Below, in pieces: positions 1-64,000 of a stretch of 64,000 nt of DNA (within the stretch, counting starts at the first letter, position 1; each line of letters starts with the position of its first letter). Below the pieces are notes generated by a model. It saw nothing but the letters and a program-made list of their open reading frames with translations, was not told the origin of the DNA and searched no databases. The translations under genes were made by a program, and so were the position numbers. The stretch lies in the NCBI RefSeq assembly GCF_000426625.1, contig NZ_KE384547.1, positions 1,851,159 to 1,915,158 on the forward strand, given 5' to 3'. This stretch comes from Psychrilyobacter atlanticus DSM 19335 (GTDB lineage Bacteria > Fusobacteriota > Fusobacteriia > Fusobacteriales > Fusobacteriaceae).

Positions 1-1051
1 TAATAAGAGCTGGTGCTGTAGCATAAGCCGGTACAATCCCTACAATCGGTGTAAATAACAGTGAAAGTAAGAATAATATTCCGATGACAACTGAAGCTAA
101 CCCTGTTCTGGCTCCTGCTGCTATCCCTGCTGTAGTCTCTGATAACGTGGTAACTGTACTAGATCCCAATACTGACCCTACTATTGTAGAGGCTACATCT
201 GTATGGATCATTCTACCTAGAGATAGGATATTCCCGTCTTCATCTTCCATTCCCATCTCCTTTGCACAGGCAATAAGAGTTCCCAATGAATCAAACAGGT
301 CTACAAACATAAATGAGAATATAGGCCCGATCAACGCAAATTGTAAAGCTCCTAATATATCTAATTTAAACGCAATAGGTGCTATTGACGGCGGCATAGA
401 CATTATCTGTGTAGGAAGCTCAACTACCCCTATCATCATCCCTAAAACAGTCGTAGTGATCATCCCGATCAACATTCCACCCTTTACATTTCTAAGCTCT
501 AAGAGAGCCGATACCATTATTCCTATCACTCCTAAAACAACTGTAGGAGTAAATTTACCGAGAGATACAAATGTTGCCGGGTTAGCTACTATAAGTCCCA
601 TACTCTTTAGTCCTATAAAAGCTATGAAAAGTCCTATTCCAGCTGTAGAAGCTATCTTTAGTTCTACTGGAATTGCCTGAGCTATCCTCTCTCTTATCCC
701 ACCAATAGACATAATTAAGAAGAATAATCCAGATATAAATACGACTCCCAATGCTGTTTCCCAAGGTATTCCCTTTCCAATAACCAATGTATATGTAAAA
801 AATGCGTTAAGTCCCATTCCTGGTGCTAATCCTAATGGTGCATTTGCCCAAAAAGCTGCTATCAAACTACCTATTGCGGCACTTAAACATGTAATAGTAA
901 TAAGAGCTCCTTTATCCATCCCTGTATCTGCCATTATTGAAGGGTTTACAAATATAATATATGACATAGTCATAAATGTAGTAAGTCCCCCAATAACCTC
1001 TTGCTTTACCGAAGTTTTTCTTTCGGTTAATTTAAACATTCTTTCCAACAT
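1..1051 (-). CDS. NCS2-family purine permease (AzgA/PbuG type), 3' end cut by window edge
   Basis: The reverse strand reads open from an ATG at 1051 to the window edge, about 350 codons, so the C-terminus is missing. The protein begins MLERMFKLTERKTS and continues with many hydrophobic helices. It contains GLNAFFTYT, a stretch ending VANPATFVSLGKFTP, and VDLFDSLGTLIACAKE, all typical of AzgA/PbuG guanine-hypoxanthine permeases (COG2252). The family imports purine bases by proton symport across the inner membrane. A GGGGGAAG ribosome-binding site lies four bases before the ATG. The gene lies behind a guanine-type purine riboswitch and terminator, which supports guanine/hypoxanthine as substrate. 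The exact substrate is inferred from the family and the riboswitch. Confidence 0.93.
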   Translation of the reverse strand, partial: MLERMFKLTERKTSVKQEVIGGLTTFMTMSYIIFVNPSIMADTGMDKGALITITCLSAAIGSLIAAFWANAPLGLAPGMGLNAFFTYTLVIGKGIPWETALGVVFISGLFFLIMSIGGIRERIAQAIPVELKIASTAGIGLFIAFIGLKSMGLIVANPATFVSLGKFTPTVVLGVIGIMVSALLELRNVKGGMLIGMITTTVLGMMIGVVELPTQIMSMPPSIAPIAFKLDILGALQFALIGPIFSFMFVDLFDSLGTLIACAKEMGMEDEDGNILSLGRMIHTDVASTIVGSVLGSSTVTTLSETTAGIAAGARTGLASVVIGILFLLSLLFTPIVGIVPAYATAPALI

Positions 1052-1111
1052 TCTACTTCCCCCGTCCTTAAATTTTTAATAGGTAGTATCTAATAATTTT
1101 ATACTTTTTTT

Positions 1112-1272
1112 AAATAAAAAAGCAACGTGACGTTGCATTCAAATAAGCACAATTCAGGTTTTTATAATCATTTATCCCGTAAATTTTATCTCAAAATCCT
1201 ATGTTTATGTAGTAAAGTAATAGCATTTTGGTGATGCCCCTTACGAGTATAATCCCCTAGATAATAAAAAAA
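1112..1272 (-). repeat. Dispersed intergenic repeat, copy 1 (long form, two conserved ends)
   Basis: One end holds the imperfect palindrome GCAACGTGACGTTGC at 1122-1136 followed by CATTCAAATAAGCAC. The other end, near 1234-1268, holds GGTGATGCCCC and CCTAGATAATAAAAA. Both ends recur in the same order and orientation at 21.6-21.8 kb, with an unlike AT-rich middle. Read on the minus strand, the palindrome forms a short hairpin followed by a T run, so it may act as a terminator. Here it lies between the riboswitch terminator and the permease start, an odd place for a terminator. Confidence 0.6.
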
Positions 1273-1309
1273 GATCCCGTTTCCCTTTGTTTCAGGAAAA
1301 CAGAACCTC
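1266..1309 (-). terminator. Riboswitch expression-platform terminator
   Basis: On the minus strand a long imperfect stem (arms 1295-1309 and 1273-1285, several G-U pairs) is followed by an unbroken run of seven T. It lies about 30 bases downstream of the purine aptamer and is the expected OFF structure when ligand is bound. The alternative antiterminator pairing was not traced base by base. Confidence 0.75.
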
Positions 1310-1340
1310 TATATATATTAAAATATTAGGTATCTATCTT

Positions 1341-1403
1341 CTTATAGTCAGCTGTTTAAGGTAGCTGGTAGAAACTTTTCGCCATATCCGAAATTTATAT
1401 AAG
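1341..1403 (-). promoter_or_regulatory. Purine riboswitch aptamer, guanine type
   Basis: The minus strand shows the three-way junction of purine riboswitches. P1 is CTTATA/TATAAG. P2 is TTTCG/CGAAA with the GGATATGG loop strand. The core is GTTTCTACC. P3 is AGCT/AGCT closing a CCTTAAA-type loop, followed by GACTAT. The base that pairs with the ligand is C in GACTAT, as in the B. subtilis xpt guanine riboswitch; adenine riboswitches have GATTAT. It precedes a purine permease, so guanine or hypoxanthine is the likely ligand. The class is read directly from sequence; regulation is inferred. Confidence 0.93.
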
Positions 1404-1420
1404 TTTTTTTTATTGAAAAG

Positions 1421-1449
1421 ATTATATCACTTTTCCCATAAAATTACAA
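1421..1449 (-). promoter_or_regulatory. Sigma-70 promoter of the riboswitch-permease transcript
   Basis: The minus strand has TTGTAA, a 17-base spacer, then TATAAT (plus coordinates 1421-1426), with an extended -10 TGA just before it. Transcription would start near 1414, about ten bases before the aptamer. Confidence 0.7.
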
Positions 1450-1499
1450 AACATTTCATATAAAACTCCTATATACCTCAAGAAAGTTTTTTCTCTTTG

Positions 1500-1508
1500 T
1501 GGTATAAT
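1500..1508 (+). promoter_or_regulatory. Extended -10 promoter of galE
   Basis: TGGTATAAT matches the extended -10 consensus; there is no clear -35 box. It lies about 50 bases before the galE start and is divergent from the riboswitch promoter. Confidence 0.6.
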
Positions 1509-1557
1509 AATTTTAAAATCAATACAAAATATTTTGCCATAGGCAGGAGGTAAAGTT

Positions 1558-2565
1558 ATGAAAATATTAGTAACTGGAGGAGCTGGATACATTGGTTCCC
1601 ACACAGTGATAGAATTATTAAAAGAAAACTATGAGGTAGTTATTGCAGATAATTTTTCCAACAGTAATCCAAAGGTATTGGACAGGATAAAAGAAATTTC
1701 AGGTAAAGATTTTAAATTTTATGAGATCGACCTATTAGATAAAGAAAATTTGAACAAAGTATTTGTAGAAAATGAGATAGATGCTGTAATTCATTTTGCA
1801 GGATATAAAGCAGTAGGAGAATCGGTAGCCAAGCCTATCGAATACTACCACAACAATCTGACAACTACATTTGTTCTGTGTGAAGTAATGAAAAACCATG
1901 GCGTTAAGAAGATCGTCTTCAGTTCATCTGCAACTGTATATGGATTAAATAATACATCACCGCTACTAGAAACTATGCCATTAAGTGCTACAAACCCATA
2001 TGGTAGTACAAAACTTATGATTGAGCAGATCTTAAATGACCTGTATATCTCTGATGATCAGTGGGGAATTGCCCTTCTAAGATATTTTAATCCTATTGGA
2101 GCTCATGAAAGTGGAAGGATTGGGGAAAATCCAAATGGTATTCCAAACAACTTAATGCCTTATATTACTCAGGTAGCTGTAGGAAAAAGAGAAAAATTAA
2201 GTGTATTTGGATCTGACTATAATACCCATGACGGAACTGGAGTCCGTGACTATATTCATGTCATTGATCTAGCTATTGGTCATATCAGAGCACTGGAAAG
2301 ATTCAAAGATAAAACTGGTGTAGAAGCATATAACTTAGGGACTGGAGACGGGATCAGTGTTCTAGATCTAGTAAATACATTTATGAAAGTAAATAATGTA
2401 AAGATCCCATATGAATTAGTCGAAAGAAGAGCTGGAGATGTGGCTACTTGTTACGCTAACTCTGAAAAAGCTCTAAAAGAACTAAACTGGAAAACTGAAA
2501 AAACTTTAGAAGATATGTGCAGGGATTCATGGAAATGGCAGTCTAATAACCCAGAGGGATATTAA
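1558..2565 (+). CDS. galE: UDP-glucose 4-epimerase
   Basis: The 335-residue product has the usual GalE length. It opens with TGGAGYIGSH, the glycine-rich NAD-binding loop of short-chain dehydrogenases. It also has the HFAGYKAVGES segment, the catalytic YGSTK (Y-x-x-x-K) near residue 148, and LRYFNPIGAH. It interconverts UDP-glucose and UDP-galactose in the cytoplasm, feeding galactose use and surface polysaccharide synthesis. AGGAGG lies seven bases before the ATG. One base separates it from the phosphodiesterase gene, so the two are probably co-transcribed. Confidence 0.97.
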   Translation: MKILVTGGAGYIGSHTVIELLKENYEVVIADNFSNSNPKVLDRIKEISGKDFKFYEIDLLDKENLNKVFVENEIDAVIHFAGYKAVGESVAKPIEYYHNNLTTTFVLCEVMKNHGVKKIVFSSSATVYGLNNTSPLLETMPLSATNPYGSTKLMIEQILNDLYISDDQWGIALLRYFNPIGAHESGRIGENPNGIPNNLMPYITQVAVGKREKLSVFGSDYNTHDGTGVRDYIHVIDLAIGHIRALERFKDKTGVEAYNLGTGDGISVLDLVNTFMKVNNVKIPYELVERRAGDVATCYANSEKALKELNWKTEKTLEDMCRDSWKWQSNNPEGY

Positions 2566-2566
2566 G

Positions 2567-3103
2567 ATGAAAATATTTGTTATGTCAGACATACATGGTT
2601 CAATATACTACCTAGAAAAAGCATTGGAATGTTTTAAAATGGAGGAGGCCGATTACATCCTGATATTAGGAGATATCCTTTATCATGGACCACGTAATCC
2701 TCTTCCTACAGATTACAACCCAAAGTTAGTTGCTGAAAAATTGAACTTATACAAAGACAAGATCATAGCTACGAGAGGAAACTGTGACAGTGAGGTAGAC
2801 CAAATGCTTTTAGAATTTCCTATTATGAGTGATTTCACTAATTTGTTTTTAGGAGGCAAACGTATCTTTGCTACCCATGGTCACCTCTTTACAGAGGGAA
2901 AACTTCCCATAGGTAAGGGAGATATCCTGATCTCAGGACACACCCACCTGCCATTGGCAGAAAAAAAGGATATCTTTATATTTAATCCAGGGTCTATTAC
3001 CCTTCCCAAAGGAGGAAATTCCAATTCATATGGAATTTTAACTTCTTCCTCTTGGAATATTAAAGATTTGGATGGTCAAATTTTTAAATCTATCGAATAT
3101 TAA
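2567..3103 (+). CDS. yfcE: YfcE/MJ0936-family metallophosphodiesterase
   Basis: A 178-residue calcineurin-like phosphoesterase. Metal-binding motifs are visible in order: MSDIHGS at the N-terminus, ILGDILYHGP, TRGNCD, and later ATHGH and SGHTH. This set defines the YfcE/MJ0936 family of small manganese-dependent phosphodiesterases. Members hydrolyse model phosphodiesters; the physiological substrate is not established. It follows galE by one base and is probably translated from the same message. A bidirectional terminator follows at 3136-3180. Confidence 0.9.
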   Translation: MKIFVMSDIHGSIYYLEKALECFKMEEADYILILGDILYHGPRNPLPTDYNPKLVAEKLNLYKDKIIATRGNCDSEVDQMLLEFPIMSDFTNLFLGGKRIFATHGHLFTEGKLPIGKGDILISGHTHLPLAEKKDIFIFNPGSITLPKGGNSNSYGILTSSSWNIKDLDGQIFKSIEY

Positions 3104-3130
3104 AAAAAGTAATATGATGTTACATCCTAT
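3104..3130 (-). repeat. Dispersed intergenic repeat, copy 2 (short form)
   Basis: The palindrome GTAATATGATGTTAC at 3109-3123 is followed by ATCC. On the minus strand it reads GGATGTAACATCATATTAC and runs into seven T. It follows a terminator hairpin when read on the minus strand, the same arrangement as most other copies. Confidence 0.5.
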
Positions 3131-3135
3131 ATATT

Positions 3136-3180
3136 AAAAAAATCCCTTAAAATAGTAGATTACTATTTTGGGATTTTTTT
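3136..3180. terminator. Bidirectional terminator between the yfcE-like gene and the 97-codon reading frame
   Basis: AAATCCC and AAAATAGTA pair with TACTATTTT and GGGATTT around a short loop. There are T runs on both sides, so it can end transcription from either direction. Confidence 0.85.
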
Positions 3181-3463
3181 AATTAGTATCATCATCATCT
3201 TCATTTTTAGTTTCAATACTATCGGTATATTTTCTATCCTTTAAGATATAGTATACCAAGGTCAATATCAATTTAGCACCATTATCCGTTATTTTTTTTA
3301 TTATTCCGTGTTTTTCAGTAGCGACCAGATGAAGTTTGTATCCTGATTCCAAAATTTTAAGAACGTATTTATCATCTTCTTCATAGGGCGTAAATACCAA
3401 AAGTGCTGCCAAATAAAATATTATAATAGCCAATACTACTAACAACAGCGTAATATACATCAT
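3179..3463 (-). CDS. Small single-pass membrane protein, function unknown
   Basis: Starting at the ATG at 3463 (eight bases after AGGAGG) the product is 94 residues. A GTG three codons upstream overlaps the ribosome-binding site and is less likely. Residues about 2-25 form one very hydrophobic helix (ITLLLVVLAIIIFYLAALLV). A charged cytoplasmic part of about 70 residues follows, ending in the acidic tail NEDDDDTN. No family was recognised. It lies alone between convergent yfcE and the thiN unit. The strong ribosome-binding site and terminator support a real gene. Confidence 0.7.
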   Translation of the reverse strand: MMYITLLLVVLAIIIFYLAALLVFTPYEEDDKYVLKILESGYKLHLVATEKHGIIKKITDNGAKLILTLVYYILKDRKYTDSIETKNEDDDDTN

Positions 3464-3533
3464 CACAATCACCTCCTAATCTTATATTATATATATACTA
3501 TATTATTTCTGTTTTTCCTATAAATGCTGATAA

Positions 3534-4157
3534 CTATTTCTGAATTATTCCTATAACAGAACCGTTATCGTACTTTATTCGTACAACTTCACAACCTATT
3601 ATATTACTCATACAGAGGGAGCTAGACCTGGGAATATCAACCCTGTCCAATGGATAGGCAAATCCTTCCAATGTCAATGAATCTATGGAAGTAAGTGGAA
3701 TAAAAGAGATAGTTTTACCCCTTTGACCACAAATTTCCATATCTTTTTTTATCCAGAAAATTATTTCATTCTCGTCTGCATATGTAACATTTTTGTACTT
3801 TTCCAAGAGATTCAAGTTCGTTAAAAAATGGTCTGTTCTCCCTCCTAACCCTCCCAGGATTAAAACATCTTTATATTCAGTGGTTACTTTCTCTAAGATC
3901 AATTCTCCATCTGTAAAATTTTTAGATACAGGGAATTTTTCAAATTTCACGTCTAATTTTTTATAATGAGTTATTACCTCTTCTGTAATAGAATCCAGAT
4001 CTCCCAATATAAGTTTGGGAATTACTCCCAAATTATAGGCATGGTTTGCTCCACCATCTGCGCAATATATATCATATTCATTGTATTTTATATCTTTATA
4101 ATAATCTGCTTTTAAGTTAACCCTTCCACTTAAAAATATTATTGCCTTTTTTTTCAT
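3534..4157 (-). CDS. thiN: Thiamine pyrophosphokinase
   Basis: The product (207 residues from the ATG at 4157) matches thiamin pyrophosphokinase. It has CADGGANHAY, ILGDLDSI and the aspartate-rich FPVSKNFTDGELIL segment, which carry the ATP/Mg and thiamine sites. A later part carries LGGLGGRTDHFLTNL. It converts thiamine to thiamine pyrophosphate in the cytoplasm, so this cell can use salvaged thiamine. A start five codons further upstream is possible, but GGGAG sits six bases before the chosen ATG. That ATG follows the stop of the upstream gene by one base, suggesting translational coupling. Confidence 0.93.
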   Translation of the reverse strand: MKKKAIIFLSGRVNLKADYYKDIKYNEYDIYCADGGANHAYNLGVIPKLILGDLDSITEEVITHYKKLDVKFEKFPVSKNFTDGELILEKVTTEYKDVLILGGLGGRTDHFLTNLNLLEKYKNVTYADENEIIFWIKKDMEICGQRGKTISFIPLTSIDSLTLEGFAYPLDRVDIPRSSSLCMSNIIGCEVVRIKYDNGSVIGIIQK

Positions 4158-4158
4158 C

Positions 4159-5019
4159 CTATTCTCCCTCATCTCTTTTGGTATTTACCTCTATAAATAC
4201 AGGTAGATGATCTGAAATTACCTTTCTTATCTCCCTGTAATTGTTGTCTGTAAAATCTAATACCCCACTTCTTCCTGTATACCATCCTTGCATCAATTCA
4301 TAGGGATAAAAGATGTGATCATAACTAGATACCAGACCACTTTTTCCTATGGTCGTCTTTTGATTAGGAGGTATTGCATCGACAATCACATCAGAATGCT
4401 TTAAGAATCCAGAAAAAGCATCATCATATGAAGGGATATTAAAATCTCCTCCAATTATAACTATATTTTCTTCATCACTTTTATCATATTCTTCTTTAAA
4501 CCAATCATATACATCGATCATCTGCATGCCCTCTAGCTGCCTTTCAGTTTTTTTCTTTCCAAATATTGAATGTACCAAAACATAGGTGAATTTAAAGTCT
4601 CCCATTTGAAATTTAGCACCATATGGTTCTCTCATAAAGTATTTTCCTCTGTTTTCTTCTGGATAAAATTTACCTTTTTTTAGGAGTTTTACCCTGTCTG
4701 TTCTATAGATATATGCAAAATATTCCCTGTATTTCTTACTTCCTACTGCATAGGGAGAGATATGATACCTCCACTCTACCCCTGTCTGAGCTTTCAGTTC
4801 ATTGGTCAGTTTTTTCACTTCATCTTTTTTCATAACCTCTTGAATTCCTGTCAGATCAAAGGAAGATATGATACTAGCTAGTCCCTCTATCTTTTCCTGC
4901 CTGTGATCATTTTTCCATCCTAGATGAAGGGTATTAAAACTGGCAATATGTGCTGTTGATCCAAAGGCAAATATACCAATAGTCAGAAATATTACTATTA
5001 ATTTTAATATCTTTTTCAT
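4159..5019 (-). CDS. Secreted endonuclease/exonuclease/phosphatase-family protein (DNase I-like)
   Basis: From the ATG at 5019, preceded by GGGAGGGG, the product has 286 residues. A signal peptide (MKKILKLIVIFLTIGIFAFG) is followed by the DNase I-like fold: ASFNTLHLG, a GIQEV motif with the metal-ligand Glu, GGDFNIP, and a terminal ISDHLPVF with the catalytic Asp-His. The family includes secreted nucleases and phosphodiesterases. The predicted location is periplasmic or extracellular, where it may take part in nucleic-acid scavenging. It is coupled to thiN, with no obvious functional link. Substrate not determined. Confidence 0.85.
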   Translation of the reverse strand: MKKILKLIVIFLTIGIFAFGSTAHIASFNTLHLGWKNDHRQEKIEGLASIISSFDLTGIQEVMKKDEVKKLTNELKAQTGVEWRYHISPYAVGSKKYREYFAYIYRTDRVKLLKKGKFYPEENRGKYFMREPYGAKFQMGDFKFTYVLVHSIFGKKKTERQLEGMQMIDVYDWFKEEYDKSDEENIVIIGGDFNIPSYDDAFSGFLKHSDVIVDAIPPNQKTTIGKSGLVSSYDHIFYPYELMQGWYTGRSGVLDFTDNNYREIRKVISDHLPVFIEVNTKRDEGE

Positions 5020-5120
5020 AGCTTCCCCTCCCATATCCTCTATTATTTTCTTCTTATCCCTAACTTTTCTTTTCTATAATTATCCAGATATTTTAAACTT
5101 ACGAATTTCATTTTAGTTTA

Positions 5121-5150
5121 AAAAAACCTAGAAAATTAAAATTTTCTAGG
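5121..5150 (-). terminator. efp terminator
   Basis: CCTAGAAAAT and ATTTTCTAGG pair across a four-base loop; on the minus strand a run of T follows. It sits just after the efp stop. Confidence 0.85.
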
Positions 5151-5162
5151 TTTAAATACCTC

Positions 5163-5735
5163 TTACTTAGCTCTTTCTACATATTTACCTGTTCTTGTGT
5201 CAATTCTGATTAATTCATCCATCTCAATAAATAATGGAACCATTAATTCATAGCCAGTTTCAATTGTAGCAGATTTAAGTGCTTTTCCTGTAGTATCACC
5301 TTTTAATCCAGGCTCTGTATAAGTAACTTTGAATACCATATGGTTTTCTAATTCTACTCCTACTGGTCTTCCTTCATAGAATAAGATATCGATGATAACT
5401 TCTTCCTTTAAGTAGTTTACAGCACCATCTAAGTCATCTTTTTGTAATCCAATTTGCTCAAATGTTTCTTGATTCATGAAGTTATATTCTCCACCATCTT
5501 CATATAAAAATTGCATAGATTGCTTATCTAACATGATGTCATTCATCATATCAGATGCCTTTACTGTAGTTTCGTTGATTCTTCCACTGATAAGATCCTT
5601 TACTTTAAAAGTGATCTCAGGTGCTCTTTGTCTCTTTCCTGATGTTGATTGGAATCTTTCTGCCTTTAATATTAAAAATGGTACTCCATTTACTTCAAAT
5701 GTACTTCCTGCTCTTAATTTATCTGCCGATTTCAT
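5163..5735 (-). CDS. efp: Elongation factor P
   Basis: A 190-residue protein with all three EF-P domains, from ADKLRAGSTFEVNG at the N-terminus to the conserved end TGKYVERAK. EF-P enters the ribosomal E site and relieves stalling at polyproline. Lys34, which is modified in many bacteria, is present within SGKRQRAP. The usual PGKG loop is therefore replaced by SGKR, with a more basic surround. No modification enzyme (epmA or ymfI type) is nearby. The gene is monocistronic, with its own terminator. The identity is firm; the modification state is unknown. Confidence 0.95.
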   Translation of the reverse strand: MKSADKLRAGSTFEVNGVPFLILKAERFQSTSGKRQRAPEITFKVKDLISGRINETTVKASDMMNDIMLDKQSMQFLYEDGGEYNFMNQETFEQIGLQKDDLDGAVNYLKEEVIIDILFYEGRPVGVELENHMVFKVTYTEPGLKGDTTGKALKSATIETGYELMVPLFIEMDELIRIDTRTGKYVERAK

Positions 5736-5840
5736 TTTATTCCTCCATATTTTTTCTTTTTCCTTGATAGCCGATCAAAATGATCGACATTTTTAATTAA
5801 TTATACAATAATTCGTAAGAATCTTCAAGATAAATAAGGG

Positions 5841-7382
5841 TTATTTATGTCTTTCATGAAAGCTTATCAGGTCATATATATCTTTTTTCATATAGGGACT
5901 CCCTACCTTATTTTGAACTTTTTTCCATAATTCTCTAAATTTTTCAAAGTTCATCCTTTTTATCATTAGGGTTGATTCCTTCAAATATTTTATATCCGCC
6001 TTGGTCATTCCCATTCCATGGAGGAGAGTTTTTTTAATTTTATAATAATTTTCACTGTCTAATTCTAAACCATTATAATAAAATCCCAAAAATTCATCGG
6101 ATAAGTTCTTTTCCTGATAGATAACTCTTCTAACTTCAGTAGCTATATAGTCAATACTTAATTCTTTTTTTATCTGTCCCCTGTCTTCCCCTTCAAAACT
6201 AAAGAAAGGTAAGAATACTTGGTACATATGATAACTTCTCATAGATTTGGTAAAGGCATACATCTTCTTTAAAAGGGGATGTAGTTTTTCATCTGACCTA
6301 ATCAGTCCTTTATTTATTGCATATGTACTTCCCAAATGAGGATAAAGTGTAATTGTAAAGTCTTCTGAATGAACAAAATTAATTATGTGTTCGTCGTATT
6401 TATTATTTTTTTTGAATTTCTTAATAAATTTCCTTGCCCTGGTCAGCTCCTCATAGATCATATCTTCATTGAAGAAGTCATCTATAAAAACTTTAGGACT
6501 CATTACCAATTCATTTTTTTGTTCTTCTTTTTTAGCAAAAAAGGGCAATAAAGGCTTATTAGTTGTTGTAAATATATTTTCCAACCTTTTCTCTGCATCT
6601 TCATCTAATTCCAGTTTAAACTCTAATTTAGAGATTTTTTTTATACTCTCTTTATCTTTTATATAGTTATTTCTTTTCAAAAGTTTCAAAAGGTAACTGT
6701 AGTAATAAGTTTTTACCCTTTTATACAGAACTTCGTTATTTCTTAGAGACGGACATTTCCTCTCTGCTATTAAATCAAATTCTAAAAAATCCTCTAAACT
6801 TAAGATCCCAACTTTATTGATTCCAACAGCATTCCACGTGTAAACCTTTGGGATCCCATACTCTTCTAAGTCAGAGATCAAGGCAACATATTGAGCTATT
6901 CCTCCCCCTAGGGAATGTCCAGTCAGAGCTATACTTTCATGCTCTATCTTTAACATTTTCTTATAAAATTCTACTCCCTGTTCTAATTGTTTTGGTTTTC
7001 TGTCCACACCTAGTAAAAGATCAGTTTCTATAAAATCTTTATATGCTTCACCAAATGAACTGAGTTCTGTCCCCCTATAGGAGATAACTATCTGTTTATT
7101 TTTTTCAAAAGCTATAGCATAAAAGCCTGTTTTTTCTGTTCCCTGTTTATAGGTATCGTCCATTATACCTATGATTTTCCATTCACATAAAAAAGTATGG
7201 AATGTTCTTTCAAATATCTCACTTCCCCCATAGGACCAAACCTCATTGGGGAAAGAAAGTAGCCTTTTTTTTGATTCACTGTTTAAAAACAAGATTTCCT
7301 CCAAGGAAAATCCTATATCTTCCTCTTTAAAATCACCATATGAAAGACCACTGAGAACTAAATAATCTAATTCTGTTATCAT
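5841..7382 (-). CDS. Class 3 lipase-like alpha/beta hydrolase
   Basis: A 513-residue protein without a signal peptide. Residues about 85-220 carry the lipase-3/DUF2974 pattern: FYAIAFEKNKQIVISYRGT, then ALTGHSLGGGIAQY with the nucleophile Ser157 in GHSLGG. The segment around VYTWNAVGINK fits the following strand. The C-terminal 290 residues are helical, charged and unrecognised, much longer than usual for the family. It follows the DgkA-PAP2 gene by 12 bases and is probably co-transcribed with it, suggesting a role in membrane-lipid turnover. That role is inferred from the neighbour. Confidence 0.78.
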   Translation of the reverse strand: MITELDYLVLSGLSYGDFKEEDIGFSLEEILFLNSESKKRLLSFPNEVWSYGGSEIFERTFHTFLCEWKIIGIMDDTYKQGTEKTGFYAIAFEKNKQIVISYRGTELSSFGEAYKDFIETDLLLGVDRKPKQLEQGVEFYKKMLKIEHESIALTGHSLGGGIAQYVALISDLEEYGIPKVYTWNAVGINKVGILSLEDFLEFDLIAERKCPSLRNNEVLYKRVKTYYYSYLLKLLKRNNYIKDKESIKKISKLEFKLELDEDAEKRLENIFTTTNKPLLPFFAKKEEQKNELVMSPKVFIDDFFNEDMIYEELTRARKFIKKFKKNNKYDEHIINFVHSEDFTITLYPHLGSTYAINKGLIRSDEKLHPLLKKMYAFTKSMRSYHMYQVFLPFFSFEGEDRGQIKKELSIDYIATEVRRVIYQEKNLSDEFLGFYYNGLELDSENYYKIKKTLLHGMGMTKADIKYLKESTLMIKRMNFEKFRELWKKVQNKVGSPYMKKDIYDLISFHERHK

Positions 7383-7394
7383 AATTTTACCACC

Positions 7395-8108
7395 TTAAAA
7401 TATCAATCTCAATAAAATATAGGTAACAAATGTCCCTAAAATACTTCCTGCCATAACCTCTTTAGGAGAGTGAATCCGGCCTTCAATCCTCGATTGAGCC
7501 ACTAAAAGTGCTATTCCAAAAGTTAGTATTGTTACCACTATATTTTCTGTAGCATAAGATACCCCTACCCAGAGTCCAAAAGCTACTGCTGAATGCCCGC
7601 TGGGCATTCCTCCATGCAGTAATTTTCCTTTTTTGTAATAAGATTTAATTATAAAAACTCCAATTACCACTATAAATATTATGAGTAAAACAGTGTCCAC
7701 ATAGGAAGATTTCAACAATCTAAAGACCTCAAAAGTATCTTTTTTTAATTTTTTACTAAAAATTATATAACCTATCACCAGAGCATTGAGAGATACCACC
7801 AGTACCGCTCCAGCTGCTACATCTTTGGCTTTTTTAGCCAGTGGATGATACCTAGTTGTACTAATATCCACTGCAGCTTCTATAGCGGTATTCATAAGTT
7901 CTGCAAAAAACACCAGGGATATAGCAAAAGAAAGGCTTTTCAGGTCAGATCCTGTTACACCAAATATAAGACTCAATATAACCACTAAGATCCCGGCAAA
8001 TATATGAACCCTCATATTTCGTTCTGTTTTTATAGCTGTAACTATACCCTCTAGAGCATAATTTATACTTTCACTAAATTTACCATTTTTAGTTATTTTT
8101 TTTGTCAT
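7395..8108 (-). CDS. Fused diacylglycerol kinase (DgkA) and PAP2 phosphatase
   Basis: A 237-residue membrane protein made of two families. Residues about 10-110 match prokaryotic diacylglycerol/undecaprenol kinase: NYALEGIVTAIKTERNMR, then FAELMNTAIEAAVDIS, the catalytic signature. Residues about 145-237 match PAP2 phosphatases: GGMPSGHSAVAFG and RIEGRIHSPKEV. The two halves can phosphorylate and dephosphorylate lipid alcohols such as undecaprenol, implying control of the lipid-carrier pool at the inner membrane. KxxxxxxRP is not seen as in textbook PAP2, but the SGH and RxxxxxH motifs are present. The gene starts behind a hairpin shared with cobQ. Confidence 0.9.
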   Translation of the reverse strand: MTKKITKNGKFSESINYALEGIVTAIKTERNMRVHIFAGILVVILSLIFGVTGSDLKSLSFAISLVFFAELMNTAIEAAVDISTTRYHPLAKKAKDVAAGAVLVVSLNALVIGYIIFSKKLKKDTFEVFRLLKSSYVDTVLLIIFIVVIGVFIIKSYYKKGKLLHGGMPSGHSAVAFGLWVGVSYATENIVVTILTFGIALLVAQSRIEGRIHSPKEVMAGSILGTFVTYILLRLIF

Positions 8109-8146
8109 AAAACCACCCCAAATCGCCTACAGCGAAACTTAAAAAC
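8109..8146 (-). promoter_or_regulatory. Leader hairpin shared with cobQ, copy 1
   Basis: On the minus strand AGTTTCGCTGTAGGCGAT is followed by a G-rich ribosome-binding stretch and then the ATG. Nearly the same arrangement precedes cobQ at 20.8 kb. GCGA/TCGC arms can form a small hairpin just before the ribosome-binding site, so a translational role is possible. Confidence 0.4.
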
Positions 8147-8339
8147 CGATAACTTTAAAAGCGATAAAATAAATTTCAGATCTATTTCACCAACTATCCA
8201 GCTTATTAATCTCAAAATAAAAACTTTTAATTCATTATATCTCTATATTGAATAATTTCCTTTTTCTTATTGGTTTTAATCAGTATCAGTAGTGGCTCAG
8301 ACATAAAATTCTACTTAGATCCCCATAACTTTTTTAGTC

Positions 8340-8371
8340 TAGAGATATTTAAAATAACTTTAAATATCTCT
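8340..8371 (-). repeat. Inverted repeat at the end of ybeY
   Basis: AGAGATATTT arms (8341-8350 and 8362-8371 reversed) flank a short loop and include the ybeY stop codon. No T run follows, so it is not a canonical terminator; it may protect the mRNA end. Confidence 0.4.
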
Positions 8372-8830
8372 GCTATATCCGTGTTTCTTTAGGATTTCTT
8401 CCTCTTTCTTTCTCATTATTTTTTTATCCTCATCCTCTATATGGTCGTAACCCAGGAGGTGTAAGATACCATGTGTCAATACATAGTAAAACTCTCTTTT
8501 AAAACTATGATTATAGTCACTGGCCTGTTCTTCTACCCTCTCTAAAGATATTACTATATCACCTAGAGTCAAGTAAGGTCCTAATTGAAAGTCATCTTCA
8601 TTGTCTAGATATGCAAATGAGATCACATCTGTAGGCTGATCTTTATCCCTGTAATCTCTATTTACAGCTTGTATATTTTCATTATTGGTAAGTAAAAGTG
8701 ACATATAAACATCTCTTTCGTTAGTGTACTCATCCTCTATGACAGTTTTTATATAATCTTCTACAGTCTCTAAATCTATAAATTCATCATACCCTTCTAT
8801 TCCCTTAGTTAATTCAACAGTTATTTCCAT
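8360..8830 (-). CDS. ybeY: Endoribonuclease YbeY (16S rRNA maturation)
   Basis: A 156-residue protein with the UPF0054 signature HGILHLLGYDH near residues 115-125, the three-histidine zinc site. DVISFAY occurs upstream of it. YbeY processes the 16S rRNA 3' end and helps ribosome quality control. It follows pgpH by 46 bases; the pgpH-ybeY pairing is widespread in Firmicutes and Fusobacteria. The inverted repeat described here overlaps its stop codon. Confidence 0.95.
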   Translation of the reverse strand: MEITVELTKGIEGYDEFIDLETVEDYIKTVIEDEYTNERDVYMSLLLTNNENIQAVNRDYRDKDQPTDVISFAYLDNEDDFQLGPYLTLGDIVISLERVEEQASDYNHSFKREFYYVLTHGILHLLGYDHIEDEDKKIMRKKEEEILKKHGYSRDI

Positions 8831-8876
8831 TTTTCCTCCTGCAATTTTATTCTTTTATTTTATTCATATCATTTAA

Positions 8877-10949
8877 TTATTTCTGTCCCGGATACTTTAT
8901 CCTTACATGATGGATACTCATAAGTATCTTTGTAAAACTTTGGATTATAATTTCAATCTCTTTAAATGTAAGGTCTGCATCTGAAAGCTGCTGCTCCTCG
9001 ATCTTTGACCCAATAATTTTTCGGAGCATCTTCTCTATCGTTACCGGTGTCTTTTCATCTAGTGACCTTACTGCTGCCTCAATAGAATCTGCCAGCATTA
9101 TTACAGCTGACTCCTTACTCCTAGGCTTAGGTCCACTATATCTAAAGTCACTTTCTTCTAAATGCGGATTACTTTGTTTTGCTTTATTATAAAAATAAGC
9201 CAGTAAAGTTGTCCCCTGATGTTCATACATAATATCCCTTATTTCTTTGGGCAGATTATACTCCCTTCCCATTTCATCACCATCTCTAGTGTGAGATGTT
9301 ATTATAAGGGTACTCAAAGTAGGACTCAGGTTATTATGCGGATTTACTCCATCAGCCTGATTTTCCACATAAAACTGCGGTCTTTTCATCTTTCCTATGT
9401 CATGGTAATAAGATGCTACTCTAGCCAATACATGGTTACCGCCTATAGCTTCTGTAGCCTGCTCTGATAGGGTTGCTACCATCATAGAGTGATGGAATGT
9501 CCCAGGAGCATTTACTGATAACCGTCTGAGCAAGGGCTGGGATAAATCTCCTAATTCCAGCAGTTTTATATCTGTTAAAATATTAAATGTCCTTTCAAAA
9601 TATGGAAGAAGTGCTATAGTTAACATCCCTGTAAAAGCTCCCGACAAAAATAATACCCCACTCTTAATCAGGCTGTCTATAAACTCCATATTCATTCCAA
9701 CTGCTATGGTTAAGACTATAAACACCTTGGTCATCCCTATATAGATACCAGTATTAATGATATTAGTTCTATTTTTTATTTTTGTTATCAGATATAATGA
9801 AACTATCAAACTAAATATTTCTATAACTAGGTACTCTATGCTGAATCCATTTAATGGTATACCATAAAGGATCAAAAAACCACCTATAATTAAACTGGTT
9901 TTTACATTTACTAAGATTCCCAATAAAATAAATACTGTTTCTATAGGCAGGATATATTTCCAATTGGGGTCTATAACCCTGAAAGAGATTATTCCCACAG
10001 CAATAGATAACATTATAGCGCTATAATAACTTTTTTTTCTTATTTCATTGAATAGAAACTTCGTACAAATATTTTTAAATACTATAGATAATATAAATAG
10101 ATAGATAAGTGTCCCCATAAATTTTATTACCTTACTAGTTTTCCCATAAAGTCCTGCATTTTTTAATATGATTACCTTACTCTCTGAAACTGCCTCACCT
10201 TTTTTCAAAATTACAGCACCAGCATTTATACGCACTGAAACATTTTTTACCTGTTCTATCTTTTCGTTGAGTAACTCTTCAGTTTTTTCACTGTCTAAGA
10301 TATAGTTAGGTTTGATAAAAATTTTCATAAAATTTTCTTCATAGGAATCCAGGTCATCAATCTTTTCAAACAACTTATTAAGTCTCAATAAGTTCCCGTC
10401 TTTTTTGACTCCCTGTTTATATAAGATATTTATATCATTTAAATATTTATCCCTTAGATCATCTAACTCCTTATCTGATTTTTCAAATAAATACATGAAA
10501 AGTTCAGATGAAATTTTGATATTAAAACTATTTTTTATATTCTGATAGGCTAGCTCTGATTCTACTTTTTTCTCTTGTTTTATTTGTTGAAAAAAAACTT
10601 TTACCCTCTGAATTGTCTCTTCTTCTACACTTCCTACACTTATATATTCCTTCTGAGAACTTTCTATTATCTCAGATATTATCCTTTCTTTAGCCGCTGT
10701 ATCGTTGTAAATTATATCTGTAGGAGCGACTACATCCCTTATGGCTACGTCTCCTAATTTTAAATAACCGTTAAATAAATATGTATTTGCACTGACTACA
10801 GTCAGCACTAAGATTAGAATAAGATATACTACTTTCTCATTAACTACTTCCTTTGCAGAATATTCTAGATCTTTAATCTCTTTTTTCATTTTTTCTTTTT
10901 TCTCAAATCCAATTGTCAACCTTCTACCAAAAAGTTCAATTTTCTTCAT
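8877..10949 (-). CDS. pgpH: 7TM-HD phosphohydrolase, c-di-AMP phosphodiesterase PgpH type
   Basis: A 690-residue membrane receptor. After one transmembrane helix near residue 45 comes an extracytoplasmic 7TMR-HDED domain of about 220 residues. Seven hydrophobic helices follow (about 275-450), then a cytoplasmic HD domain with HHSMMVATLSEQ and YYHDIGK. Proteins of this build hydrolyse cyclic di-AMP, the messenger for potassium and osmotic balance. It lies 22 bases after the helicase gene and upstream of ybeY. The Trk system elsewhere in this window is a plausible, but unshown, target of the same messenger. Confidence 0.93.
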   Translation of the reverse strand: MKKIELFGRRLTIGFEKKEKMKKEIKDLEYSAKEVVNEKVVYLILILVLTVVSANTYLFNGYLKLGDVAIRDVVAPTDIIYNDTAAKERIISEIIESSQKEYISVGSVEEETIQRVKVFFQQIKQEKKVESELAYQNIKNSFNIKISSELFMYLFEKSDKELDDLRDKYLNDINILYKQGVKKDGNLLRLNKLFEKIDDLDSYEENFMKIFIKPNYILDSEKTEELLNEKIEQVKNVSVRINAGAVILKKGEAVSESKVIILKNAGLYGKTSKVIKFMGTLIYLFILSIVFKNICTKFLFNEIRKKSYYSAIMLSIAVGIISFRVIDPNWKYILPIETVFILLGILVNVKTSLIIGGFLILYGIPLNGFSIEYLVIEIFSLIVSLYLITKIKNRTNIINTGIYIGMTKVFIVLTIAVGMNMEFIDSLIKSGVLFLSGAFTGMLTIALLPYFERTFNILTDIKLLELGDLSQPLLRRLSVNAPGTFHHSMMVATLSEQATEAIGGNHVLARVASYYHDIGKMKRPQFYVENQADGVNPHNNLSPTLSTLIITSHTRDGDEMGREYNLPKEIRDIMYEHQGTTLLAYFYNKAKQSNPHLEESDFRYSGPKPRSKESAVIMLADSIEAAVRSLDEKTPVTIEKMLRKIIGSKIEEQQLSDADLTFKEIEIIIQSFTKILMSIHHVRIKYPGQK

Positions 10950-10971
10950 AATTTTGCCTCCAATACCATTC

Positions 10972-13407
10972 CTATATGATATTATCTTTGTTTTTTATAT
11001 GAATATTTCTTGTTGGAATGGAATCTATAAATAGACTTCCATATCGTTTCTTTATAATTCTATTATCTAAAATTGTTATTACACCTCTATCATCACAACT
11101 TCTGATAAGCCTCCCGATTCCCTGTTTAAATTTAATTATCGATTCAGGTATCTGGTATTCCATAAAGGCATTTTTCCCCTCATCATTTAAATTTTCTATA
11201 ATGGCTTCTACCACAGGATCACTGGGTACTTTAAATGGTAGTTTAACTATGATTACAGAGCTAAGCTTATCTCCTTTCACATCTACACCTTCCCAAAATG
11301 ATGCTGTTCCAAAGAGTACAGGTTTATTGCTTTTTTTATACATATCCACCAATTGATTCCTCGGTGCCTGCCCCTGGATAAATAAGTCATATCCTTCCTC
11401 TTCTAGTCTATCTTTTAACATAAAATATAGATAATTTAATGTAGAATATGAGGTAAACAATAAAAATGTATTCCCCTTTGTCCTCTTTATAAGTTTTTCT
11501 ACAAAATCTTTTATCCCATCTAAAAATCCACGATCTGTAGGAGATGGGAGATCTCTTGGAATATATACTTTCATCTGCCTGTCATAATCAAAGGGTGAAT
11601 CGATAATTTTTTCCAAGACCTCCTCATGTAGGCCTATAGATTCTTTGAAATATTTAAAACTACCATTAATTGCTATAGTTGCAGATGTAAACACCATATG
11701 TTCCAAGTTAGAATATAAATTTTCATCCAATTCATCACTTATTTTTAAAGGTGTTGCTACAAATTTTACGTTACTCTTTTTTTGATTCAGAGATATCCAA
11801 TAGATGAAGTTTTTATCATCCATCTCCTTTATAAAATTATAGTTAGAAAAATATGTTTCCAGCCTCTCAGTATATTTTGTAAAATCACTTATTATTCCTG
11901 TTTCATCATCAATATCCTTTATTACCCGAGTTAAACTCTTTAACCTTCTCATATAAGCATTGTAAGTCAGGAGCATCTCCTCCTCCAATTCCTTCAATGT
12001 CTCCCAATGTTCCCAGTGTTTTAGCTCTTCCTTTCTCAGACGAAGACTGATATTCCCCTGGGACTGTCCTGCAAAGGCTTCTATAACCTTTAGATAGTAT
12101 TCATTCCCACGGTTAGACAGATCTATATGCCGGGATATCAACTCTTCTATGATCTCCTTTTTTATAGAGTCATACCCTTTATAATTTATATTTCTTAAAT
12201 AATTCAAAAGACCTGTATACTTGCTGGCATCTTTTTTCTTCCCTATATGATGGATGTTGTTCATCGTTTTATTGAATGAATATTTAGATGCCTCATAGGA
12301 AAAATAATCCCGGGCTACATTCTCTATATTATGGGCTTCATCAAATACTACCAAGTCATAGTCTGGAAATATAGAATAATCTGTGTTGAACCCTACTTCC
12401 TTTCGTATGGATAGGTCAGCAAAAAACATATGGTGGTTGGTGATCAACACATCAGCCTTTTTCTTTTCCTCTCTGGATTTTAAAAAGAAGCAGCTCTCTT
12501 TAAAAGCACACTTACTCCCTGCACATATATCTGTCTCACTCATAAATTGTTCCCAGACTATGTAATCTACCTCAAAGGGAAGTTCTCCCTTATCACCGGT
12601 TTCAGTAGATTTAAACCACTTCAATATATAGCTCACTTGATCTTTCTGAGAACTACTCATCTCATCGATCTCTGAACTTCCTCCTATCCCTATATTAGCA
12701 GCTTTTCTATTACACAGATAGTTACCCCTACCCTTAACCAAGACATAGGTAAATTTCTGTGGCAGCAATTTTTTAACTATAGGAATATCTTTGTGGAGGA
12801 GCTGTTCCTGTAAATTTATAGTATTTGTTGTAATAATTACTTTTTTCTCATTTTTTATAGCCCATTCTATACTAGGAATTAAGTAAGCGAGGGTCTTTCC
12901 AGTTCCTGTCCCTGCTTCTACTACAACCTTAGTTTTATTGTTCAAACCTTCCTCAATATGTTTAGCCATATGAAATTGTTCTTTTCTATACTCAAATCCC
13001 TTAAATATTCCTGCTAAAAGACCTTTCTCCTCGAAGTAGGGTCCTATATCGATCTTTTGAATCTCTGTTTTATTTATCTCTACCATAACATAGATATCAT
13101 CTACACTATTATTTACAATATACGAAGCCCCGTCTTTTTGATCAGAATACATAGAAGCCACAGCTACATCTGCATCAGAAGGGTATAGATACCCTGAAGG
13201 ATGGTTGTGGATTATTACTTCCCTTTTTTTCATCCTCTTGAGGAGAGCCGGGACTGCTCCTTTATTCCCTCTGGCAATTACCTCTATCTCATCTACTATT
13301 CCTTCATCATTTGGTATACCACGAAAAAACACCTCATTTCCATGGGCGTTCTCAATTTCCTCTTTCATTTTTTCTATTATATTTTCTGAAATTTTTTCTA
13401 ATATCAT
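10972..13407 (-). CDS. dinG: DinG-type Fe-S helicase with N-terminal JAMM (JAB) domain
   Basis: An 811-residue protein in two parts. Residues about 1-120 hold a full JAMM metal motif: Glu25, His67 and His69 in HNHPSG, Ser77 and Asp80 (HNHPSGYLYPSDAD), with H-x-H and ten residues to Asp. The rest is an XPD/DinG superfamily 2 helicase. Walker A AGTGTGKT is at 165-172, four cysteines for the Fe-S cluster are at 232, 295, 300 and 306, and the DEAH box is at 356-359. A C-terminal GIGRLIRS motif VI is also present. DinG unwinds R-loops and damaged replication structures. The JAMM domain is more usual in deubiquitinases and RadC; this combination is described in the findings. Confidence 0.93.
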   Translation of the reverse strand: MILEKISENIIEKMKEEIENAHGNEVFFRGIPNDEGIVDEIEVIARGNKGAVPALLKRMKKREVIIHNHPSGYLYPSDADVAVASMYSDQKDGASYIVNNSVDDIYVMVEINKTEIQKIDIGPYFEEKGLLAGIFKGFEYRKEQFHMAKHIEEGLNNKTKVVVEAGTGTGKTLAYLIPSIEWAIKNEKKVIITTNTINLQEQLLHKDIPIVKKLLPQKFTYVLVKGRGNYLCNRKAANIGIGGSSEIDEMSSSQKDQVSYILKWFKSTETGDKGELPFEVDYIVWEQFMSETDICAGSKCAFKESCFFLKSREEKKKADVLITNHHMFFADLSIRKEVGFNTDYSIFPDYDLVVFDEAHNIENVARDYFSYEASKYSFNKTMNNIHHIGKKKDASKYTGLLNYLRNINYKGYDSIKKEIIEELISRHIDLSNRGNEYYLKVIEAFAGQSQGNISLRLRKEELKHWEHWETLKELEEEMLLTYNAYMRRLKSLTRVIKDIDDETGIISDFTKYTERLETYFSNYNFIKEMDDKNFIYWISLNQKKSNVKFVATPLKISDELDENLYSNLEHMVFTSATIAINGSFKYFKESIGLHEEVLEKIIDSPFDYDRQMKVYIPRDLPSPTDRGFLDGIKDFVEKLIKRTKGNTFLLFTSYSTLNYLYFMLKDRLEEEGYDLFIQGQAPRNQLVDMYKKSNKPVLFGTASFWEGVDVKGDKLSSVIIVKLPFKVPSDPVVEAIIENLNDEGKNAFMEYQIPESIIKFKQGIGRLIRSCDDRGVITILDNRIIKKRYGSLFIDSIPTRNIHIKNKDNII

Positions 13408-13440
13408 TATTTATTCACCTTCTATTCTCCTATTATACCA

Positions 13441-13535
13441 CAAAATAAAAGAAACGTGATGTTTCATCCAGTTGTGCAGAATACAGCATTTTTTTAACTT
13501 TATTTTTATGAAAAATTTAGAATTTTCTGAATAAT
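13441..13535 (-). repeat. Dispersed intergenic repeat, copy 3
   Basis: GAAACGTGATGTTTC at 13451-13465 is followed by ATCCAGTTGTGCAG. On the minus strand it reads CTGCACAACTGGATGAAACA, then a hairpin and TTTTATTTT. It follows the trmN6 terminator, whose T run continues into ATTATTCAG, resembling the ATTATCTAG of copy 1. Confidence 0.5.
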
Positions 13536-13562
13536 AAAAAAGAGGCAATGCCTCTTTTTTAG
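13536..13562. terminator. trmN6 terminator
   Basis: AAAAAAGAGGC pairs with GCCTCTTTTTT around a three-base loop, with T runs in both directions. It lies between trmN6 and the helicase gene. Confidence 0.88.
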
Positions 13563-13622
13563 TTAAAAATTAAAAATATATAGTTTAAAATTTTAGATAT
13601 AAACTAACACTCTATATCTTTT

Positions 13623-14288
13623 TTATTTTATATACAGGGGCTCTAAAAATTCAAAACCTTTATTTTTCCCTTTAACAGCTTCTATCATAAAAAGTTTAGA
13701 AACTTTAGTGTTTTCACTGAATATATTTTGTATCCTCTTTGGATAAAATCCCAATTCCGATAGATTATTAAGTAGTTCTACCATCCTCTCACTTCTATAG
13801 ATCAGTGTCAGAGTACCTCCTGGTTTTAGAAGCCTCTTACTCTCATCTATTAATTCTTTCAAATTTAAAGTAATCTCGTGTCTAGAGATCGCTTTCATAG
13901 AGTGGGGATTGACCTTCCCATTAGAGCTTTTCATATAGGGTGGATTACTTACTATGTAATCATAGGTATTTCCTCTGTTCAATTTTTTTATATCTATATT
14001 GAGAACCTCTATTTTTTCTGTAAGATCATTTTTTTTCACACTTCTTTTGGCCATACCAGCCATCTCTTCCTGGATTTCTACCGATGTAATATTATCTACC
14101 TTTGGATTTCTAGACAAGATAAGGGAGATTATCCCTGTTCCTGTTCCTATATCCAGCAGCTTTCCATTTTTAGTCGGTGTAAAAAAATCTGCCACCATGA
14201 CAGCATCTTCTCCAAATCTAAATCCATCTTTTTTCTGTAAAATAACCATCCCATGATCTAGGGGTTCTAAATTTTCATCTTCTCTCAT
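13623..14288 (-). CDS. trmN6: tRNA1(Val) adenine-N6 methyltransferase
   Basis: A 221-residue class I methyltransferase. The SAM loop LLDIGTGTGIISLIL is near residues 45-58. The catalytic NPPY occurs in IVSNPPYMK near residue 112, typical of N6-adenine methyltransferases. The YfiC/TrmN6 family methylates A37 of tRNA-Val. The ATG overlaps the ricT stop in TAATG, so translation is coupled. It is the last gene of the cob-radC-ricT run and is followed by a terminator. Exact tRNA target is inferred from the family. Confidence 0.88.
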   Translation of the reverse strand: MREDENLEPLDHGMVILQKKDGFRFGEDAVMVADFFTPTKNGKLLDIGTGTGIISLILSRNPKVDNITSVEIQEEMAGMAKRSVKKNDLTEKIEVLNIDIKKLNRGNTYDYIVSNPPYMKSSNGKVNPHSMKAISRHEITLNLKELIDESKRLLKPGGTLTLIYRSERMVELLNNLSELGFYPKRIQNIFSENTKVSKLFMIEAVKGKNKGFEFLEPLYIK

Positions 14289-15565
14289 TATTTTGCTTCC
14301 AATCCTTTCACAGCTGCTTCTTCAGGTGTTTTTTTCTTAGATTTATGTTGTTTTCTAGCTTCTTTTTTGTCAAAACTTACCTCATCTAAATTCAATCTCA
14401 TTCTGCCTTTACCCTCTACATCTACATATAGATATTCATTCAATGGATTTATTCCGACTACCTTTCCTCTGCTATTTTCCACACTTACTATTTGACCCAT
14501 ACTTGGGCATTTTAATAGAGCATCGGCATATTGTTGATATTCATATTTAATACAACAAAGCAGTCTACCGCAGGCTCCAGAAATTTTCGAAGGATTTATT
14601 ACTAAACCTTGATCTCTTGCCATCTTAATTAACACTGAGTCAAATTTGTTGATATAAACCCTACAGCAGAGTTCTTTTCCACAGATTCCTAAACTTCCTA
14701 ATATTCTAGCTTCATCTCTTACACCTATTTGACGTAATTCAATTCTAAGTTTAAATATTGTAGCTAATTCCTTTACTAGGTTTCTAAAGTCTATTCTACC
14801 TTCTGCTGTAAAGTAGAAGATTAGTTTTGATTTATCAAAGGTAAATTCTGTAGCCACTAACTTCATAGGCAATTCATGTTTTTTTATCTTTTCTTTTCCT
14901 ATAACATTGGCCTTTTCAGCTTCTGCTTTGAGAGTTTCAAATTGATGATTATCCTCTGAAGTAGCCTTTCTGATTACCGGCTTTAATGGTAATACCAGTG
15001 ACTCTTCTTCCATCATTTTAGGAGCCATATATACCAAACCAATTTCCTTACCCCTTGCAGTATCAACTACAGCTCTATCTCCTACTACATAATCAATATC
15101 ATCCACTACTTCAAAATAATACCTTTTTCTAGTTATCTCAAACATTATCCCCAAGATTTTGTATTGTTTTTTTTCTACCTTTTCTTCTTTTGCTTTATTT
15201 TCTGCTTCCCATTTTTCATCTAAAACATCTTTATTTAATTCCTCTTTGGCAGCTTTCTTTTTTACACAATTTTCATCACATGGTTCTGTCCCACACGCAG
15301 CAGGTGCCGGCATAGATAATTCTTCCTCTTTAACTTTCTCTGCTTTTGCCGTTTTCTCTACTTTTTTTTGTTTATTCGGTTTATTTGGTTTTTTTATCTC
15401 TTTTTTTTCTACTTCCGGTCTAGTTTTTTTATCATCTTTTTTGTTTTCTACTTTATTTTTATGATTTTCATCTGTTATTTCTTTTTTCGGAGTTTCTTTT
15501 TTATTTTTTTCCCTTAATCTCATGGCCATTTTTTCCTCTATAGTCATCTTGTTAGATTTATTCAT
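14288..15565 (-). CDS. ricT: PSP1-domain protein RicT (YaaT) with a long charged N-terminal extension
   Basis: A 425-residue protein. Residues about 135-400 form the PSP1/RicT core, with its conserved cysteines in ICGKELCCR and GACGRLLCCIKY. In B. subtilis RicT (YaaT) with RicA and RicF carries two Fe-S clusters and assists RNase Y and sporulation signalling. Here the first 130 residues are a lysine/glutamate-rich extension that carries a further cysteine group, CGTEPCDENC (Cys91, 96, 100). The AGGAGG site is clear. It lies between radC and trmN6 and is co-transcribed. Function in an organism without spores is inferred only from the RNase Y link. Confidence 0.88.
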   Translation of the reverse strand: MNKSNKMTIEEKMAMRLREKNKKETPKKEITDENHKNKVENKKDDKKTRPEVEKKEIKKPNKPNKQKKVEKTAKAEKVKEEELSMPAPAACGTEPCDENCVKKKAAKEELNKDVLDEKWEAENKAKEEKVEKKQYKILGIMFEITRKRYYFEVVDDIDYVVGDRAVVDTARGKEIGLVYMAPKMMEEESLVLPLKPVIRKATSEDNHQFETLKAEAEKANVIGKEKIKKHELPMKLVATEFTFDKSKLIFYFTAEGRIDFRNLVKELATIFKLRIELRQIGVRDEARILGSLGICGKELCCRVYINKFDSVLIKMARDQGLVINPSKISGACGRLLCCIKYEYQQYADALLKCPSMGQIVSVENSRGKVVGINPLNEYLYVDVEGKGRMRLNLDEVSFDKKEARKQHKSKKKTPEEAAVKGLEAK

Positions 15566-15576
15566 TGTAGCCTCCT

Positions 15577-16260
15577 CTATATAATCCCCTCTTCTGAAAA
15601 ACTATAATATTTTTCCGGGGTTATAATTATATGATCTAAAACCCTCACTTCCAAAGGTTCTAGTATCTTTTTTAACTTTTTAGTCATCTCAAGATCTGCC
15701 TGAGATGGCTTTGGATTCCCAGAAGGATGATTATGAGAAAATATAACCGATTTCGCATTATATTTCAATACACATTTCACTATCTCCCTAGGATATATCT
15801 GGCTCCTATCTATCGTTCCTAAAAATATAATTTCATCTCCTAAATACTTGTTATCAGCACTTAAAAATATAATTTTAAATACTTCTTTCTCTAAGAGTCC
15901 TATACTACTTTTTAAATAATCATATGCAGCTTCTACAGAATTTAAAACAATCTGTTCTCTGAATTTTTCCTTGTATAATTTTTTATTTAAATCGTGTAGG
16001 AGTCTAAAATAAATACAGGTATTTTCGGTTATTCCTTTTATTTTTAATGACAATATCTCATCTTTAGACGCGCTCAAAACCCTCTCTAAAGTTTTAAACT
16101 CATTTAAAAGCTCCTTGGCTGATTCTTTCGTATCTTTCATTGGGATGGTATAAAACAATAGTGCCTCTAAAATTTCATATTCTAGAAATCCATCCAGACC
16201 ATTTTTTAAAATTTTAGTTCTAATCCTGTCTCTATGCCCTGAATGTTCTTTAGCTTTCAC
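15577..16260 (-). CDS. radC: RadC family JAMM-domain DNA repair-associated protein
   Basis: A 227-residue protein. The first 75 residues form a helix-hairpin-helix region. Residues about 100-225 are the JAMM domain, with SHNHPSGNPKPSQAD carrying the metal motif. Despite its name RadC has no proven repair role; it is often found near mobile DNA or cell-division genes. Translation starts at GTG 16260, after GGGGGAA. It follows cobT by 13 bases and precedes ricT by 11, so the cell treats it as part of the cob run. Note that the neighbouring helicase also has a JAMM domain. Confidence 0.92.
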   Translation of the reverse strand: MKAKEHSGHRDRIRTKILKNGLDGFLEYEILEALLFYTIPMKDTKESAKELLNEFKTLERVLSASKDEILSLKIKGITENTCIYFRLLHDLNKKLYKEKFREQIVLNSVEAAYDYLKSSIGLLEKEVFKIIFLSADNKYLGDEIIFLGTIDRSQIYPREIVKCVLKYNAKSVIFSHNHPSGNPKPSQADLEMTKKLKKILEPLEVRVLDHIIITPEKYYSFSEEGII

Positions 16261-16273
16261 GACATTCCCCCTG

Positions 16274-17323
16274 CTATCCTAAGATTTTATAGACTTGTTT
16301 TGGAGTTTTCATCCTTTTCATAACCTCTAAAGCTGAGGTTACTATTGGATAGGCAAGTACTGCCCCTGTTCCTTCTCCAAGCCTCATATTCATGTCTAAA
16401 AATGTTTTTCTCCCCAAAGTTTTACTTATAATTGCCATTCCAGGTTCTTCACTTCTATGGGTAGCAATCATATATTCCACTGTATTAGGAGCGATTTTTT
16501 GAGCAACCAATGCCGCCACACTTGATATAAATCCATCGATCAATATCGGTTTAGAATTAGCTGCACATCCAAGGTATATCCCTGCCATACAAGCAATATC
16601 TAAACCTCCTACACATCGTAGGATCTCTATAGGATCATTTTCAAAGAGGTTGTATTTTTCTACAGCATCCTTTATCACCTTTTTTTTCTTCATAAGTCCC
16701 TGATCACTCAGTCCGCCACCACGGCCCACAATCAGATCTAAATTTTCCCCTGTCAATGCATATAGAATAGCACTACTTGTAGTAGTATTTCCTATCCCCA
16801 TCTCTCCATTAGAGAATATATCATAATCCAAGTTTTCTTCAACGATAGATATACCTACTTCTATAGCTTTTATACATTCATCATAGGACATAGCCGGCTC
16901 ATATACAAAGTTATTGGTACCTTTCTTTATTTTTTTTCTGTATAGATTTGGGTATTTTCTGTCTATCTCTCCTGCTATCCCTATATCTATTAATTTAAAA
17001 TCAACATCCAATGTATCACATAAAATTCCAATAGCAGCTACCTTGGACAGCATCGCTTCAGAAACAATCTTAGTATATTCAATAGGACAAGACGAAACTC
17101 CTTCTTCAACTATTCCATTGTCTGCCGAAGCCACTAGATGTAATTTTTTTAAAATCGCATTATCCAGCCTTCCGGTTATTCCAGAAATTTGAATAGCTAA
17201 CTCTTCTAATTTTCCGAGACTGCCTAAAGGCTTCATCTTTCCATCCAATATTTTTTTGGCCTCTTCAGCTACCTCGATATTCAAAGGTTTTATCCTCTTT
17301 AATGTTGTCTTATATAATTCCAT
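16274..17323 (-). CDS. cobT: Nicotinate-nucleotide-dimethylbenzimidazole phosphoribosyltransferase
   Basis: A 349-residue CobT from the ATG at 17323, which has GGAG six bases upstream; an ATG two codons earlier overlaps it. Typical motifs are LGSLGKLE, SADNGIVEEGVSS, GEMGIGNTTTSSA, GRGGGLSD and GEGTGA near the C-terminus, with the catalytic Glu. It makes alpha-ribazole phosphate, the lower ligand of cobamides, from a base and nicotinate mononucleotide. It overlaps cobC by 14 bases, and cobS, cobU and cobQ lie upstream. Which base is activated cannot be told from sequence. Confidence 0.96.
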   Translation of the reverse strand: MELYKTTLKRIKPLNIEVAEEAKKILDGKMKPLGSLGKLEELAIQISGITGRLDNAILKKLHLVASADNGIVEEGVSSCPIEYTKIVSEAMLSKVAAIGILCDTLDVDFKLIDIGIAGEIDRKYPNLYRKKIKKGTNNFVYEPAMSYDECIKAIEVGISIVEENLDYDIFSNGEMGIGNTTTSSAILYALTGENLDLIVGRGGGLSDQGLMKKKKVIKDAVEKYNLFENDPIEILRCVGGLDIACMAGIYLGCAANSKPILIDGFISSVAALVAQKIAPNTVEYMIATHRSEEPGMAIISKTLGRKTFLDMNMRLGEGTGAVLAYPIVTSALEVMKRMKTPKQVYKILG

Positions 17324-17912
17324 CGACATCTCCTATATTAATCCCCTTTAAGATTGGATATCCATCTGTAAATTCTATAACTATTATTCCGGCATAATTA
17401 GGAGCAAATTTCCAGTATCCATTCAATTCGCCAGAAAAATAATAACTTAAGATACAATTTATTACTCCCCAATGACATACTGCCACTATATTCCCACCAG
17501 ATAGGTCCAATGATTCTACAAAACTCACACATCTTTCCTGCAATTGCTGGACACTTTCCCCTGTTTTATAGTCGTATGACTGCCAATTTTCTTTCCATTC
17601 CACAGCATCTTCAGGATGTTTTTCCAATATTTCTTCATAGGTAAGACCCTCTAAAACCCCAAAATTCAGTTCCTTCAGTTCCTCTACCAAATTCAAATCA
17701 TAATTTTTTATATTTATTATCTCAGCTGTTTCTGCTGCCCTTTTTAATGGGCTGCTATAGATCTCTTTATACTCTATACTAGATAATATCTCCTTTGTTC
17801 TCAGAGCTTGACCCTGTCCTTTTTCTGTAAGTTTAGGATCCAAATGCCCGAAAAAAATATTTTCTTTATTCAGTTCACTCTCTCCATGTCTTACCAAAAC
17901 TAGTTTACCCAT
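17310..17912 (-). CDS. cobC: Alpha-ribazole phosphatase (histidine phosphatase superfamily)
   Basis: A 200-residue phosphoglycerate-mutase-like phosphatase. LVRHGESELN at residues 5-14 holds the phospho-accepting His. SSPLKRAAETAEII and CHWGVINCI supply the other catalytic residues. Its overlap with cobS (8 bases) and cobT places it as the CobC step, removing the 5'-phosphate of alpha-ribazole phosphate. The family includes many other phosphatases, so the substrate is inferred from the neighbours. Confidence 0.88.
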   Translation of the reverse strand: MGKLVLVRHGESELNKENIFFGHLDPKLTEKGQGQALRTKEILSSIEYKEIYSSPLKRAAETAEIINIKNYDLNLVEELKELNFGVLEGLTYEEILEKHPEDAVEWKENWQSYDYKTGESVQQLQERCVSFVESLDLSGGNIVAVCHWGVINCILSYYFSGELNGYWKFAPNYAGIIVIEFTDGYPILKGINIGDVDGII

Positions 17913-18642
17913 TTATAGCTCCAACCAGAAGTACAATTATTGTAGACATCTCAACTACAGCACCTAGGGTATCACCTGTTATCCCACCGATCTTTCTTTC
18001 CATTAATTTAGCAAAATATATTCCCAAGATACTAACTACTAAAAGAGCGTATATTCCTGTCATACCTATAAAATAATATGAAAAAGCAGCTGTTATAGCA
18101 AACGAGATCATCACACCTACCATATTTGTTTCCTCTACTATGTGTTTTCCCATTCCACTAGGTCTGGCATATTTTCCTACTCCACAGTTTAAAGTACTGT
18201 TAAATCTTGCTATTACAGGCATTACAAGTAAAAAATAAGGTGATTCATCTACCGATATAACCTCTTTTAACAGTGTTCCTTTTAGAGCAAAATAAATTAT
18301 TAAAGATAATGCTCCATTACTTCCAATCCTAGAGTCTTTCATTATCTCTAGCATACGTTTTTTACTTCTATAACTAAATATCCCATCAAATGTATCAGCT
18401 AAACCATCTAGATGCAGTCCACCTGTAAGTACTATATCTATTAAGATTATCAATATTGCTATTACCTCTGGGCTGTCAAAAAATTGATTTAAAACTATAA
18501 ATGAATAATATAAAATCGCTCCTATTATCATTCCAACTACTGGAAAAAACTTCATAGCCTTCCCTAATTTTTTTGGTTCATACTCCATTTTTGGAGTAGG
18601 TATTCTTGTCATAAACTGTAAAAGAAGTAAAAATCCCTTCAT
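17905..18642 (-). CDS. cobS: Cobalamin synthase (adenosylcobinamide-GDP ribazoletransferase)
   Basis: A 245-residue polytopic membrane protein. It contains the CobS motifs QFMTRIP near the N-terminus, GGLHLDGLADTFDG with the Mg-binding acidic residues, and RIGSNGALSL. It joins adenosylcobinamide-GDP with alpha-ribazole (or its phosphate) at the membrane to complete the nucleotide loop. AGGAGG precedes the ATG at 18642 by six bases; a GTG just upstream is less likely. It overlaps cobC at its 3' end and follows cobU by 21 bases. Confidence 0.95.
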   Translation of the reverse strand: MKGFLLLLQFMTRIPTPKMEYEPKKLGKAMKFFPVVGMIIGAILYYSFIVLNQFFDSPEVIAILIILIDIVLTGGLHLDGLADTFDGIFSYRSKKRMLEIMKDSRIGSNGALSLIIYFALKGTLLKEVISVDESPYFLLVMPVIARFNSTLNCGVGKYARPSGMGKHIVEETNMVGVMISFAITAAFSYYFIGMTGIYALLVVSILGIYFAKLMERKIGGITGDTLGAVVEMSTIIVLLVGAING

Positions 18643-18663
18643 CACATTCCTCCTATTAATTCT

Positions 18664-19218
18664 CTATTTTAATTTAACTTTAAGTCCTGAAACCACCATA
18701 TAAGCTTCATGGCTTTCTTCAGCAATTCTTTGATTTATCCTGCCTGAAATATCTCTAAAATATCTTCCCAGGGGATATGGCGGTACCAGCCCCATCCCTA
18801 ATTCATTGCTGACAATTATAAAATCCCCTCTGTGTGAACTTATGCATGCCAAAAGGTTATCTATCTCTAAGATTATTTTAGCTTCCATCTCGTTCACCTC
18901 TGAAGGAGTCACCATATCCCAGTCTACATGGTTATCCAAAAGAAGGTTACTTACCATATTAGTCAGACAATCTAGAAGAACCACATCACTTTCTATCTTG
19001 CCCTCTAAAAGTTTCGTTACATTCTTATATCCTTCTACAGTCTGCCATTTTTCTCCCCTTTGAATCAGATGTTTATCTATCCTGTCCACCATCTCGTCAT
19101 CATATGGGATCGCTGTGGCAAGGTATGTTCTCGTTTTATAATTATTCAGAGCTATACTTTCAGCCAGAGTACTCTTCCCACTCCTAGCTCCTCCTGTTAT
19201 ATATATAATTTTTCCCAT
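18664..19218 (-). CDS. cobU: Bifunctional adenosylcobinamide kinase/guanylyltransferase
   Basis: A 184-residue CobU/CobP protein. The P-loop GGARSGKS is near residues 8-15, with the guanylyltransferase His in the HLIQRGEKWQT segment, and VVLLDCLTNMVSN and VSNELGMGLVP further on. It phosphorylates adenosylcobinamide and attaches GMP, producing adenosylcobinamide-GDP for CobS. The gene lies 77 bases after cobQ and heads the tight cobU-cobS-cobC-cobT group. Confidence 0.96.
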   Translation of the reverse strand: MGKIIYITGGARSGKSTLAESIALNNYKTRTYLATAIPYDDEMVDRIDKHLIQRGEKWQTVEGYKNVTKLLEGKIESDVVLLDCLTNMVSNLLLDNHVDWDMVTPSEVNEMEAKIILEIDNLLACISSHRGDFIIVSNELGMGLVPPYPLGRYFRDISGRINQRIAEESHEAYMVVSGLKVKLK

Positions 19219-19295
19219 TGTTCCCCCTGTATACTTTGCATAACCTAAAGATTATGGCTTTAGTTTAGTATATCACTTATAGACTGACATTTCAA

Positions 19296-20789
19296 TTAAC
19301 GGGATACCCCTATTATCTTGTATAATTTTTCCATATCTAGGGATTCTTCTACAACTTTAGCTAATTTATCATATTCTCTTTCTTTAAATTCCTCAAAAGT
19401 AGTTGTAGCATCTATTCCATCTAAACCTTTTTGTGCTCTTATGTTATTTAAAAAACCACGAGTGAATTCAGTATTATCAAAAATACCATGGATATAACAC
19501 CCGATTATATTATTTTTTATAACTCCATTTATATATTTTTCTCCATCTAAAAATATTCCCTTTTCCTTACCGTTAGTTATACCTTGATGGATCTCGTATC
19601 CCTTTATTGGTTTACCATAAAGTCCGTCAAATAACCCGTCATCTGTTAATATTTCACCATTATATTGAAGGGTGTTCTTTGATTTTTCCATAGTAGTAGT
19701 AAGGTCAAGTAATCCTAACCCGGATATTTCACTGACATTCCCCTCTAATTTCTGAGGATCCTCTATCTTACCTCCTAGCATTTGATACCCGCCACAGATA
19801 CCGAATATTATAGTTCCACTCTTAGCTAATTTCACTACCTTCTCTGCTATTCCCATTTCTTTTAATTCTTTCAAATCATCTATTGTACTCTTAGACCCAG
19901 GAATAATTATCATATCCTCATCCCCTAAATCCTCTACCCTGTCTATATATTTTATAGATACATCTTCATATAGGTTAAATGCATCTAAATCTGTAAAATT
20001 GGACATATGTTTTAATTTTATCACCGATATTCTTATGTCTTTATCTATAGTTTTTCTTTTAAATTTATCAGTTACTCCGTCTTCATCTTCTATATCTAAT
20101 TTTGTGTGAGGCACTACTCCTAAAACAGGAACTCCTATAATTTCTTCTAACTGTCTGAGTCCAGGTTCTAAGATCTTCACATCTCCTCTGAATTTATTTA
20201 TAACTATCCCCTTTACTCTGGCTCTTTCTTCAGGATTAAAAAGTGTCATAGTTCCTACTACACTTGCAAACACTCCTCCCCTGTCTATGTCTGCCACTAG
20301 GATTACAGGTGAATCTGCCATATGGGCCATCCCCATATTCACTATATCCCCCTTTGTAAGGTTGATTTCTACGGGACTACCCGCCCCTTCAATTATAGAT
20401 ACATCATAATTAGATTTTATATAATCATAATTTTTTAAGATCTCTTTTTTCAATCCTTCTTTATACTCTGAATATTTCACAGCTCCCATATTTTCTACAA
20501 CTCTACCATTTAAAATCACTTGAGATTTTTTATTACTGGTAGGCTTTAGTAATATTGGATTCATATATACCTCTGGCTTTATCCCACAAGCCTCTGCCTG
20601 CACTACTTGAGCTCTTCCCATTTCCAGTCCGTTTTCAGTTATATATGAATTAAGTGCCATATTTTGCGATTTAAATGGACAAACACTATACCCCTTCTTA
20701 TATATCAACCTGCATAACGCAGTAGTTATCAAACTCTTCCCCACTGATGATGCTGTTCCCTGAACCATTAGATTTTTATGTTCTTTCAT
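19296..20789 (-). CDS. cobQ: Cobyric acid synthase
   Basis: A 497-residue CobQ. The N-terminal ATP-binding domain shows QGTASSVGKS and CPFKSQNMALNS. The glutamine amidotransferase domain has GICGGYQMLGG with the catalytic Cys, and the His near HGIFDN. It amidates four side chains of adenosylcobyric acid. In this window the preceding ring-building genes are absent, so the cluster may serve either late synthesis or salvage. A leader hairpin lies directly before its ribosome-binding site (GGGGGG), similar to the one before the DgkA-PAP2 gene. No cobalamin riboswitch was found upstream. Confidence 0.96.
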   Translation of the reverse strand: MKEHKNLMVQGTASSVGKSLITTALCRLIYKKGYSVCPFKSQNMALNSYITENGLEMGRAQVVQAEACGIKPEVYMNPILLKPTSNKKSQVILNGRVVENMGAVKYSEYKEGLKKEILKNYDYIKSNYDVSIIEGAGSPVEINLTKGDIVNMGMAHMADSPVILVADIDRGGVFASVVGTMTLFNPEERARVKGIVINKFRGDVKILEPGLRQLEEIIGVPVLGVVPHTKLDIEDEDGVTDKFKRKTIDKDIRISVIKLKHMSNFTDLDAFNLYEDVSIKYIDRVEDLGDEDMIIIPGSKSTIDDLKELKEMGIAEKVVKLAKSGTIIFGICGGYQMLGGKIEDPQKLEGNVSEISGLGLLDLTTTMEKSKNTLQYNGEILTDDGLFDGLYGKPIKGYEIHQGITNGKEKGIFLDGEKYINGVIKNNIIGCYIHGIFDNTEFTRGFLNNIRAQKGLDGIDATTTFEEFKEREYDKLAKVVEESLDMEKLYKIIGVSR

Positions 20790-20824
20790 TTTTTCCCCCC
20801 ATCGCTTATAGCGAAACTAAAAAA
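20790..20824 (-). promoter_or_regulatory. Leader hairpin shared with DgkA-PAP2, copy 2
   Basis: The minus strand reads AGTTTCGCTATAAGCGAT followed by GGGGGG and the cobQ ATG. TCGCT and AGCGA form a perfect five-base stem. The layout matches that at 8.1 kb. Confidence 0.45.
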
Positions 20825-20902
20825 TTTCATTTTTTCTTTAAATATTTATAACATATCAAAATATACCATGATTTAAGGTTTATTTACAGTGATAAAAACA
20901 AG

Positions 20903-20938
20903 AAAAAAAGGAGTTAATCGGTATGATTAACCCCTTTT
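20903..20938 (-). terminator. hpf terminator
   Basis: GGAGTTAATC pairs with GATTAACCCC (with one G-U) around a five-base loop; on the minus strand a long T run follows. It lies just after the hpf stop. Confidence 0.88.
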
Positions 20939-20947
20939 AAGTTATTT

Positions 20948-21493
20948 CTATTCCCATCCAGCTTCTACGTGGCTGTAATCTCCGTCTCTTCTTTTATATA
21001 CTACATTTAATTCCTCTGTTTCAGCATTCATAAATATGTAGAATTTTTTACCCATTGTTTCCATCTGTAAGATAGCCTCTCCTATTTCCATAGGCTTAGC
21101 CATTATCTTAGTAGGAATGACCTTACTTGTTTTTTCCCTTGTTATATTTCCAGTCTCAGCATTATAGTCAAATTTCTTAAGAGCTTTAGCATGTTTATTG
21201 TCTCTTAATTTTTCCTTATATTTAGTCAATTGTTTTTCAAGTACATCTACTACTTCATCAATAGCAGCATATAAATCTACCTCTTCTACTGTAGCTTTTA
21301 TTTTAGAACCATTTACATAAACTAATACATCTGCTGTATGAACTTTTCCTGTTTTTACGTGTTGTGCTGAAAGAGTGATATACACCTCCGCTATTTGATC
21401 AAAATATTTTTTGATTTTTCCTATTTTTTTCTCAGCATGCGCTCTTATTCCTGGTGTAACTTCTAAATGTCTCCCGCTTATAATCATTCTCAT
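20948..21493 (-). CDS. hpf: Long-form ribosome hibernation-promoting factor
   Basis: A protein of about 181 residues, the long HPF form. The N-terminal S30AE domain (residues about 1-100) contains ISGRHLEVTPGIRAHAEKK. The C-terminal domain (about 125-181), with IGEAILQMETMGKKFYIFMN and VYKRRDGDYSHVE, drives 100S ribosome dimer formation. It protects idle ribosomes in stationary phase or stress. The ATG at 21493 has GGAAG eight bases upstream; an earlier GTG in frame overlaps that site. Monocistronic with its own terminator. Confidence 0.95.
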   Translation of the reverse strand: MRMIISGRHLEVTPGIRAHAEKKIGKIKKYFDQIAEVYITLSAQHVKTGKVHTADVLVYVNGSKIKATVEEVDLYAAIDEVVDVLEKQLTKYKEKLRDNKHAKALKKFDYNAETGNITREKTSKVIPTKIMAKPMEIGEAILQMETMGKKFYIFMNAETEELNVVYKRRDGDYSHVEAGWE

Positions 21494-21614
21494 AGACTTC
21501 ACTTCCTTTATTAGAAATTATGTATTTAGAGGTTTTAACTGTTCCTCTTAATTTAAGTATACCTCATTTTTTTGATTTTCCTACTTTAATTTTAAAAAAA
21601 AATTTTCTATATAA

Positions 21615-21764
21615 AAATAAGTAATGTAACATCACATTCAGATAGGCACAGTCTAGATTTTTATTTTTTTGTATATTTCATATTTTTTTAGATCCTTTAG
21701 TAATACCTTTATTTAAATAGAAATCTTGGTGATACCCATCGGGAGTGTAATTGCTAGATTATAA
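21615..21764 (-). repeat. Dispersed intergenic repeat, copy 4 (long form, two conserved ends)
   Basis: GTAATGTAACATCAC at 21621-21635 is followed by ATTCAGATAGGCACAG. The far end has CTTGGTGATACCC and GCTAGATTATAAAA. Both ends match copy 1 in order and orientation. On the minus strand the element begins in the T tract after the buk terminator. Confidence 0.6.
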
Positions 21765-21796
21765 AAGTAAGGGCTCCCATTGTGGGAGCCCTTTTT
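21765..21796 (-). terminator. buk terminator
   Basis: GGGCTCCCA and TGGGAGCCC form a nine-base GC-rich stem with a three-base loop. The T run is stronger on the plus strand, moderate on the minus strand (TTACTTTTA). Confidence 0.8.
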
Positions 21797-21813
21797 CTAA
21801 TAAATTATATATA

Positions 21814-22881
21814 TTAGTATTTTTTAGGAGATTCTTCTCCTGTCAATACCCTTAAACCACCTTCAGCTAAAGCTAACATCTCATCTTCTCCAGGATATAC
21901 CTTTACCTCTCCTATAAATGAAACCCTATCTGTGATATCCCCTACTATTTTCTTAGAATAAGCGATTCCCCCAGTTAAGATTATTGCATCTACCTTTCCA
22001 GAAAGTACAGCAGCCATAGCTCCTACTTCTTTAGCCACTTGATAACCCATAGCTTTTACAATTAAACTTGATTTTTCATCTCCGCTTTCAGCATTATCAG
22101 TAACTTCTTTCATATCATTGGTATCTAAATATGCTACTACCCCGCCATTTCCTTTGATCCTTTTTTTTATGAAATCCAGATCATATTTACCGCTTGTAGC
22201 CATCTTTAAAAGATCTCCAATAGGTAACTGTCCTGATCTTTCAGGTGAAAATGGTCCATCTCCATCCAGTGCATTATTTACATCTATAACTCTACCATTT
22301 GAATGAGCTCCTACACTGATTCCCCCACCAAGATGTACAACAATTAAGTTTAATTCATCATAAGATTTTCCCATCTCTTTAGCAGCTCTTCTAGCCACTG
22401 CTTTTTGGTTCAATGCATGAAAGATACTCTTTCTTTCTAATTCAGGAATACCAGATACTCTAGCTACTTCATCTAACTCGTCTACCACTACAGGATCTAC
22501 GATGTATGAAGGTTTAGAGATAGTAGAAGCTATCTCATGAGCTATCCTTCCACCTAAGTTTGAAGCATGTTCTCCCAATACTCCAACCTTTAAATCTGCC
22601 AGCATATCTTCACTCACTTCATAAGTTCCACCAGCAATTGGTTTTAACAATCCACCTCTACCTACTATAGCTGCTAATTCTTCTATTTTTATACCTGATT
22701 CAGATACCGCATCTAAGATAACTTCCCTTCTAAACTCCAATTGATCTGAAATGTTTTCAAATGGTGCTAATTCCTCATTAGTATGTCTCAAAGTTTTTTC
22801 AAAGATCTCCTTTTCATTTTCATAGATCGCTATCTTTGTAGATGTAGACCCTGGATTAATTGCCAATATTTTGTAACTCAT
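21814..22881 (-). CDS. buk: Butyrate kinase
   Basis: From the ATG at 22881 (GGGGGG eight bases upstream) the protein has 355 residues, the usual length. [16 protein letters not shown] at the N-terminus is the phosphate-binding loop of the acetokinase family. [12 protein letters not shown] and [11 protein letters not shown] are characteristic of butyrate kinase. It converts butyryl phosphate and ADP to butyrate and ATP, the energy-yielding end of butyrate fermentation. It follows ptb with about 30 bases between, as in clostridia. Branched-chain acyl substrates are also possible. Confidence 0.95.
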
Positions 22882-22913
22882 TTCTTTATCCCCCCTATGG
22901 ACCATATATAAAT

Positions 22914-23819
22914 TTATAATTTTCCTGCTGTCATTGCTCCTAAGATTATAGAATTTAACTTAGTTTCTTCACTATCTGCTCTGGAAGTAAGAATAATTGG
23001 AGCTGTAGCTCCTACTATCAACCCTGCTCCCTTAGATCTTGCAAAATAAGATATAGATTTATATAAGATATTTCCACCTTCGATATCTGGAGCCAATAAA
23101 ATATCCGCCATTCCAGCTACTTCATGATCGATTCCTTTATGTTTAGCAGCCTCTAATGATACGGCATTATCTAGTGCAAAAGGTCCTCCTACTATACAAT
23201 TTTCTATCTCTCCCCTTTTATTCATCTCTTCTAATTCATGTGCATCCACTGTATCTGGCATTTTTTGATTCATTTTTTCTTTAGCGCAAATACAAGCCAC
23301 CTTTGGAACCTCTATCTCCAATGCACGAGCTACCTTTACAGAGTTATCTATTATTTTTTTCTTAGCTTCCACGTCTGGAGCTATATTCATCGCCGCATCC
23401 GTAATAAAAAATAATCTGTCATAATTTTCAATTTCAAATACAGCAACATGAGATAGTATTCCGTCTCCTCTAAGACCAACTTCCCTGTCTAATGCAGCTT
23501 TTAAAACTACACTTGTATCCACTAATCCTTTCATCAACATATCTGCTCTTCCACTAGATACTTCTATTACAGCTTGTCTAGCAGCTTCTACATCATCTGT
23601 TTTGTCGATAATTTTGTAGTTAGACAGGTCTATGTTCAGCTCTTTCGCGACCTTCTCTATCTTGGCAGAATCTCCTACCAATATTCCATCTACTACACCT
23701 TTTTTTCTAGCTTCCTCTACAGATAATAAAACCTCCCTATCTTGAGCTACAGCTACAGAAATAACTTTTTTTTCCCCTTGCTGTTGTGCCTTAGATAGTA
23801 TTTCTTCAAAATTTTTCAT
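22914..23819 (-). CDS. ptb: Phosphate butyryltransferase
   Basis: A 301-residue protein of the phosphate acetyl/butyryltransferase family. Features include [36 protein letters not shown] and [14 protein letters not shown], then [18 protein letters not shown] and [17 protein letters not shown] near the C-terminus. It exchanges CoA for phosphate on butyryl-CoA, giving butyryl phosphate for Buk. The ptb-buk order and spacing point to one operon. A terminator of the upstream lolD gene lies 34 bases before its start, so a promoter must be in that short gap or read-through occurs. Confidence 0.94.
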
Positions 23820-23852
23820 CTTGCCCCCCTCGGTTATATTTCATACAAACTA

Positions 23853-23887
23853 AAAACCTATAATTACTCCAAGTGGAGTAATTATAA
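23853..23887 (-). terminator. lolD terminator
   Basis: TATAATTACTCC and GGAGTAATTATA make a twelve-base perfect stem with a four-base loop; the minus strand continues GGTTTTTAG. Confidence 0.78.
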
Positions 23888-23913
23888 GATTTTAATTCGT
23901 AATCCCTTTTTAA

Positions 23914-24603
23914 TTAATCAGTTACTAGCTCTAATTTTCCCTTGGTCAGATGATACCTTTTATCTGTTATGTTTGCTAGTTCTGTGCTATGAGTCACCAC
24001 AATTATCGTTTGATTTTTTTCCCTACAGATTTTTCTCAAAAGATCATGGATAACCTCACTGGTTTCTTCATCTAAATTTCCTGTAGGCTCATCGGCTAAT
24101 ATTATCTTAGGTTCATTTATCATTGCCCGTGCTATCGCTACCCTCTGTTTTTCTCCACCAGACAGCTCGGTAGGTTTATGATCTAATCTTTCCCCTAACT
24201 GCATCTCTGTAAGTAATTCTACGGCTTTTTTCTTTACTTCTTCACGATTTTTCTTTTTCCCTATAAGTCCCGGCAGCATAACATTTTCAAGAGCTGAAAA
24301 TTCCGGTAAGAGGTAATGAAATTGAAATATAAATCCTAACATCTCATTTCTTAAAAGGTCTATCTTTGAGCTGTGTGCCACACTTACATTTTTACCTGCA
24401 TAATAAACATCTCCAGAATCCGGTTTATCTAACATCCCTATCATATTTAAAAATGTAGTTTTCCCTGAACCGGATTTACCAAGTACTGAAACAAATTCTC
24501 CCCTGTTTATCTCAAAATCCAAATCATTCAATATCTGTATATCTCTTTTTTTATCCTTATAACGTTTGTTTAACTTCTCTATCTTTAATATTATATCAGA
24601 CAT
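23914..24603 (-). CDS. lolD: Lipoprotein-releasing ABC transporter ATPase (LolD-like)
   Basis: A 229-residue ABC ATPase with Walker A GKSGSGKT, the signature [14 protein letters not shown], Walker [16 protein letters not shown] and the H-loop VVTHSTE. It matches the MacB/LolD group ([21 protein letters not shown]). It lies downstream of the permease gene in the same direction, so the two form one transporter, probably moving lipoproteins from the inner membrane toward the outer membrane. The MacB/FtsE relatives are the alternatives. Confidence 0.88.
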
Positions 24604-24674
24604 CTTTCATCTCCTATTTTTTCAAACATTTTGCTTTACCCGCATTTTTTTTAATCTTTAGTAACCTCTACCTT

Positions 24675-25841
24675 TTAGTCATACTTCAACGCTTCAACTA
24701 CCTCTAATTTTGCCGCTTTATAAGCTGGAAAAATACTAGATAAAAATATAATAACTATATTTGCCGCAACTATTACCAACACTTCCTTAGAAGTTATCTC
24801 TACAGGTATTTTGTTTAAATAGTAAATATTAGTTATTTGATTTATTGCATTGTCCTTTACATACCAAAGAATCCCTCCTGATATACTCAGTCCAACTACA
24901 ATTCCAAAAGATCCTAAAAAAAGTCCTTCCAACATAAATATTCTCATTATATTTTTACTGCTAAATCCCATAGACCTCATTATCCCTATATCTCTTGTTT
25001 TTTCCTTAACCAGCATATTTAATATTACCCATACTACAAAACCTGCAATAATTACAATCAATGAAAATACCAGTATCATCACTGTTTTTTCAAGGGATAG
25101 GGCAGCCAGTAAATTTCTATTTAGATCTCCCCAAGTTCTTGTGCTCATATTGGTTTTCATTTGAATCTGTCCCGCTACTTTGTTGGCACTGTATACATCA
25201 TCTAAAAAAACCTCTAAACTAGTGACTGTATCACCAGTATAGGATAAAATTTGTACTGCACGGAGCGGAATTATTATCATAGTAGTGTCATACTCATAGT
25301 ACCCTGATTGAAAGACTCCTACTATAGTCAGATGCATCTCTCTATTATCGGCAGATACCACAGTTATCCTATCTCCTAATTTTGCTCCCAGCTGATCAAA
25401 CAGTTCTTTTCCTATGAGAAATTCTGTAGGTTTCTTTATTTCCATCGTTCCTGCAACTATTTTTTTATCTATATTCATGGCTGTTTTGGCATCATCAAAA
25501 TCTAACCCGTTTATCTTTACTCCTGAAACATATGAACCAAAAATACCACTATATTTTAAGATCCCCTGGGTGGATATCTGAGGTACTGCACCCTTTACAC
25601 CTTTTATCGATTCTATCTGGGTCTGGAGTTCCCTATAATCATCTATAGCTTCTCCATTCTTTGTAGCCACTACATGGGAACTTATAGACAGTATGCTGTC
25701 AACCATATTTTTATCTAATCCGTTGGCTATTCCTATGGAAACCGTAAGTACCGTTACACCAATAGCCACACCTAATATAGCTATTATACTCTGTCTTTTT
25801 CTCTCTAAAATATGCTTTTTAGCTATAAAAAATTCTATCAT
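24675..25841 (-). CDS. lolE: Lipoprotein-releasing ABC transporter permease (LolC/LolE-like)
   Basis: About 388 residues from the ATG at 25841. One transmembrane helix follows the N-terminal FFIAKKHILERKRQSIIAIL. A periplasmic MacB-type domain of about 200 residues comes next. Three C-terminal helices carry the FtsX pattern with the conserved KTRDIGIMRSMGFSSKNI coupling segment. LolC/E permeases act as a complex with LolD to release outer-membrane lipoproteins. Only one permease gene is present, so it may be a homodimer, as in some non-proteobacteria. GGAGGG lies about 15 bases before the ATG, somewhat far, so an upstream non-ATG start is possible. Confidence 0.87.
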   Translation of the reverse strand: MIEFFIAKKHILERKRQSIIAILGVAIGVTVLTVSIGIANGLDKNMVDSILSISSHVVATKNGEAIDDYRELQTQIESIKGVKGAVPQISTQGILKYSGIFGSYVSGVKINGLDFDDAKTAMNIDKKIVAGTMEIKKPTEFLIGKELFDQLGAKLGDRITVVSADNREMHLTIVGVFQSGYYEYDTTMIIIPLRAVQILSYTGDTVTSLEVFLDDVYSANKVAGQIQMKTNMSTRTWGDLNRNLLAALSLEKTVMILVFSLIVIIAGFVVWVILNMLVKEKTRDIGIMRSMGFSSKNIMRIFMLEGLFLGSFGIVVGLSISGGILWYVKDNAINQITNIYYLNKIPVEITSKEVLVIVAANIVIIFLSSIFPAYKAAKLEVVEALKYD

Positions 25842-25902
25842 ATTAATGTTAATCACCCTCCGTCTGTTACCAAAATTATACAACATAAAAACTGTTTGTA
25901 CA

Positions 25903-25933
25903 ATAAAAAAAAGACAGGTCCAAGACCTGTCTA
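25903..25933 (-). terminator. rpsO terminator
   Basis: GACAGGTC and GACCTGTC form an eight-base stem with a three-base loop; the minus strand then has eight T. Confidence 0.92.
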
Positions 25934-25938
25934 ATTAA

Positions 25939-26202
25939 TTACTTTCTGATTCCTAACTTAGAGATTAACGTTCTGTAACCATCTAAATCTTTCTTGATCA
26001 TGTAGTCTAATAATCTTCTTCTTTTACCAACCATTTTCATTAATCCTAATCTAGAATGGTGATCCTTCTTGTTAGTTCTTAAGTGATCAGTTAAGTGATT
26101 GATTCTTTCAGTTAATATAGCTACTTGTACCTCAGTACATCCTGTATCAGTTGCTGTTTTTCCGAAATCTTTAATGATTTCTGCTTTAGTTCTCATTGCC
26201 AT
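25939..26202 (-). CDS. rpsO: 30S ribosomal protein S15
   Basis: An 87-residue protein with the S15 signature: [33 protein letters not shown], and [21 protein letters not shown]15 binds 16S rRNA early in platform assembly. Its gene has a strong AGGAGG site and its own terminator. A GC-rich leader lies upstream and could serve autoregulation. Confidence 0.98.
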
Positions 26203-26230
26203 TGTTTGTTCCTCCTAAAAATTAAATTAT

Positions 26231-26278
26231 CCAAACCAAGCCAAGGGCGACACCCCAAAACCTAGATATGAATTTAAA
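26231..26278 (-). promoter_or_regulatory. Possible rpsO leader (GC-rich hairpin)
   Basis: About 40 bases before the ribosome-binding site the minus strand has GGGGTGTCGCCC and then TTGGCTTGGTTTGG, conspicuous in AT-rich DNA. A small hairpin (GGG-TGTCG-CCC) can form. S15 represses its own mRNA in several bacteria, so this is a candidate regulatory site. No match to a known S15 leader class is claimed. Confidence 0.35.
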
Positions 26279-26330
26279 GTATTATAACAAAATAATCACA
26301 TTTTGTAAAGTTGAAGTTTTAAATTTTTAC

Positions 26331-29156
26331 CTAACCTAATATTTTTTTTAGATACTTTCCAGTATATGAAGTTTTAGATTTTATTATCTCTTCAGGTGTT
26401 CCTATGGCTATGATTTCTCCACCACCGTCTCCTCCCTCAGGCCCGATATCTATCACATAATCTGCTGTTTTCACCACATCTAAATTATGTTCAATTATAA
26501 TTACACTATTCCCCTTATCTACCAATCTATTCAATACTTCCAGTAACTTTCTTATATCTTCAAAATGAAGACCCGTAGTAGGTTCGTCCAATATATAGAT
26601 TGTATGACCCCTACTCATCTTCGACAGCTCGGTTGCCAGCTTTATTCTCTGTGCTTCCCCTCCAGACAGGGTAGTGGCAGGCTGACCTAATTTTATATAA
26701 TCCAATCCTACATCTATCAATACCTTTAGTCTCCTCTCCAGAGACGGTATCTTATTAAAGAGTCCATAAGCATCTCCTACACTGAGATCCAAAATTTCAG
26801 AGATATTCTTTCCTTTATACTCTATTTCTAGAGTTTCACGATTATACCTTTTCCCCTTACACACTTCACATTCCACATAAACATCAGGCAGGAAGTTCAT
26901 CTCAATCTTAATGATCCCCGCCCCTTGGCAGGCTTCACACCTTCCTCCTTTTACATTGAATGAAAATCTTCCTTTTTGATATCCACGAAGTTTAGCTTCA
27001 TGAGTTTCAGCAAATATCCCACGAATATCATCAAACATCTTGGTATAAGTAGCTGTATTTGATCTGGGAGTCCGGCCTATTGGACTTTGATTTATGTCTA
27101 TCACCTTATTTAGGTGGTCTAATCCCTTTATTTTTTTATAGTTCAATGGATATAACTTCCCTTTATTCAAACTATTGAACAGTACAGGATATAGAGTTTG
27201 ATTGATCAAGGTAGATTTTCCGCTGCCGCTGACTCCTGTAACAGCTGTCATTATCCCCAGTGGTATTTTCACATCTATACCTTTTAGATTATTCCCGCAA
27301 GCTCCCAATAATTCCAAATATTCTTTGGATCTACGTCTTTTTGGAGGAACCTCTATATTTATCTCTCCCTTTAAATATTTTCCAGTAAGAGATTTTTTAG
27401 ACTTCATAATCTGTTTAGGGGTCCCTTTAGCCACTATCTCCCCGCCAAACCTTCCAGCCCCGGGCCCTAGGTCAAAGATATAATCCGACTGCATCATGGT
27501 ATCCTCATCATGTTCTACCACTATCAGAGTATTTCCTAATTCTTTAAGTCTATTAAGGGTTTTCAACAATTTATCATTGTCCCTCTGATGAAGACCTATA
27601 CTCGGTTCATCCAATACATAGAGTACCCCTGTCAATCCACTTCCAATCTGAGTAGCCAATCTAATCCTTTGGGATTCTCCTCCAGATAGCGTTCTTGTCT
27701 CCCGGGCAAGACTCAGATAATCTAAACCTACATTTATCATAAAGTTAAGACGTTCTCTTATCTCCTTTAATATATCTTTAGCGATAGTTTCTTCCTTAGG
27801 ATTCAGAATTAGTTCATTGAAGAATACTAAACAGTCTTTTATACTTAAAAAACTCACATCCATTATATTCATCTTATTAATTGTAATTGACAAAACTTCG
27901 TCTCTGAGCCTCTTCCCGTGACATTTGTTACAGATTTTACGCATCATGTATTTGTTCTCTATCTCATCTTTCATAGACTCAGAATTGGTTTCATAGTATC
28001 TTCTCTCTAAGTTCTTAACTATTCCTTCAAAATTTTTCATCCCATTATAGCTGAATTCCCGTCCAATATAGTCAACTTTGAATTTTTTTCCAGAACTTCC
28101 ATAAAATATGATATTTTTGTCTTTCTTTGTCAGTTTTTTAAACGGTTTATCTAGGTCTATCTTAAAAGCTTTTGCCATAGCAGAAAATATCGTCCATACA
28201 TACCCCTTTGCACTTGAAGCTCCAGGTATATAAAGTCCTCCATCATTAATAGATTTATTTTCATCTATAATCAGCTTATTTTCATCTATCTCTAATTTTT
28301 TTCCCAATCCATTACACTCTGGGCACGCTCCATAAGGAGCATTAAAAGAAAATAATCTAGGGTTGATATCAGGTATTTCTATATCCTCATGATTAGGACA
28401 GGTAAAATTTTCACTGTATGAATGATCTATACCATTTACATTGGCTATGACTCTGCCTTCAGATAATCCGATCGAACTCTCTATCCCATCTGTCAGCCGA
28501 GTTAAAAATTCATTTTCTTTTTTTATTATCAATCGGTCTATAACTACCTCTATATTATGTTTCTTATTTTTATCTAAGTCTATCTCATCTTCTAAATACA
28601 GGATCTCTCCGTCTACTCTGGCTCTCACAAATCCTTTTTTTATTAAATTGATAAATAAATTCTTATGAGTACCCTTCTTGTCTTTTATAACTGGAGACAG
28701 GAGGAGGAGTTTATCCCCTAACTTTCCTTTCTCTATAATAGTGTCTACAATCTCATCTACACTCTGTTTTTTTACCGGAGAATTACATATGGGACAGTAT
28801 GCCGTCCCAATATGAGCATAGAGCAGCCTCATATAATCATATACTTCGGTCATAGTCCCTACTATTGATCTTGGATTCTTATTGGTTGTTTTCTGTTCAA
28901 TTGAAATTGCAGGAGACAACCCCTCTATGCTGTCTAGATCCGGTTTTGTCATCTGCCCGATAAACTGCCTGGCATAGGCTGATAAACTCTCTACATATCT
29001 TCTCTGCCCCTCAGAATATATTGTGTCAAAGGCAAGGGATGATTTTCCGCTGCCACTTACCCCTGTAATAACTACAAATTTATATTTGGGTATCTCTAAA
29101 TTTATATTTTTAAGGTTATGTTCTCGTGCTCCTTTAATAATAATCTTATTATTCAC
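26331..29156 (-). CDS. uvrA: Excinuclease ABC subunit A
   Basis: UvrA of 941 residues from GTG at 29156, which has AAGGAGG five bases upstream; the longer in-frame extension lacks support and is atypical. [20 protein letters not shown] and [14 protein letters not shown] open the first ATPase. [19 protein letters not shown] and CEACQGAG mark zinc modules. [16 protein letters not shown] and [16 protein letters not shown] are the two ABC signatures. UvrA recognises bulky DNA lesions with UvrB at the start of nucleotide excision repair. Monocistronic. Confidence 0.98.
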
Positions 29157-29266
29157 AATTTCCTCCTTCTTTATAATCTTTATGTCTACAACTATCTTAC
29201 ACCATTCACATTTAATCTTACAAATAAAAAGGGGCAAAAAGAATAACCTTTAGACCCCCTTAGTTT

Positions 29267-30307
29267 TTATTCTTTTGTTTCACCATATATAATTTCATCT
29301 ATCTTTGATTTAATTATAGTGTAAGACATCGATTCTTTCAGAGAGATAAATTCTATTTGTATTGCACAATCTCCTCCATTAGAATATTTCTCCTCTACCT
29401 TTTCAAACATCTTTTTCAACCTGTCCTCAATAGATTCTCTAACTTTTCCGCCATCTATTTTTTTCATATATATAATAAAATATATTTTATTTAGAATACC
29501 TATAACATCATCTGATTTTGTATATTTTTTCAAAATATCAGATATTCCCTTTAATATTGAATCTGAAAAGAAATCTTTTTTATTCGTTATTAACCTCAGC
29601 GGATAGACCAAAAACAAAGCTGTATCATCCATCTCATTAACTAAGGTTAATTCTTTCAAAAAATTAATGAAATATTCCTCCGAATATACTCCTGTTAAAC
29701 TGTCATATTTGTTCATGTTTTCAAAATTCAAATTAAATATAGTACAGGTTGAAAGGGATAACGACGTCAAGATTTCAGCCTTTTTTTTCATATTTTTAGC
29801 ATTTAAATATTCTAATTTTCTCTCCTTTATAAGGTGGGCTATATATGTTTTGGTTTGAATATTTATAAGAGATACTATTATATCTAACTGTTTTAAATTT
29901 ACAGATTCTTTCAAGATAATTATCTTGATATAGTGAGATAAAATCACATCATATTCCCTTATTATTTTAATAGTTGAATCTTTGAATTTATTGATATTTC
30001 CCTCAACTTCCTCCTTCAAAATATACAGCGGGCTCATATTTTTTACAAAATTAATCGTTGTAATAAAAAAATTATTTAATATCTCCGGTAAATTTCCATC
30101 TATATCTACAGCTATCTTAAATTCCCTATTTAAAACATTCAATTGTTCCCTCAAAATTTTATCCAAAAGTACCTCTTTGGAGCTATAGTAAGTATAGAAA
30201 TTACCCGTAGATATTCCTATATCAGCTGTTATATCAGAGACCTTCGTTTTAAAATAACCTTTTTTATAGAACAATTTTTTCCCACTAATCATAATTTGAT
30301 TTTCCAT
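29267..30307 (-). CDS. TetR-family regulator with C-terminal degenerate GGDEF-like domain
   Basis: From the ATG at 30307 (GGAGGTGAT upstream) the product has 346 residues, far longer than the usual 190-220 of TetR proteins. Residues about 8-55 form the DNA-binding helix-turn-helix (KLFYKKGYFKTKVSDI, IGISTGNFYTYYSSKEVLLD). Residues about 60-195 look like a TetR ligand domain. Residues about 198-340 start with YDSLTGVYSEEYF, the D-x-L-T-G opening of GGDEF domains. Where GGDEF should stand there is GILNKIYF (about 269-276), so cyclase activity is unlikely. It is divergent from deoB. Target genes and ligand are unknown. Confidence 0.8.
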   Translation of the reverse strand: MENQIMISGKKLFYKKGYFKTKVSDITADIGISTGNFYTYYSSKEVLLDKILREQLNVLNREFKIAVDIDGNLPEILNNFFITTINFVKNMSPLYILKEEVEGNINKFKDSTIKIIREYDVILSHYIKIIILKESVNLKQLDIIVSLINIQTKTYIAHLIKERKLEYLNAKNMKKKAEILTSLSLSTCTIFNLNFENMNKYDSLTGVYSEEYFINFLKELTLVNEMDDTALFLVYPLRLITNKKDFFSDSILKGISDILKKYTKSDDVIGILNKIYFIIYMKKIDGGKVRESIEDRLKKMFEKVEEKYSNGGDCAIQIEFISLKESMSYTIIKSKIDEIIYGETKE

Positions 30308-30355
30308 CCTACTAATCACCTCCTCCATATAAAATATACCAAAATTTAATTTCAT

Positions 30356-30562
30356 TCCTTTTTCCAGTATTTTTTAAAATAAATTCTTAATTTTTATAAA
30401 AAAAAGAGTAGAATGTAATAGTGAATTAGAATGGAAAAGAATGAATATTTTAAAATTACACATATATAGGTACCAACTTAAAGAAACAAAGACATTTGTC
30501 CTATATATCATAGATTAATCGTTATAGAATGATTAAAAGTATAAAAATACAGGGAGGTAGTT
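30356..30562. promoter_or_regulatory. Divergent control region between the TetR gene and deoB
   Basis: This 207-base gap holds the divergent promoters. Between about 30410 and 30450 the plus strand has four GAATG/GAATT pentamers in direct order, and another inverted copy lies near 30352-30357. Such clustered half-sites could be the operator of the adjacent TetR protein; this is an inference. Clear consensus -35/-10 boxes were not found. Confidence 0.35.
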
Positions 30563-31816
30563 ATGAAAAACATAGATAGAGCTATAATCATCGTACTTGA
30601 TAGTGCTGGTGTAGGAGAATTACCTGATGCTAAAGATTATGGAGATGCAGGGGCAAATACCTTTGGTCATATTGCAAGTTCTACAGGTGGTATTAGTCTA
30701 CCTAATATGGAACGATTAGGTCTAGGAAACTTAACAGATATAAAAGGAGTAGCTGAAACTACAGATTGTTGTAGTGGTAAATCATTTGGAGCTTATGGAA
30801 AAGCAAAAGAAGCTTCTAAAGGAAAAGATACTACAACAGGTCATTGGGAAATTGCTGGAATTATCAATGAAACACCTTTCCCAACGTATCCAAATGGATT
30901 TTCAAAGGAAGTTTTGGATGAATTAGAGAAAAGAACAGGAAGAAAAGTTCTTTGCAACATGCCATATTCAGGGACTAAAGTTCTAGATGATTATGGAGTT
31001 GAACAAAAAGAAACTGGAGCTTGGATAGTTTATACTTCAGCTGACCCTGTACTTCAGATAGCAGCCCACGAAGAAGATATTCCTCTGGCAGAGCTGTATA
31101 AAGCGTGTGAAATAGCATTAGAAATATGCGATGAGATGGCTCCTGTAGCTAGAGTAATTGCAAGACCTTATCTTGGAGACGGCGTAGGAAACTATGCAAG
31201 AACTCCTAACAGACATGACTATTCAGTAGTTCCACCAAAAGCTACACTTTTAGATAAGATTAAAGATAAAGGTTTAGATGTAGTCGCTGTTGGAAAAACA
31301 AATGATATCTTTGCAGGTGCAGGAGTAACCGATACTCGTGGAACAAACCTTGATAACATGGATGGTATTCATAAGACTATAAAAGCCATCAAAGAGGATA
31401 CTAAGGGACTTATTTTTACAAACTTAGTTGACTTCGACATGAATTTTGGACACAGAAGAAATCCAGAAGGATACAAAGAAGCACTAGAAGAATTTGACAA
31501 TAAATTACCTGAGATTGTAGATGCTATGAAAGAAGGAGATCTTCTGATATTAACTGCCGATCATGGATGCGATCCTACATATGAAGGAACAGATCATACC
31601 AGGGAATATATTCCTGTTCTTACATATGGACACGGATTAAAAAAAGGAGTAAACTTAGGAGACAGAGAGTCATTTGCCGATATAGCTTCCACTATCGAAG
31701 AGCTGATCTTAGATTCAAATGAACTTCCTGGAACTAGTTTTGCTAAAGATCTATTTAAATGTTGTGATAATGGTCACCATAATCATGGAAAAAATCATAA
31801 ATGCAAATGTAAATAA
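30563..31816 (+). CDS. deoB: Phosphopentomutase with Cys/His-rich C-terminal tail
   Basis: A 417-residue DeoB. IIIVLDSAGVGELPDA at the N-terminus has the metal ligand Asp and the phosphate-accepting region. DTTTGHWE contains the catalytic Thr. ADHGCDPTYEGTDHTREY holds further metal ligands. It interconverts ribose/deoxyribose 1- and 5-phosphates in nucleoside breakdown. Typical DeoB ends near GTSFA..L. Here about 20 extra residues follow (FKCCDNGHHNHGKNHKCKCK) with four Cys and four His, a likely metal-binding tail. GGGAGG precedes the ATG. deoD follows. Confidence 0.96.
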   Translation: MKNIDRAIIIVLDSAGVGELPDAKDYGDAGANTFGHIASSTGGISLPNMERLGLGNLTDIKGVAETTDCCSGKSFGAYGKAKEASKGKDTTTGHWEIAGIINETPFPTYPNGFSKEVLDELEKRTGRKVLCNMPYSGTKVLDDYGVEQKETGAWIVYTSADPVLQIAAHEEDIPLAELYKACEIALEICDEMAPVARVIARPYLGDGVGNYARTPNRHDYSVVPPKATLLDKIKDKGLDVVAVGKTNDIFAGAGVTDTRGTNLDNMDGIHKTIKAIKEDTKGLIFTNLVDFDMNFGHRRNPEGYKEALEEFDNKLPEIVDAMKEGDLLILTADHGCDPTYEGTDHTREYIPVLTYGHGLKKGVNLGDRESFADIASTIEELILDSNELPGTSFAKDLFKCCDNGHHNHGKNHKCKCK

Positions 31817-31829
31817 AAATAAAACTCCT

Positions 31830-31866
31830 CCTTCTTATGTTTTCTCAGAGAGAAAACATAAGAAGG
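31830..31866 (+). repeat. Perfect 17-base inverted repeat between deoB and deoD
   Basis: CCTTCTTATGTTTTCTC and its reverse complement flank a three-base loop AGA. No T run follows, so it is not an intrinsic terminator. It may modulate deoB versus deoD mRNA levels. Its right arm, GAGAAAACATAAGAAGG, closely resembles the DUF559-associated repeat near 63444-63467. Confidence 0.75.
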
Positions 31867-31896
31867 AAAGAGCACAAAATTAGGAGGAAATAGAAG

Positions 31897-32595
31897 ATGA
31901 GTATACATATTAACGCAAAAAAAGGTGATATCGCAGAAACAGTATTACTACCAGGAGATCCACTTAGAGCAAAATGGATCGCTGACACATTTTTAGAAGA
32001 TGTAGTGTGTTATAATGAAGTTAGAGGAATGTATGGATATACTGGTACTTATAAGGGAAAAAGAGTATCTGTTCAGGGAACTGGTATGGGTGTTCCGTCT
32101 ATCTCTATCTATGTAAATGAATTAATTAAAGATTTTGGAGTAAAAAACTTAATCAGAGTAGGGTCTGCCGGATCTTATAGAGAAGATATTAAAGTAAGAG
32201 ATATCGTTTTAGCTATGTCAGCTTCTACAAATTCAGGATTAAACAGAATCAGGTTTAATGGTGCAGACTATGCCCCTACAGCTGATTTTGATCTAATGAT
32301 GAAGGCTATCAAATCTGCTGAGGAAAAAGATATCAAAGTAAAAGCTGGGAATGTATTTACTTCAGATGAATTTTACGGAGATAACTTCGATGACTATAAA
32401 AAATGGGCATCATATGGTGTACTATGTGTAGAGATGGAAACAGCTGGTCTATATACTGTAGCAGCTAAACACGGAGTAAAAGCTCTTACTCTACTTACTA
32501 TCTCTGATCATTTGGTGACTGGAGAGGAAACTACCTCTGCTGAAAGACAAACTACTTTTGGTGGAATGATCGAAATAGCACTGGGTACTTTATAA
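31897..32595 (+). CDS. deoD: Purine-nucleoside phosphorylase
   Basis: A 232-residue hexameric-type Deo[15 protein letters not shown] is the phosphate-binding N-terminus. [16 protein letters not shown] and IRVGSAGS follow, then EMETAGLY and [10 protein letters not shown] near the C-terminus, with the catalytic Asp. It splits purine (deoxy)nucleosides to base and sugar 1-phosphate, the substrate of DeoB. It follows deoB with 80 bases between, including a perfect hairpin. AGGAGG is present. Confidence 0.97.
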
Positions 32596-32634
32596 AAATA
32601 GAGTGACTCTGCACACATAAAAAATAAAATTATA

Positions 32635-32643
32635 TGTTATAAT
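32635..32643 (+). promoter_or_regulatory. Extended -10 promoter candidate for cdd
   Basis: TGTTATAAT matches the extended -10 element, 40 bases after the deoD stop. There is no good -35 box. Confidence 0.45.
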
Positions 32644-32649
32644 ACAAAG

Positions 32650-32675
32650 GGCATACCATCTGGTGTGCCTTTTGA
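32650..32675 (+). terminator. deoD terminator or cdd leader hairpin
   Basis: GGCATACC and GGTGTGCC pair around four bases and four T follow. It may end the deo transcript; alternatively it stands at the 5' end of a cdd transcript from the promoter just before it. Confidence 0.6.
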
Positions 32676-32751
32676 TACCCTTGGGCAACATGACGTTGTA
32701 TCCAGTTATACATAATTTAAATTTATAATTTCTTAGACAATAAAAAAAGAG
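32674..32751 (-). repeat. Dispersed intergenic repeat, copy 5
   Basis: GCAACATGACGTTGT at 32685-32699 is followed by ATCCAGTTATACA; the far end has CTTAGACAATAAAAAAAG, like the CTAGATAATAAAAAAAG of copy 1. On the minus strand it has the same direction as the other copies, but no T run after the palindrome. Its far end runs into the cdd ribosome-binding site. Confidence 0.55.
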
Positions 32752-32759
32752 GTGAGAGT

Positions 32760-33155
32760 ATGTTAAATGAAAAAGAGATATTAGAATTAATCGACGAAGC
32801 TATCGTAGCTCGTGAAGGTGCATATGCAAAGTTTTCAAATTTTAAGGTAGGAGCTGCTCTAATCGACGATAGAGGTAACCACTATTCAGGGTGTAACGTA
32901 GAAAACTCCTCTTATGGGTTATCTATGTGCGGCGAAAGAAACGCTATCTTCCACGCTGTTTCCAAAGGGCTGAAGAAGATTAAAGTTATAGCTGTTGTAG
33001 GAGAGACAGAGGGTCCTATCTCACCATGTGGTGCCTGCAGACAAGTTATAAATGAATTTTCTACTGAAGATACCATTGTCATAATGGCAAACATGAAAAA
33101 AGAATATAAAGTAGTCAAATTTACCGACCTTTTCCCCTATGGATTCAGATTATAG
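32760..33155 (+). CDS. cdd: Cytidine deaminase
   Basis: A 131-residue homotetrameric-type enzyme. CNVENSSYGLSMCGERNAIF holds the zinc Cys and the catalytic Glu; SPCGACRQVINEF carries the other two zinc cysteines. It deaminates cytidine and deoxycytidine to uridine and deoxyuridine. GAGGTGAGAGT precedes the ATG. It follows deoB-deoD and completes a nucleoside-salvage block, with a separate promoter likely. A terminator follows. Confidence 0.97.
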   Translation: MLNEKEILELIDEAIVAREGAYAKFSNFKVGAALIDDRGNHYSGCNVENSSYGLSMCGERNAIFHAVSKGLKKIKVIAVVGETEGPISPCGACRQVINEFSTEDTIVIMANMKKEYKVVKFTDLFPYGFRL

Positions 33156-33177
33156 GTGATTAATAAAAAAACATTAA

Positions 33178-33207
33178 AATTCTTCGCTTTTCGCGGAGAT
33201 TTTTTTG
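33178..33207 (+). terminator. cdd terminator
   Basis: TCTTCGC and GCGGAGA form a seven-base stem (one G-U) with a five-base loop, followed by seven T. Confidence 0.88.
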
Positions 33208-33275
33208 TACTTAATTTTTTTCAACATTATATGACGTTTATGAGCTCATCAATAATCCTTTAAATATTGATATTA

Positions 33276-33304
33276 TTGACAGTAATCAAAAATGACTATA
33301 TAAT
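33276..33304 (+). promoter_or_regulatory. Perfect consensus sigma-70 promoter of trkA-trkH
   Basis: TTGACA at 33276-33281, exactly 17 bases, then TATAAT at 33299-33304. This full match suggests strong, constitutive transcription, with start near 33311 and about 60 bases of leader. Confidence 0.85.
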
Positions 33305-33373
33305 AAATGATTGAAATTATTATTTATGTCACACTTAAAAACATTATGTACATATATATACTGGAGGAATGAA

Positions 33374-34750
33374 ATGAAAATAGTTATTGCTGGTGGGGGA
33401 GATGTCGGAGTAAAGATCGCCGAGAAACTTATCTATGAAAACCACGACGTTACAATTTTAGAAAAAGATCCACAATTAATCAGAACATTACAAAGTAAGT
33501 TGGATGCCATGATCATACAGGGAGATGCAACTAATATCAATACCCTTATTGAGGCAAACATCTTAAGTGCCGATTCTTTTATCGCAGTTACAAACAGTGA
33601 CGGGGATAACCTTATCGCTTGCAGTATTGTTAAAAAATGCTGTAAAAATAACATCTCTATAACTTGTAAGATCGACAGTTATTACCAGTATTTTAATGAG
33701 AAATATCTTTCTCCTAATGATTTTGGTATAGAAACTATTATAAAGCCGCTAGAAATTACTGTTGCAAAAATTATGGAACTTATGAATAATCCAAATATAT
33801 TTGAAATCATGAACTACGCAGACAATATGGCTCAACTAGTAGGGGTTAAAGTTAAAAGAGATTTCAAACATAAGGGAATACCTATCTCTGAAATTTCTTC
33901 AAAAGATAATATCTTTTCCAAAGTTAGGTTAGTAGCCATACAAAGAGAAGGGAAAGTTATCGTTCCAAAGGGGCAGGATGTAATCTATCCTAAAGATAAA
34001 TTATATTTAGTCGGTAAGACAAACATTGTGAAAAATATAGTTGAAGAACATTTTTCCAGCCCTATGAATTTAAAAAATATAATTATTGTTGGCGGAACTA
34101 AGCATGCCATCGAACTTTCTAAGGCTCTCAATAAATCAAAAAAGAACATCACAATCATTGAAGAGGATAAATTCAGATGTAAAAAATTAAGTTTCCTATT
34201 AGATAATGTCCTAGTCATGAATGGATCGGCTACTGATTCCCACTTGATGGATGAAGTCTCTATAGAAGATTCTTGTGTAATCAGTATGAGTGATAACGAT
34301 GAATATAATATCTTATCGGCATTTACAGCAAAAAAATACGGTGCTTCTAAAACTATGTGTATGGTAAAAAACAGCTCTATCGTAAACTTGATCAACAACC
34401 TTGATCCCATCGATACTGTATTTTCTCCCCATGCACTTACAATTGGAGATATCTTAAAATATACTAGAAAAACTGACCTTTTCTCAGTCTCTCCATTTAC
34501 AGAGATTGATGCAGAGACAATAGGTATAAATGTTACCCAAAATTCACCTATCCTAGATACTCCTATAAAGGATATTAATTTCCCTAAAAAATCCATAATT
34601 GGTGTGATAATCAGAGACAATAACGTTATCATCCCTACTGGAAATGATCTAATAAAAATGGGAGATAAAGTCATTGTATTCTTACTTCCAGAGGCAATAT
34701 ATGAGGTAGAAAAGATGTTTACTGCCCCAAAATTTGGAGGTAGAAGATGA
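33374..34750 (+). CDS. trkA: Trk potassium uptake regulatory subunit TrkA
   Basis: From the ATG at 33374 (GGAGG six bases upstream) the product has 458 residues; the in-frame extension upstream crosses the promoter start region and is unlikely. Two RCK modules are visible. The first starts KIVIAGGGDVGVKIAEKL with an NAD-binding glycine loop, the second IIIVGGTKHAIELSKAL. Each is followed by a TrkA-C domain. TrkA binds nucleotides on the cytoplasmic face and gates TrkH. The stop overlaps the trkH start (ATGA). Confidence 0.96.
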   Translation: MKIVIAGGGDVGVKIAEKLIYENHDVTILEKDPQLIRTLQSKLDAMIIQGDATNINTLIEANILSADSFIAVTNSDGDNLIACSIVKKCCKNNISITCKIDSYYQYFNEKYLSPNDFGIETIIKPLEITVAKIMELMNNPNIFEIMNYADNMAQLVGVKVKRDFKHKGIPISEISSKDNIFSKVRLVAIQREGKVIVPKGQDVIYPKDKLYLVGKTNIVKNIVEEHFSSPMNLKNIIIVGGTKHAIELSKALNKSKKNITIIEEDKFRCKKLSFLLDNVLVMNGSATDSHLMDEVSIEDSCVISMSDNDEYNILSAFTAKKYGASKTMCMVKNSSIVNLINNLDPIDTVFSPHALTIGDILKYTRKTDLFSVSPFTEIDAETIGINVTQNSPILDTPIKDINFPKKSIIGVIIRDNNVIIPTGNDLIKMGDKVIVFLLPEAIYEVEKMFTAPKFGGRR

Positions 34751-36207
34751 ACTGGAGCTTAATAATAAAAGTACAGGGTTATCTTTTACTTATCTTAGGA
34801 ATTATGATGACCTTTCCTCTTATGATCTCATTTCATTATAGTGGAGGAGATCTAGGGGCTATAGCTCTTTCTATTGCAATAACTTTAATTACCGGATTAG
34901 CTTTTATATTTATATTTAAATCGGATAAAAAATTTAAAGCTAAAGAAGGATTTGCAAGTGTTTCATTGGGCTGGATTTTGGCCGCTCTCTTTGGAGGCCT
35001 GCCATATTTTTTTCATGGTTCCTTTGGGCCGTATATAAACTGTGTTTTCGAAGCAATGTCAGGATTTACTACTACTGGTTCTACTATCTTATCCGATATT
35101 GAATCTATTCCCAGAGGGTTATTGTTTTGGAGATCATTGACTCATTGGCTGGGTGGAATGGGAATAGTTTTATTCACCATCGCTATCTTACCTATGTTTG
35201 GAATCGCTCCTGGGCAGCTTTACAATGCAGAAGTTCCAGGACCTACAAAAGATAGGTTGAGTCCTAAAATAAAGGACACTGCTAAGATATTGTGGCTCAT
35301 CTATATCGGTCTTACTATTATTGAAACTATATTTTTGATGTTTGGCGGAATGGATCTTTACACAGCTGTTAACCATTCGTTTGCTACTGTAGCTACAGGC
35401 GGTTTTTCTACATTAAATACCTCTGTATCAGGTTTTAACAGTGTTTATATAGAGATAGTTATAACTGTATTTATGTTTTTAGCTGGAGTTAACTTTGCAC
35501 TTCATTTTTACCTTATCAAGGGAAGATTTAGAGATTTTCTTAAAGACAGTGAACTGAGATTTTATACAGCGGTAATTACTATTACAACTATCCTAATCTC
35601 GTTGAATATATATTTTTCTTCTGGAATAGAAAAATATACCGTAAATTATGGTCGTGCACTCCTTGATTCTGCATTTCAAGTGGTATCTATTACTACCACA
35701 ACTGGATTTATGACTGCCGATTTTAACCTATGGCCTTCATTTTCTGCCCTTCTCTTGGTGGCACTTATGTTCTTTGGTGGTTGTGCCGGATCTACAGGGG
35801 GCGGAATGAAACAAATTAGAATATTAATACTATTTAAACACCTATACAATGAAATAAAAAAATTAGCACATCCTAGAGCATTTTTCTCCCTGAGAGTAGG
35901 AGAGGAACATGTGGAGAATCACGTAGTTAGAAATGTCTTGGGATTTTCAATATTATTCGTATTTATCTTTGCTGGATCTACACTTTTCCTGGCGGGAATG
36001 GGATATGATATTATCACAAGTTTTACTGCTGCTATCTCTTGTCTTGGAAATATTGGACCAGGGCTAGCTCGAGTAGGAGCTATTGAAAACTTTGGATTCT
36101 TTGATCCATACAGCAAGGGAGTCCTTATCTTTTGTATGCTTTTAGGTAGACTGGAGATATATTCAGTTTTAATATTAATTTATTCTATGATATTTAGAAA
36201 GAGATAG
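34747..36207 (+). CDS. trkH: Trk potassium uptake channel subunit TrkH
   Basis: A 486-residue polytopic protein of the TrkH/KtrB superfamily. The four pore loops are seen near AMSGFTTTGST, SFATVATGGFST, VVSITTTTGFMTAD and TAAISCLGNIGPG, each with a central glycine of the K+ filter. GGCAGSTGGGMKQIRILIL is also typical. It forms the K+ pathway across the inner membrane with TrkA. It overlaps trkA by four bases. A terminator follows. Confidence 0.96.
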   Translation: MNWSLIIKVQGYLLLILGIMMTFPLMISFHYSGGDLGAIALSIAITLITGLAFIFIFKSDKKFKAKEGFASVSLGWILAALFGGLPYFFHGSFGPYINCVFEAMSGFTTTGSTILSDIESIPRGLLFWRSLTHWLGGMGIVLFTIAILPMFGIAPGQLYNAEVPGPTKDRLSPKIKDTAKILWLIYIGLTIIETIFLMFGGMDLYTAVNHSFATVATGGFSTLNTSVSGFNSVYIEIVITVFMFLAGVNFALHFYLIKGRFRDFLKDSELRFYTAVITITTILISLNIYFSSGIEKYTVNYGRALLDSAFQVVSITTTTGFMTADFNLWPSFSALLLVALMFFGGCAGSTGGGMKQIRILILFKHLYNEIKKLAHPRAFFSLRVGEEHVENHVVRNVLGFSILFVFIFAGSTLFLAGMGYDIITSFTAAISCLGNIGPGLARVGAIENFGFFDPYSKGVLIFCMLLGRLEIYSVLILIYSMIFRKR

Positions 36208-36262
36208 ACTGTTCCTAATAGACGCTCTTATGTGACTATAAATAAAAAATAAATAAGAATAT

Positions 36263-36296
36263 AAAAATGCTGGTGGAAATCATCAGCATTTTTATA
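36263..36296 (+). terminator. trkH terminator
   Basis: AAAAATGCTG and CAGCATTTTT pair across an eleven-base loop, followed by TTTAT. Confidence 0.8.
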
Positions 36297-36378
36297 TTCT
36301 TAAAATTTCATGGCTAAACTATTGATAAAATGATATAATTATAGGTAAATAAAAAAATGTAAGACAAGGAGATTTATT

Positions 36379-37284
36379 TTGAAAAAAAATATGAAAATAA
36401 AAAGAGATACAATATTAAAAGTAAAGGAAAAAATGGAGTTAATGGAATTTTTAACTTTCCACCTACAAGGAAAGAGTAAAAATAACTTAAAATCATTGCT
36501 TACCCATGGTCAAATAACTGTAGACAGCCAAATTGTCAGTCAGTTTAATCATGTTTTAGCAGTTGGTCAAGAGGTTAAAATTAACTGGAATAAGGATAGA
36601 GATGTAAAGAAGATGCAGGGAGTTCAAATCTTATTTGAAGATGATAATATCATCGTTGCAAATAAAGATGCAGGTATCCTGTCAGTATCTACTGGTGGCA
36701 GAGATGAAAATACTGCCTATAATAAATTGAAGGATCATGTTAAATCAAGTAATCCTAAGAATAAGATCTTTATCGTTCACAGATTAGATAGAAATACCTC
36801 TGGAATAATGATGTTCGCTAAAACCGCCGAAGCTCAACAGCTTTTACAAAGTGACTGGAAGAAATATATTGTCAGCAGAAAATACTCTGTATTAGTAGAG
36901 GGAAAAATTAAAGATGATAAGGGAACTATCACATCTTGGTTAAAAGAGAATACTGCATTTGTAGTTTACTCAAGTAAAACAGATAACGGTGGAAAAAAAG
37001 CCATCACAAATTATGAAGTTATCAAAAAAACTAATAACTTCACACTACTAGAGGCATCCCTTGAGACTGGAAGAAAAAACCAAATCAGAGTACATATGCA
37101 AGACCTAAAGCATCCAATTGTAGGAGATAAAAAGTATGGTGCTGATGGAAATCCAATCAAAAGAATGGGATTACATGCTAGAGTATTAGAGTTTATTCAT
37201 CCAATAACAGGAAAAGAATATAAGTTTGAAACTAAGATCCCTGCTAGTTTTGAAAAAGTGTTTAAAAGAATGAGAAAGAGATAA
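36379..37284 (+). CDS. RluA-family 23S rRNA/tRNA pseudouridine synthase
   Basis: A 301-residue protein. Residues about 20-70 form an S4 RNA-binding domain. The catalytic domain follows with IFIVHRLDRNTSGIMMFAKT, including the active-site Asp of RluA enzymes, and GRKNQIRVHMQ and LHARVLEF. RluA/RluD synthases turn uridines in 23S rRNA or tRNA into pseudouridine. Translation probably starts at TTG 36379, seven bases after AAGGAG; an ATG at 36391 is the alternative. The exact RNA target cannot be named. Confidence 0.92.
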   Translation: MKKNMKIKRDTILKVKEKMELMEFLTFHLQGKSKNNLKSLLTHGQITVDSQIVSQFNHVLAVGQEVKINWNKDRDVKKMQGVQILFEDDNIIVANKDAGILSVSTGGRDENTAYNKLKDHVKSSNPKNKIFIVHRLDRNTSGIMMFAKTAEAQQLLQSDWKKYIVSRKYSVLVEGKIKDDKGTITSWLKENTAFVVYSSKTDNGGKKAITNYEVIKKTNNFTLLEASLETGRKNQIRVHMQDLKHPIVGDKKYGADGNPIKRMGLHARVLEFIHPITGKEYKFETKIPASFEKVFKRMRKR

Positions 37285-37330
37285 TCAAACTCTTTTCTTA
37301 TATCTCTATCCTAACTTACAGGAGGTTAAA

Positions 37331-37924
37331 ATGTTTGAATATTTAGATGGTAAGATCACCATAAAAAAAATGGGTTATGTTGCCATAGATGTAAATGGTT
37401 TAGGTTACAAGGTATTTGTATCCCTTCAAACTTTAGATAAAATTAAACTAGATGAAACTACAAGACTGTATATCTACAATCATGTAAAGGAAGATATGTT
37501 TAAGTTAATTGGATTTGCTGAGGAGAGAGAAAGAGATTTCTTTGAGATCCTTATCAATGTAAATGGAATAGGGATGTCCCTTGGTTTGGCCATCCTATCT
37601 ACATTCACTATTAACGATCTAAAACAGATAATTGCCAATGAGGACACAAAATTACTTACTAAGGTTCCTAAATTAGGAGCTAAAAAATCTCAAAAACTAA
37701 TAGTTGATGTGAAAGATAAGATGAAAAATCTTCAACTTGTAGACAATATTGATACTGGTACTGGTAGTATCAAGGCTCAGTTAGAAGAAGATATCTACCT
37801 GGCTTTAGGTGCTCTTGGATATTCTAAAAAAGATATCGATAAATTTGTCACTTCTAAGGATATAGAATCATATGACACTATAGAAATGGCTATAAAAGAT
37901 ATCTTAAGAAAGATAAGTAAATAA
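37331..37924 (+). CDS. ruvA: Holliday junction helicase subunit RuvA
   Basis: A 197-residue RuvA. MFEYLDGKITIKKMGYVAID and VNGLGYKVFVS form the OB-fold N-terminal domain. Two helix-hairpin-helix motifs follow (VNGIGMSLGLAIL, VPKLGAKKSQKLIVDVKDK), then the C-terminal domain that contacts RuvB (DIYLALGALGYSKKDI). RuvA tetramers hold the four-way junction open during branch migration. RuvB and RuvC are not adjacent. AGGAGG precedes the ATG. Confidence 0.97.
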   Translation: MFEYLDGKITIKKMGYVAIDVNGLGYKVFVSLQTLDKIKLDETTRLYIYNHVKEDMFKLIGFAEERERDFFEILINVNGIGMSLGLAILSTFTINDLKQIIANEDTKLLTKVPKLGAKKSQKLIVDVKDKMKNLQLVDNIDTGTGSIKAQLEEDIYLALGALGYSKKDIDKFVTSKDIESYDTIEMAIKDILRKISK

Positions 37925-37954
37925 TTTTATATTAATAAATTTTGTGAGGAAATT

Positions 37955-38623
37955 ATGTATTATAATGAATATTTTAAAAAAACTAAATTAAATGGAGATG
38001 ACATGAACGGAATTATTTGTATTGATGGTGTTGTAGGAGCTGGAAAGAGTACTCTAGGGGATATTTTAGCTAAAGAATTAGGAATTTCATTATTTGAAGA
38101 ACCTGTCTTAAATAACCCTATTTTGGATAAATTCTACTATGATAAAAAAAGATATAGTTTTCCTCTTCAAATATTTTTCTTGAACAAGAGATTTAAGATG
38201 ATAAAGGAAGCTAACTTATTAGATGGTTGTGTTATGGACAGGAGTATCTATGGTGACGTAATCTTTGCTAGGATGCTTATGGAAGATGGAGATATGACTC
38301 CTGAAGAGTTTGAACTCTATGAAGAATTACTTTATAATATGCTAGAACATCTTTCTCCTCCTAAACTAATGATCTATCTAGAGTCATCTGTAGAAGGTGC
38401 TATTGAAAAGATCTCTAGAAGAGGTAGAGACTACGAAAAGGTTGTTCCTAGGACTTATTGGGAAAGTTTGAATCAAAATTATGAAAGTTATTTCAACTCT
38501 TATAATCTTTCAAACATCTTGAGAATCAATGTGGATAATGTAGATATAAAAGAAAATCCCCAGGACAGGAAATGGTTTATAGATACAGTTAAAGCAAGAT
38601 TAGATGAAATCAACTCAAAATAA
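37955..38623 (+). CDS. Deoxynucleoside kinase (dNK/TK2-like)
   Basis: A 222-residue kinase (206 if started at the ATG at 38003, which has GGAG five bases upstream; the first ATG has GAGGAAATT). IDGVVGAGKSTLGD is the P-loop. FEEPVLNNPILDKFYYDKKR, MDRSIYGDVIFARM (the DRS motif) and YLESSVEGAIEKISRRGRDYE (the LID arginines) define the deoxynucleoside kinase family. It phosphorylates deoxyadenosine, deoxyguanosine or deoxycytidine for salvage. The specific nucleoside is not clear. Confidence 0.9.
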   Translation: MYYNEYFKKTKLNGDDMNGIICIDGVVGAGKSTLGDILAKELGISLFEEPVLNNPILDKFYYDKKRYSFPLQIFFLNKRFKMIKEANLLDGCVMDRSIYGDVIFARMLMEDGDMTPEEFELYEELLYNMLEHLSPPKLMIYLESSVEGAIEKISRRGRDYEKVVPRTYWESLNQNYESYFNSYNLSNILRINVDNVDIKENPQDRKWFIDTVKARLDEINSK

Positions 38624-38634
38624 ATAGTAATTTT

Positions 38635-38674
38635 AAAAGAGGTATTTTCTATAACTAGAAAATACCTCTTTTTT
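38635..38674. terminator. Bidirectional terminator between the kinase and TtcA-like genes
   Basis: AAAAGAGGTATTTTCT pairs with AGAAAATACCTCTTTT around a six-base loop; T runs on both sides. Confidence 0.92.
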
Positions 38675-38676
38675 AT

Positions 38677-39621
38677 TTAATCTGCCAATAACGGCTTTAT
38701 ACTATTTAAAATTACACTTCTGATATTTTCACTTTTTTTACTCAGCTCTTCAATCATTTCCTTTACTTCTAACCTCTTGGAATCTTTACTTGTCTCATAT
38801 TCACATTCAGATTTTAATATCGGCAATTTTATCCTACGAGCATACTTAATTATGGTACTTTCCTCTATATACGCCATAGGTCTTATAACCTCTACCCCAT
38901 GTTCCTTTGACATATATCTAGGTTTCATTACTCCTAAGTTTCCCTGATAAAAGGTATTCAATAAAAATGTTTCAATAATATCGTCTTTATGATGCCCCAA
39001 GGCTAATTTATTGATATTTTTTTCCTTCATCATTCTATAGAGGATTCCCCTTCTCATACGTCCACACATAAAACAAGGATTTTTCATCTTATCCTTTCCA
39101 AATAAGATATCCTCTAAATTAGTTTCTTCTACGATCAGTTCTAACCCTAAAGATTTACAATAGTCTTCAATTTCATTTGTTGCAATGCTTTTTTGCTTAG
39201 GGTGGATATGAATAGGGATTATCTCAAAGTTCACTCTGGTTATCATCTTTACACGAACTAATACATTTAGAAGGGTAAGACTGTCCTTTCCTCCTGATAC
39301 TCCTACCGCTATCCTGTCTCCCTCTTCAACCATATTATAGTCACACATAGCCTTTCCAGCCAGACTCCAGATACTTTTATTAAACCCCTTAGATTCAATA
39401 TAAGATGTAACCTCCCTTCCATCTAACTTTGAAAATCTTAATTTTAAACCTGTAAGTTTTTCTATGGATTCAGCTGTTTTTACCCTTCTTTTTTCATTTA
39501 AAGGAAACTTTATCTCATAGTTTTCCCCAATATTTTTTATAATCAGTTCATCCTCTATAATTTGAAACCTAAAGTTTTCATATTTTAAATTATCTAAATC
39601 TTCAATTCTTTCTATTTTCAT
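38677..39621 (-). CDS. TtcA-family tRNA thiolation protein, copy with N-terminal extension
   Basis: A 314-residue protein. About 80 N-terminal residues without a recognised match precede the PP-loop ATPase, whose SGGKDS is at 109-114. The cysteine pair CFMC is at 183-186, and GHHKDD follows. A third Cys in SECEY (about 272) fits the three-cysteine Fe-S site of the TtcA/TtuA group, which inserts sulfur into tRNA bases. Its neighbour upstream is a second member of the same family, 42 bases away. Which tRNA base each copy modifies cannot be stated. Confidence 0.88.
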   Translation of the reverse strand: MKIERIEDLDNLKYENFRFQIIEDELIIKNIGENYEIKFPLNEKRRVKTAESIEKLTGLKLRFSKLDGREVTSYIESKGFNKSIWSLAGKAMCDYNMVEEGDRIAVGVSGGKDSLTLLNVLVRVKMITRVNFEIIPIHIHPKQKSIATNEIEDYCKSLGLELIVEETNLEDILFGKDKMKNPCFMCGRMRRGILYRMMKEKNINKLALGHHKDDIIETFLLNTFYQGNLGVMKPRYMSKEHGVEVIRPMAYIEESTIIKYARRIKLPILKSECEYETSKDSKRLEVKEMIEELSKKSENIRSVILNSIKPLLAD

Positions 39622-39663
39622 TCTGACTCCTCATCTGCTTTTTAGGTAATACCCTTTCAATTT

Positions 39664-40506
39664 CTACTTATCCTTCTTATTTCCCCTTGTATAACCAAAC
39701 ACATAATCTAAGTTTATATTTTTCATGGAATTAAATATACTCTGCTTTATATTTGGATTTGTAGCTTCTAAAGTCTCCAATAATTTTTTCAGTTCTGCTC
39801 TTTTAGAATCAGTTTTTTCCCCTTCTACAGGACAGCCACAGCTCATTGGTTTTATCCCATTCCATTTAGTAAAGTTTATTATATTAGCTTCCTTCACATA
39901 GACTAAAGGTCTGATTATAGATAGTTTTCCACTGGTAGAACTTACCTTGGGGATCATAGTTTTTATAGTTCCAGCATAAAACATATTTATCAAACTAGTT
40001 TCGATTACATCGTCAAAATGATGTCCTAGGGCTAATTTATTACAACCTAATTCCTCTACTTTTTTATATAGTACTCCCCTTCTCATTTTTGCACATAAAA
40101 AACACGGGCTTTCCGGATTTTCTTCAAAGGCTACTTCCCAGACATTGGCATCAAAAATCTCACATGGGATCTCTAATTCCTCTAAGTTTTTTTTAAACTG
40201 CTCTATATCCATAGATCCAAACCCCGGATTCATAGAGATAAATTTAAGCTCAAAATTTTTAGTTCTATCCTTGGCTAATTCCTGAAGTAATTTACAAAGT
40301 AGTAGACTATCCTTTCCTCCTGATACTCCTACAGCTATCTTGTCCCCATCTTCAATCAAATCAAAATCCTTTATAGCCTTGACAAACTTCCTCCATATTT
40401 CTTTTCTATAAGTTTTTCTCAAGCTGTCAGTTGCCATCTTTCCACGACTCTCAAATCCATTTAAATCTGTATTTTCCACATCTAATATCTCACAATTTTT
40501 ATTCAA
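39664..40506 (-). CDS. TtcA-family tRNA 2-thiocytidine-type thiolase
   Basis: A 280-residue protein with SGGKDS at 62-67, CFLC at 135-138 and MSCGCPV (Cys223, Cys225), and GHHFDDVIET. Its shape is closer to standard TtcA, which thiolates C32 of tRNA. The two adjacent paralogues differ in the N-terminus and in the third-cysteine region (CGCPV versus SECEY). This suggests different target tRNA bases, or perhaps a non-tRNA target for one of them. Its promoter probably lies near 40648, about 140 bases upstream. Confidence 0.88.
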   Translation of the reverse strand: MNKNCEILDVENTDLNGFESRGKMATDSLRKTYRKEIWRKFVKAIKDFDLIEDGDKIAVGVSGGKDSLLLCKLLQELAKDRTKNFELKFISMNPGFGSMDIEQFKKNLEELEIPCEIFDANVWEVAFEENPESPCFLCAKMRRGVLYKKVEELGCNKLALGHHFDDVIETSLINMFYAGTIKTMIPKVSSTSGKLSIIRPLVYVKEANIINFTKWNGIKPMSCGCPVEGEKTDSKRAELKKLLETLEATNPNIKQSIFNSMKNINLDYVFGYTRGNKKDK

Positions 40507-40971
40507 AATTCTTCCTCCATCGGTAATTTAAAAATCTCATCTTTTCGTTAACTCTCTAAAATCAGAAAAAATCAAAATAACAATCATTGATTTTTTTGTC
40601 TGATCCCAAAGAAAATTGAGGTTTAATTTCTAATTATATTTACTTCTATTATATCACACCCTCTAAAAGTTGACTAGATTAGGAAAGATTTAATAAAAAA
40701 ATTTAATTTTTTAAATAGTTTTATTAAGTTTTTTTATTGAATTACATATATTGAATATATTGTTATTATTTTCAATTGGAAAAAGTTTCTTTATATACAA
40801 CTTTTATCAAATTTGATACTAGAAAAGAAATACGATTTTAACGGATAAATTATAAAGATTCTTAAAACTTGATTAAAATAACTAAATCATTTAAATAATA
40901 TATTTTTATTATTATAATTCATCATGATAGGATATTTATATAGCACAAATTACTTACAAAAGGAGATATAA
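40507..40971. other. Long AT-rich intergenic region
   Basis: This 465-base gap separates divergent genes. It holds a minus-strand extended -10 box TGATATAAT (40648-40656) for the TtcA-like genes. A TATAAT about 55 bases before the permease start may serve that gene. The middle is almost pure A/T. No gene, riboswitch or terminator was seen. Confidence 0.6.
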
Positions 40972-42441
40972 ATGGACAGTAGTAGTAAGAAAACAAGTTG
41001 GAAAATGTTAGCCTTAATGGGATTTACAGTTGTTTGGGGATTTGGGAATGTAGTAAATAACTATGCTAATCAAGGGTTAGCAGTTGTTGTTTCATGGATA
41101 TTGATATTATCATTATATTTTATTCCCTATGCATTGATGGTTGGAGAGATGGGTTCTGCTTTCAAGGATAAGAGTGGAGGAGTCTCTAGTTGGATAGGTT
41201 CTACATATGGACCAATGTTAGCATACTTTGCAGGATGGACATACTGGGTAGTGCATGTACCTTATTTAGCTCAAAAACCACAGAGTATATTAGTAGCTCT
41301 CAGCTGGGTATTTTTTCAAGACGGTGATTTAGTTAAAGGTGTAAATCCTATCTTATTACAATCTATTGTTTTAGTCATTTTTATAATTTTTCTTTGGATC
41401 GCTTCCCGTGGTGTCACTTCTTTAAAAAGAATTGGAGCATTGGCAGGAACAGCTATGTTTATCATGGGAATCTTATATATTCTAATGATGCTGGCAGCCC
41501 CATCTCTTGTAGACCTTAAATCGGCTACTACAACATGGGACGCATCTACACTTATGCCTTCATTTGATTTTAAGTATTTCACTACTATCTCAATGTTAGT
41601 GTTTGCTGTAGGAGGGTGTGAAAAATTATCTCCCTATGTAAAAGAAATTAAAAACCCTTCTAAAAACTTCCCTAAGGGAATGTTAGCCTTGGCTATCATG
41701 GTAGGAATTTCTGCACTTTTAGGTTCGGTAGCTATGGGAATGATGTTTAATAGTGATCTCATCCCTGCTGATTTAAAGATGAATGGACAATATTATGCAT
41801 TTAAATTATTAGGAGAATATTATGGTGTTGGGAATTTCTTAATCATACTATTTGCAATAGCAAATACATTAGCTCAAATATCAGCTCTTATGTTTTCTAT
41901 AGATGCCCCTCTTAAGATCCTTATAGGAGATGCAGACAGAAACTTTATTCCAAAATCATTTGCTAAACTAAATAAACACGGAGCTCCAATTAATGGATAT
42001 AAATTAACAGGTATTCTGGTAAGTATCCTGATAATAATTCCTGCTATTGGGATTGGAAATATGAATACATTATATAACTGGCTGCTAGATCTTAACTCTA
42101 TAGTTATGCCTCTTAGATATTTATGGGTATTCCTAGCTTATATGGCACTTAGAGGATTTAAGAGGAACAAAGATATATCTAAAAACAGTGATTACATCTT
42201 TATAAAAAATGATAAAGTTGCCTACCTTGTAGGAGCTTGGTGTTTTGCTTTTACAGCCTTTGCTTGTTTAATGGGAGTTTTCCCAAAGGGTCTTGTATTA
42301 TTTTCATCTGAATGGTTTTTCCAAATCACTCTAAATATTTTAACACCTGTGGTTTTAGTAGGTCTAGGGTTTATCCTTCCTAAGATTGCAAAGAAAGAAA
42401 ATAAATTAGAAGAAGCTTTAAATACTGAGATGCAAGCATAA
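40972..42441 (+). CDS. Amino-acid permease, APC superfamily (YjeM/GABA-antiporter-like)
   Basis: A 489-residue protein with about 12 transmembrane helices. Residues 15-60 (MGFTVVWGFGNVVNNYANQG) and GEMGSAFKDKSGGVSSWIGS are typical of the glutamate/GABA antiporter branch of the APC superfamily. AGGAGA precedes the ATG. It stands alone, ending in a repeat copy and a bidirectional terminator. It probably moves an amino acid for fermentation or acid balance; the substrate is unknown. Confidence 0.87.
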   Translation: MDSSSKKTSWKMLALMGFTVVWGFGNVVNNYANQGLAVVVSWILILSLYFIPYALMVGEMGSAFKDKSGGVSSWIGSTYGPMLAYFAGWTYWVVHVPYLAQKPQSILVALSWVFFQDGDLVKGVNPILLQSIVLVIFIIFLWIASRGVTSLKRIGALAGTAMFIMGILYILMMLAAPSLVDLKSATTTWDASTLMPSFDFKYFTTISMLVFAVGGCEKLSPYVKEIKNPSKNFPKGMLALAIMVGISALLGSVAMGMMFNSDLIPADLKMNGQYYAFKLLGEYYGVGNFLIILFAIANTLAQISALMFSIDAPLKILIGDADRNFIPKSFAKLNKHGAPINGYKLTGILVSILIIIPAIGIGNMNTLYNWLLDLNSIVMPLRYLWVFLAYMALRGFKRNKDISKNSDYIFIKNDKVAYLVGAWCFAFTAFACLMGVFPKGLVLFSSEWFFQITLNILTPVVLVGLGFILPKIAKKENKLEEALNTEMQA

Positions 42442-42492
42442 AAAGCTACGTAACGTTGCATCCAGATAGGCACTTTTATATATAATAAAAAA
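42440..42492 (-). repeat. Dispersed intergenic repeat, copy 6 (short form)
   Basis: GCTACGTAACGTTGC at 42445-42459 is followed by ATCCAGATAGGCAC. The minus strand reads GTGCCTATCTGGATGCAACG, then a hairpin and TTTTT. It begins just after the bidirectional terminator at 42486-42534, the same order as copies 1-4. Confidence 0.6.
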
Positions 42493-42534
42493 TAACCAAA
42501 CTGAGTTTACATAAACTCAGCTTGGTTATTTTAG
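42486..42534. terminator. Bidirectional terminator between permease and glycosyltransferase
   Basis: AATAACCAA and CTGAGTTTA pair with TAAACTCAG and TTGGTTATT; one mismatch, short loop. T runs occur on both strands. Confidence 0.9.
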
Positions 42535-42549
42535 TTTTAAACCTAAAGA

Positions 42550-43695
42550 TTAATTAAGCCATTTTTTTAATTTATCTGAGTAGACCTCTACTACCATTTT
42601 TTCAGAGAATTCATCTATCATCTTCTGTCTCCCTAACCTTCCTGCTTTTTCCCTTCTTTCCTCAGGCAGATTTATAAACCACTCCAATTTTTGAGCCAGA
42701 TCTTTAGACTCCCCAGGTGTGCAAAGATATCCAGTTTTCCCATCATCCACCAATTCACGACATCCAGGAACATCAGTCGCTATTATAGGTTTCCCCATAG
42801 ATGCATTTTCCATTATCACTCTAGAAATTCCTTCCCTATACGAAGGCAACACAAAGCAAGATGATTCTTCAATTATTTCACTTACATCATCTACCACTCC
42901 TAGATAGTTAATTATCCCTTCATTATGATATTTTTCTATATATTCCTTAGGAACAGCTGATGGATTCGGTACTCCTACCTTTCCTAAAAATAGAAATTCT
43001 ATCTCCTTATCCCTGTGTTTAGATTTTATAATTTGAGCTGCTTCACAATATTCCTTTACTCCCTTATCCCAGAGGGCTCTGGCTATCATCAAAAACTTTA
43101 TTTTACGGTCTGATCCTGTTTCTTTCAGAGGTTTAAAATAGTCGGTATCAATTCCCTCTCCATTTAAAACAAATGTTTTATCTGAATCCACTAATTTTCT
43201 TTCTAAAAATACCTTCTTATCATTTTCATTTAAGAACCAGACTTCTTTGGCAAACCTGAGAGAAAACCTGTATAATTTTTCAACTACCTTGGTTACTTTT
43301 CCCTCCTTTATAAACGCATATCCGAGACCCGTTGTCACGGCTATGGGTATGACTTTTGCAAGTTTAGCCGCAATAGTTCCATAGATTATTGGTTTTATAG
43401 TATAGTTAAAAACTATGTCTAATTTTTCCCTCTTATATATTTTACGGAGGCTAAATATCAATTTCAAATCTTCCATTGGATTAGTTCCCTTGGAATTTAT
43501 CTGAACATCTACTACTTTAGCTCCTAAACTCTTTAATTTTTCGTCAAACTTATCTGTCGGAGCAATCACTACAACTTCATACCCCTCCAGTATCAACTTT
43601 TTTATCAAACCACCTCTAAAGTTATACATATTCCAAGCTTCATTTACTACCATTCCTATCTTTTTTTTCCCACCTGTTCCCTTTTTTTTATTCAT
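42550..43695 (-). CDS. Glycosyltransferase family 4 (capsule/glycan type)
   Basis: A 381-residue GT-B glycosyltransferase. The N-terminal half resembles glycosyltransferase family 4 N-terminal domains (VVNEAWNMYNFRGGLIKKLI). The C-terminal half has the nucleotide-sugar motif PSYREGISRVIMENASMGKP (E-x7-E). It adds a sugar to a growing lipid-linked glycan on the cytoplasmic face. It follows the sugar-phosphate transferase gene by one base, so they make a coupled pair in which this enzyme probably adds the second sugar. Sugar identity is unknown. Confidence 0.88.
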   Translation of the reverse strand: MNKKKGTGGKKKIGMVVNEAWNMYNFRGGLIKKLILEGYEVVVIAPTDKFDEKLKSLGAKVVDVQINSKGTNPMEDLKLIFSLRKIYKREKLDIVFNYTIKPIIYGTIAAKLAKVIPIAVTTGLGYAFIKEGKVTKVVEKLYRFSLRFAKEVWFLNENDKKVFLERKLVDSDKTFVLNGEGIDTDYFKPLKETGSDRKIKFLMIARALWDKGVKEYCEAAQIIKSKHRDKEIEFLFLGKVGVPNPSAVPKEYIEKYHNEGIINYLGVVDDVSEIIEESSCFVLPSYREGISRVIMENASMGKPIIATDVPGCRELVDDGKTGYLCTPGESKDLAQKLEWFINLPEERREKAGRLGRQKMIDEFSEKMVVEVYSDKLKKWLN

Positions 43696-43696
43696 A

Positions 43697-44944
43697 TTAT
43701 TGCCCCTTCCCTAAAAATACTACACCAGCAGTTTTTAATAAGATCACTAGATCTATCCCTGCAGTCTGATGTTTTACATAATAAAGATCGTACATCAATT
43801 TTTTTTTCATATCATCTTCTGAAGCCCCATATGGATAGTTTACTTGAGCCCAGCCAGTCAGCCCTGGTCTGACTGTATGTCGAAGCGGGAAAAAAGAAAT
43901 ATTTTTTTCATATTCATTAGCTAACTTAACCCACTCAGCCCGCGGACCTACAAAACTCATCTCTCCCTTTATAACATTCCAAAGTTGAGGCAGTTCATCT
44001 ATCCTGGTTTTTCTCATTATCTTTCCAAAGTTAGTTATTCTAGAATCAGTCTTCCCTGCATATTTTGAGTGGGCATTTTCATCATGCAGTTTCATTGAAC
44101 GAAATTTAATCATCTTAAAAACCTTATTTCCCTCTCCTACCCTATCCTGCTTAAATAATACAGGCCCTCTAGATTCCAGCTTTACAATCAGTGCGGCTAC
44201 CACTACAATTGGAGCTACTACTATAGCCACTGATATAGCTAAAATTATATCTACAGTTCTCTTTAATTGTTTTTGAAATTGATTATGATAGACACCAAAC
44301 CCATGGTCAAATAAGAGTTTTTTCTCATCTAACTCTTCTAGATGAAGCTGTCCTCTTATATACTCAAAAAACTCATAATAATTATAAATTTTAATCCCTG
44401 TAACCTTTACATTCAATATATTTGTTACCACTTGATTTTTCAAATCTTTATCCAATACCAAAATCTCATGGATTTTTTTTTCCTTTATAAATTTCATGAA
44501 GTTTTTTTCATCAAATAGGGTTAGATCATCTTTGAAAAAATGATGAACCCCCTTATAATCATCGCTCTCCTCTATCAGTTTTAGTGCTTCAGGTTTTTTT
44601 TCTGTTTCCCCAATTATAAGGATAGACTTTTCCTGTTTTAGATGTTTTTTTAGAAATTTATTACTCAAAATTTGATATAAAAACATCAAGCTATAGATAG
44701 TTATCCCTATCGTTAGGGGTAAACTATTTATTGTTATTATGAAGTTGATTATATTAACAAATGCAATCACCAGTAGTTTGTCTATATCCCTCTCTATAAA
44801 ATAACTGTTGAAGAGATAGTAGATAACCATTGTAACTACTATATCTATTACTACTGCATCGGTCATCCCATTTCGAAATACTCCCAGCAACACCAAGTAG
44901 AGCAAAAATTTTATTGTTGTCAGTACTTTTATTTCATTTATCAT
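43697..44944 (-). CDS. Undecaprenyl-phosphate sugar phosphotransferase (polyprenol PGT)
   Basis: A 415-residue protein. Four N-terminal transmembrane helices (residues about 8-95) and a CoA-binding-like middle precede the Bac_transf domain (about 225-415). That domain contains VLFKQDRVGEGNKVFKMIKF, RKTRIDELPQLWNVIKGEMS, FVGPRAEW and RHTVRPGLTGWAQV, all hallmarks of the WbaP/PglC-like initiating enzymes. It loads a sugar 1-phosphate onto undecaprenyl phosphate. With the GT4 gene it forms a very small glycan pair; no flippase or polymerase genes are nearby. Confidence 0.93.
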   Translation of the reverse strand: MINEIKVLTTIKFLLYLVLLGVFRNGMTDAVVIDIVVTMVIYYLFNSYFIERDIDKLLVIAFVNIINFIITINSLPLTIGITIYSLMFLYQILSNKFLKKHLKQEKSILIIGETEKKPEALKLIEESDDYKGVHHFFKDDLTLFDEKNFMKFIKEKKIHEILVLDKDLKNQVVTNILNVKVTGIKIYNYYEFFEYIRGQLHLEELDEKKLLFDHGFGVYHNQFQKQLKRTVDIILAISVAIVVAPIVVVAALIVKLESRGPVLFKQDRVGEGNKVFKMIKFRSMKLHDENAHSKYAGKTDSRITNFGKIMRKTRIDELPQLWNVIKGEMSFVGPRAEWVKLANEYEKNISFFPLRHTVRPGLTGWAQVNYPYGASEDDMKKKLMYDLYYVKHQTAGIDLVILLKTAGVVFLGKGQ

Positions 44945-45010
44945 ATTTTACCGCCTTTATTTTTATTTTACCTCAATAATTTACGAACATTAAATACTTT
45001 TTCCTATCTA

Positions 45011-45643
45011 TTAAATTATTTTATTTATAATTTCGTAGATTATATCTGCTGTAATTCCCCAAATAGCTCCTCCATGATATTCATATATATATACCTCTCT
45101 CTCCCTTCCATTCCAAGGTTTGTGATATTTTTCAGGTAAATTATAATATTTAGCTGGGAATTCTACTCTTTTTCCGTCTATTTCATAGTGGGGATGCATC
45201 TGTACAGTTATTTTTTCAAGCTTAGGAGGATTATTTCTAAAATAATCTATGGGAATTATCAAAATTTCATCCACTTCTTCTAGATTTATATTTAAATCTT
45301 CTATCCTGCATAGGATCTCACCTACATATACCTCTATCAATACACCGGCAGGAATTATCAGAGTCCCCAATTTCCCCAGTATCTCTATATTTTTAGAGAG
45401 TATTCCCAGTTCTTCTACAGTTTCCCTTATAGCCGTTTCCTCAAAATTTTTATCTGTTTCTTCCCATCCTCCTCCGGGGAAACTTATCTCTCCACCTTGC
45501 CTTATGTTTTTCGATCTTTTTTCCAAAATAAAATTATACTTTCCGTCTATCTCTATAATACTAGCAAGTACTGCACTATTAAAATTTTTTTCTCTTCCTA
45601 TTATCCCATCATTTAATTTTTCCCGTATCCTTTCCCTATCCAT
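45011..45643 (-). CDS. Nudix hydrolase, CoA pyrophosphatase type
   Basis: A 210-residue protein. The Nudix box GGGWEETDKNFEETAIRETV with EELGI is complete (GX5EX7REUXEEXGU). The preceding GGEISFPGG matches the NudL/YeaB UPF0035 subfamily signature that cleaves coenzyme A or its derivatives to phosphopantetheine and 3',5'-ADP. It acts in the cytoplasm. It lies 66 bases downstream of the next unit's end, with GGGGG before the ATG. Substrate inferred from the signature. Confidence 0.87.
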   Translation of the reverse strand: MDRERIREKLNDGIIGREKNFNSAVLASIIEIDGKYNFILEKRSKNIRQGGEISFPGGGWEETDKNFEETAIRETVEELGILSKNIEILGKLGTLIIPAGVLIEVYVGEILCRIEDLNINLEEVDEILIIPIDYFRNNPPKLEKITVQMHPHYEIDGKRVEFPAKYYNLPEKYHKPWNGREREVYIYEYHGGAIWGITADIIYEIINKII

Positions 45644-45756
45644 TGTAATCCCCCTATATATTAAAAAAAATTAATGTTTAAAGTATATCACCATTCTATA
45701 CTTATTACTATATTAAAAAAAATATTATTTCCCACTAAAAAAATTAATAGTTTATC

Positions 45757-45787
45757 AAAAAAATCATCCAATTGAGGATGATTTTTC
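45757..45787 (-). terminator. Terminator of the azoR-isoprenoid-DUF2147-methyltransferase unit
   Basis: ATCATCC and GGATGAT form the stem; seven T follow on the minus strand. It is directly after the methyltransferase stop. Confidence 0.88.
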
Positions 45788-46393
45788 TTATTTCTTTTTA
45801 TATTCTGAAACAAATAGCCAAGGAGATACTATAGAAAAGTTTTGATTTTTAAATCCTTCTACACTAAAAATTTTATCTAAACTTTTCTTAGAATACATCT
45901 TATAATCTCCACTTCTGCTGTATGGCAGATATAAATTAATCATCTCTCTGATAATCGGCAGGGTAAATATATCCCCTATTACTACCCTTCCATCTGAACT
46001 TAAAACTCTTTTTATCTCCTTTAGAGTCAAATTGGGAGTCGAATAATGATGAAATGAATTCAGGCAGACTATTAAATCTACACTTCCATCACTATAAGGT
46101 AAATAACTGCTGTCCCCAAGACTAAACTCACATTTTTCTATATTTTTAGACCTACCTATCTCCAGCATTTTTTGAGATATATCCAGCCCATAGAGAATAT
46201 TATTTGAATTCAAACTTCTTAATTTTTGTAAAAACCTTCCATCACCACAACCTAAATCAAGAACAGTTGTTTCATCATCTATAACTATATTTTTTAAGAT
46301 ATACCTGTCTAATTTTTCCGAATTGCCATAGTTAGTATCTGCAACTCTATTAAAAAAAATCTTAGATCTTTCACTATAATTATTTTTTTTCAT
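45788..46393 (-). CDS. Class I SAM-dependent methyltransferase (UbiE/methyltransferase-11 type)
   Basis: A 201-residue protein with the SAM loop VLDLGCGDGRFLQKLRS, LDISQKMLEIGRSKN, and FHHYSTPNLTLKEIKRVLSS. The pattern fits methyltransferase-11 family members, such as those of quinone or small-molecule pathways. The start overlaps the DUF2147 gene stop by 14 bases, so it is translationally coupled. It is the last gene of a four-gene unit. The substrate is not known. Confidence 0.82.
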   Translation of the reverse strand: MKKNNYSERSKIFFNRVADTNYGNSEKLDRYILKNIVIDDETTVLDLGCGDGRFLQKLRSLNSNNILYGLDISQKMLEIGRSKNIEKCEFSLGDSSYLPYSDGSVDLIVCLNSFHHYSTPNLTLKEIKRVLSSDGRVVIGDIFTLPIIREMINLYLPYSRSGDYKMYSKKSLDKIFSVEGFKNQNFSIVSPWLFVSEYKKK

Positions 46394-46868
46394 CGGTTAG
46401 TATCCCGTATTTTTTCAGATCCACTACCCTTTTAGCCTTTTGACTCAATCCTAGAATCCCCCATTTATCAAAAGATCCTCTCAGCTTTAGAGTATTTTCA
46501 TCCAATAATTTAGCACTTCCATGGTACATCTTCCCATTCCAAGAATCATAGATCCATCCATCTTCTAATTTACCATCTTTTTCAAATAGTTCTCCTACAA
46601 CTGGCAGCCCCATAACTTTTCTGCTCTCTCTCCTCATAGTTTTATCGGGATTGTTCCTATCATATTGCTCTATCCCTTCCATCTTATCTCCCTTAGGATA
46701 ATACAGATCTTTCAGCCAGGCAACCTGACCTATATATTCATCGTTTCCAGTTTTTTGAATATGGATGATAAATTTCCCTTCCGGCATCATCCAATACCCT
46801 GTATATCCTTCTTGAGCAAAGGTTAAACTAGTTATTAAAAGCATAAATCCCAAAATCATTTTTCTCAT
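46380..46868 (-). CDS. Secreted DUF2147 protein
   Basis: A 162-residue protein. A signal peptide (about 18 residues, MILGFMLLITSLTFA) is followed by a domain with GYWMMPEGKFIIHI, YIGQVAWLK and GWIYDSWNGKMYHGSAK, the DUF2147 pattern. DUF2147 proteins are periplasmic and of unknown function; they often sit near membrane-lipid or fatty-acid genes. GAGGAGG precedes the ATG. It overlaps the upstream isoprenoid-like gene by 41 bases and the next by 14. Confidence 0.85.
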   Translation of the reverse strand: MRKMILGFMLLITSLTFAQEGYTGYWMMPEGKFIIHIQKTGNDEYIGQVAWLKDLYYPKGDKMEGIEQYDRNNPDKTMRRESRKVMGLPVVGELFEKDGKLEDGWIYDSWNGKMYHGSAKLLDENTLKLRGSFDKWGILGLSQKAKRVVDLKKYGILTDEKK

Positions 46869-47814
46869 TTTCTTCCTCCTCTTTATAAATACTCCAAAGG
46901 TCTTCTAATCCCCTTATCTTAAATAGATGAAATAGTAATTTCATCCCTAATTTTTTATTGATTGGATAACCGATCTCCTCCAATATATTAAAACTTTTCA
47001 TAGAATAACTCATGATTTTCTGTAAATATTCCCCTGTAACAGGTGTATTTAAGATATCCAAACTAGCAGCACTCTCCTCATCTATTTTTAATCTATCCAT
47101 GAAAAATGAAGTGGCTAAGTTTATCTTTTTAGCAGAAAAATCCTCCCCCATATCACAGAGATCATCCAATCCCTGTAAGGACATCCCTAAACTATATAGT
47201 GCCTTTGATATATCCTTAAATTTATCATTTTTTTCCCTATATAGTGGAACCAGAACACCTATTTTTAACAACTCTCCTCCAATTCCGCTATGGGTCTCAT
47301 GGGAAATAAAATTATAACCTGGATAGTTTTCATATATAGACCGATCTCTCATCCCCTCACTTTTAGCTATCAAATATATACTTTCAAGTACTCTGCTGCT
47401 TATTCCTGTATTTTTTTCATCTAATTCAGAGATAATTTTTTCTAGATTTTTCTGGAGTACTAGGGTCAAGAGGGTATTTTCCGTCGTTTTCTCCTCTATC
47501 CCATTTAAAAATATAACTCCCTTACTCTCATCATCTATAATATTGTCTGTACAGGTTATTATTCCTCTAAGATAGAATAAACATTTTCCATATTTAACTA
47601 TATCTTCCCTTTCAGCTTCTAAAAACTCTATTAAACTCAGCATGAATACAGAGAAAAAATTCTTTTTAAAATTCTCTTTTAAATTTTCTTCCTTTACCTC
47701 TATTTTATCAAAAAAAGATAGTTCAGAGAGGTCTTTCCTTATTTCTTTGACCACTGTGTTGTACATCTTATTTGATTTTAAAAGTTGTTTCATAAATTTA
47801 CCAGTCGTATACAT
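46828..47814 (-). CDS. Divergent isoprenoid-synthase-like protein (trans-prenyltransferase fold)
   Basis: A 328-residue, mostly helical protein. The two acidic metal-binding motifs of class I isoprenoid synthases are visible: DNIIDD (residues 90-95) and DDLCD (217-221), the latter in GMSLQGLDDLCDMGED. The spacing of about 125 residues and the Gln before the second motif fit polyprenyl diphosphate synthases. The surrounding sequence is not that of IspA or IspB, so a different substrate, or a structural role, is likely. It overlaps the next gene by 41 bases. No signal peptide. Confidence 0.72.
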   Translation of the reverse strand: MYTTGKFMKQLLKSNKMYNTVVKEIRKDLSELSFFDKIEVKEENLKENFKKNFFSVFMLSLIEFLEAEREDIVKYGKCLFYLRGIITCTDNIIDDESKGVIFLNGIEEKTTENTLLTLVLQKNLEKIISELDEKNTGISSRVLESIYLIAKSEGMRDRSIYENYPGYNFISHETHSGIGGELLKIGVLVPLYREKNDKFKDISKALYSLGMSLQGLDDLCDMGEDFSAKKINLATSFFMDRLKIDEESAASLDILNTPVTGEYLQKIMSYSMKSFNILEEIGYPINKKLGMKLLFHLFKIRGLEDLWSIYKEEEENEKNDFGIYAFNN

Positions 47815-47839
47815 CTATTACCATCCTATTCTTTTTAAA

Positions 47840-48424
47840 TTAAAATCTTCTTGCCAATTTCCTGACTTTTTCTAGGCTTTTTTCAAAATTTTGTTTTGTT
47901 TTTTCTGGGGATTTGTCTACGTTTTCAAGGATAAAACTTTTAAAGTTTTTTATCCCTATAAACCTAAAGATATATTTTATATATCTCATATCAAATGCAA
48001 TCAAGGAAAGTGGGAACGGATACCCCCCTCCTCTAGATCCTAAATAAAATGCTTTTTTTCCCTTTGCAAGGCCTCTTGGAATTCCTAACCTGCTATATTC
48101 AAAAGTAATTCCTTTTACAGTGATAAGATCTATATAAGATTTTAAAATCGCTGGTATTGAAAGGTTCCACATGGGAGAGCTAATTATAAATTTATCATAT
48201 TCCACAAATTTATTTGCAGTTTCTACCATAAGCCCCTTTCCTTCAAATGAATCACATAGGATCTTATAATCTACATATGGACATCCCTCATCATGAAGGT
48301 TTAATTCTGTTATTTCGTCCTTTGGATTATTTTTTTTATATTCCTCTATAAATGCTTCTGCAATTCTATGGGAAACTGACTTGTCTTTCGGTTTTGGACT
48401 TGCTTTTATATACAATACTTTCAT
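47840..48424 (-). CDS. azoR: FMN-dependent NADH-azoreductase (AzoR-like quinone reductase)
   Basis: A 194-residue flavodoxin-fold protein. KASPKPKDKSVSHRIAEAFI binds FMN phosphate; ISSPMWNLSIPAILKSYIDL and YLGSRGGGYPF complete the FMN site. The family reduces azo dyes and, more naturally, quinones by two-electron transfer. It opens a four-gene unit driven by an extended -10 box at 48569. The gene pairing with an isoprenoid-synthase-like protein and a methyltransferase recalls quinone chemistry, which is only a hypothesis. Confidence 0.88.
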   Translation of the reverse strand: MKVLYIKASPKPKDKSVSHRIAEAFIEEYKKNNPKDEITELNLHDEGCPYVDYKILCDSFEGKGLMVETANKFVEYDKFIISSPMWNLSIPAILKSYIDLITVKGITFEYSRLGIPRGLAKGKKAFYLGSRGGGYPFPLSLIAFDMRYIKYIFRFIGIKNFKSFILENVDKSPEKTKQNFEKSLEKVRKLARRF

Positions 48425-48568
48425 CTAGTCTCTCCCTTATTATTTTTTAATATATTTTATGATAACCTGCATTAATGAAAATTTAATGAAAGCTTTCTTC
48501 TTCTTTTAAATCACTTCAATTTGTTTTGATATTATATATTTCTAAATAATAATATCTATACCAAAGTC

Positions 48569-48577
48569 ATTATAACA
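48569..48577 (-). promoter_or_regulatory. Extended -10 promoter of the azoR unit
   Basis: The minus strand shows TGTTATAAT; no clear -35 box. It lies about 145 bases before the azoR start. The gap has no other gene-like feature. Confidence 0.5.
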
Positions 48578-48610
48578 CCAGTATTGTTAATTTTCATAAT
48601 AAAAACTTAA

Positions 48611-48643
48611 AAAAAAAGGATTTCCCTTAAGGGAAATCCTTTA
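48611..48643 (-). terminator. upp terminator
   Basis: AAAGGATTTCCC and GGGAAATCCTTT pair around a four-base loop, then a T run on the minus strand. Confidence 0.9.
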
Positions 48644-48684
48644 AAATTATGTTATTTTATTTTTCTATTAATCACTAATTTTTA

Positions 48685-49308
48685 TTACTTAGTTCCAAAT
48701 ATTCTATCTCCACAATCTCCTAATCCTGGATAGATATATGAATTTTCATCTAATCCTTGATCCATCTTTCCTACAAAGATATCTACATCAGGATGCTTTT
48801 CGATTACTTTTGCGATCCCTTCAGGAGCTGCTATGATACACATAAATGAAATATCTTTTACACCTGCTTCTTTAAGGTAATCGATTGAGTAGATTGCTGA
48901 TCCACCAGTTGCAAGCATAGGATCTACTAATAAAACTTTCATATCAGCTATATTTTCTGGTAATTTACAGTAGTAGTATACTGGTTGTAATGTTTCTTCA
49001 TCTCTGTATACCCCTATATGCCCTATTTTAGCCGTTGGGATAAATGTAGTAACACCTTCTACCATTCCTAATCCAGCTCTTAAGATAGGAACTACAGCTA
49101 CCTTGTCAGCTAATACTTTAGCTGTTGTCTTCATTATAGGAGTTTCAACCTCTACATCCTTTAATTTAAAGTCCTTTGTAGCTTCATAAGTCATTAACCC
49201 TGTTATTTCCGTTAAAGTTTCTCTAAATAATTTTGTTTCTGCGTCTTTATTTCTAAGTAAAGTTAATTTATGTTGTACTAATGGGTGATTAATTTCTATT
49301 ACTGACAT
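48685..49308 (-). CDS. upp: Uracil phosphoribosyltransferase
   Basis: A 207-residue protein with the UPRT pattern: [17 protein letters not shown] at the N-terminus, [27 protein letters not shown] (the PRPP-binding loop) and a C-terminal [16 protein letters not shown] that binds uracil. It makes UMP from uracil and PRPP, completing pyrimidine salvage with cdd. AGGAGG lies seven bases before the ATG. Monocistronic. Confidence 0.98.
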
Positions 49309-49345
49309 TTTTTTCCTCCTAATTTTTTTACACTTATTTTTTCCT

Positions 49346-49378
49346 AAAAAAATAGGACTTTAAAAAAAGTCCTACTTT
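49346..49378 (-). terminator. rpmE terminator
   Basis: TAGGACTT and AAGTCCTA form a stem; a long T run follows on the minus strand. It is just after the rpmE stop. Confidence 0.85.
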
Positions 49379-49380
49379 TA

Positions 49381-49590
49381 TTATTTCTTAAGGTTGTATC
49401 TTTTGTTAAACTTATCTACTCTACCAGCAGCATCAACGAATTTCGCCTTACCTGTATAGAATGGATGACACTCAGAACAAACAGCTACATTTAAAGTTTC
49501 TTTTGTATATGTTGATCTAGTTTCAAATTTGTTTCCACATGAACACTCAACGTTAATTAAGTGATAATCAGGATGAATACCTTTTTTCAT
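49381..49590 (-). CDS. rpmE: 50S ribosomal protein L31, zinc-binding type
   Basis: From the ATG at 49590 (GGAAGG site eight bases before) the protein has 69 residues; the GTG three codons earlier overlaps that site. [19 protein letters not shown] and [17 protein letters not shown] contain the four zinc cysteines of the C+ form. L31 bridges the two ribosomal subunits and also stores zinc. Confidence 0.96.
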
Positions 49591-49697
49591 TCTAGTCACC
49601 TTCCTTTATAAAAAATTTTTTATTCACGAGAGTAATTATATCAGAAAAACCACATAAATTCAAGTGTTTTTGTAAATTTAATCTACTTGACAAATTT

Positions 49698-50399
49698 TTA
49701 TTGATTCATCTCATTTAATTCCCAATTATAGTCCAGATATTTTATTTTTTTATCTGGAGAAATATCTAGATATTTCCTTATATTTCCAAAATCGCTTTTA
49801 TACCATTTAAAAATTTTAGATATATATATAGTATCTCCCACTGTATAAACCCCTTTATTTTTTTCATCTAAAAATTTTAGCTTTTGTTCCAAAAGCTGTT
49901 TTTCTAAATTTCCTCCACGATAGGCAGTTCTCTTTAGATCTGGGCATGATATCGATGCACATACTATTGCAAAATGAATAAGTTCATCCCCGGTCTTTCT
50001 CAAAATTTCATTTTCTATCTCCCCCAAAGAATAGAGTTTACCTTCTACCTCTATAACCTCTCTACTCCAAACCGATTTAAACAACGAGCCCGCATCTTTG
50101 ATCCCCTCTATGGGATAGTTATCCACTATGGTCTTAACCGCCCCTATATTATAGGTATTTATCCAAAATGCCTTTAACTCATCTCCTTTTATTTTTTTTA
50201 TCTCCACCTTCCTTACCTCTTCTAATAATTTTTCAAATTTAATATCTTGCTTTAATCCCCTGTAATCTACTACCACCAAAATTGTTCCACCACTTTCTCC
50301 AATAGATGTATATTTTTGAAGGAGTTCATCCCAGGTATCCAAATAATCTCCCATAGCCAGACTTGTCACAATAAAAAACATAATCAATATTTTTTTCAC
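49698..50399 (-). CDS. Secreted DUF547 protein
   Basis: A 233-residue protein. A signal peptide (MKKILIMFFIVTSLAMG) is followed by DUF547 motifs: ELKAFWINTYNIGAVKTIVD, HFAIVCASISCPDLKRTAYR and FLDEKNKGVYTV. DUF547 proteins are periplasmic or surface-associated and not characterised biochemically. It stands alone between rpmE and the divergent RNase H gene. The function is not known; exported location is well supported. Confidence 0.85.
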   Translation of the reverse strand: MKKILIMFFIVTSLAMGDYLDTWDELLQKYTSIGESGGTILVVVDYRGLKQDIKFEKLLEEVRKVEIKKIKGDELKAFWINTYNIGAVKTIVDNYPIEGIKDAGSLFKSVWSREVIEVEGKLYSLGEIENEILRKTGDELIHFAIVCASISCPDLKRTAYRGGNLEKQLLEQKLKFLDEKNKGVYTVGDTIYISKIFKWYKSDFGNIRKYLDISPDKKIKYLDYNWELNEMNQ

Positions 50400-50532
50400 C
50401 TTTTCACCTCCAAATTTTCTTATCTACTTTTTTCTATAGATATTTTTATTTTCCTTTTTAATTTTATTTTTTTGATTTTATAATATAATGGTATAATAGC
50501 TGAAAGTAGAAAATTAAAAATAGGAGATAATA

Positions 50533-51315
50533 ATGGCAAAGAACAAATTTTATGCATATGTAATTGAAAATATAAATGAAACCGGTATACTGACATCTTG
50601 GCCAGAATGCCAAAAGAGAGTCAAAGGAAAAAAAGCAAGATATAAAGGATTTGTAACCAAATTAGAAGCGGAAAAGTGGTTAGGTGCAGGGGGAAACTAT
50701 GAAAAAAAATTAGATAAATTTTATGCCTGCTTTTATACCCATTCAAATACCGGTGTAATCACCAACGATTGGGATGAATGTAAGACCCTTACTCGTGGCG
50801 GAAACGTCCGTTATAAGTCATTTAAAAACCGAAAGGAAGCTGAAAAGTGGATAGCAAATGGAGGAATCTATGAAACCAAAGAGATGATCCAGGAGAAATT
50901 ACCTTTAGGGATATATTTTGATGCTGGAACCGGTCGTGGTATCGGTACTGAAGTCAGAGTCACTGACAAGTACGGGAACTCCATCCTCCATCATTTTGTC
51001 CCTCAGGAAAAGATCAATCAATTTGACAACTACCTTACTAAACCAGGGAGCACCAATAACTTTGGTGAACTCTTAGGATGTTATATCGCGTTAAATATTG
51101 CTCTAAAAGAAGGGGAAAAAAACATCTATGGAGACAGTAAATTAATCATTGAATATTGGTCAAAAGGTAGAATAAAAGCAGAAAATTTAAGTACTGATAC
51201 TGTCGAATTGGCTAAAAAAGTAGTAAAACTTCGAAAAGAGTTTGAAAAATCAGGAGGACATATTGCCCATGTATCGGGAGATATAAATCCTTCAGATCTA
51301 GGATTTCATAGGTAG
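50533..51315 (+). CDS. rnhA: Ribonuclease H with two N-terminal viroplasmin domains
   Basis: A 260-residue protein. Two copies of the caulimovirus-viroplasmin/RHBD module occur at residues about 3-55 (KFYAYVIENINETGILTSWP) and 61-115 (KFYACFYTHSNTGVITNDWD). Each contains the conserved R-YK-F stretch. The RNase H domain (about 125-260) has YFDAGTG (Asp), GELLGCYIAL (Glu), GDSKLI (Asp) and NPSDLGFHR (Asp). It cuts the RNA strand of RNA-DNA hybrids. It abuts the YwaF-like gene without gap. Most bacterial homologues have one such N-terminal domain. Confidence 0.9.
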   Translation: MAKNKFYAYVIENINETGILTSWPECQKRVKGKKARYKGFVTKLEAEKWLGAGGNYEKKLDKFYACFYTHSNTGVITNDWDECKTLTRGGNVRYKSFKNRKEAEKWIANGGIYETKEMIQEKLPLGIYFDAGTGRGIGTEVRVTDKYGNSILHHFVPQEKINQFDNYLTKPGSTNNFGELLGCYIALNIALKEGEKNIYGDSKLIIEYWSKGRIKAENLSTDTVELAKKVVKLRKEFEKSGGHIAHVSGDINPSDLGFHR

Positions 51316-52002
51316 GTGATTACAATCAGAGAATTTACATTATTCAGTATAGAACACTTTTTTTATATTTTCGGTTATGGCAGCTTAGCTATTTTAGCAC
51401 TATCCCTGCCAAAAATATTTAAACTTGATATAGATAAATTTGCCAAAATTTCTGGGTATTTTATCTTAATAGAAAAAACTATCGAATTGATCTATAGATA
51501 CATTGTTTTCAAGGAACCCTTTACCAACCTTTTACCATTTAATATGTGTAATTACACCTTAGTTTTAGCAGCTTTTATGATGATCTTTAGATCCAATAAG
51601 ATCTTTAATCTTGTATATTTTTGGAGTATCGGAGCTATCTTAGCAATTATGACACCAGATATCAGGATTGCCTTTCCAAATTACTCAAATATTAGTTTTT
51701 TTGTAACACATTACTATATTTATTTTGCTGTATTTTACGGTTTAAAATACTTTAAGTTTACTATTACTTTTAATGCTTTAAAAAAATCATATATTTATAT
51801 AAATGGAATAATGCTGATACTTTTCCCACTTAATTTTTTATTGAATACAAACTATATGTTTTTAAAAAATAAGCCAATCTCAAGTCCTATGGATTTTTTA
51901 GGCCCTTGGCCATATTATATAATTTCTTTAGAAGTAGTTATGATAATATTATTTACTCTGATGTATCTGCCATTTAGAAAAAAAACACTAAAAACTCTGT
52001 AG
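51316..52002 (+). CDS. YwaF-family (TIGR02206) integral membrane protein
   Basis: A 228-residue protein with about six transmembrane helices. FNMCNYTLVLAAFMMI and NYMFLKNKPISSPMDFLGP match the YwaF/TIGR02206 family, whose function is unknown. It begins at GTG 51316 directly after the RNase H stop, so translation is coupled; the start is not certain. A bidirectional terminator overlaps its stop codon. Its role beside an RNase H is unexplained. Confidence 0.8.
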   Translation: MITIREFTLFSIEHFFYIFGYGSLAILALSLPKIFKLDIDKFAKISGYFILIEKTIELIYRYIVFKEPFTNLLPFNMCNYTLVLAAFMMIFRSNKIFNLVYFWSIGAILAIMTPDIRIAFPNYSNISFFVTHYYIYFAVFYGLKYFKFTITFNALKKSYIYINGIMLILFPLNFLLNTNYMFLKNKPISSPMDFLGPWPYYIISLEVVMIILFTLMYLPFRKKTLKTL

Positions 52003-52018
52003 TTTTTAGTGTTTTTTA
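51980..52018. terminator. Bidirectional terminator overlapping the YwaF-like stop
   Basis: AACACTAAAAACT and AGTTTTTAGTGTT form a thirteen-base stem that includes the stop codon; T runs on both strands. Confidence 0.85.
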
Positions 52019-52052
52019 TTTCTTACCAAAATTTATCTCCCACAGAAAAAAT

Positions 52053-52958
52053 TTAGATCTTATAGGTCTCCAAACATCTATAATATTTTCTCAAAATATC
52101 CCTTCTATTCCTATAAAGGTCATGATATAGGAGCATTTGATAGAAAAGACTGGTTTCATCCACTTCAAAACCAGTTTTTTTCTCCTCCTTCAAATTAACT
52201 ATATTAAATATCCTATCAGATCTGTAGAGAGATTTTATCTCATTTTCAACAATTTTTCTAGTAATTACATCACTACTAACTTTATTTAGATAGTAATCAT
52301 GACCTCTAATCTCAAAAGATACTTCCTTTGGAAAAACCCTGCTAAATAAAGAATGGACCCTAATTACATGAAATGGAGATGTTACTACGATTATTTTCTT
52401 TATATTGCATAATATATTCATTTTTTTTAAGAGGAGTTTTGAAAAAACAATATTTCCCAAGGTATCCAGGGAATCCTCCTCCAAAATCACAAGTTTATCA
52501 TCCATCTTATAATTTTTTTTTAATTTCTCCAGCATCTCTAAGGCCTCGGTCTTTAAAACCCCCATTCCTCCTCCAGAAAGCAGAATTTTAGCTTTGGGAA
52601 ATTTTTCTATTAATTTCCCTAAGACCTCTACCCTTTTATCCAAAAATCCCAGTCCATTACTGCATCCTAAACCAATAATCAGATCCGGGTCTTCTATCTC
52701 TTCTATTTCCCTATTGGTTTTTAGGTATTCTATATAGTAATTAACTATCCTTTCCTTTAATTTCTCCAACATGTTGAGAAGCTCTTTAGGTATAGGTGAT
52801 CCCAGTTTTCTAATCTCCCTTGCCCACCTAATCTCATTAAATATTTCCCTGAATTGTTCATCCAAGATCTTTTCTCTCAATTGATAAAGAAACATCTCAT
52901 AGTCATATATTTTATATAGATTTGTTATATTATCTATCTTATCCCGATAATCTATCAT
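52053..52958 (-). CDS. DUF218/ElyC-SanA-YdcF-family protein
   Basis: A 301-residue protein. Residues about 105-260 contain the DUF218 pattern: DLIIGLGCSNGLGFLDKRVE, AKILLSGGGMG, EEDSLDTLGNIVFSK and VVTSPFHVIRVHSLFSR. These proteins act in envelope biogenesis in some bacteria (ElyC, SanA), but YdcF members are cytoplasmic. Here no N-terminal membrane helix is seen; a helical 100-residue extension precedes the domain. It follows the beta-barrel gene by nine bases. Confidence 0.8.
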   Translation of the reverse strand: MIDYRDKIDNITNLYKIYDYEMFLYQLREKILDEQFREIFNEIRWAREIRKLGSPIPKELLNMLEKLKERIVNYYIEYLKTNREIEEIEDPDLIIGLGCSNGLGFLDKRVEVLGKLIEKFPKAKILLSGGGMGVLKTEALEMLEKLKKNYKMDDKLVILEEDSLDTLGNIVFSKLLLKKMNILCNIKKIIVVTSPFHVIRVHSLFSRVFPKEVSFEIRGHDYYLNKVSSDVITRKIVENEIKSLYRSDRIFNIVNLKEEKKTGFEVDETSLFYQMLLYHDLYRNRRDILRKYYRCLETYKI

Positions 52959-52967
52959 AACAGCCTC

Positions 52968-53543
52968 CTATATATCCAGCCTGTACCCTATACCCAATGT
53001 TAATCTAGAAAATTCTACCTTACCATCATAATCCCCATCCAATTTATTTCCATTATACTGATAACTGAGATCAATTATCATATTTTCATATTCTATTCCT
53101 CCTCCCAGAGAATAATAGAATCCTGTTTCTGCTTTAACACCACTCCTGTCTAAGTCCGACCTGGTATAAGGAATAGATGCACCTAAATTTAATTTTATAT
53201 ACGGCTTATATATTCCCGTTTCATTAAACCTATATTTTACAGTTGCATAGATAGGTATAGTATCGATTATTTTGTAATTTTTCCCCTCTATCCTTATTTC
53301 ACCCTCCCTTTGATACCCTGTTCCTAAACCAGTTATCAAATTCGGGATAGGCTCATGAACTAATTCTACAATAAATTCATATCCTATTCCCTGAGGCTCG
53401 CTATCGTTCTTAAAATTGGTCGTATTAACCTCCTTGTATTTTCCTGCTAAATTTCCCCCTACCCTAAATTCTATCTTATCTGTATCCTCTGCCAGACTCA
53501 CAATAGAATATATAAAAAACATCAATACGTATAATTTCTTCAT
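52968..53543 (-). CDS. Outer-membrane beta-barrel protein
   Basis: A 191-residue protein with a signal peptide (MKKLYVLMFFIYSIVSLA). It then shows alternating hydrophobic strands with many Gly and aromatic residues, including VKYRFNETGIYKPYIKLNLG, GFYYSLGGGIEYENMIIDLS and a final LTLGIGYRLDI. This fits the small OmpA/OmpW-like barrels of fusobacterial outer membranes. It is co-oriented with the DUF218 gene. Its cargo or partner is not known. Confidence 0.78.
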   Translation of the reverse strand: MKKLYVLMFFIYSIVSLAEDTDKIEFRVGGNLAGKYKEVNTTNFKNDSEPQGIGYEFIVELVHEPIPNLITGLGTGYQREGEIRIEGKNYKIIDTIPIYATVKYRFNETGIYKPYIKLNLGASIPYTRSDLDRSGVKAETGFYYSLGGGIEYENMIIDLSYQYNGNKLDGDYDGKVEFSRLTLGIGYRLDI

Positions 53544-53635
53544 AATATCTCCTCACTTTCTTAAAATATCTCATAATTTTACTACAAATGTACTCCTATC
53601 CAATTTATTCTACCATAACTCTTATTTTCCTCTAA

Positions 53636-53664
53636 ACAAAAAAAGAACCCAAAGGTTCTTTTCT
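53636..53664 (-). terminator. brnQ terminator
   Basis: AAAAGAACC and GGTTCTTTT pair over four bases; the minus strand continues with seven T after one C-free stretch. Confidence 0.85.
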
Positions 53665-54948
53665 TTATGCTCTTGCAAGTTCTCTAGCATCTTTCATCAA
53701 TATATATGTTAGAAGCCCTGCTGCTACTGTCGGTACTACCCACACAAATCCTTGGCTAGATAACGGAATAGCTCTATAGATACTTTCTATTGCTCCGATC
53801 TCTGTATTGTCTACTACTATTTGTAAAACAGCTAAGATTCCAGATACTCCTACACAACTACGTCTGATTGCTATAGAATTAATTCCTAATATCCCTAAGA
53901 ATATTAAAACTATTGTTATTGGATATAGTATTCCTAAGATTGGAGATGCTATCACAACTATCTTATCCACTCCAAAGTTAGCCATAAATGCTGATAGTAC
54001 ACAAGAAACTACAGCTACTTTTTTATAATCCATATTATAAGTCTTTGAGAAAAACTCCGATACAACCATAGTTAGTGCTACTGCTGTTGAAAGGCATGCT
54101 GCTATTACACATATTCCAAATATTAAGTTTCCATACTGTCCTAAAAATATATTTACAAAATTAGATACTAGTTCTGGTCTAGAAATATCAGCTGGGAAAT
54201 ATTGATTTCCTGTCGCACCTAAATAAAATAGTCCAAGATATATTATAGAAAGTCCTGTACCTGTTACTATACTTGCTCTTTTTATAAGGGATGCTCTTTC
54301 ATTTTTAGATGTATATCCCCTTGCAGTTAAGTTAGCTAATATAACCATACTGAATAATCCTGCCATGATACCATCCATTGTTTGATACCCTTGAGAAAAT
54401 CCAAATCCAAATGAATTTACCTGAACATGGGAAGCTCCTGGAGCAGCAACCTTATTAGTTATACCAAGAACGATCATAGATAATACAATCGTTACTATTG
54501 TAGGAGTTAGAAACTTCCCTACTTGATCTATCGCTCTAGAAGGATTCAATGACATGTACAGAGTTACTGCAAAGAACACTATTGATATTATTATTGGGCT
54601 TATATGAAAACTTCCAAGATTTGGTAATAGTCCTAATTCATACGCTGTAGCTGCTGTTCTTGGAGTATTTGTGAATACAACAGACGCCATTAAAAGTAGT
54701 GAATACATTGTAAAAAATGGTTTCGATACCTTCCCTGCAAAGTTTTCAAAGCTTCCAACCTTGTTCATTGTCAGTACTCCTAATACAGGAAGTCCTATCC
54801 CGGTAAATGCAAATCCCATTGCTGAAACTAACCAATTTTCACCCATTGCTAATCCTATACTTGGAGGAAATATTAAATTTCCTGCTCCAAAAAACATTGA
54901 AAATAATGCTAACCCTATAACTAACCAATCTAATTTATTTTTTTTCAT
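53665..54948 (-). CDS. brnQ: Branched-chain amino acid transport carrier BrnQ
   Basis: From the ATG at 54948 (GGTGG five bases upstream) the protein has 427 residues with 12 transmembrane helices. LALFSMFFGAGNLIFPPSIG at the N-terminus is the LivCS/BrnQ signature. It takes up leucine, isoleucine and valine with Na+ or H+. A long upstream region without genes, holding a heptamer repeat, precedes it. No T-box or other riboswitch was found. An ATG four codons earlier is an alternative start. Confidence 0.93.
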   Translation of the reverse strand: MKKNKLDWLVIGLALFSMFFGAGNLIFPPSIGLAMGENWLVSAMGFAFTGIGLPVLGVLTMNKVGSFENFAGKVSKPFFTMYSLLLMASVVFTNTPRTAATAYELGLLPNLGSFHISPIIISIVFFAVTLYMSLNPSRAIDQVGKFLTPTIVTIVLSMIVLGITNKVAAPGASHVQVNSFGFGFSQGYQTMDGIMAGLFSMVILANLTARGYTSKNERASLIKRASIVTGTGLSIIYLGLFYLGATGNQYFPADISRPELVSNFVNIFLGQYGNLIFGICVIAACLSTAVALTMVVSEFFSKTYNMDYKKVAVVSCVLSAFMANFGVDKIVVIASPILGILYPITIVLIFLGILGINSIAIRRSCVGVSGILAVLQIVVDNTEIGAIESIYRAIPLSSQGFVWVVPTVAAGLLTYILMKDARELARA

Positions 54949-55383
54949 TTTATCCACCATCCTTAAATTTAGTATTAACCGACGAAATAATTATCTATTT
55001 CTGATGTTTTATCTTGTTTTGATAATTTTATTTAAGGTTCACCTCCAAGTTTAATTTCCTTATATTGTGTTCTACAGTTGCCTGTTTCTGTTTTTTTTTA
55101 GTTCATTTGTGCCTTTTCAAATCGATTATATTCTAAGAATCAAAAAAAGTCAAGCATAAAAAGTATAATAGTGAAATAAGTATCAAATAAGTGATACTTT
55201 TAAAACTTTTTTAAAAAAAATTTGACTTTTCATTTTTTTTAGTGTATTACTGTAATAAGATAGATAGTTGATAGTTTCAAAAAGTTAATTTAATTTTGGT
55301 TAATGTCGGTCATTAGATTATCATTATTAGAAGTTAAAGTTTTTTTGTTAAAATGTATTTTGAAAATAGCAAGGGTAATAGAA

Positions 55384-55491
55384 TAAGTAGTAAGTAGTAA
55401 GTAGTAAGTAGTAAGTAGTAAGTAGTAAGTAGTAAGTAGTAAGTAGTAAGTAGTAAGTAGCAAGTAGCAAGTAGCAAGTAGCAAGTAGCAA
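55384..55491. repeat. Heptanucleotide tandem repeat (TAAGTAG/CAAGTAG), 15 units
   Basis: Eleven perfect TAAGTAG units (55384-55460) are followed by four CAAGTAG units (55461-55488) and a partial one. The switch from T to C at one position is sharp, suggesting growth by slippage within each block. It lies between brnQ and proS and could vary in number between cells. Confidence 0.97.
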
Positions 55492-55780
55492 TATGATAAA
55501 CCAACTAGTTGTAGTAAAAAAGAAAAAAGATTTATTAACAAATAACAGGTAACTGTTGAGAGTTATTCGTTATGTTTCAAGGTTTAAAAATAACCCCTTT
55601 TTAGATTATGGTTATTGGTTTCAAATTTAAAATAACAACCAACTAATTGTGAGTTGGATATTATTTTAAAAGGCAAAATTTTTATTAGAAATTAGAAGTA
55701 TTAGAGTAAAAAGTTAGAAATGAAAAATTATTGTATTTCTGTTAGTATATTTAATGTATTTTTAAAACTATCTATCTATG

Positions 55781-55811
55781 AAAAAAGGAACTCCTCAGAG
55801 TTCCTTTTTTA
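55781..55811 (-). terminator. proS terminator
   Basis: AAAAAAGGAACTC and GAGTTCCTTTTTT pair over four bases; T run on the minus strand. Confidence 0.9.
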
Positions 55812-55816
55812 TTTAC

Positions 55817-57538
55817 TTAACCTTTAGCTATTATTTCTTCAATAAATGAAATTACTTCTTCTGCTTTTACTTCAAAAGCTTCATTAGTTTTTCTAACCTT
55901 AACTTCTACTAATCCATCCTTAGCTCCTCTTCCAACTATTAATTTAATAGGGAATCCGATTAAGTCTGCATCTTTAAATTTAAATCCTGGTCTTTCTTTT
56001 CTGTCATCGATTACAGTATCGATATTCTTATCAGTTAATTCAGCATATAATTTTTCTGCTAATCCTAATTGATCTGCATCTTTTATGTTTGCAGGAATTA
56101 CATCTACTAAGTAAGGAGCTATTGACATAGGCCAGATAATTCCATTTTCATCGTTATTTTGTTCTATTGCAGCAGCTAGAGTTCTAGAAACTCCGATACC
56201 ATAACATCCCATAGTCATTGTTTTTGTCTTTCCATTTTCATCTAAAAATGTAGCTCCCATACTTTCAGAATATTTCTTTCCAAGTTTGAATACATGACCA
56301 GCTTCTATTCCTCTGGCACTTTCCAATTCTCCCTCGCTACATCTAGGACATCCTTCTCCAGCTTTTACGCTTCTAACGTCTCCTACAATATGAGCTGTAT
56401 AGTCTCTACCATAGTTTACGTTCATATAGTGTGTATCCACTTGGTTTCCACCGGCAGTATGGTTTATGATCTTAGTTACACTCTCATCAGCAACAAGTGT
56501 CATATCACCTAATTCAATGTTATATGGTCCCATATAACCTTTTACCAAGTTATAGGCAATTAAATCTGCTTCACTTAACATAACTAGATCAGTTTCATTT
56601 AATAAGTTCTTAAGTTTAACCTCGTTTATCTCATAGTCTCCTCTTTGTAAGACCATGTATGCTTTTAATGATAAAGTATCCATATAAGTTATAGCTTTTA
56701 CAGTCTTAGAAGCAGGAATTCCAAAATATTCACAAACGTCGTCTATCTTAGCAACATTAGGAGTATCTCTTAATTCTACTTCTGCTAGTTCTTCTTTAGT
56801 TTCTGTTATTTCTTCTTTAACAACACTCTCTGCTTTCTCAAGGTTAGCTGCATAATCACAAGTATTACAGAAGATTATTTCATCTTCACCAGATTCAGCT
56901 AATACATGAAATTCTTGTGATCCGCTTCCTCCGATAGCTCCTGAATCTGCTTCTACAGATCTAAATTTAAGCCCACATCTTTCAAAAACTCTAGTGTAAG
57001 CAGCCTTCATATTTTCAAATTCTTCGTCTAAAGATTCATCAGTTGCATGAAATGAGTAAGCATCCTTCATTAAGAACTCTCTTCCTCTCATAAGTCCGAA
57101 TCTAGGTCTTCTTTCATCTCTAAATTTAGTTTGAATTTGGTAAAGACTAAGGGGTAAAGATTTGTACGATGATATATCATTTCTAATTATATCTGTGATT
57201 ACCTCTTCATGAGTAGGTCCTAATATAAAGTCTCTTCCATGTCTATCTTGAAGTCTCATCATTTCTGGTCCCATTGCATCCCATCTTCCAGTTTCTTTCC
57301 ATAATTCTGCTGGTTGTAATACTGGCATAAACAATTCTTGAGAACCTGCTCTATCCATCTCTTCTCTAGTTATTTTTTCTACCTTTTGTAATGCTCTATA
57401 GCCTAAAGGAAGGTATGTGTAAATCCCACTCGCTAATTTTTTTATCATTCCTGATCTTAACATCAATTGATGACTTACTACCTCAGCATCTTTTGGTGTT
57501 TCTTTTAATGTCTTTGCATACATCTTACTGAATCTCAT
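55817..57538 (-). CDS. proS: Prolyl-tRNA synthetase (bacterial type)
   Basis: A 573-residue class II synthetase of the bacterial type with the editing insertion. Motifs include GIYTYLPLGYRALQKVEKIT, motif 2 in FRDERRPRFGLMRGREFLMK and the INS editing domain near residues 225-400. Motif 3 (GCYGIGVSRTLAAAIEQ) and the anticodon domain (DVIPANIKDA, VIDDRKERPGFKFKDAD) follow. It charges tRNA-Pro. AGGAGG lies about ten bases before the ATG. No T-box leader was found upstream. Confidence 0.98.
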   Translation of the reverse strand: MRFSKMYAKTLKETPKDAEVVSHQLMLRSGMIKKLASGIYTYLPLGYRALQKVEKITREEMDRAGSQELFMPVLQPAELWKETGRWDAMGPEMMRLQDRHGRDFILGPTHEEVITDIIRNDISSYKSLPLSLYQIQTKFRDERRPRFGLMRGREFLMKDAYSFHATDESLDEEFENMKAAYTRVFERCGLKFRSVEADSGAIGGSGSQEFHVLAESGEDEIIFCNTCDYAANLEKAESVVKEEITETKEELAEVELRDTPNVAKIDDVCEYFGIPASKTVKAITYMDTLSLKAYMVLQRGDYEINEVKLKNLLNETDLVMLSEADLIAYNLVKGYMGPYNIELGDMTLVADESVTKIINHTAGGNQVDTHYMNVNYGRDYTAHIVGDVRSVKAGEGCPRCSEGELESARGIEAGHVFKLGKKYSESMGATFLDENGKTKTMTMGCYGIGVSRTLAAAIEQNNDENGIIWPMSIAPYLVDVIPANIKDADQLGLAEKLYAELTDKNIDTVIDDRKERPGFKFKDADLIGFPIKLIVGRGAKDGLVEVKVRKTNEAFEVKAEEVISFIEEIIAKG

Positions 57539-57867
57539 ATGATCTAATCCTCCTAATATTTTGATGAAATATTGCCCATCATCACTAATTTTAAATTAAT
57601 AAATTATTTTATCTTGTAATTTTTCTTATCTATCATTATATCAAGTTTGTTTTGGTTTATCAAAATTTTTATTGATATAAAAGAAATTTGTGAAAATTTT
57701 CTATAGTTTATAGTAGTTTACACCTGCTTAATTCTAAAATATAAAAAATAAGTTAGATGCCTCATTGTCTATGATACGCCAAGTTTAACAGTTTTACTAA
57801 ATAAAAAGTGGGTTAATCTACAGATTAACCCACTTTTTATTCAAATCATTTCATAGCTACTGATATT
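57539..57867. other. Intergenic region upstream of proS
   Basis: About 330 bases. The proS ribosome-binding site is at the left end and the terminator of the DUF4344 gene at the right. Between them the sequence is AT-rich; no riboswitch, T-box or small gene was recognised. Confidence 0.6.
57801..57840 (-). terminator. DUF4344 gene terminator
   Basis: AAAAAGTGGGTTAATC pairs perfectly with GATTAACCCACTTTTT over a four-base loop; T runs on both sides. Confidence 0.92.
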
Positions 57868-58638
57868 TTATTGAAATTCTTTATATGTATTTAAAAGAAT
57901 ACCATCTTTTAAATAGGGTTTTAAAAGCCTCAACCAATTGATAGTCTGTCTTTCAAACATCTCCTGAGCCATAAGTCGCATGTCTTCATCCATCTTCAGG
58001 TCTTCTGCTATATTCTCATATTTTTCAGGATTGCTTCCATATACCAGATTAAGACTTCTATACCCTCTCTGGTCATCCAGACTGTGCTCGTCCATTAAAT
58101 CTTCAGAAGTAAATTCTTCTACTTCCAACCCCTCCATAAAGAAAAGTTCTGCTGCTGAGATAGCTCGTTCTTCTCCATCTTCCAATGTCAAGATAAGCAT
58201 AATTATTCCAAAGTCATCTACAGCATCTTCCTCTTTTCCCAGAACAGGTATATCTAAAAGATCCACCAGGGCATGACCTAATTCATGATAAAAAGTATGT
58301 TCTATGGCATCCTTTGCATAGATTTCCCATTCCTTCTTATATTCATCTTTAAACCTTTCCCTGATTTCCATTATAAAATCATAACTTATGACTATCTTAC
58401 GGTCTTCAGGACTATAATAGACAGAGTCTTTATCAGCTACTTCTACCACTACCTGTAGTTCTTCCTCTATCTTTATCTCTTGGTTTACAGTATCTACTAG
58501 ATCTTCGATAACTCTATTTTTTATCATCCATTCCTTTACTTCTTTCTCCTTCTTTCCAGTTGGAGGGGAATAATTAACCTGAACTCCACCAAAAATAATC
58601 ACAATATTTAACATAAATAATATTAATATCTTTTTCAT
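57868..58638 (-). CDS. Secreted DUF4344 putative metallopeptidase
   Basis: A 256-residue protein. Signal peptide (MKKILILFMLNIVIIFGG), then HTFYHELGHALVDLLDIPVL, whose HELGH is a zincin-type HExxH motif near residue 117, and a downstream KEEDAVDDFG segment with further acidic residues. DUF4344 proteins are predicted metallopeptidases. It follows the peptide-binding lipoprotein by 22 bases, so peptide release and uptake could be linked. Activity is not shown. Confidence 0.85.
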   Translation of the reverse strand: MKKILILFMLNIVIIFGGVQVNYSPPTGKKEKEVKEWMIKNRVIEDLVDTVNQEIKIEEELQVVVEVADKDSVYYSPEDRKIVISYDFIMEIRERFKDEYKKEWEIYAKDAIEHTFYHELGHALVDLLDIPVLGKEEDAVDDFGIIMLILTLEDGEERAISAAELFFMEGLEVEEFTSEDLMDEHSLDDQRGYRSLNLVYGSNPEKYENIAEDLKMDEDMRLMAQEMFERQTINWLRLLKPYLKDGILLNTYKEFQ

Positions 58639-58660
58639 TTTTTTCTCCTAAATCATCATT

Positions 58661-60166
58661 TTATTCCTCTATGGAAACTGGATAGAAATCATGCAGCGTC
58701 ACTGGATGTAAATTTAACCCCTGAATATCTCTTTGAGTTCCGACACTTAAAATTCTGTTATACAACATAACTTCGGCAGCATCATCTACGATAATCTCTT
58801 GAGCCTTTTCATATATTTCCTTTCTTTTTTCAGGATCTATAGAAACTTTTCCTTCCTCCAATAATTTATCTACCTTTGGATTGCTATAAAAACTTCTGTT
58901 TCCTGCTGCACCCTTTGCCGTAGAGTGATAAACTGCATATAATCCATAGTCTGCATCACCAGTTACACAACCCCAAGACCCTAAAAACATCTCATGTTTT
59001 CCTTCAGCTGTGTATGTAAAAAACGCTCCTGTTTCATAAGATTGGATAATCAGATCTATACCGATCTCCTTTAGCTGAGCCTGTACAATAGTAGCTACAT
59101 CACTGTTTGAATTCCCTTCATATATGGTCAATGTTAATGTCAAACCATCTTTATATCCGGCTTTAATCAAGTGTTCTCTCGCCTTTTCTGGATTATACTC
59201 ATATGCCTTTGTTTTATCTGTAAATCCAAAGACACCTGGTGCAAGTGGAGAGGTCGCTACTTTTCCTGCTCCATCTAGTACAACGTCCACTATACTTTGT
59301 TTGTCTATGGCATAGTTTATAGCCAATCTTAAATCTTTATTTTTAAAGACCTCTTTATCATTATTAAAACCAATATATGAATATGAGATAGATGGTTTTT
59401 CTAATAATTTTAAATTATTGTTATTTTTTATATTTTCAATATCAACGGCACCAATGGAAAGAGCAATATCTAATTCTTTCGTCTCCAGACCAATGGTCCT
59501 GTTGGAAGCTTCTACAATATTTCTTACCACAAGATGCTTAAATTTTGGAGGAGTCAAAAAGTATTCATCATTTCTAACCAAAGTGACTTTATCCCCTGCA
59601 TCCCAAGATTCAAATTTATAAGGCCCTGTTCCAACTGGATGTTGTCCATAATCTTTTCCATACTTTTCTATGGCTTTTTTATTTACAATAGCCAAAGCCG
59701 GGTGGGACAGGTGGGCAAATAATGGACCGAATGGTGTTTTTGTAATTATCTGTACAGTATAATCATCTATAACCTTAATCTCCTCCAATGGCGGTAAGAT
59801 AAAGGCTATCCTTGGTGAAGTCTGCATCCTTTCAAAAGAATACTTTACATCCTCTGCTGTAAAATCTTCTCCATTATGAAATTTAACTCCCTTTCTCAAC
59901 TTAAATTCTACAGTTTTTGGATTAATCTGTTCCCAGCTTTCTGCTAATCCAGGAATAATTTTCATATCTCCAGTTGATTCTACCAACCTTGAATAAATTT
60001 GCTTATTTATCCTCAGAGAACTTCCATCATTTCCCATGTGTGGGTCCAATGATTTTGGATTAGCTGAATCTGCAATCACTAATGTATCTCTCGTTTTCTC
60101 TGCTACCTCTTTTTTTCCACATGCTAAAAGCAGCAGTGACAACATTATAAATATTAACTTTTTCAT
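58661..60166 (-). CDS. Peptide/nickel-type ABC transporter substrate-binding lipoprotein
   Basis: A 501-residue family 5 solute-binding protein. The lipoprotein signal ends LLLLACGKKE, with Cys16 as the lipidated residue. ADSANPKSLDPHMGND, LAESWEQINPKTVEFKLRKG, VKFHNGEDFTAEDVKYSFER and YAIDKQSIVDVVLDGAG are typical of DppA/OppA/GsiB. It captures peptides or similar ligands for an ABC importer whose permease and ATPase genes are not in this window. The next gene is the secreted peptidase. Confidence 0.93.
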   Translation of the reverse strand: MKKLIFIMLSLLLLACGKKEVAEKTRDTLVIADSANPKSLDPHMGNDGSSLRINKQIYSRLVESTGDMKIIPGLAESWEQINPKTVEFKLRKGVKFHNGEDFTAEDVKYSFERMQTSPRIAFILPPLEEIKVIDDYTVQIITKTPFGPLFAHLSHPALAIVNKKAIEKYGKDYGQHPVGTGPYKFESWDAGDKVTLVRNDEYFLTPPKFKHLVVRNIVEASNRTIGLETKELDIALSIGAVDIENIKNNNNLKLLEKPSISYSYIGFNNDKEVFKNKDLRLAINYAIDKQSIVDVVLDGAGKVATSPLAPGVFGFTDKTKAYEYNPEKAREHLIKAGYKDGLTLTLTIYEGNSNSDVATIVQAQLKEIGIDLIIQSYETGAFFTYTAEGKHEMFLGSWGCVTGDADYGLYAVYHSTAKGAAGNRSFYSNPKVDKLLEEGKVSIDPEKRKEIYEKAQEIIVDDAAEVMLYNRILSVGTQRDIQGLNLHPVTLHDFYPVSIEE

Positions 60167-60275
60167 ACTCTTTCCTCCTAAATATAAAATAATATCCTTA
60201 TGATATTACTTTTATATTAGAGTAATAGCAAGTTTAATTCCTCGATATTTCCATGGTATTAATCCATATATAATT

Positions 60276-60980
60276 TTATCTTTTTTTAAAATGCTGATTC
60301 AAATATATATTTAACCGGTCTGTACTTTCATATATAATCTCCATACTTTTTAGCTCAATAGCTCCTACAACTCCAGTGTCGTAACTTCCACAATCTATAG
60401 ATATTTTTTGATCACTCACAAAGTGAATCTTTCCATCTAAGTTAGGAGTGTGTCCATAGACTACGATTTTGTCAGTTTTTAAAAGGGGGTGGTCTATAAA
60501 GTCTCCTCTTATCCATGTCATCTCATAGGGGATCTGATCCTCTATGCTTTTTTCCGGATTTATTCCTCCATGAACTACGAAATATTTACCCAAATCAACT
60601 GCTATGGGCATATTTTTTATATACTTTAAATGTTTATTCAAAATATCATATTTTTTCTTATAGGAATCAACTGTCTGTCTCCCTCCATTCCTATACCAGG
60701 CAAATAATTCACCCTTTTCAATGGCATTGACCATGAGATCTTCGTGGTTACCAAAGGTATGGATTATATTTAATCCACTCTTAACCAATTCTTCTATTGT
60801 GTCATACATCTTTAAACTAGAAGGCCCACGGTCGCAGGAATCACCATTTATAATCAACAGATCCTTTTCAGTCAATTTTATCTTATCCAATAATTTTAAA
60901 AATACATTATGATATCCATGGATGTCACTTATAATCCATACCTTGTCATAATCTTCCATATCTAACTTCACTATATTCAT
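60276..60980 (-). CDS. PPP-family metallophosphatase
   Basis: From the ATG at 60980 (AGGAGTGG upstream) the product has 234 residues. SDIHGYHNVF, INGDSCDRGPSS, FGNHEDLMVN, VVHGGINP and VYGHTP are the five blocks of the PPP family, as in bacterial PrpA/PrpE protein phosphatases and diadenosine tetraphosphatase ApaH. It could dephosphorylate proteins or dinucleoside polyphosphates. It follows recG by ten bases and is probably co-transcribed with it. Confidence 0.88.
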   Translation of the reverse strand: MNIVKLDMEDYDKVWIISDIHGYHNVFLKLLDKIKLTEKDLLIINGDSCDRGPSSLKMYDTIEELVKSGLNIIHTFGNHEDLMVNAIEKGELFAWYRNGGRQTVDSYKKKYDILNKHLKYIKNMPIAVDLGKYFVVHGGINPEKSIEDQIPYEMTWIRGDFIDHPLLKTDKIVVYGHTPNLDGKIHFVSDQKISIDCGSYDTGVVGAIELKSMEIIYESTDRLNIYLNQHFKKR

Positions 60981-60990
60981 AAATCCACTC

Positions 60991-63039
60991 CTATTTAATC
61001 TCATCCACTTTGAATTTTTCTACTATGTCTATCCTCAATGTATTTTCCTGTATCTCTCCACTATATTTTTTTAGATACTCTATGGAGATATCTCTGACCA
61101 GCTTTATAGTTTTTACATCATGAACTATATCTACAAATTTTAGATCTGACATCCCGCTCTGTCGTGTCCCGAATATCTCTCCAGGTTTACGAAGTTTTAA
61201 ATCCTCCTCGGCTATTAAAAAACCGTCTGTAGTTGATTCCATAACCTTCAATCTGGATTTTGAGGTATCATTATCTGTTTTTGCTATTAAAAAACAGTAA
61301 GATTTATGCTCACCTCTTCCTACCCTTCCACGAAGCTGATGGAGTCCTGCTAGTCCAAATCTATTAGCATTGGTTATCATCATTATAGTAGCATTAGGAA
61401 CATTCACTCCTACTTCTATAACTGTAGTAGAGACCAATATCTGCGTCTTATTTTTCTTGAATTTAGCCATTGTTTCTTCCTTCTCTGCATTTTTCATCTT
61501 CCCATGGAGAAGTCCTATCTCAAATTCAGAAAACCTCCTAAGCATCTCCTCATAAAGTTCTGTAGCAGAGGTCACATCAAGCTTCTCACTCTCTTCTATA
61601 AGGGGAGCTACGATATATGCCTGCCTTCCTTTAACCAATTGTTTTCTGATAAACTCATAGGCTTTTTCCAGATCATTATCCGACTCTATCCACTTGGTTT
61701 TTATAGGAGTTCTTCCTGGAGGCAGTTCATCTATGATCGAAACATCTAAATCCCCATAGATACTTAGAGCCAATGATCTTGGGATAGGTGTAGCACTCAT
61801 AACCAACAGATTAGCTATTTCACCCTTATCTCGGAGTTTTTTTCGCTGGTCTACCCCAAACCTATGCTGTTCATCTACCACAATCAATCCTAATTTGTGA
61901 AACTCCACATGATCCTCTATAAGGGCATGGGTTCCCACCACTATATCGATGACTCCCTCCCTTATCTCAGATAGGAGTTTTTCTCTTTTTTTCCCCTTTA
62001 TACTACCAGTCAGGATCTCCACCCTCACTCCTAATTCTGCCAAGTCATCCACTACTGACAGATAATGCTGTACAGCCAAAATCTCTGTAGGAGCCATGAT
62101 TACTCCCTGGTATGAATTCTCTACAAGGTATAGGAGCATTAAGACTGCTACAATGGTTTTCCCCGATCCAACATCACCCTGTATAAGCCTATTAACAATC
62201 TTTCCGCTAGATAGATCTTTATATATTTCTGTGATCACTTTTTTTTGTGCCCTGGTAAGGTCAAACCCTAAACTACCTAAATATTTTTTTACCATATGCC
62301 GGTCGTCATTTAACTTGTACTTAGAGTTATTATCCGCATCTAATTGAAACCTTTTAGATAATATTCCTAATTCTAGTATTAGGAGTTCCTCTACAGCCAT
62401 CCTGCTCTTAGCTTCCTCAATTTCCCTTAAGTTTTTTGGCAGATGAATTTTTAGAATTGCTTCCCTCCTACCTATCAATTTATATTTTTGGAGTATCTCT
62501 TCTGGGATATTTTCCTCCATGAAAGGGATATATTTTTTTATCGCATCTCTTATTATTTTTCGTAATCCATTTTGAGATAAGTTTCTATTACTGCTATAGA
62601 TAGGTTTTATTTCCTCACTTAATTTACCACTGTATTTCCTGTATTCCGGCCCCATAATCTGAAAGTTATATCCCCTCTTCACATTCCCGATAAATACATA
62701 TTCCTCTCCTACCTGGAGGCTTTTCTTTAGATACGGCATCTGGAACCAAACCATATCCAGCATCCCTGTCCCGTCAGTAATACGAGCCACAGTCATGGTT
62801 TTACGGGTTTTAGTTTTCCTATTTTCTACCGAGATAATCCTTCCGATAACCACCACATATTCTTCCGATCTGATCTCCCCTATCTTCTTTATATTAGATC
62901 TGTCCTCATAGGTTCGAGGGAAAAAACATATCAAATCCATGATGGTATTTATTCCCAGATTTTTTAGGGCAACTATAGTTTTTTCTCCTACACCCTTTAG
63001 ATCTAAAGTTTCTATTTTATTGTATAAGTTTTTGTACAT
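60991..63039 (-). CDS. recG: ATP-dependent DNA helicase RecG
   Basis: From the ATG at 63039 (GGAGG five bases upstream; an earlier ATG overlaps it) the protein has 682 residues. The wedge/OB domain is N-terminal (KKIGEIRSEEYVVVIGRI). The helicase motor has QGDVGSGKTIVAVL, DEQHRFGVDQR and RGRVGRGEHKSYC, and the C-terminal TRG-type end has SDLKFVDIVHDV. RecG remodels stalled replication forks and R-loops. Adjacent DNA at 63.05-64 kb is repeat-rich. Confidence 0.98.
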   Translation of the reverse strand: MYKNLYNKIETLDLKGVGEKTIVALKNLGINTIMDLICFFPRTYEDRSNIKKIGEIRSEEYVVVIGRIISVENRKTKTRKTMTVARITDGTGMLDMVWFQMPYLKKSLQVGEEYVFIGNVKRGYNFQIMGPEYRKYSGKLSEEIKPIYSSNRNLSQNGLRKIIRDAIKKYIPFMEENIPEEILQKYKLIGRREAILKIHLPKNLREIEEAKSRMAVEELLILELGILSKRFQLDADNNSKYKLNDDRHMVKKYLGSLGFDLTRAQKKVITEIYKDLSSGKIVNRLIQGDVGSGKTIVAVLMLLYLVENSYQGVIMAPTEILAVQHYLSVVDDLAELGVRVEILTGSIKGKKREKLLSEIREGVIDIVVGTHALIEDHVEFHKLGLIVVDEQHRFGVDQRKKLRDKGEIANLLVMSATPIPRSLALSIYGDLDVSIIDELPPGRTPIKTKWIESDNDLEKAYEFIRKQLVKGRQAYIVAPLIEESEKLDVTSATELYEEMLRRFSEFEIGLLHGKMKNAEKEETMAKFKKNKTQILVSTTVIEVGVNVPNATIMMITNANRFGLAGLHQLRGRVGRGEHKSYCFLIAKTDNDTSKSRLKVMESTTDGFLIAEEDLKLRKPGEIFGTRQSGMSDLKFVDIVHDVKTIKLVRDISIEYLKKYSGEIQENTLRIDIVEKFKVDEIK

Positions 63040-63051
63040 AAGTTCCTCCAT

Positions 63052-63215
63052 TCATTCTTTGCTTGTCCAAAGAACGGAATCAAGAAAGGACACCCGTAAA
63101 AAAATTATTATTCCATATTCAAGAAAATTATAAAAAATCGAATCGAAGCTATATATTTTAGAAAGTCGTCGAATATTTTTATAAATTTTCTTTTCATATT
63201 TCATTTACATAATTT
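63052..63215. other. AT-rich gap upstream of recG with a repeat-like segment
   Basis: Near 63060-63103 the plus strand has TTGTCCAAAGAACGG and then AAGAAAGGACACCCG, a GC-richer patch within AT-rich DNA. It has the look of a degenerate intergenic repeat and gives spurious short reading frames. The recG promoter must lie here. No gene was seen. Confidence 0.4.
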
Positions 63216-63227
63216 TTATAATGTCGT

Positions 63228-63275
63228 TTCTACCCTCTCTCGCCTTTTAGGCACTCTCCCCCTCATAGGGGGAAA
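63228..63275 (-). repeat. DUF559-associated hairpin repeat, copy 1
   Basis: The minus strand reads TTTCCCCCTATGAGGGGGA followed by GAGAGTGCCTAAAAGGCGAG and GAGGGT. It resembles copies 2 and 3, with an extra GCCT..AGGC stem inside. Confidence 0.6.
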
Positions 63276-63427
63276 GAAGTATATTCTAACCTTAACCTTT
63301 CCGGTCCTAACGGACCCCCTCCCCCCTTTTGACATCGTAAAAATCATATTTACTAAATATAATTTTTTAGTACTCGTCAATCGGGCAAGGGAACCTATTT
63401 TTTCTACACCACAACTATTCCACTTCG

Positions 63428-63468
63428 ATTTCTCCCTACGAGGAAGAAAACACAAGAAGGAAGAGGGT
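63428..63468 (+). repeat. DUF559-associated repeat, copy 2, inside the DUF559 gene end
   Basis: ATTTCTCCCTACGAGGAAGA is followed by AAACACAAGAAGGAAGAGGG. The DUF559 reading frame runs into it and ends there, giving the odd C-terminus. It resembles copy 3 in the TTTCTCCCTA...GGAG..GAGGGT layout and the deoB-deoD hairpin in AGAAAACA.AAGAAGG. Confidence 0.65.
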
Positions 63469-63816
63469 CATTCTATTTCCTCTCTTAACTTTTTCTATGT
63501 TATTCAAAATTTCTTTATTTTTAAACCTAATCACTTTAACACCTATATTGTTTAAATATTCAGTTCTAATTTCATCATACTCCAAACCGTCTTCTTTATA
63601 GTGTTGATTTCCATCTATTTCAACAGCTAACATTAATTCAGAAGAATAAAAATCGACTATATACTCACTTATTCCATATTGCCTTTTAAATTTTATCCCT
63701 TTAAATCGTTTTGCTCTTAATCTATCCCACATAATAACTTCTGATTCTGTTTGATTTTTCTTTAATTCTCTTCTTTTTTCCAACGTTGAAGGTTTATCAA
63801 ATATTTCTTTTCCCAT
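63436..63816 (-). CDS. DUF559 (Vsr-like endonuclease fold) protein
   Basis: A 126-residue protein. The core (about 18-110) has LRAKRFKGIKFKRQYGISEY and IVDFYSSELMLAVEIDGNQH, with the PD-(D/E)XK-like residues Asp and Glu of DUF559, related to very-short-patch repair endonucleases. The end IRFKNKEILNNIEKV is followed by about 15 residues (from RGNRMTLFLL) encoded by a repeat rather than by the family core. AAGGAGGG precedes the ATG. It lies among short repeats and looks recently inserted between recG and the MORN-like gene. Enzyme activity is not known. Confidence 0.85.
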   Translation of the reverse strand: MGKEIFDKPSTLEKRRELKKNQTESEVIMWDRLRAKRFKGIKFKRQYGISEYIVDFYSSELMLAVEIDGNQHYKEDGLEYDEIRTEYLNNIGVKVIRFKNKEILNNIEKVKRGNRMTLFLLVFSSS

Positions 63817-63866
63817 ATTCCCTCCTTTTTTTTCTTATCCTCTCTCAGTTTCTAATTTATCACTTT

Positions 63867-63903
63867 GTTTCTCCCTACTAGGGAGAAACTAGGAGGAGAG
63901 GGT
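63867..63903 (+). repeat. DUF559-associated hairpin repeat, copy 3
   Basis: GTTTCTCCCT and AGGGAGAAAC form a perfect ten-base stem with a three-base loop, then TAGGAGGAGAGGGT. It lies upstream of the DUF559 gene start. Confidence 0.7.
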
Positions 63904-63919
63904 CTTATGAAGGGTTTCC

Positions 63920-64000
63920 CTAAATCTCTTTCCCGTTTCTATACTCAGCTTCTCCTTCTACTTCACCACTATGGTAGTAGTAGATCCAGTGGCCTTCCAT
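63920..64000 (-). CDS. MORN-repeat/YwqK-like protein, 3' end only
   Basis: The last 26 codons of a reading frame enter from the window edge on the minus strand and stop at 63920-63922. The visible peptide includes EGHWIYYYHSGEVEGEA and ends in EYRNGKEI, matching the G-x-W-x-Y-Y...G...EGEY-x-NG-K pattern of MORN/YwqK repeats. YwqK-like proteins are found as polymorphic-toxin immunity components or secreted repeat proteins. With so little sequence the call is tentative. Confidence 0.65.
   Translation of the reverse strand: MEGHWIYYYHSGEVEGEAEYRNGKEI

Follow-up and report, generated by a model that had tools for sequence, protein, structure and literature searches.

DinG-family helicases unwind in the 5′-3′ direction. 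In the ExoDinG enzymes, represented by the DinG proteins of Staphylococcus aureus, Bacillus subtilis and Listeria (8zef), a DEDD exonuclease lies N-terminal to the helicase. Listeria DinG degrades unprocessed rRNA, B. subtilis DinG degrades the RNA of hybrids and clears R-loops (PMC12525004), and crosslink resistance in S. aureus depends on both the nuclease and the helicase of the enzyme, whose deletion renders the mutant sensitive to mitomycin C and formaldehyde (PMC12345164). Cheng in 2025 recognized ten DinG subgroups, one of which (section 3.8), the RadC-like DinG, is marked by a putative E/H/H/D metal centre, a YoaA-like helicase with four Fe-S cysteines and a host that lacks HolC; according to Cheng, no experiments had been done on it (PMC11981726). 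EndoDinG and CasDinG-HNH are described in the same work, which overturns the statement in a preliminary description of the present locus that known DinG variants carry a DnaQ-like exonuclease or no extra domain.

RadC activity is a long-standing question. The 2003 JAMM paper lists the function of RadC as unknown (PMC300881), and Cheng cites a 2008 paper entitled "RadC, a misleading name?" (PMC11981726). From fusions of RadC to DinG/RAD3 helicases, a 2017 paper on polyvalent proteins from Aravind's group, citing work of 2011, proposed a nuclease or nucleic-acid role (PMC5512222), and a 2012 toxin paper repeats the nucleic-acid proposal (PMC3482391).

A RadC-like DinG in Psychrilyobacter atlanticus

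The window, the whole stretch of DNA that we analyzed, comprises 64,000 nucleotides of Psychrilyobacter atlanticus DSM 19335. ORF reading and domain matches place on its reverse strand, at 10972-13407, a gene for an 811-aa protein in which a JAB domain precedes a DinG/YoaA-type Fe-S helicase. This fusion has already been catalogued: the protein is a RadC-like DinG, which shares with that subgroup the N-terminal RadC-like domain, the E/2H/D residues, the YoaA-like helicase, the four Fe-S cysteines and the lack of HolC, and differs from it in nothing essential (PMC11981726).

The helicase is as the preliminary description had read it. The SF2 Fe-S core spans residues 137-800 (11008-12999, reverse strand, as are all features of this gene) according to Pfam and NCBIfam matches and a structural match. 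Direct reading and alignment locate Walker A (AGTGTGKT, residues 165-172; 12892-12915), the Fe-S cysteine region with C232, C295, C300 and C306 (12490-12714) and the DEAH box (residues 356-359; 12331-12342), and the Helicase_C_2 domain (PF13307, E = 2.3e-49) occupies residues 637-799 (11011-11499). Across the aligned homologues C295 is invariant and the other three cysteines are at least 90% conserved. The full-length AlphaFold2 (AF2) model (pLDDT 87.6) retrieves E. coli DinG (6fwr) and S. aureus DinG as its top structural matches; near the C-terminus it has helices at 783-786, 790-796 and 807-810, among which a counterpart of alpha-7, the C-terminal helix that the RadC-like subgroup has in motor domain 2, may lie. 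The protein is therefore a complete DinG/YoaA-type Fe-S helicase behind a JAB domain, and the arrangement is not due to chance.

YoaA is the best-scoring NCBIfam model, but its 600.9 bits fall under the equivalog cut-off of 680, and HolC (PF04364), the partner of YoaA, is absent from the source genome, the same search recovering it in an E. coli control. The RadC-like DinG is the one DinG-type helicase found in this genome. A linker of residues 112-136 (13000-13074) lies ahead of the helicase, as judged from the NCBIfam NF005981 match (114-808) and short AF2 helices at 122-125 and 130-134. Alignments to the exonuclease-DinG models begin at residue 114 (PRK08074) or 136, and no DEDD exonuclease domain is present at the N-terminus. 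Thus, the JAB domain occupies the position of the exonuclease: this protein and ExoDinG have helicases of one kind, each with a hydrolase-type domain at its N-terminus, but the domain is JAB in one and DEDD in the other.

The N-terminal domain belongs to the RadC branch

Residues 1-111 (13075-13407) form, by sequence and by model, a RadC-type JAB/JAMM domain. The complete JAMM set that had been noted at this locus is confirmed by direct reading: Glu25 (13333-13335), the predicted catalytic residue, His67-Asn-His69 (13201-13209), whose histidines are predicted zinc ligands, and Ser77-x-x-Asp80 (13168-13179), comprising the JAMM serine and the predicted third ligand, sit within GNE...HNHPSGYLYPSDAD. 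All are invariant in the alignment of intact proteins, and their spacing agrees with EXnHxHX7SXXD. Compared with the canonical JAMM motif EXnH(S/T)HX7SXXD, the ligands and spacing match, and the middle residue is Asn rather than Ser or Thr, as in RadC.

The Pfam RadC model scores weakly on the full-length protein (E = 1e-3, 19.4 bits against a cut-off of 22.1), rises above the cut-off on the isolated domain (23.4 bits) and matches 28 of 28 aligned homologues. A profile search returns the RadC structure 2QLC (E = 6.4e-7), followed with weak scores by AfJAMM, and hhalign pairs the domain with the window's own RadC at 95.7% probability. The AF2 model of the domain alone (pLDDT 88.7) has a JAB fold; its top Foldseek match is again 2QLC (E = 1.6e-5, TM about 0.5-0.6), ahead of JAMM proteins of the proteasome, the signalosome and AMSH and of bacterial BubCD. 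The preliminary description had called the domain metalloprotease-type. Its JAB/JAMM fold is borne out, but "metalloprotease" is not the label we would choose by default: the domain is of the RadC branch, whose members have been proposed to process nucleic acids (PMC5512222, PMC3482391).

The domain is nevertheless divergent from RadC, with Pfam scores of 19-23 bits against 145 for the window's own RadC. Stand-alone RadC (PF04002; 2QLC) shares the JAB fold and the HNHPSG...PSxxD motif, but it is a protein of about 225 aa with a UPF0758_N/HhH part before the JAB domain and no helicase, whereas here the JAB domain begins near residue 1, the helicase follows and the spacing from Glu to HxH is shorter. 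The JAMM/MPN+ isopeptidases AfJAMM, Rpn11 and AMSH likewise share the fold and the E...HxH...SxxD zinc site; they differ in having H(S/T)H for HNH, and our protein is fused to a helicase and has no known ubiquitin-like substrate.

Distribution of the fusion

The fusion is real and common in several phyla. It was found in 68 of 80 Fusobacteriota genomes (69 matched, one of them, G078, through RadC alone), 65 of 120 Spirochaetota, 34 of 40 Sumerlaeota, 9 of 119 Acidobacteriota (10 matched, L189 being RadC alone) and 13 of 148 Thermodesulfobacteriota, or 14 if a degenerate case is counted. These counts come from searches of genome samples that used either a profile of the domain or its sequence in the 811-aa protein, in which some matches are fragments and not all matched ORFs were inspected along their full length; phylum names are those of the records behind the centre loci. 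Outside close relatives, the fusion proteins are 31-45% identical to the 811-aa protein.

In the 120 Spirochaetota genomes, DinG helicase matches begin at about profile position 200 or later, and these helicases are therefore JAB-fused or short. No exonuclease-DinG fusion occurs there among the matches listed, the exonuclease-domain matches being separate ORFs. A single origin of the JAB domain on DinG is not shown by the tree, in which the intact rows need at least five label changes on starred branches; these changes include some losses, and many deep branches are weakly supported.

Dead and missing JAB domains

The metal ligands, described earlier as intact in this one protein, prove to be widely conserved: 113 of 120 distinct fusion proteins from at least five phyla keep the Glu, both His, the Ser and the Asp. 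With its predicted zinc site intact and conserved, the domain is probably an active hydrolase.

The remaining seven proteins lack the full site and fall into three lineages. The first comprises a Fusobacteriaceae genus, g9 (G015, G027 and G035; L112-L114), in which the Glu is replaced by S and the two His by R/K and A/T. A Fusobacterium vincentii protein (L223) is 67-71% identical to the g9 proteins and has the same kind of dead site; in all of these, the Glu and both His are replaced on an intact helicase. The second, in one genus of family f4 (G051, G062 and G065; L115, L116/L151 and L117), carries D/R/Y. Its two members in the tree are nested among intact sequences with SH-aLRT support of 99-100%, and the set is a dead-JAB DinG lineage independent of g9. 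In G062, a frameshift or an assembly fault breaks the gene into ORFs of 484 and 381 aa. The third lineage is a single protein, L167, from the Thermodesulfobacteriota sample (G147), with G/R/R/E/E at the five positions. The JAB-like part of L167 covers ORF residues 369-491, and the open frame reaches about 370 residues further upstream.

Other Fusobacteriota keep the helicase without any N-terminal domain, namely two from genus g6 and eight, all with small genomes, from family f4 (L135, L136 and L142-L149). In the tree, the bare helicases of g6 are sister to the dead-JAB proteins of g9, the two groups together making up a clade with an SH-aLRT of 99. This placement agrees with loss of the ligands first and deletion of the domain afterwards, although independent events within the clade would also be possible. 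Walker A and DEAH are intact in the dead and bare lineages. The Fe-S cysteines are likewise retained in g9, in g6 and in the D/R/Y set; in some bare helicases of f4 the cysteine pattern was not matched. Of 80 Fusobacteriota genomes, 79 have retained stand-alone RadC, including those with a dead or missing JAB domain, so RadC was not lost together with the fused domain, and a loss of JAB from DinG that tracks loss of RadC is ruled out. We found no description in the literature of this series, in which the domain is intact, dead or absent, and the main text of PMC11981726 mentions neither Fusobacteriota nor any member from which the ligands or the domain have gone. That paper does describe pExoDinG, in which, as in the Fusobacterium-type members, a dead hydrolase domain is retained on DinG, the domain being a pseudo-exonuclease rather than a pseudo-JAB.

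In the dead-site lineages, the JAB domain likely has a non-catalytic role. Whether this extends to the whole family is more doubtful. The JAB domain might be mainly a module for folding, DNA binding or partner binding, with a structural zinc or vestigial hydrolysis, as the three lineages that retain it without its catalytic residues and the Fusobacteriota that dispense with it while keeping the helicase and stand-alone RadC would suggest. However, a purely structural role does not require the conservation of five residues, the catalytic Glu among them, in 113 of 120 proteins that, close relatives apart, are 31-45% identical to the 811-aa protein. Additionally, relative to the helicase, dead domains diverge faster than intact ones (ratios of 1.2-1.8 and 2.5 against medians of 1.1 and 1.0, from four pairs only), as expected after loss of activity. 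We therefore consider a purely non-catalytic module possible but not probable.

Genomic context

A stand-alone RadC gene (15577-16260, reverse strand) lies close upstream of the fusion, with RicT and a TrmN-like methyltransferase between them. An operon link between the two was rejected, the adjacency being confined to Psychrilyobacter and radC lying elsewhere in other Fusobacteriota. Nor did we find any neighbourhood shared across phyla; the one recurrent upstream match, a phosphoglycerate-mutase-like protein, looks incidental. A role as a defence system was set aside, the strong PADLOC matches being to type IV CRISPR DinG helicase models and falling on the helicase part. Plasmid carriage was also discarded, its sole match being a 2.1-Mb "plasmid" record of F. 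vincentii (NZ_CP084075.1, L223) that looks chromosomal. Three ThiF-family matches in the genome raised the idea of a ubiquitin-like substrate system, but such proteins are common to E. coli and B. subtilis, and their presence says little. Elsewhere in the window, at 7395-8108 on the reverse strand, DAGK_prokar (diacylglycerol kinase) and PAP2 phosphatase domains are combined in one 237-aa protein.

Putative function of the RadC-like DinG

Overall, we favor a model in which the JAB domain acts as a zinc hydrolase and trims the nucleic acid that the 5′-3′ helicase exposes, by analogy with exonuclease-DinG, and we give it a probability of about 0.48. The helicase would run 5′-3′ on single-stranded DNA and open duplexes or R-loops; what the motor presents, nucleic acid or an adduct attached to it, would be hydrolyzed at the zinc site. 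The JAB site would thereby fill the role of the DEDD exonuclease in Firmicutes exonuclease-DinGs, and the RadC-like DinG would take part in replication-stress or crosslink repair. The preliminary description suggested R-loops or stalled forks as the place of action, which is plausible by comparison with B. subtilis ExoDinG (PMC12525004). This model draws on the retention of the zinc site in 113 of 120 proteins, the RadC-type fold, the complete helicase motifs and the exonuclease position of the domain, as well as on the protein being the sole DinG-type helicase found in its genome and on the Spirochaetota being without exonuclease-DinG among the matches listed. The results on S. aureus and B. 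subtilis DinG (PMC12345164, PMC12525004) and the earlier proposal drawn from RadC-DinG fusions (PMC5512222) speak for it too. Hydrolysis is probably accessory, since the helicase persists in some Fusobacteriota from which the zinc ligands, or the domain altogether, have gone.

Several points count against nucleic acid as the substrate. To our knowledge, every JAMM enzyme of known chemistry is a peptidase or an isopeptidase (see also PMC5512222). The literature examined contained no demonstration of nuclease activity for any RadC or JAB domain, the Foldseek matches behind 2QLC are JAMM deubiquitinase-type proteins, and we found no gene neighbourhood conserved across phyla that points to a substrate. 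Moreover, Cheng's DALI search matched metalloproteases and no nucleases (PMC11981726).

The chief catalytic alternative is a protease that acts on DNA-protein crosslinks. In this case, the helicase would meet and unfold a DNA-crosslinked protein and the JAB domain, as a true metalloprotease, would cut it, making the fusion a one-chain counterpart of FANCJ and SPRTN. Unlikely as we consider it, we keep this alternative because proven JAMM chemistry is peptide and isopeptide hydrolysis (PMC300881) and because FANCJ, an XPD/DinG-related Fe-S helicase that our protein matches (9ej9, E = 7.8e-7), unfolds crosslinked proteins and enables SPRTN to cut them (PMC12279946); the formaldehyde sensitivity of S. 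aureus DinG mutants also agrees with it (PMC12345164). However, RadC-branch JAB domains are reportedly unlikely to have the groove that holds a ubiquitin tail (PMC5512222). The domain is compact in its AF2 model, where about 6 residues separate the last two strands, and JAMM peptidases are specific rather than general proteases. Finally, we know of no bacterial example. An extended version, in which the RadC-like DinG is a self-contained helicase-protease of the FANCJ-SPRTN kind and the Fusobacterium-type species reverted to a plain helicase by losing first the site and then the domain, seems to us improbable. Action of the JAB domain on free or modified nucleotides or a base, with the helicase only locating the target, would accord with the kinship of the JAB and deaminase folds (PMC5512222), but no deaminase appears among the profile-search or Foldseek matches listed, and we regard it as very improbable.

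The fusion itself is already catalogued, and its interest lies in what it may reveal about RadC. Here a zinc site of the RadC type is coupled with a motor of known substrates, which makes the DinG fusion a good place to learn what RadC domains cut, and the fusobacterial series of live-site, dead-site and no-domain proteins offers natural mutants for testing RadC function.
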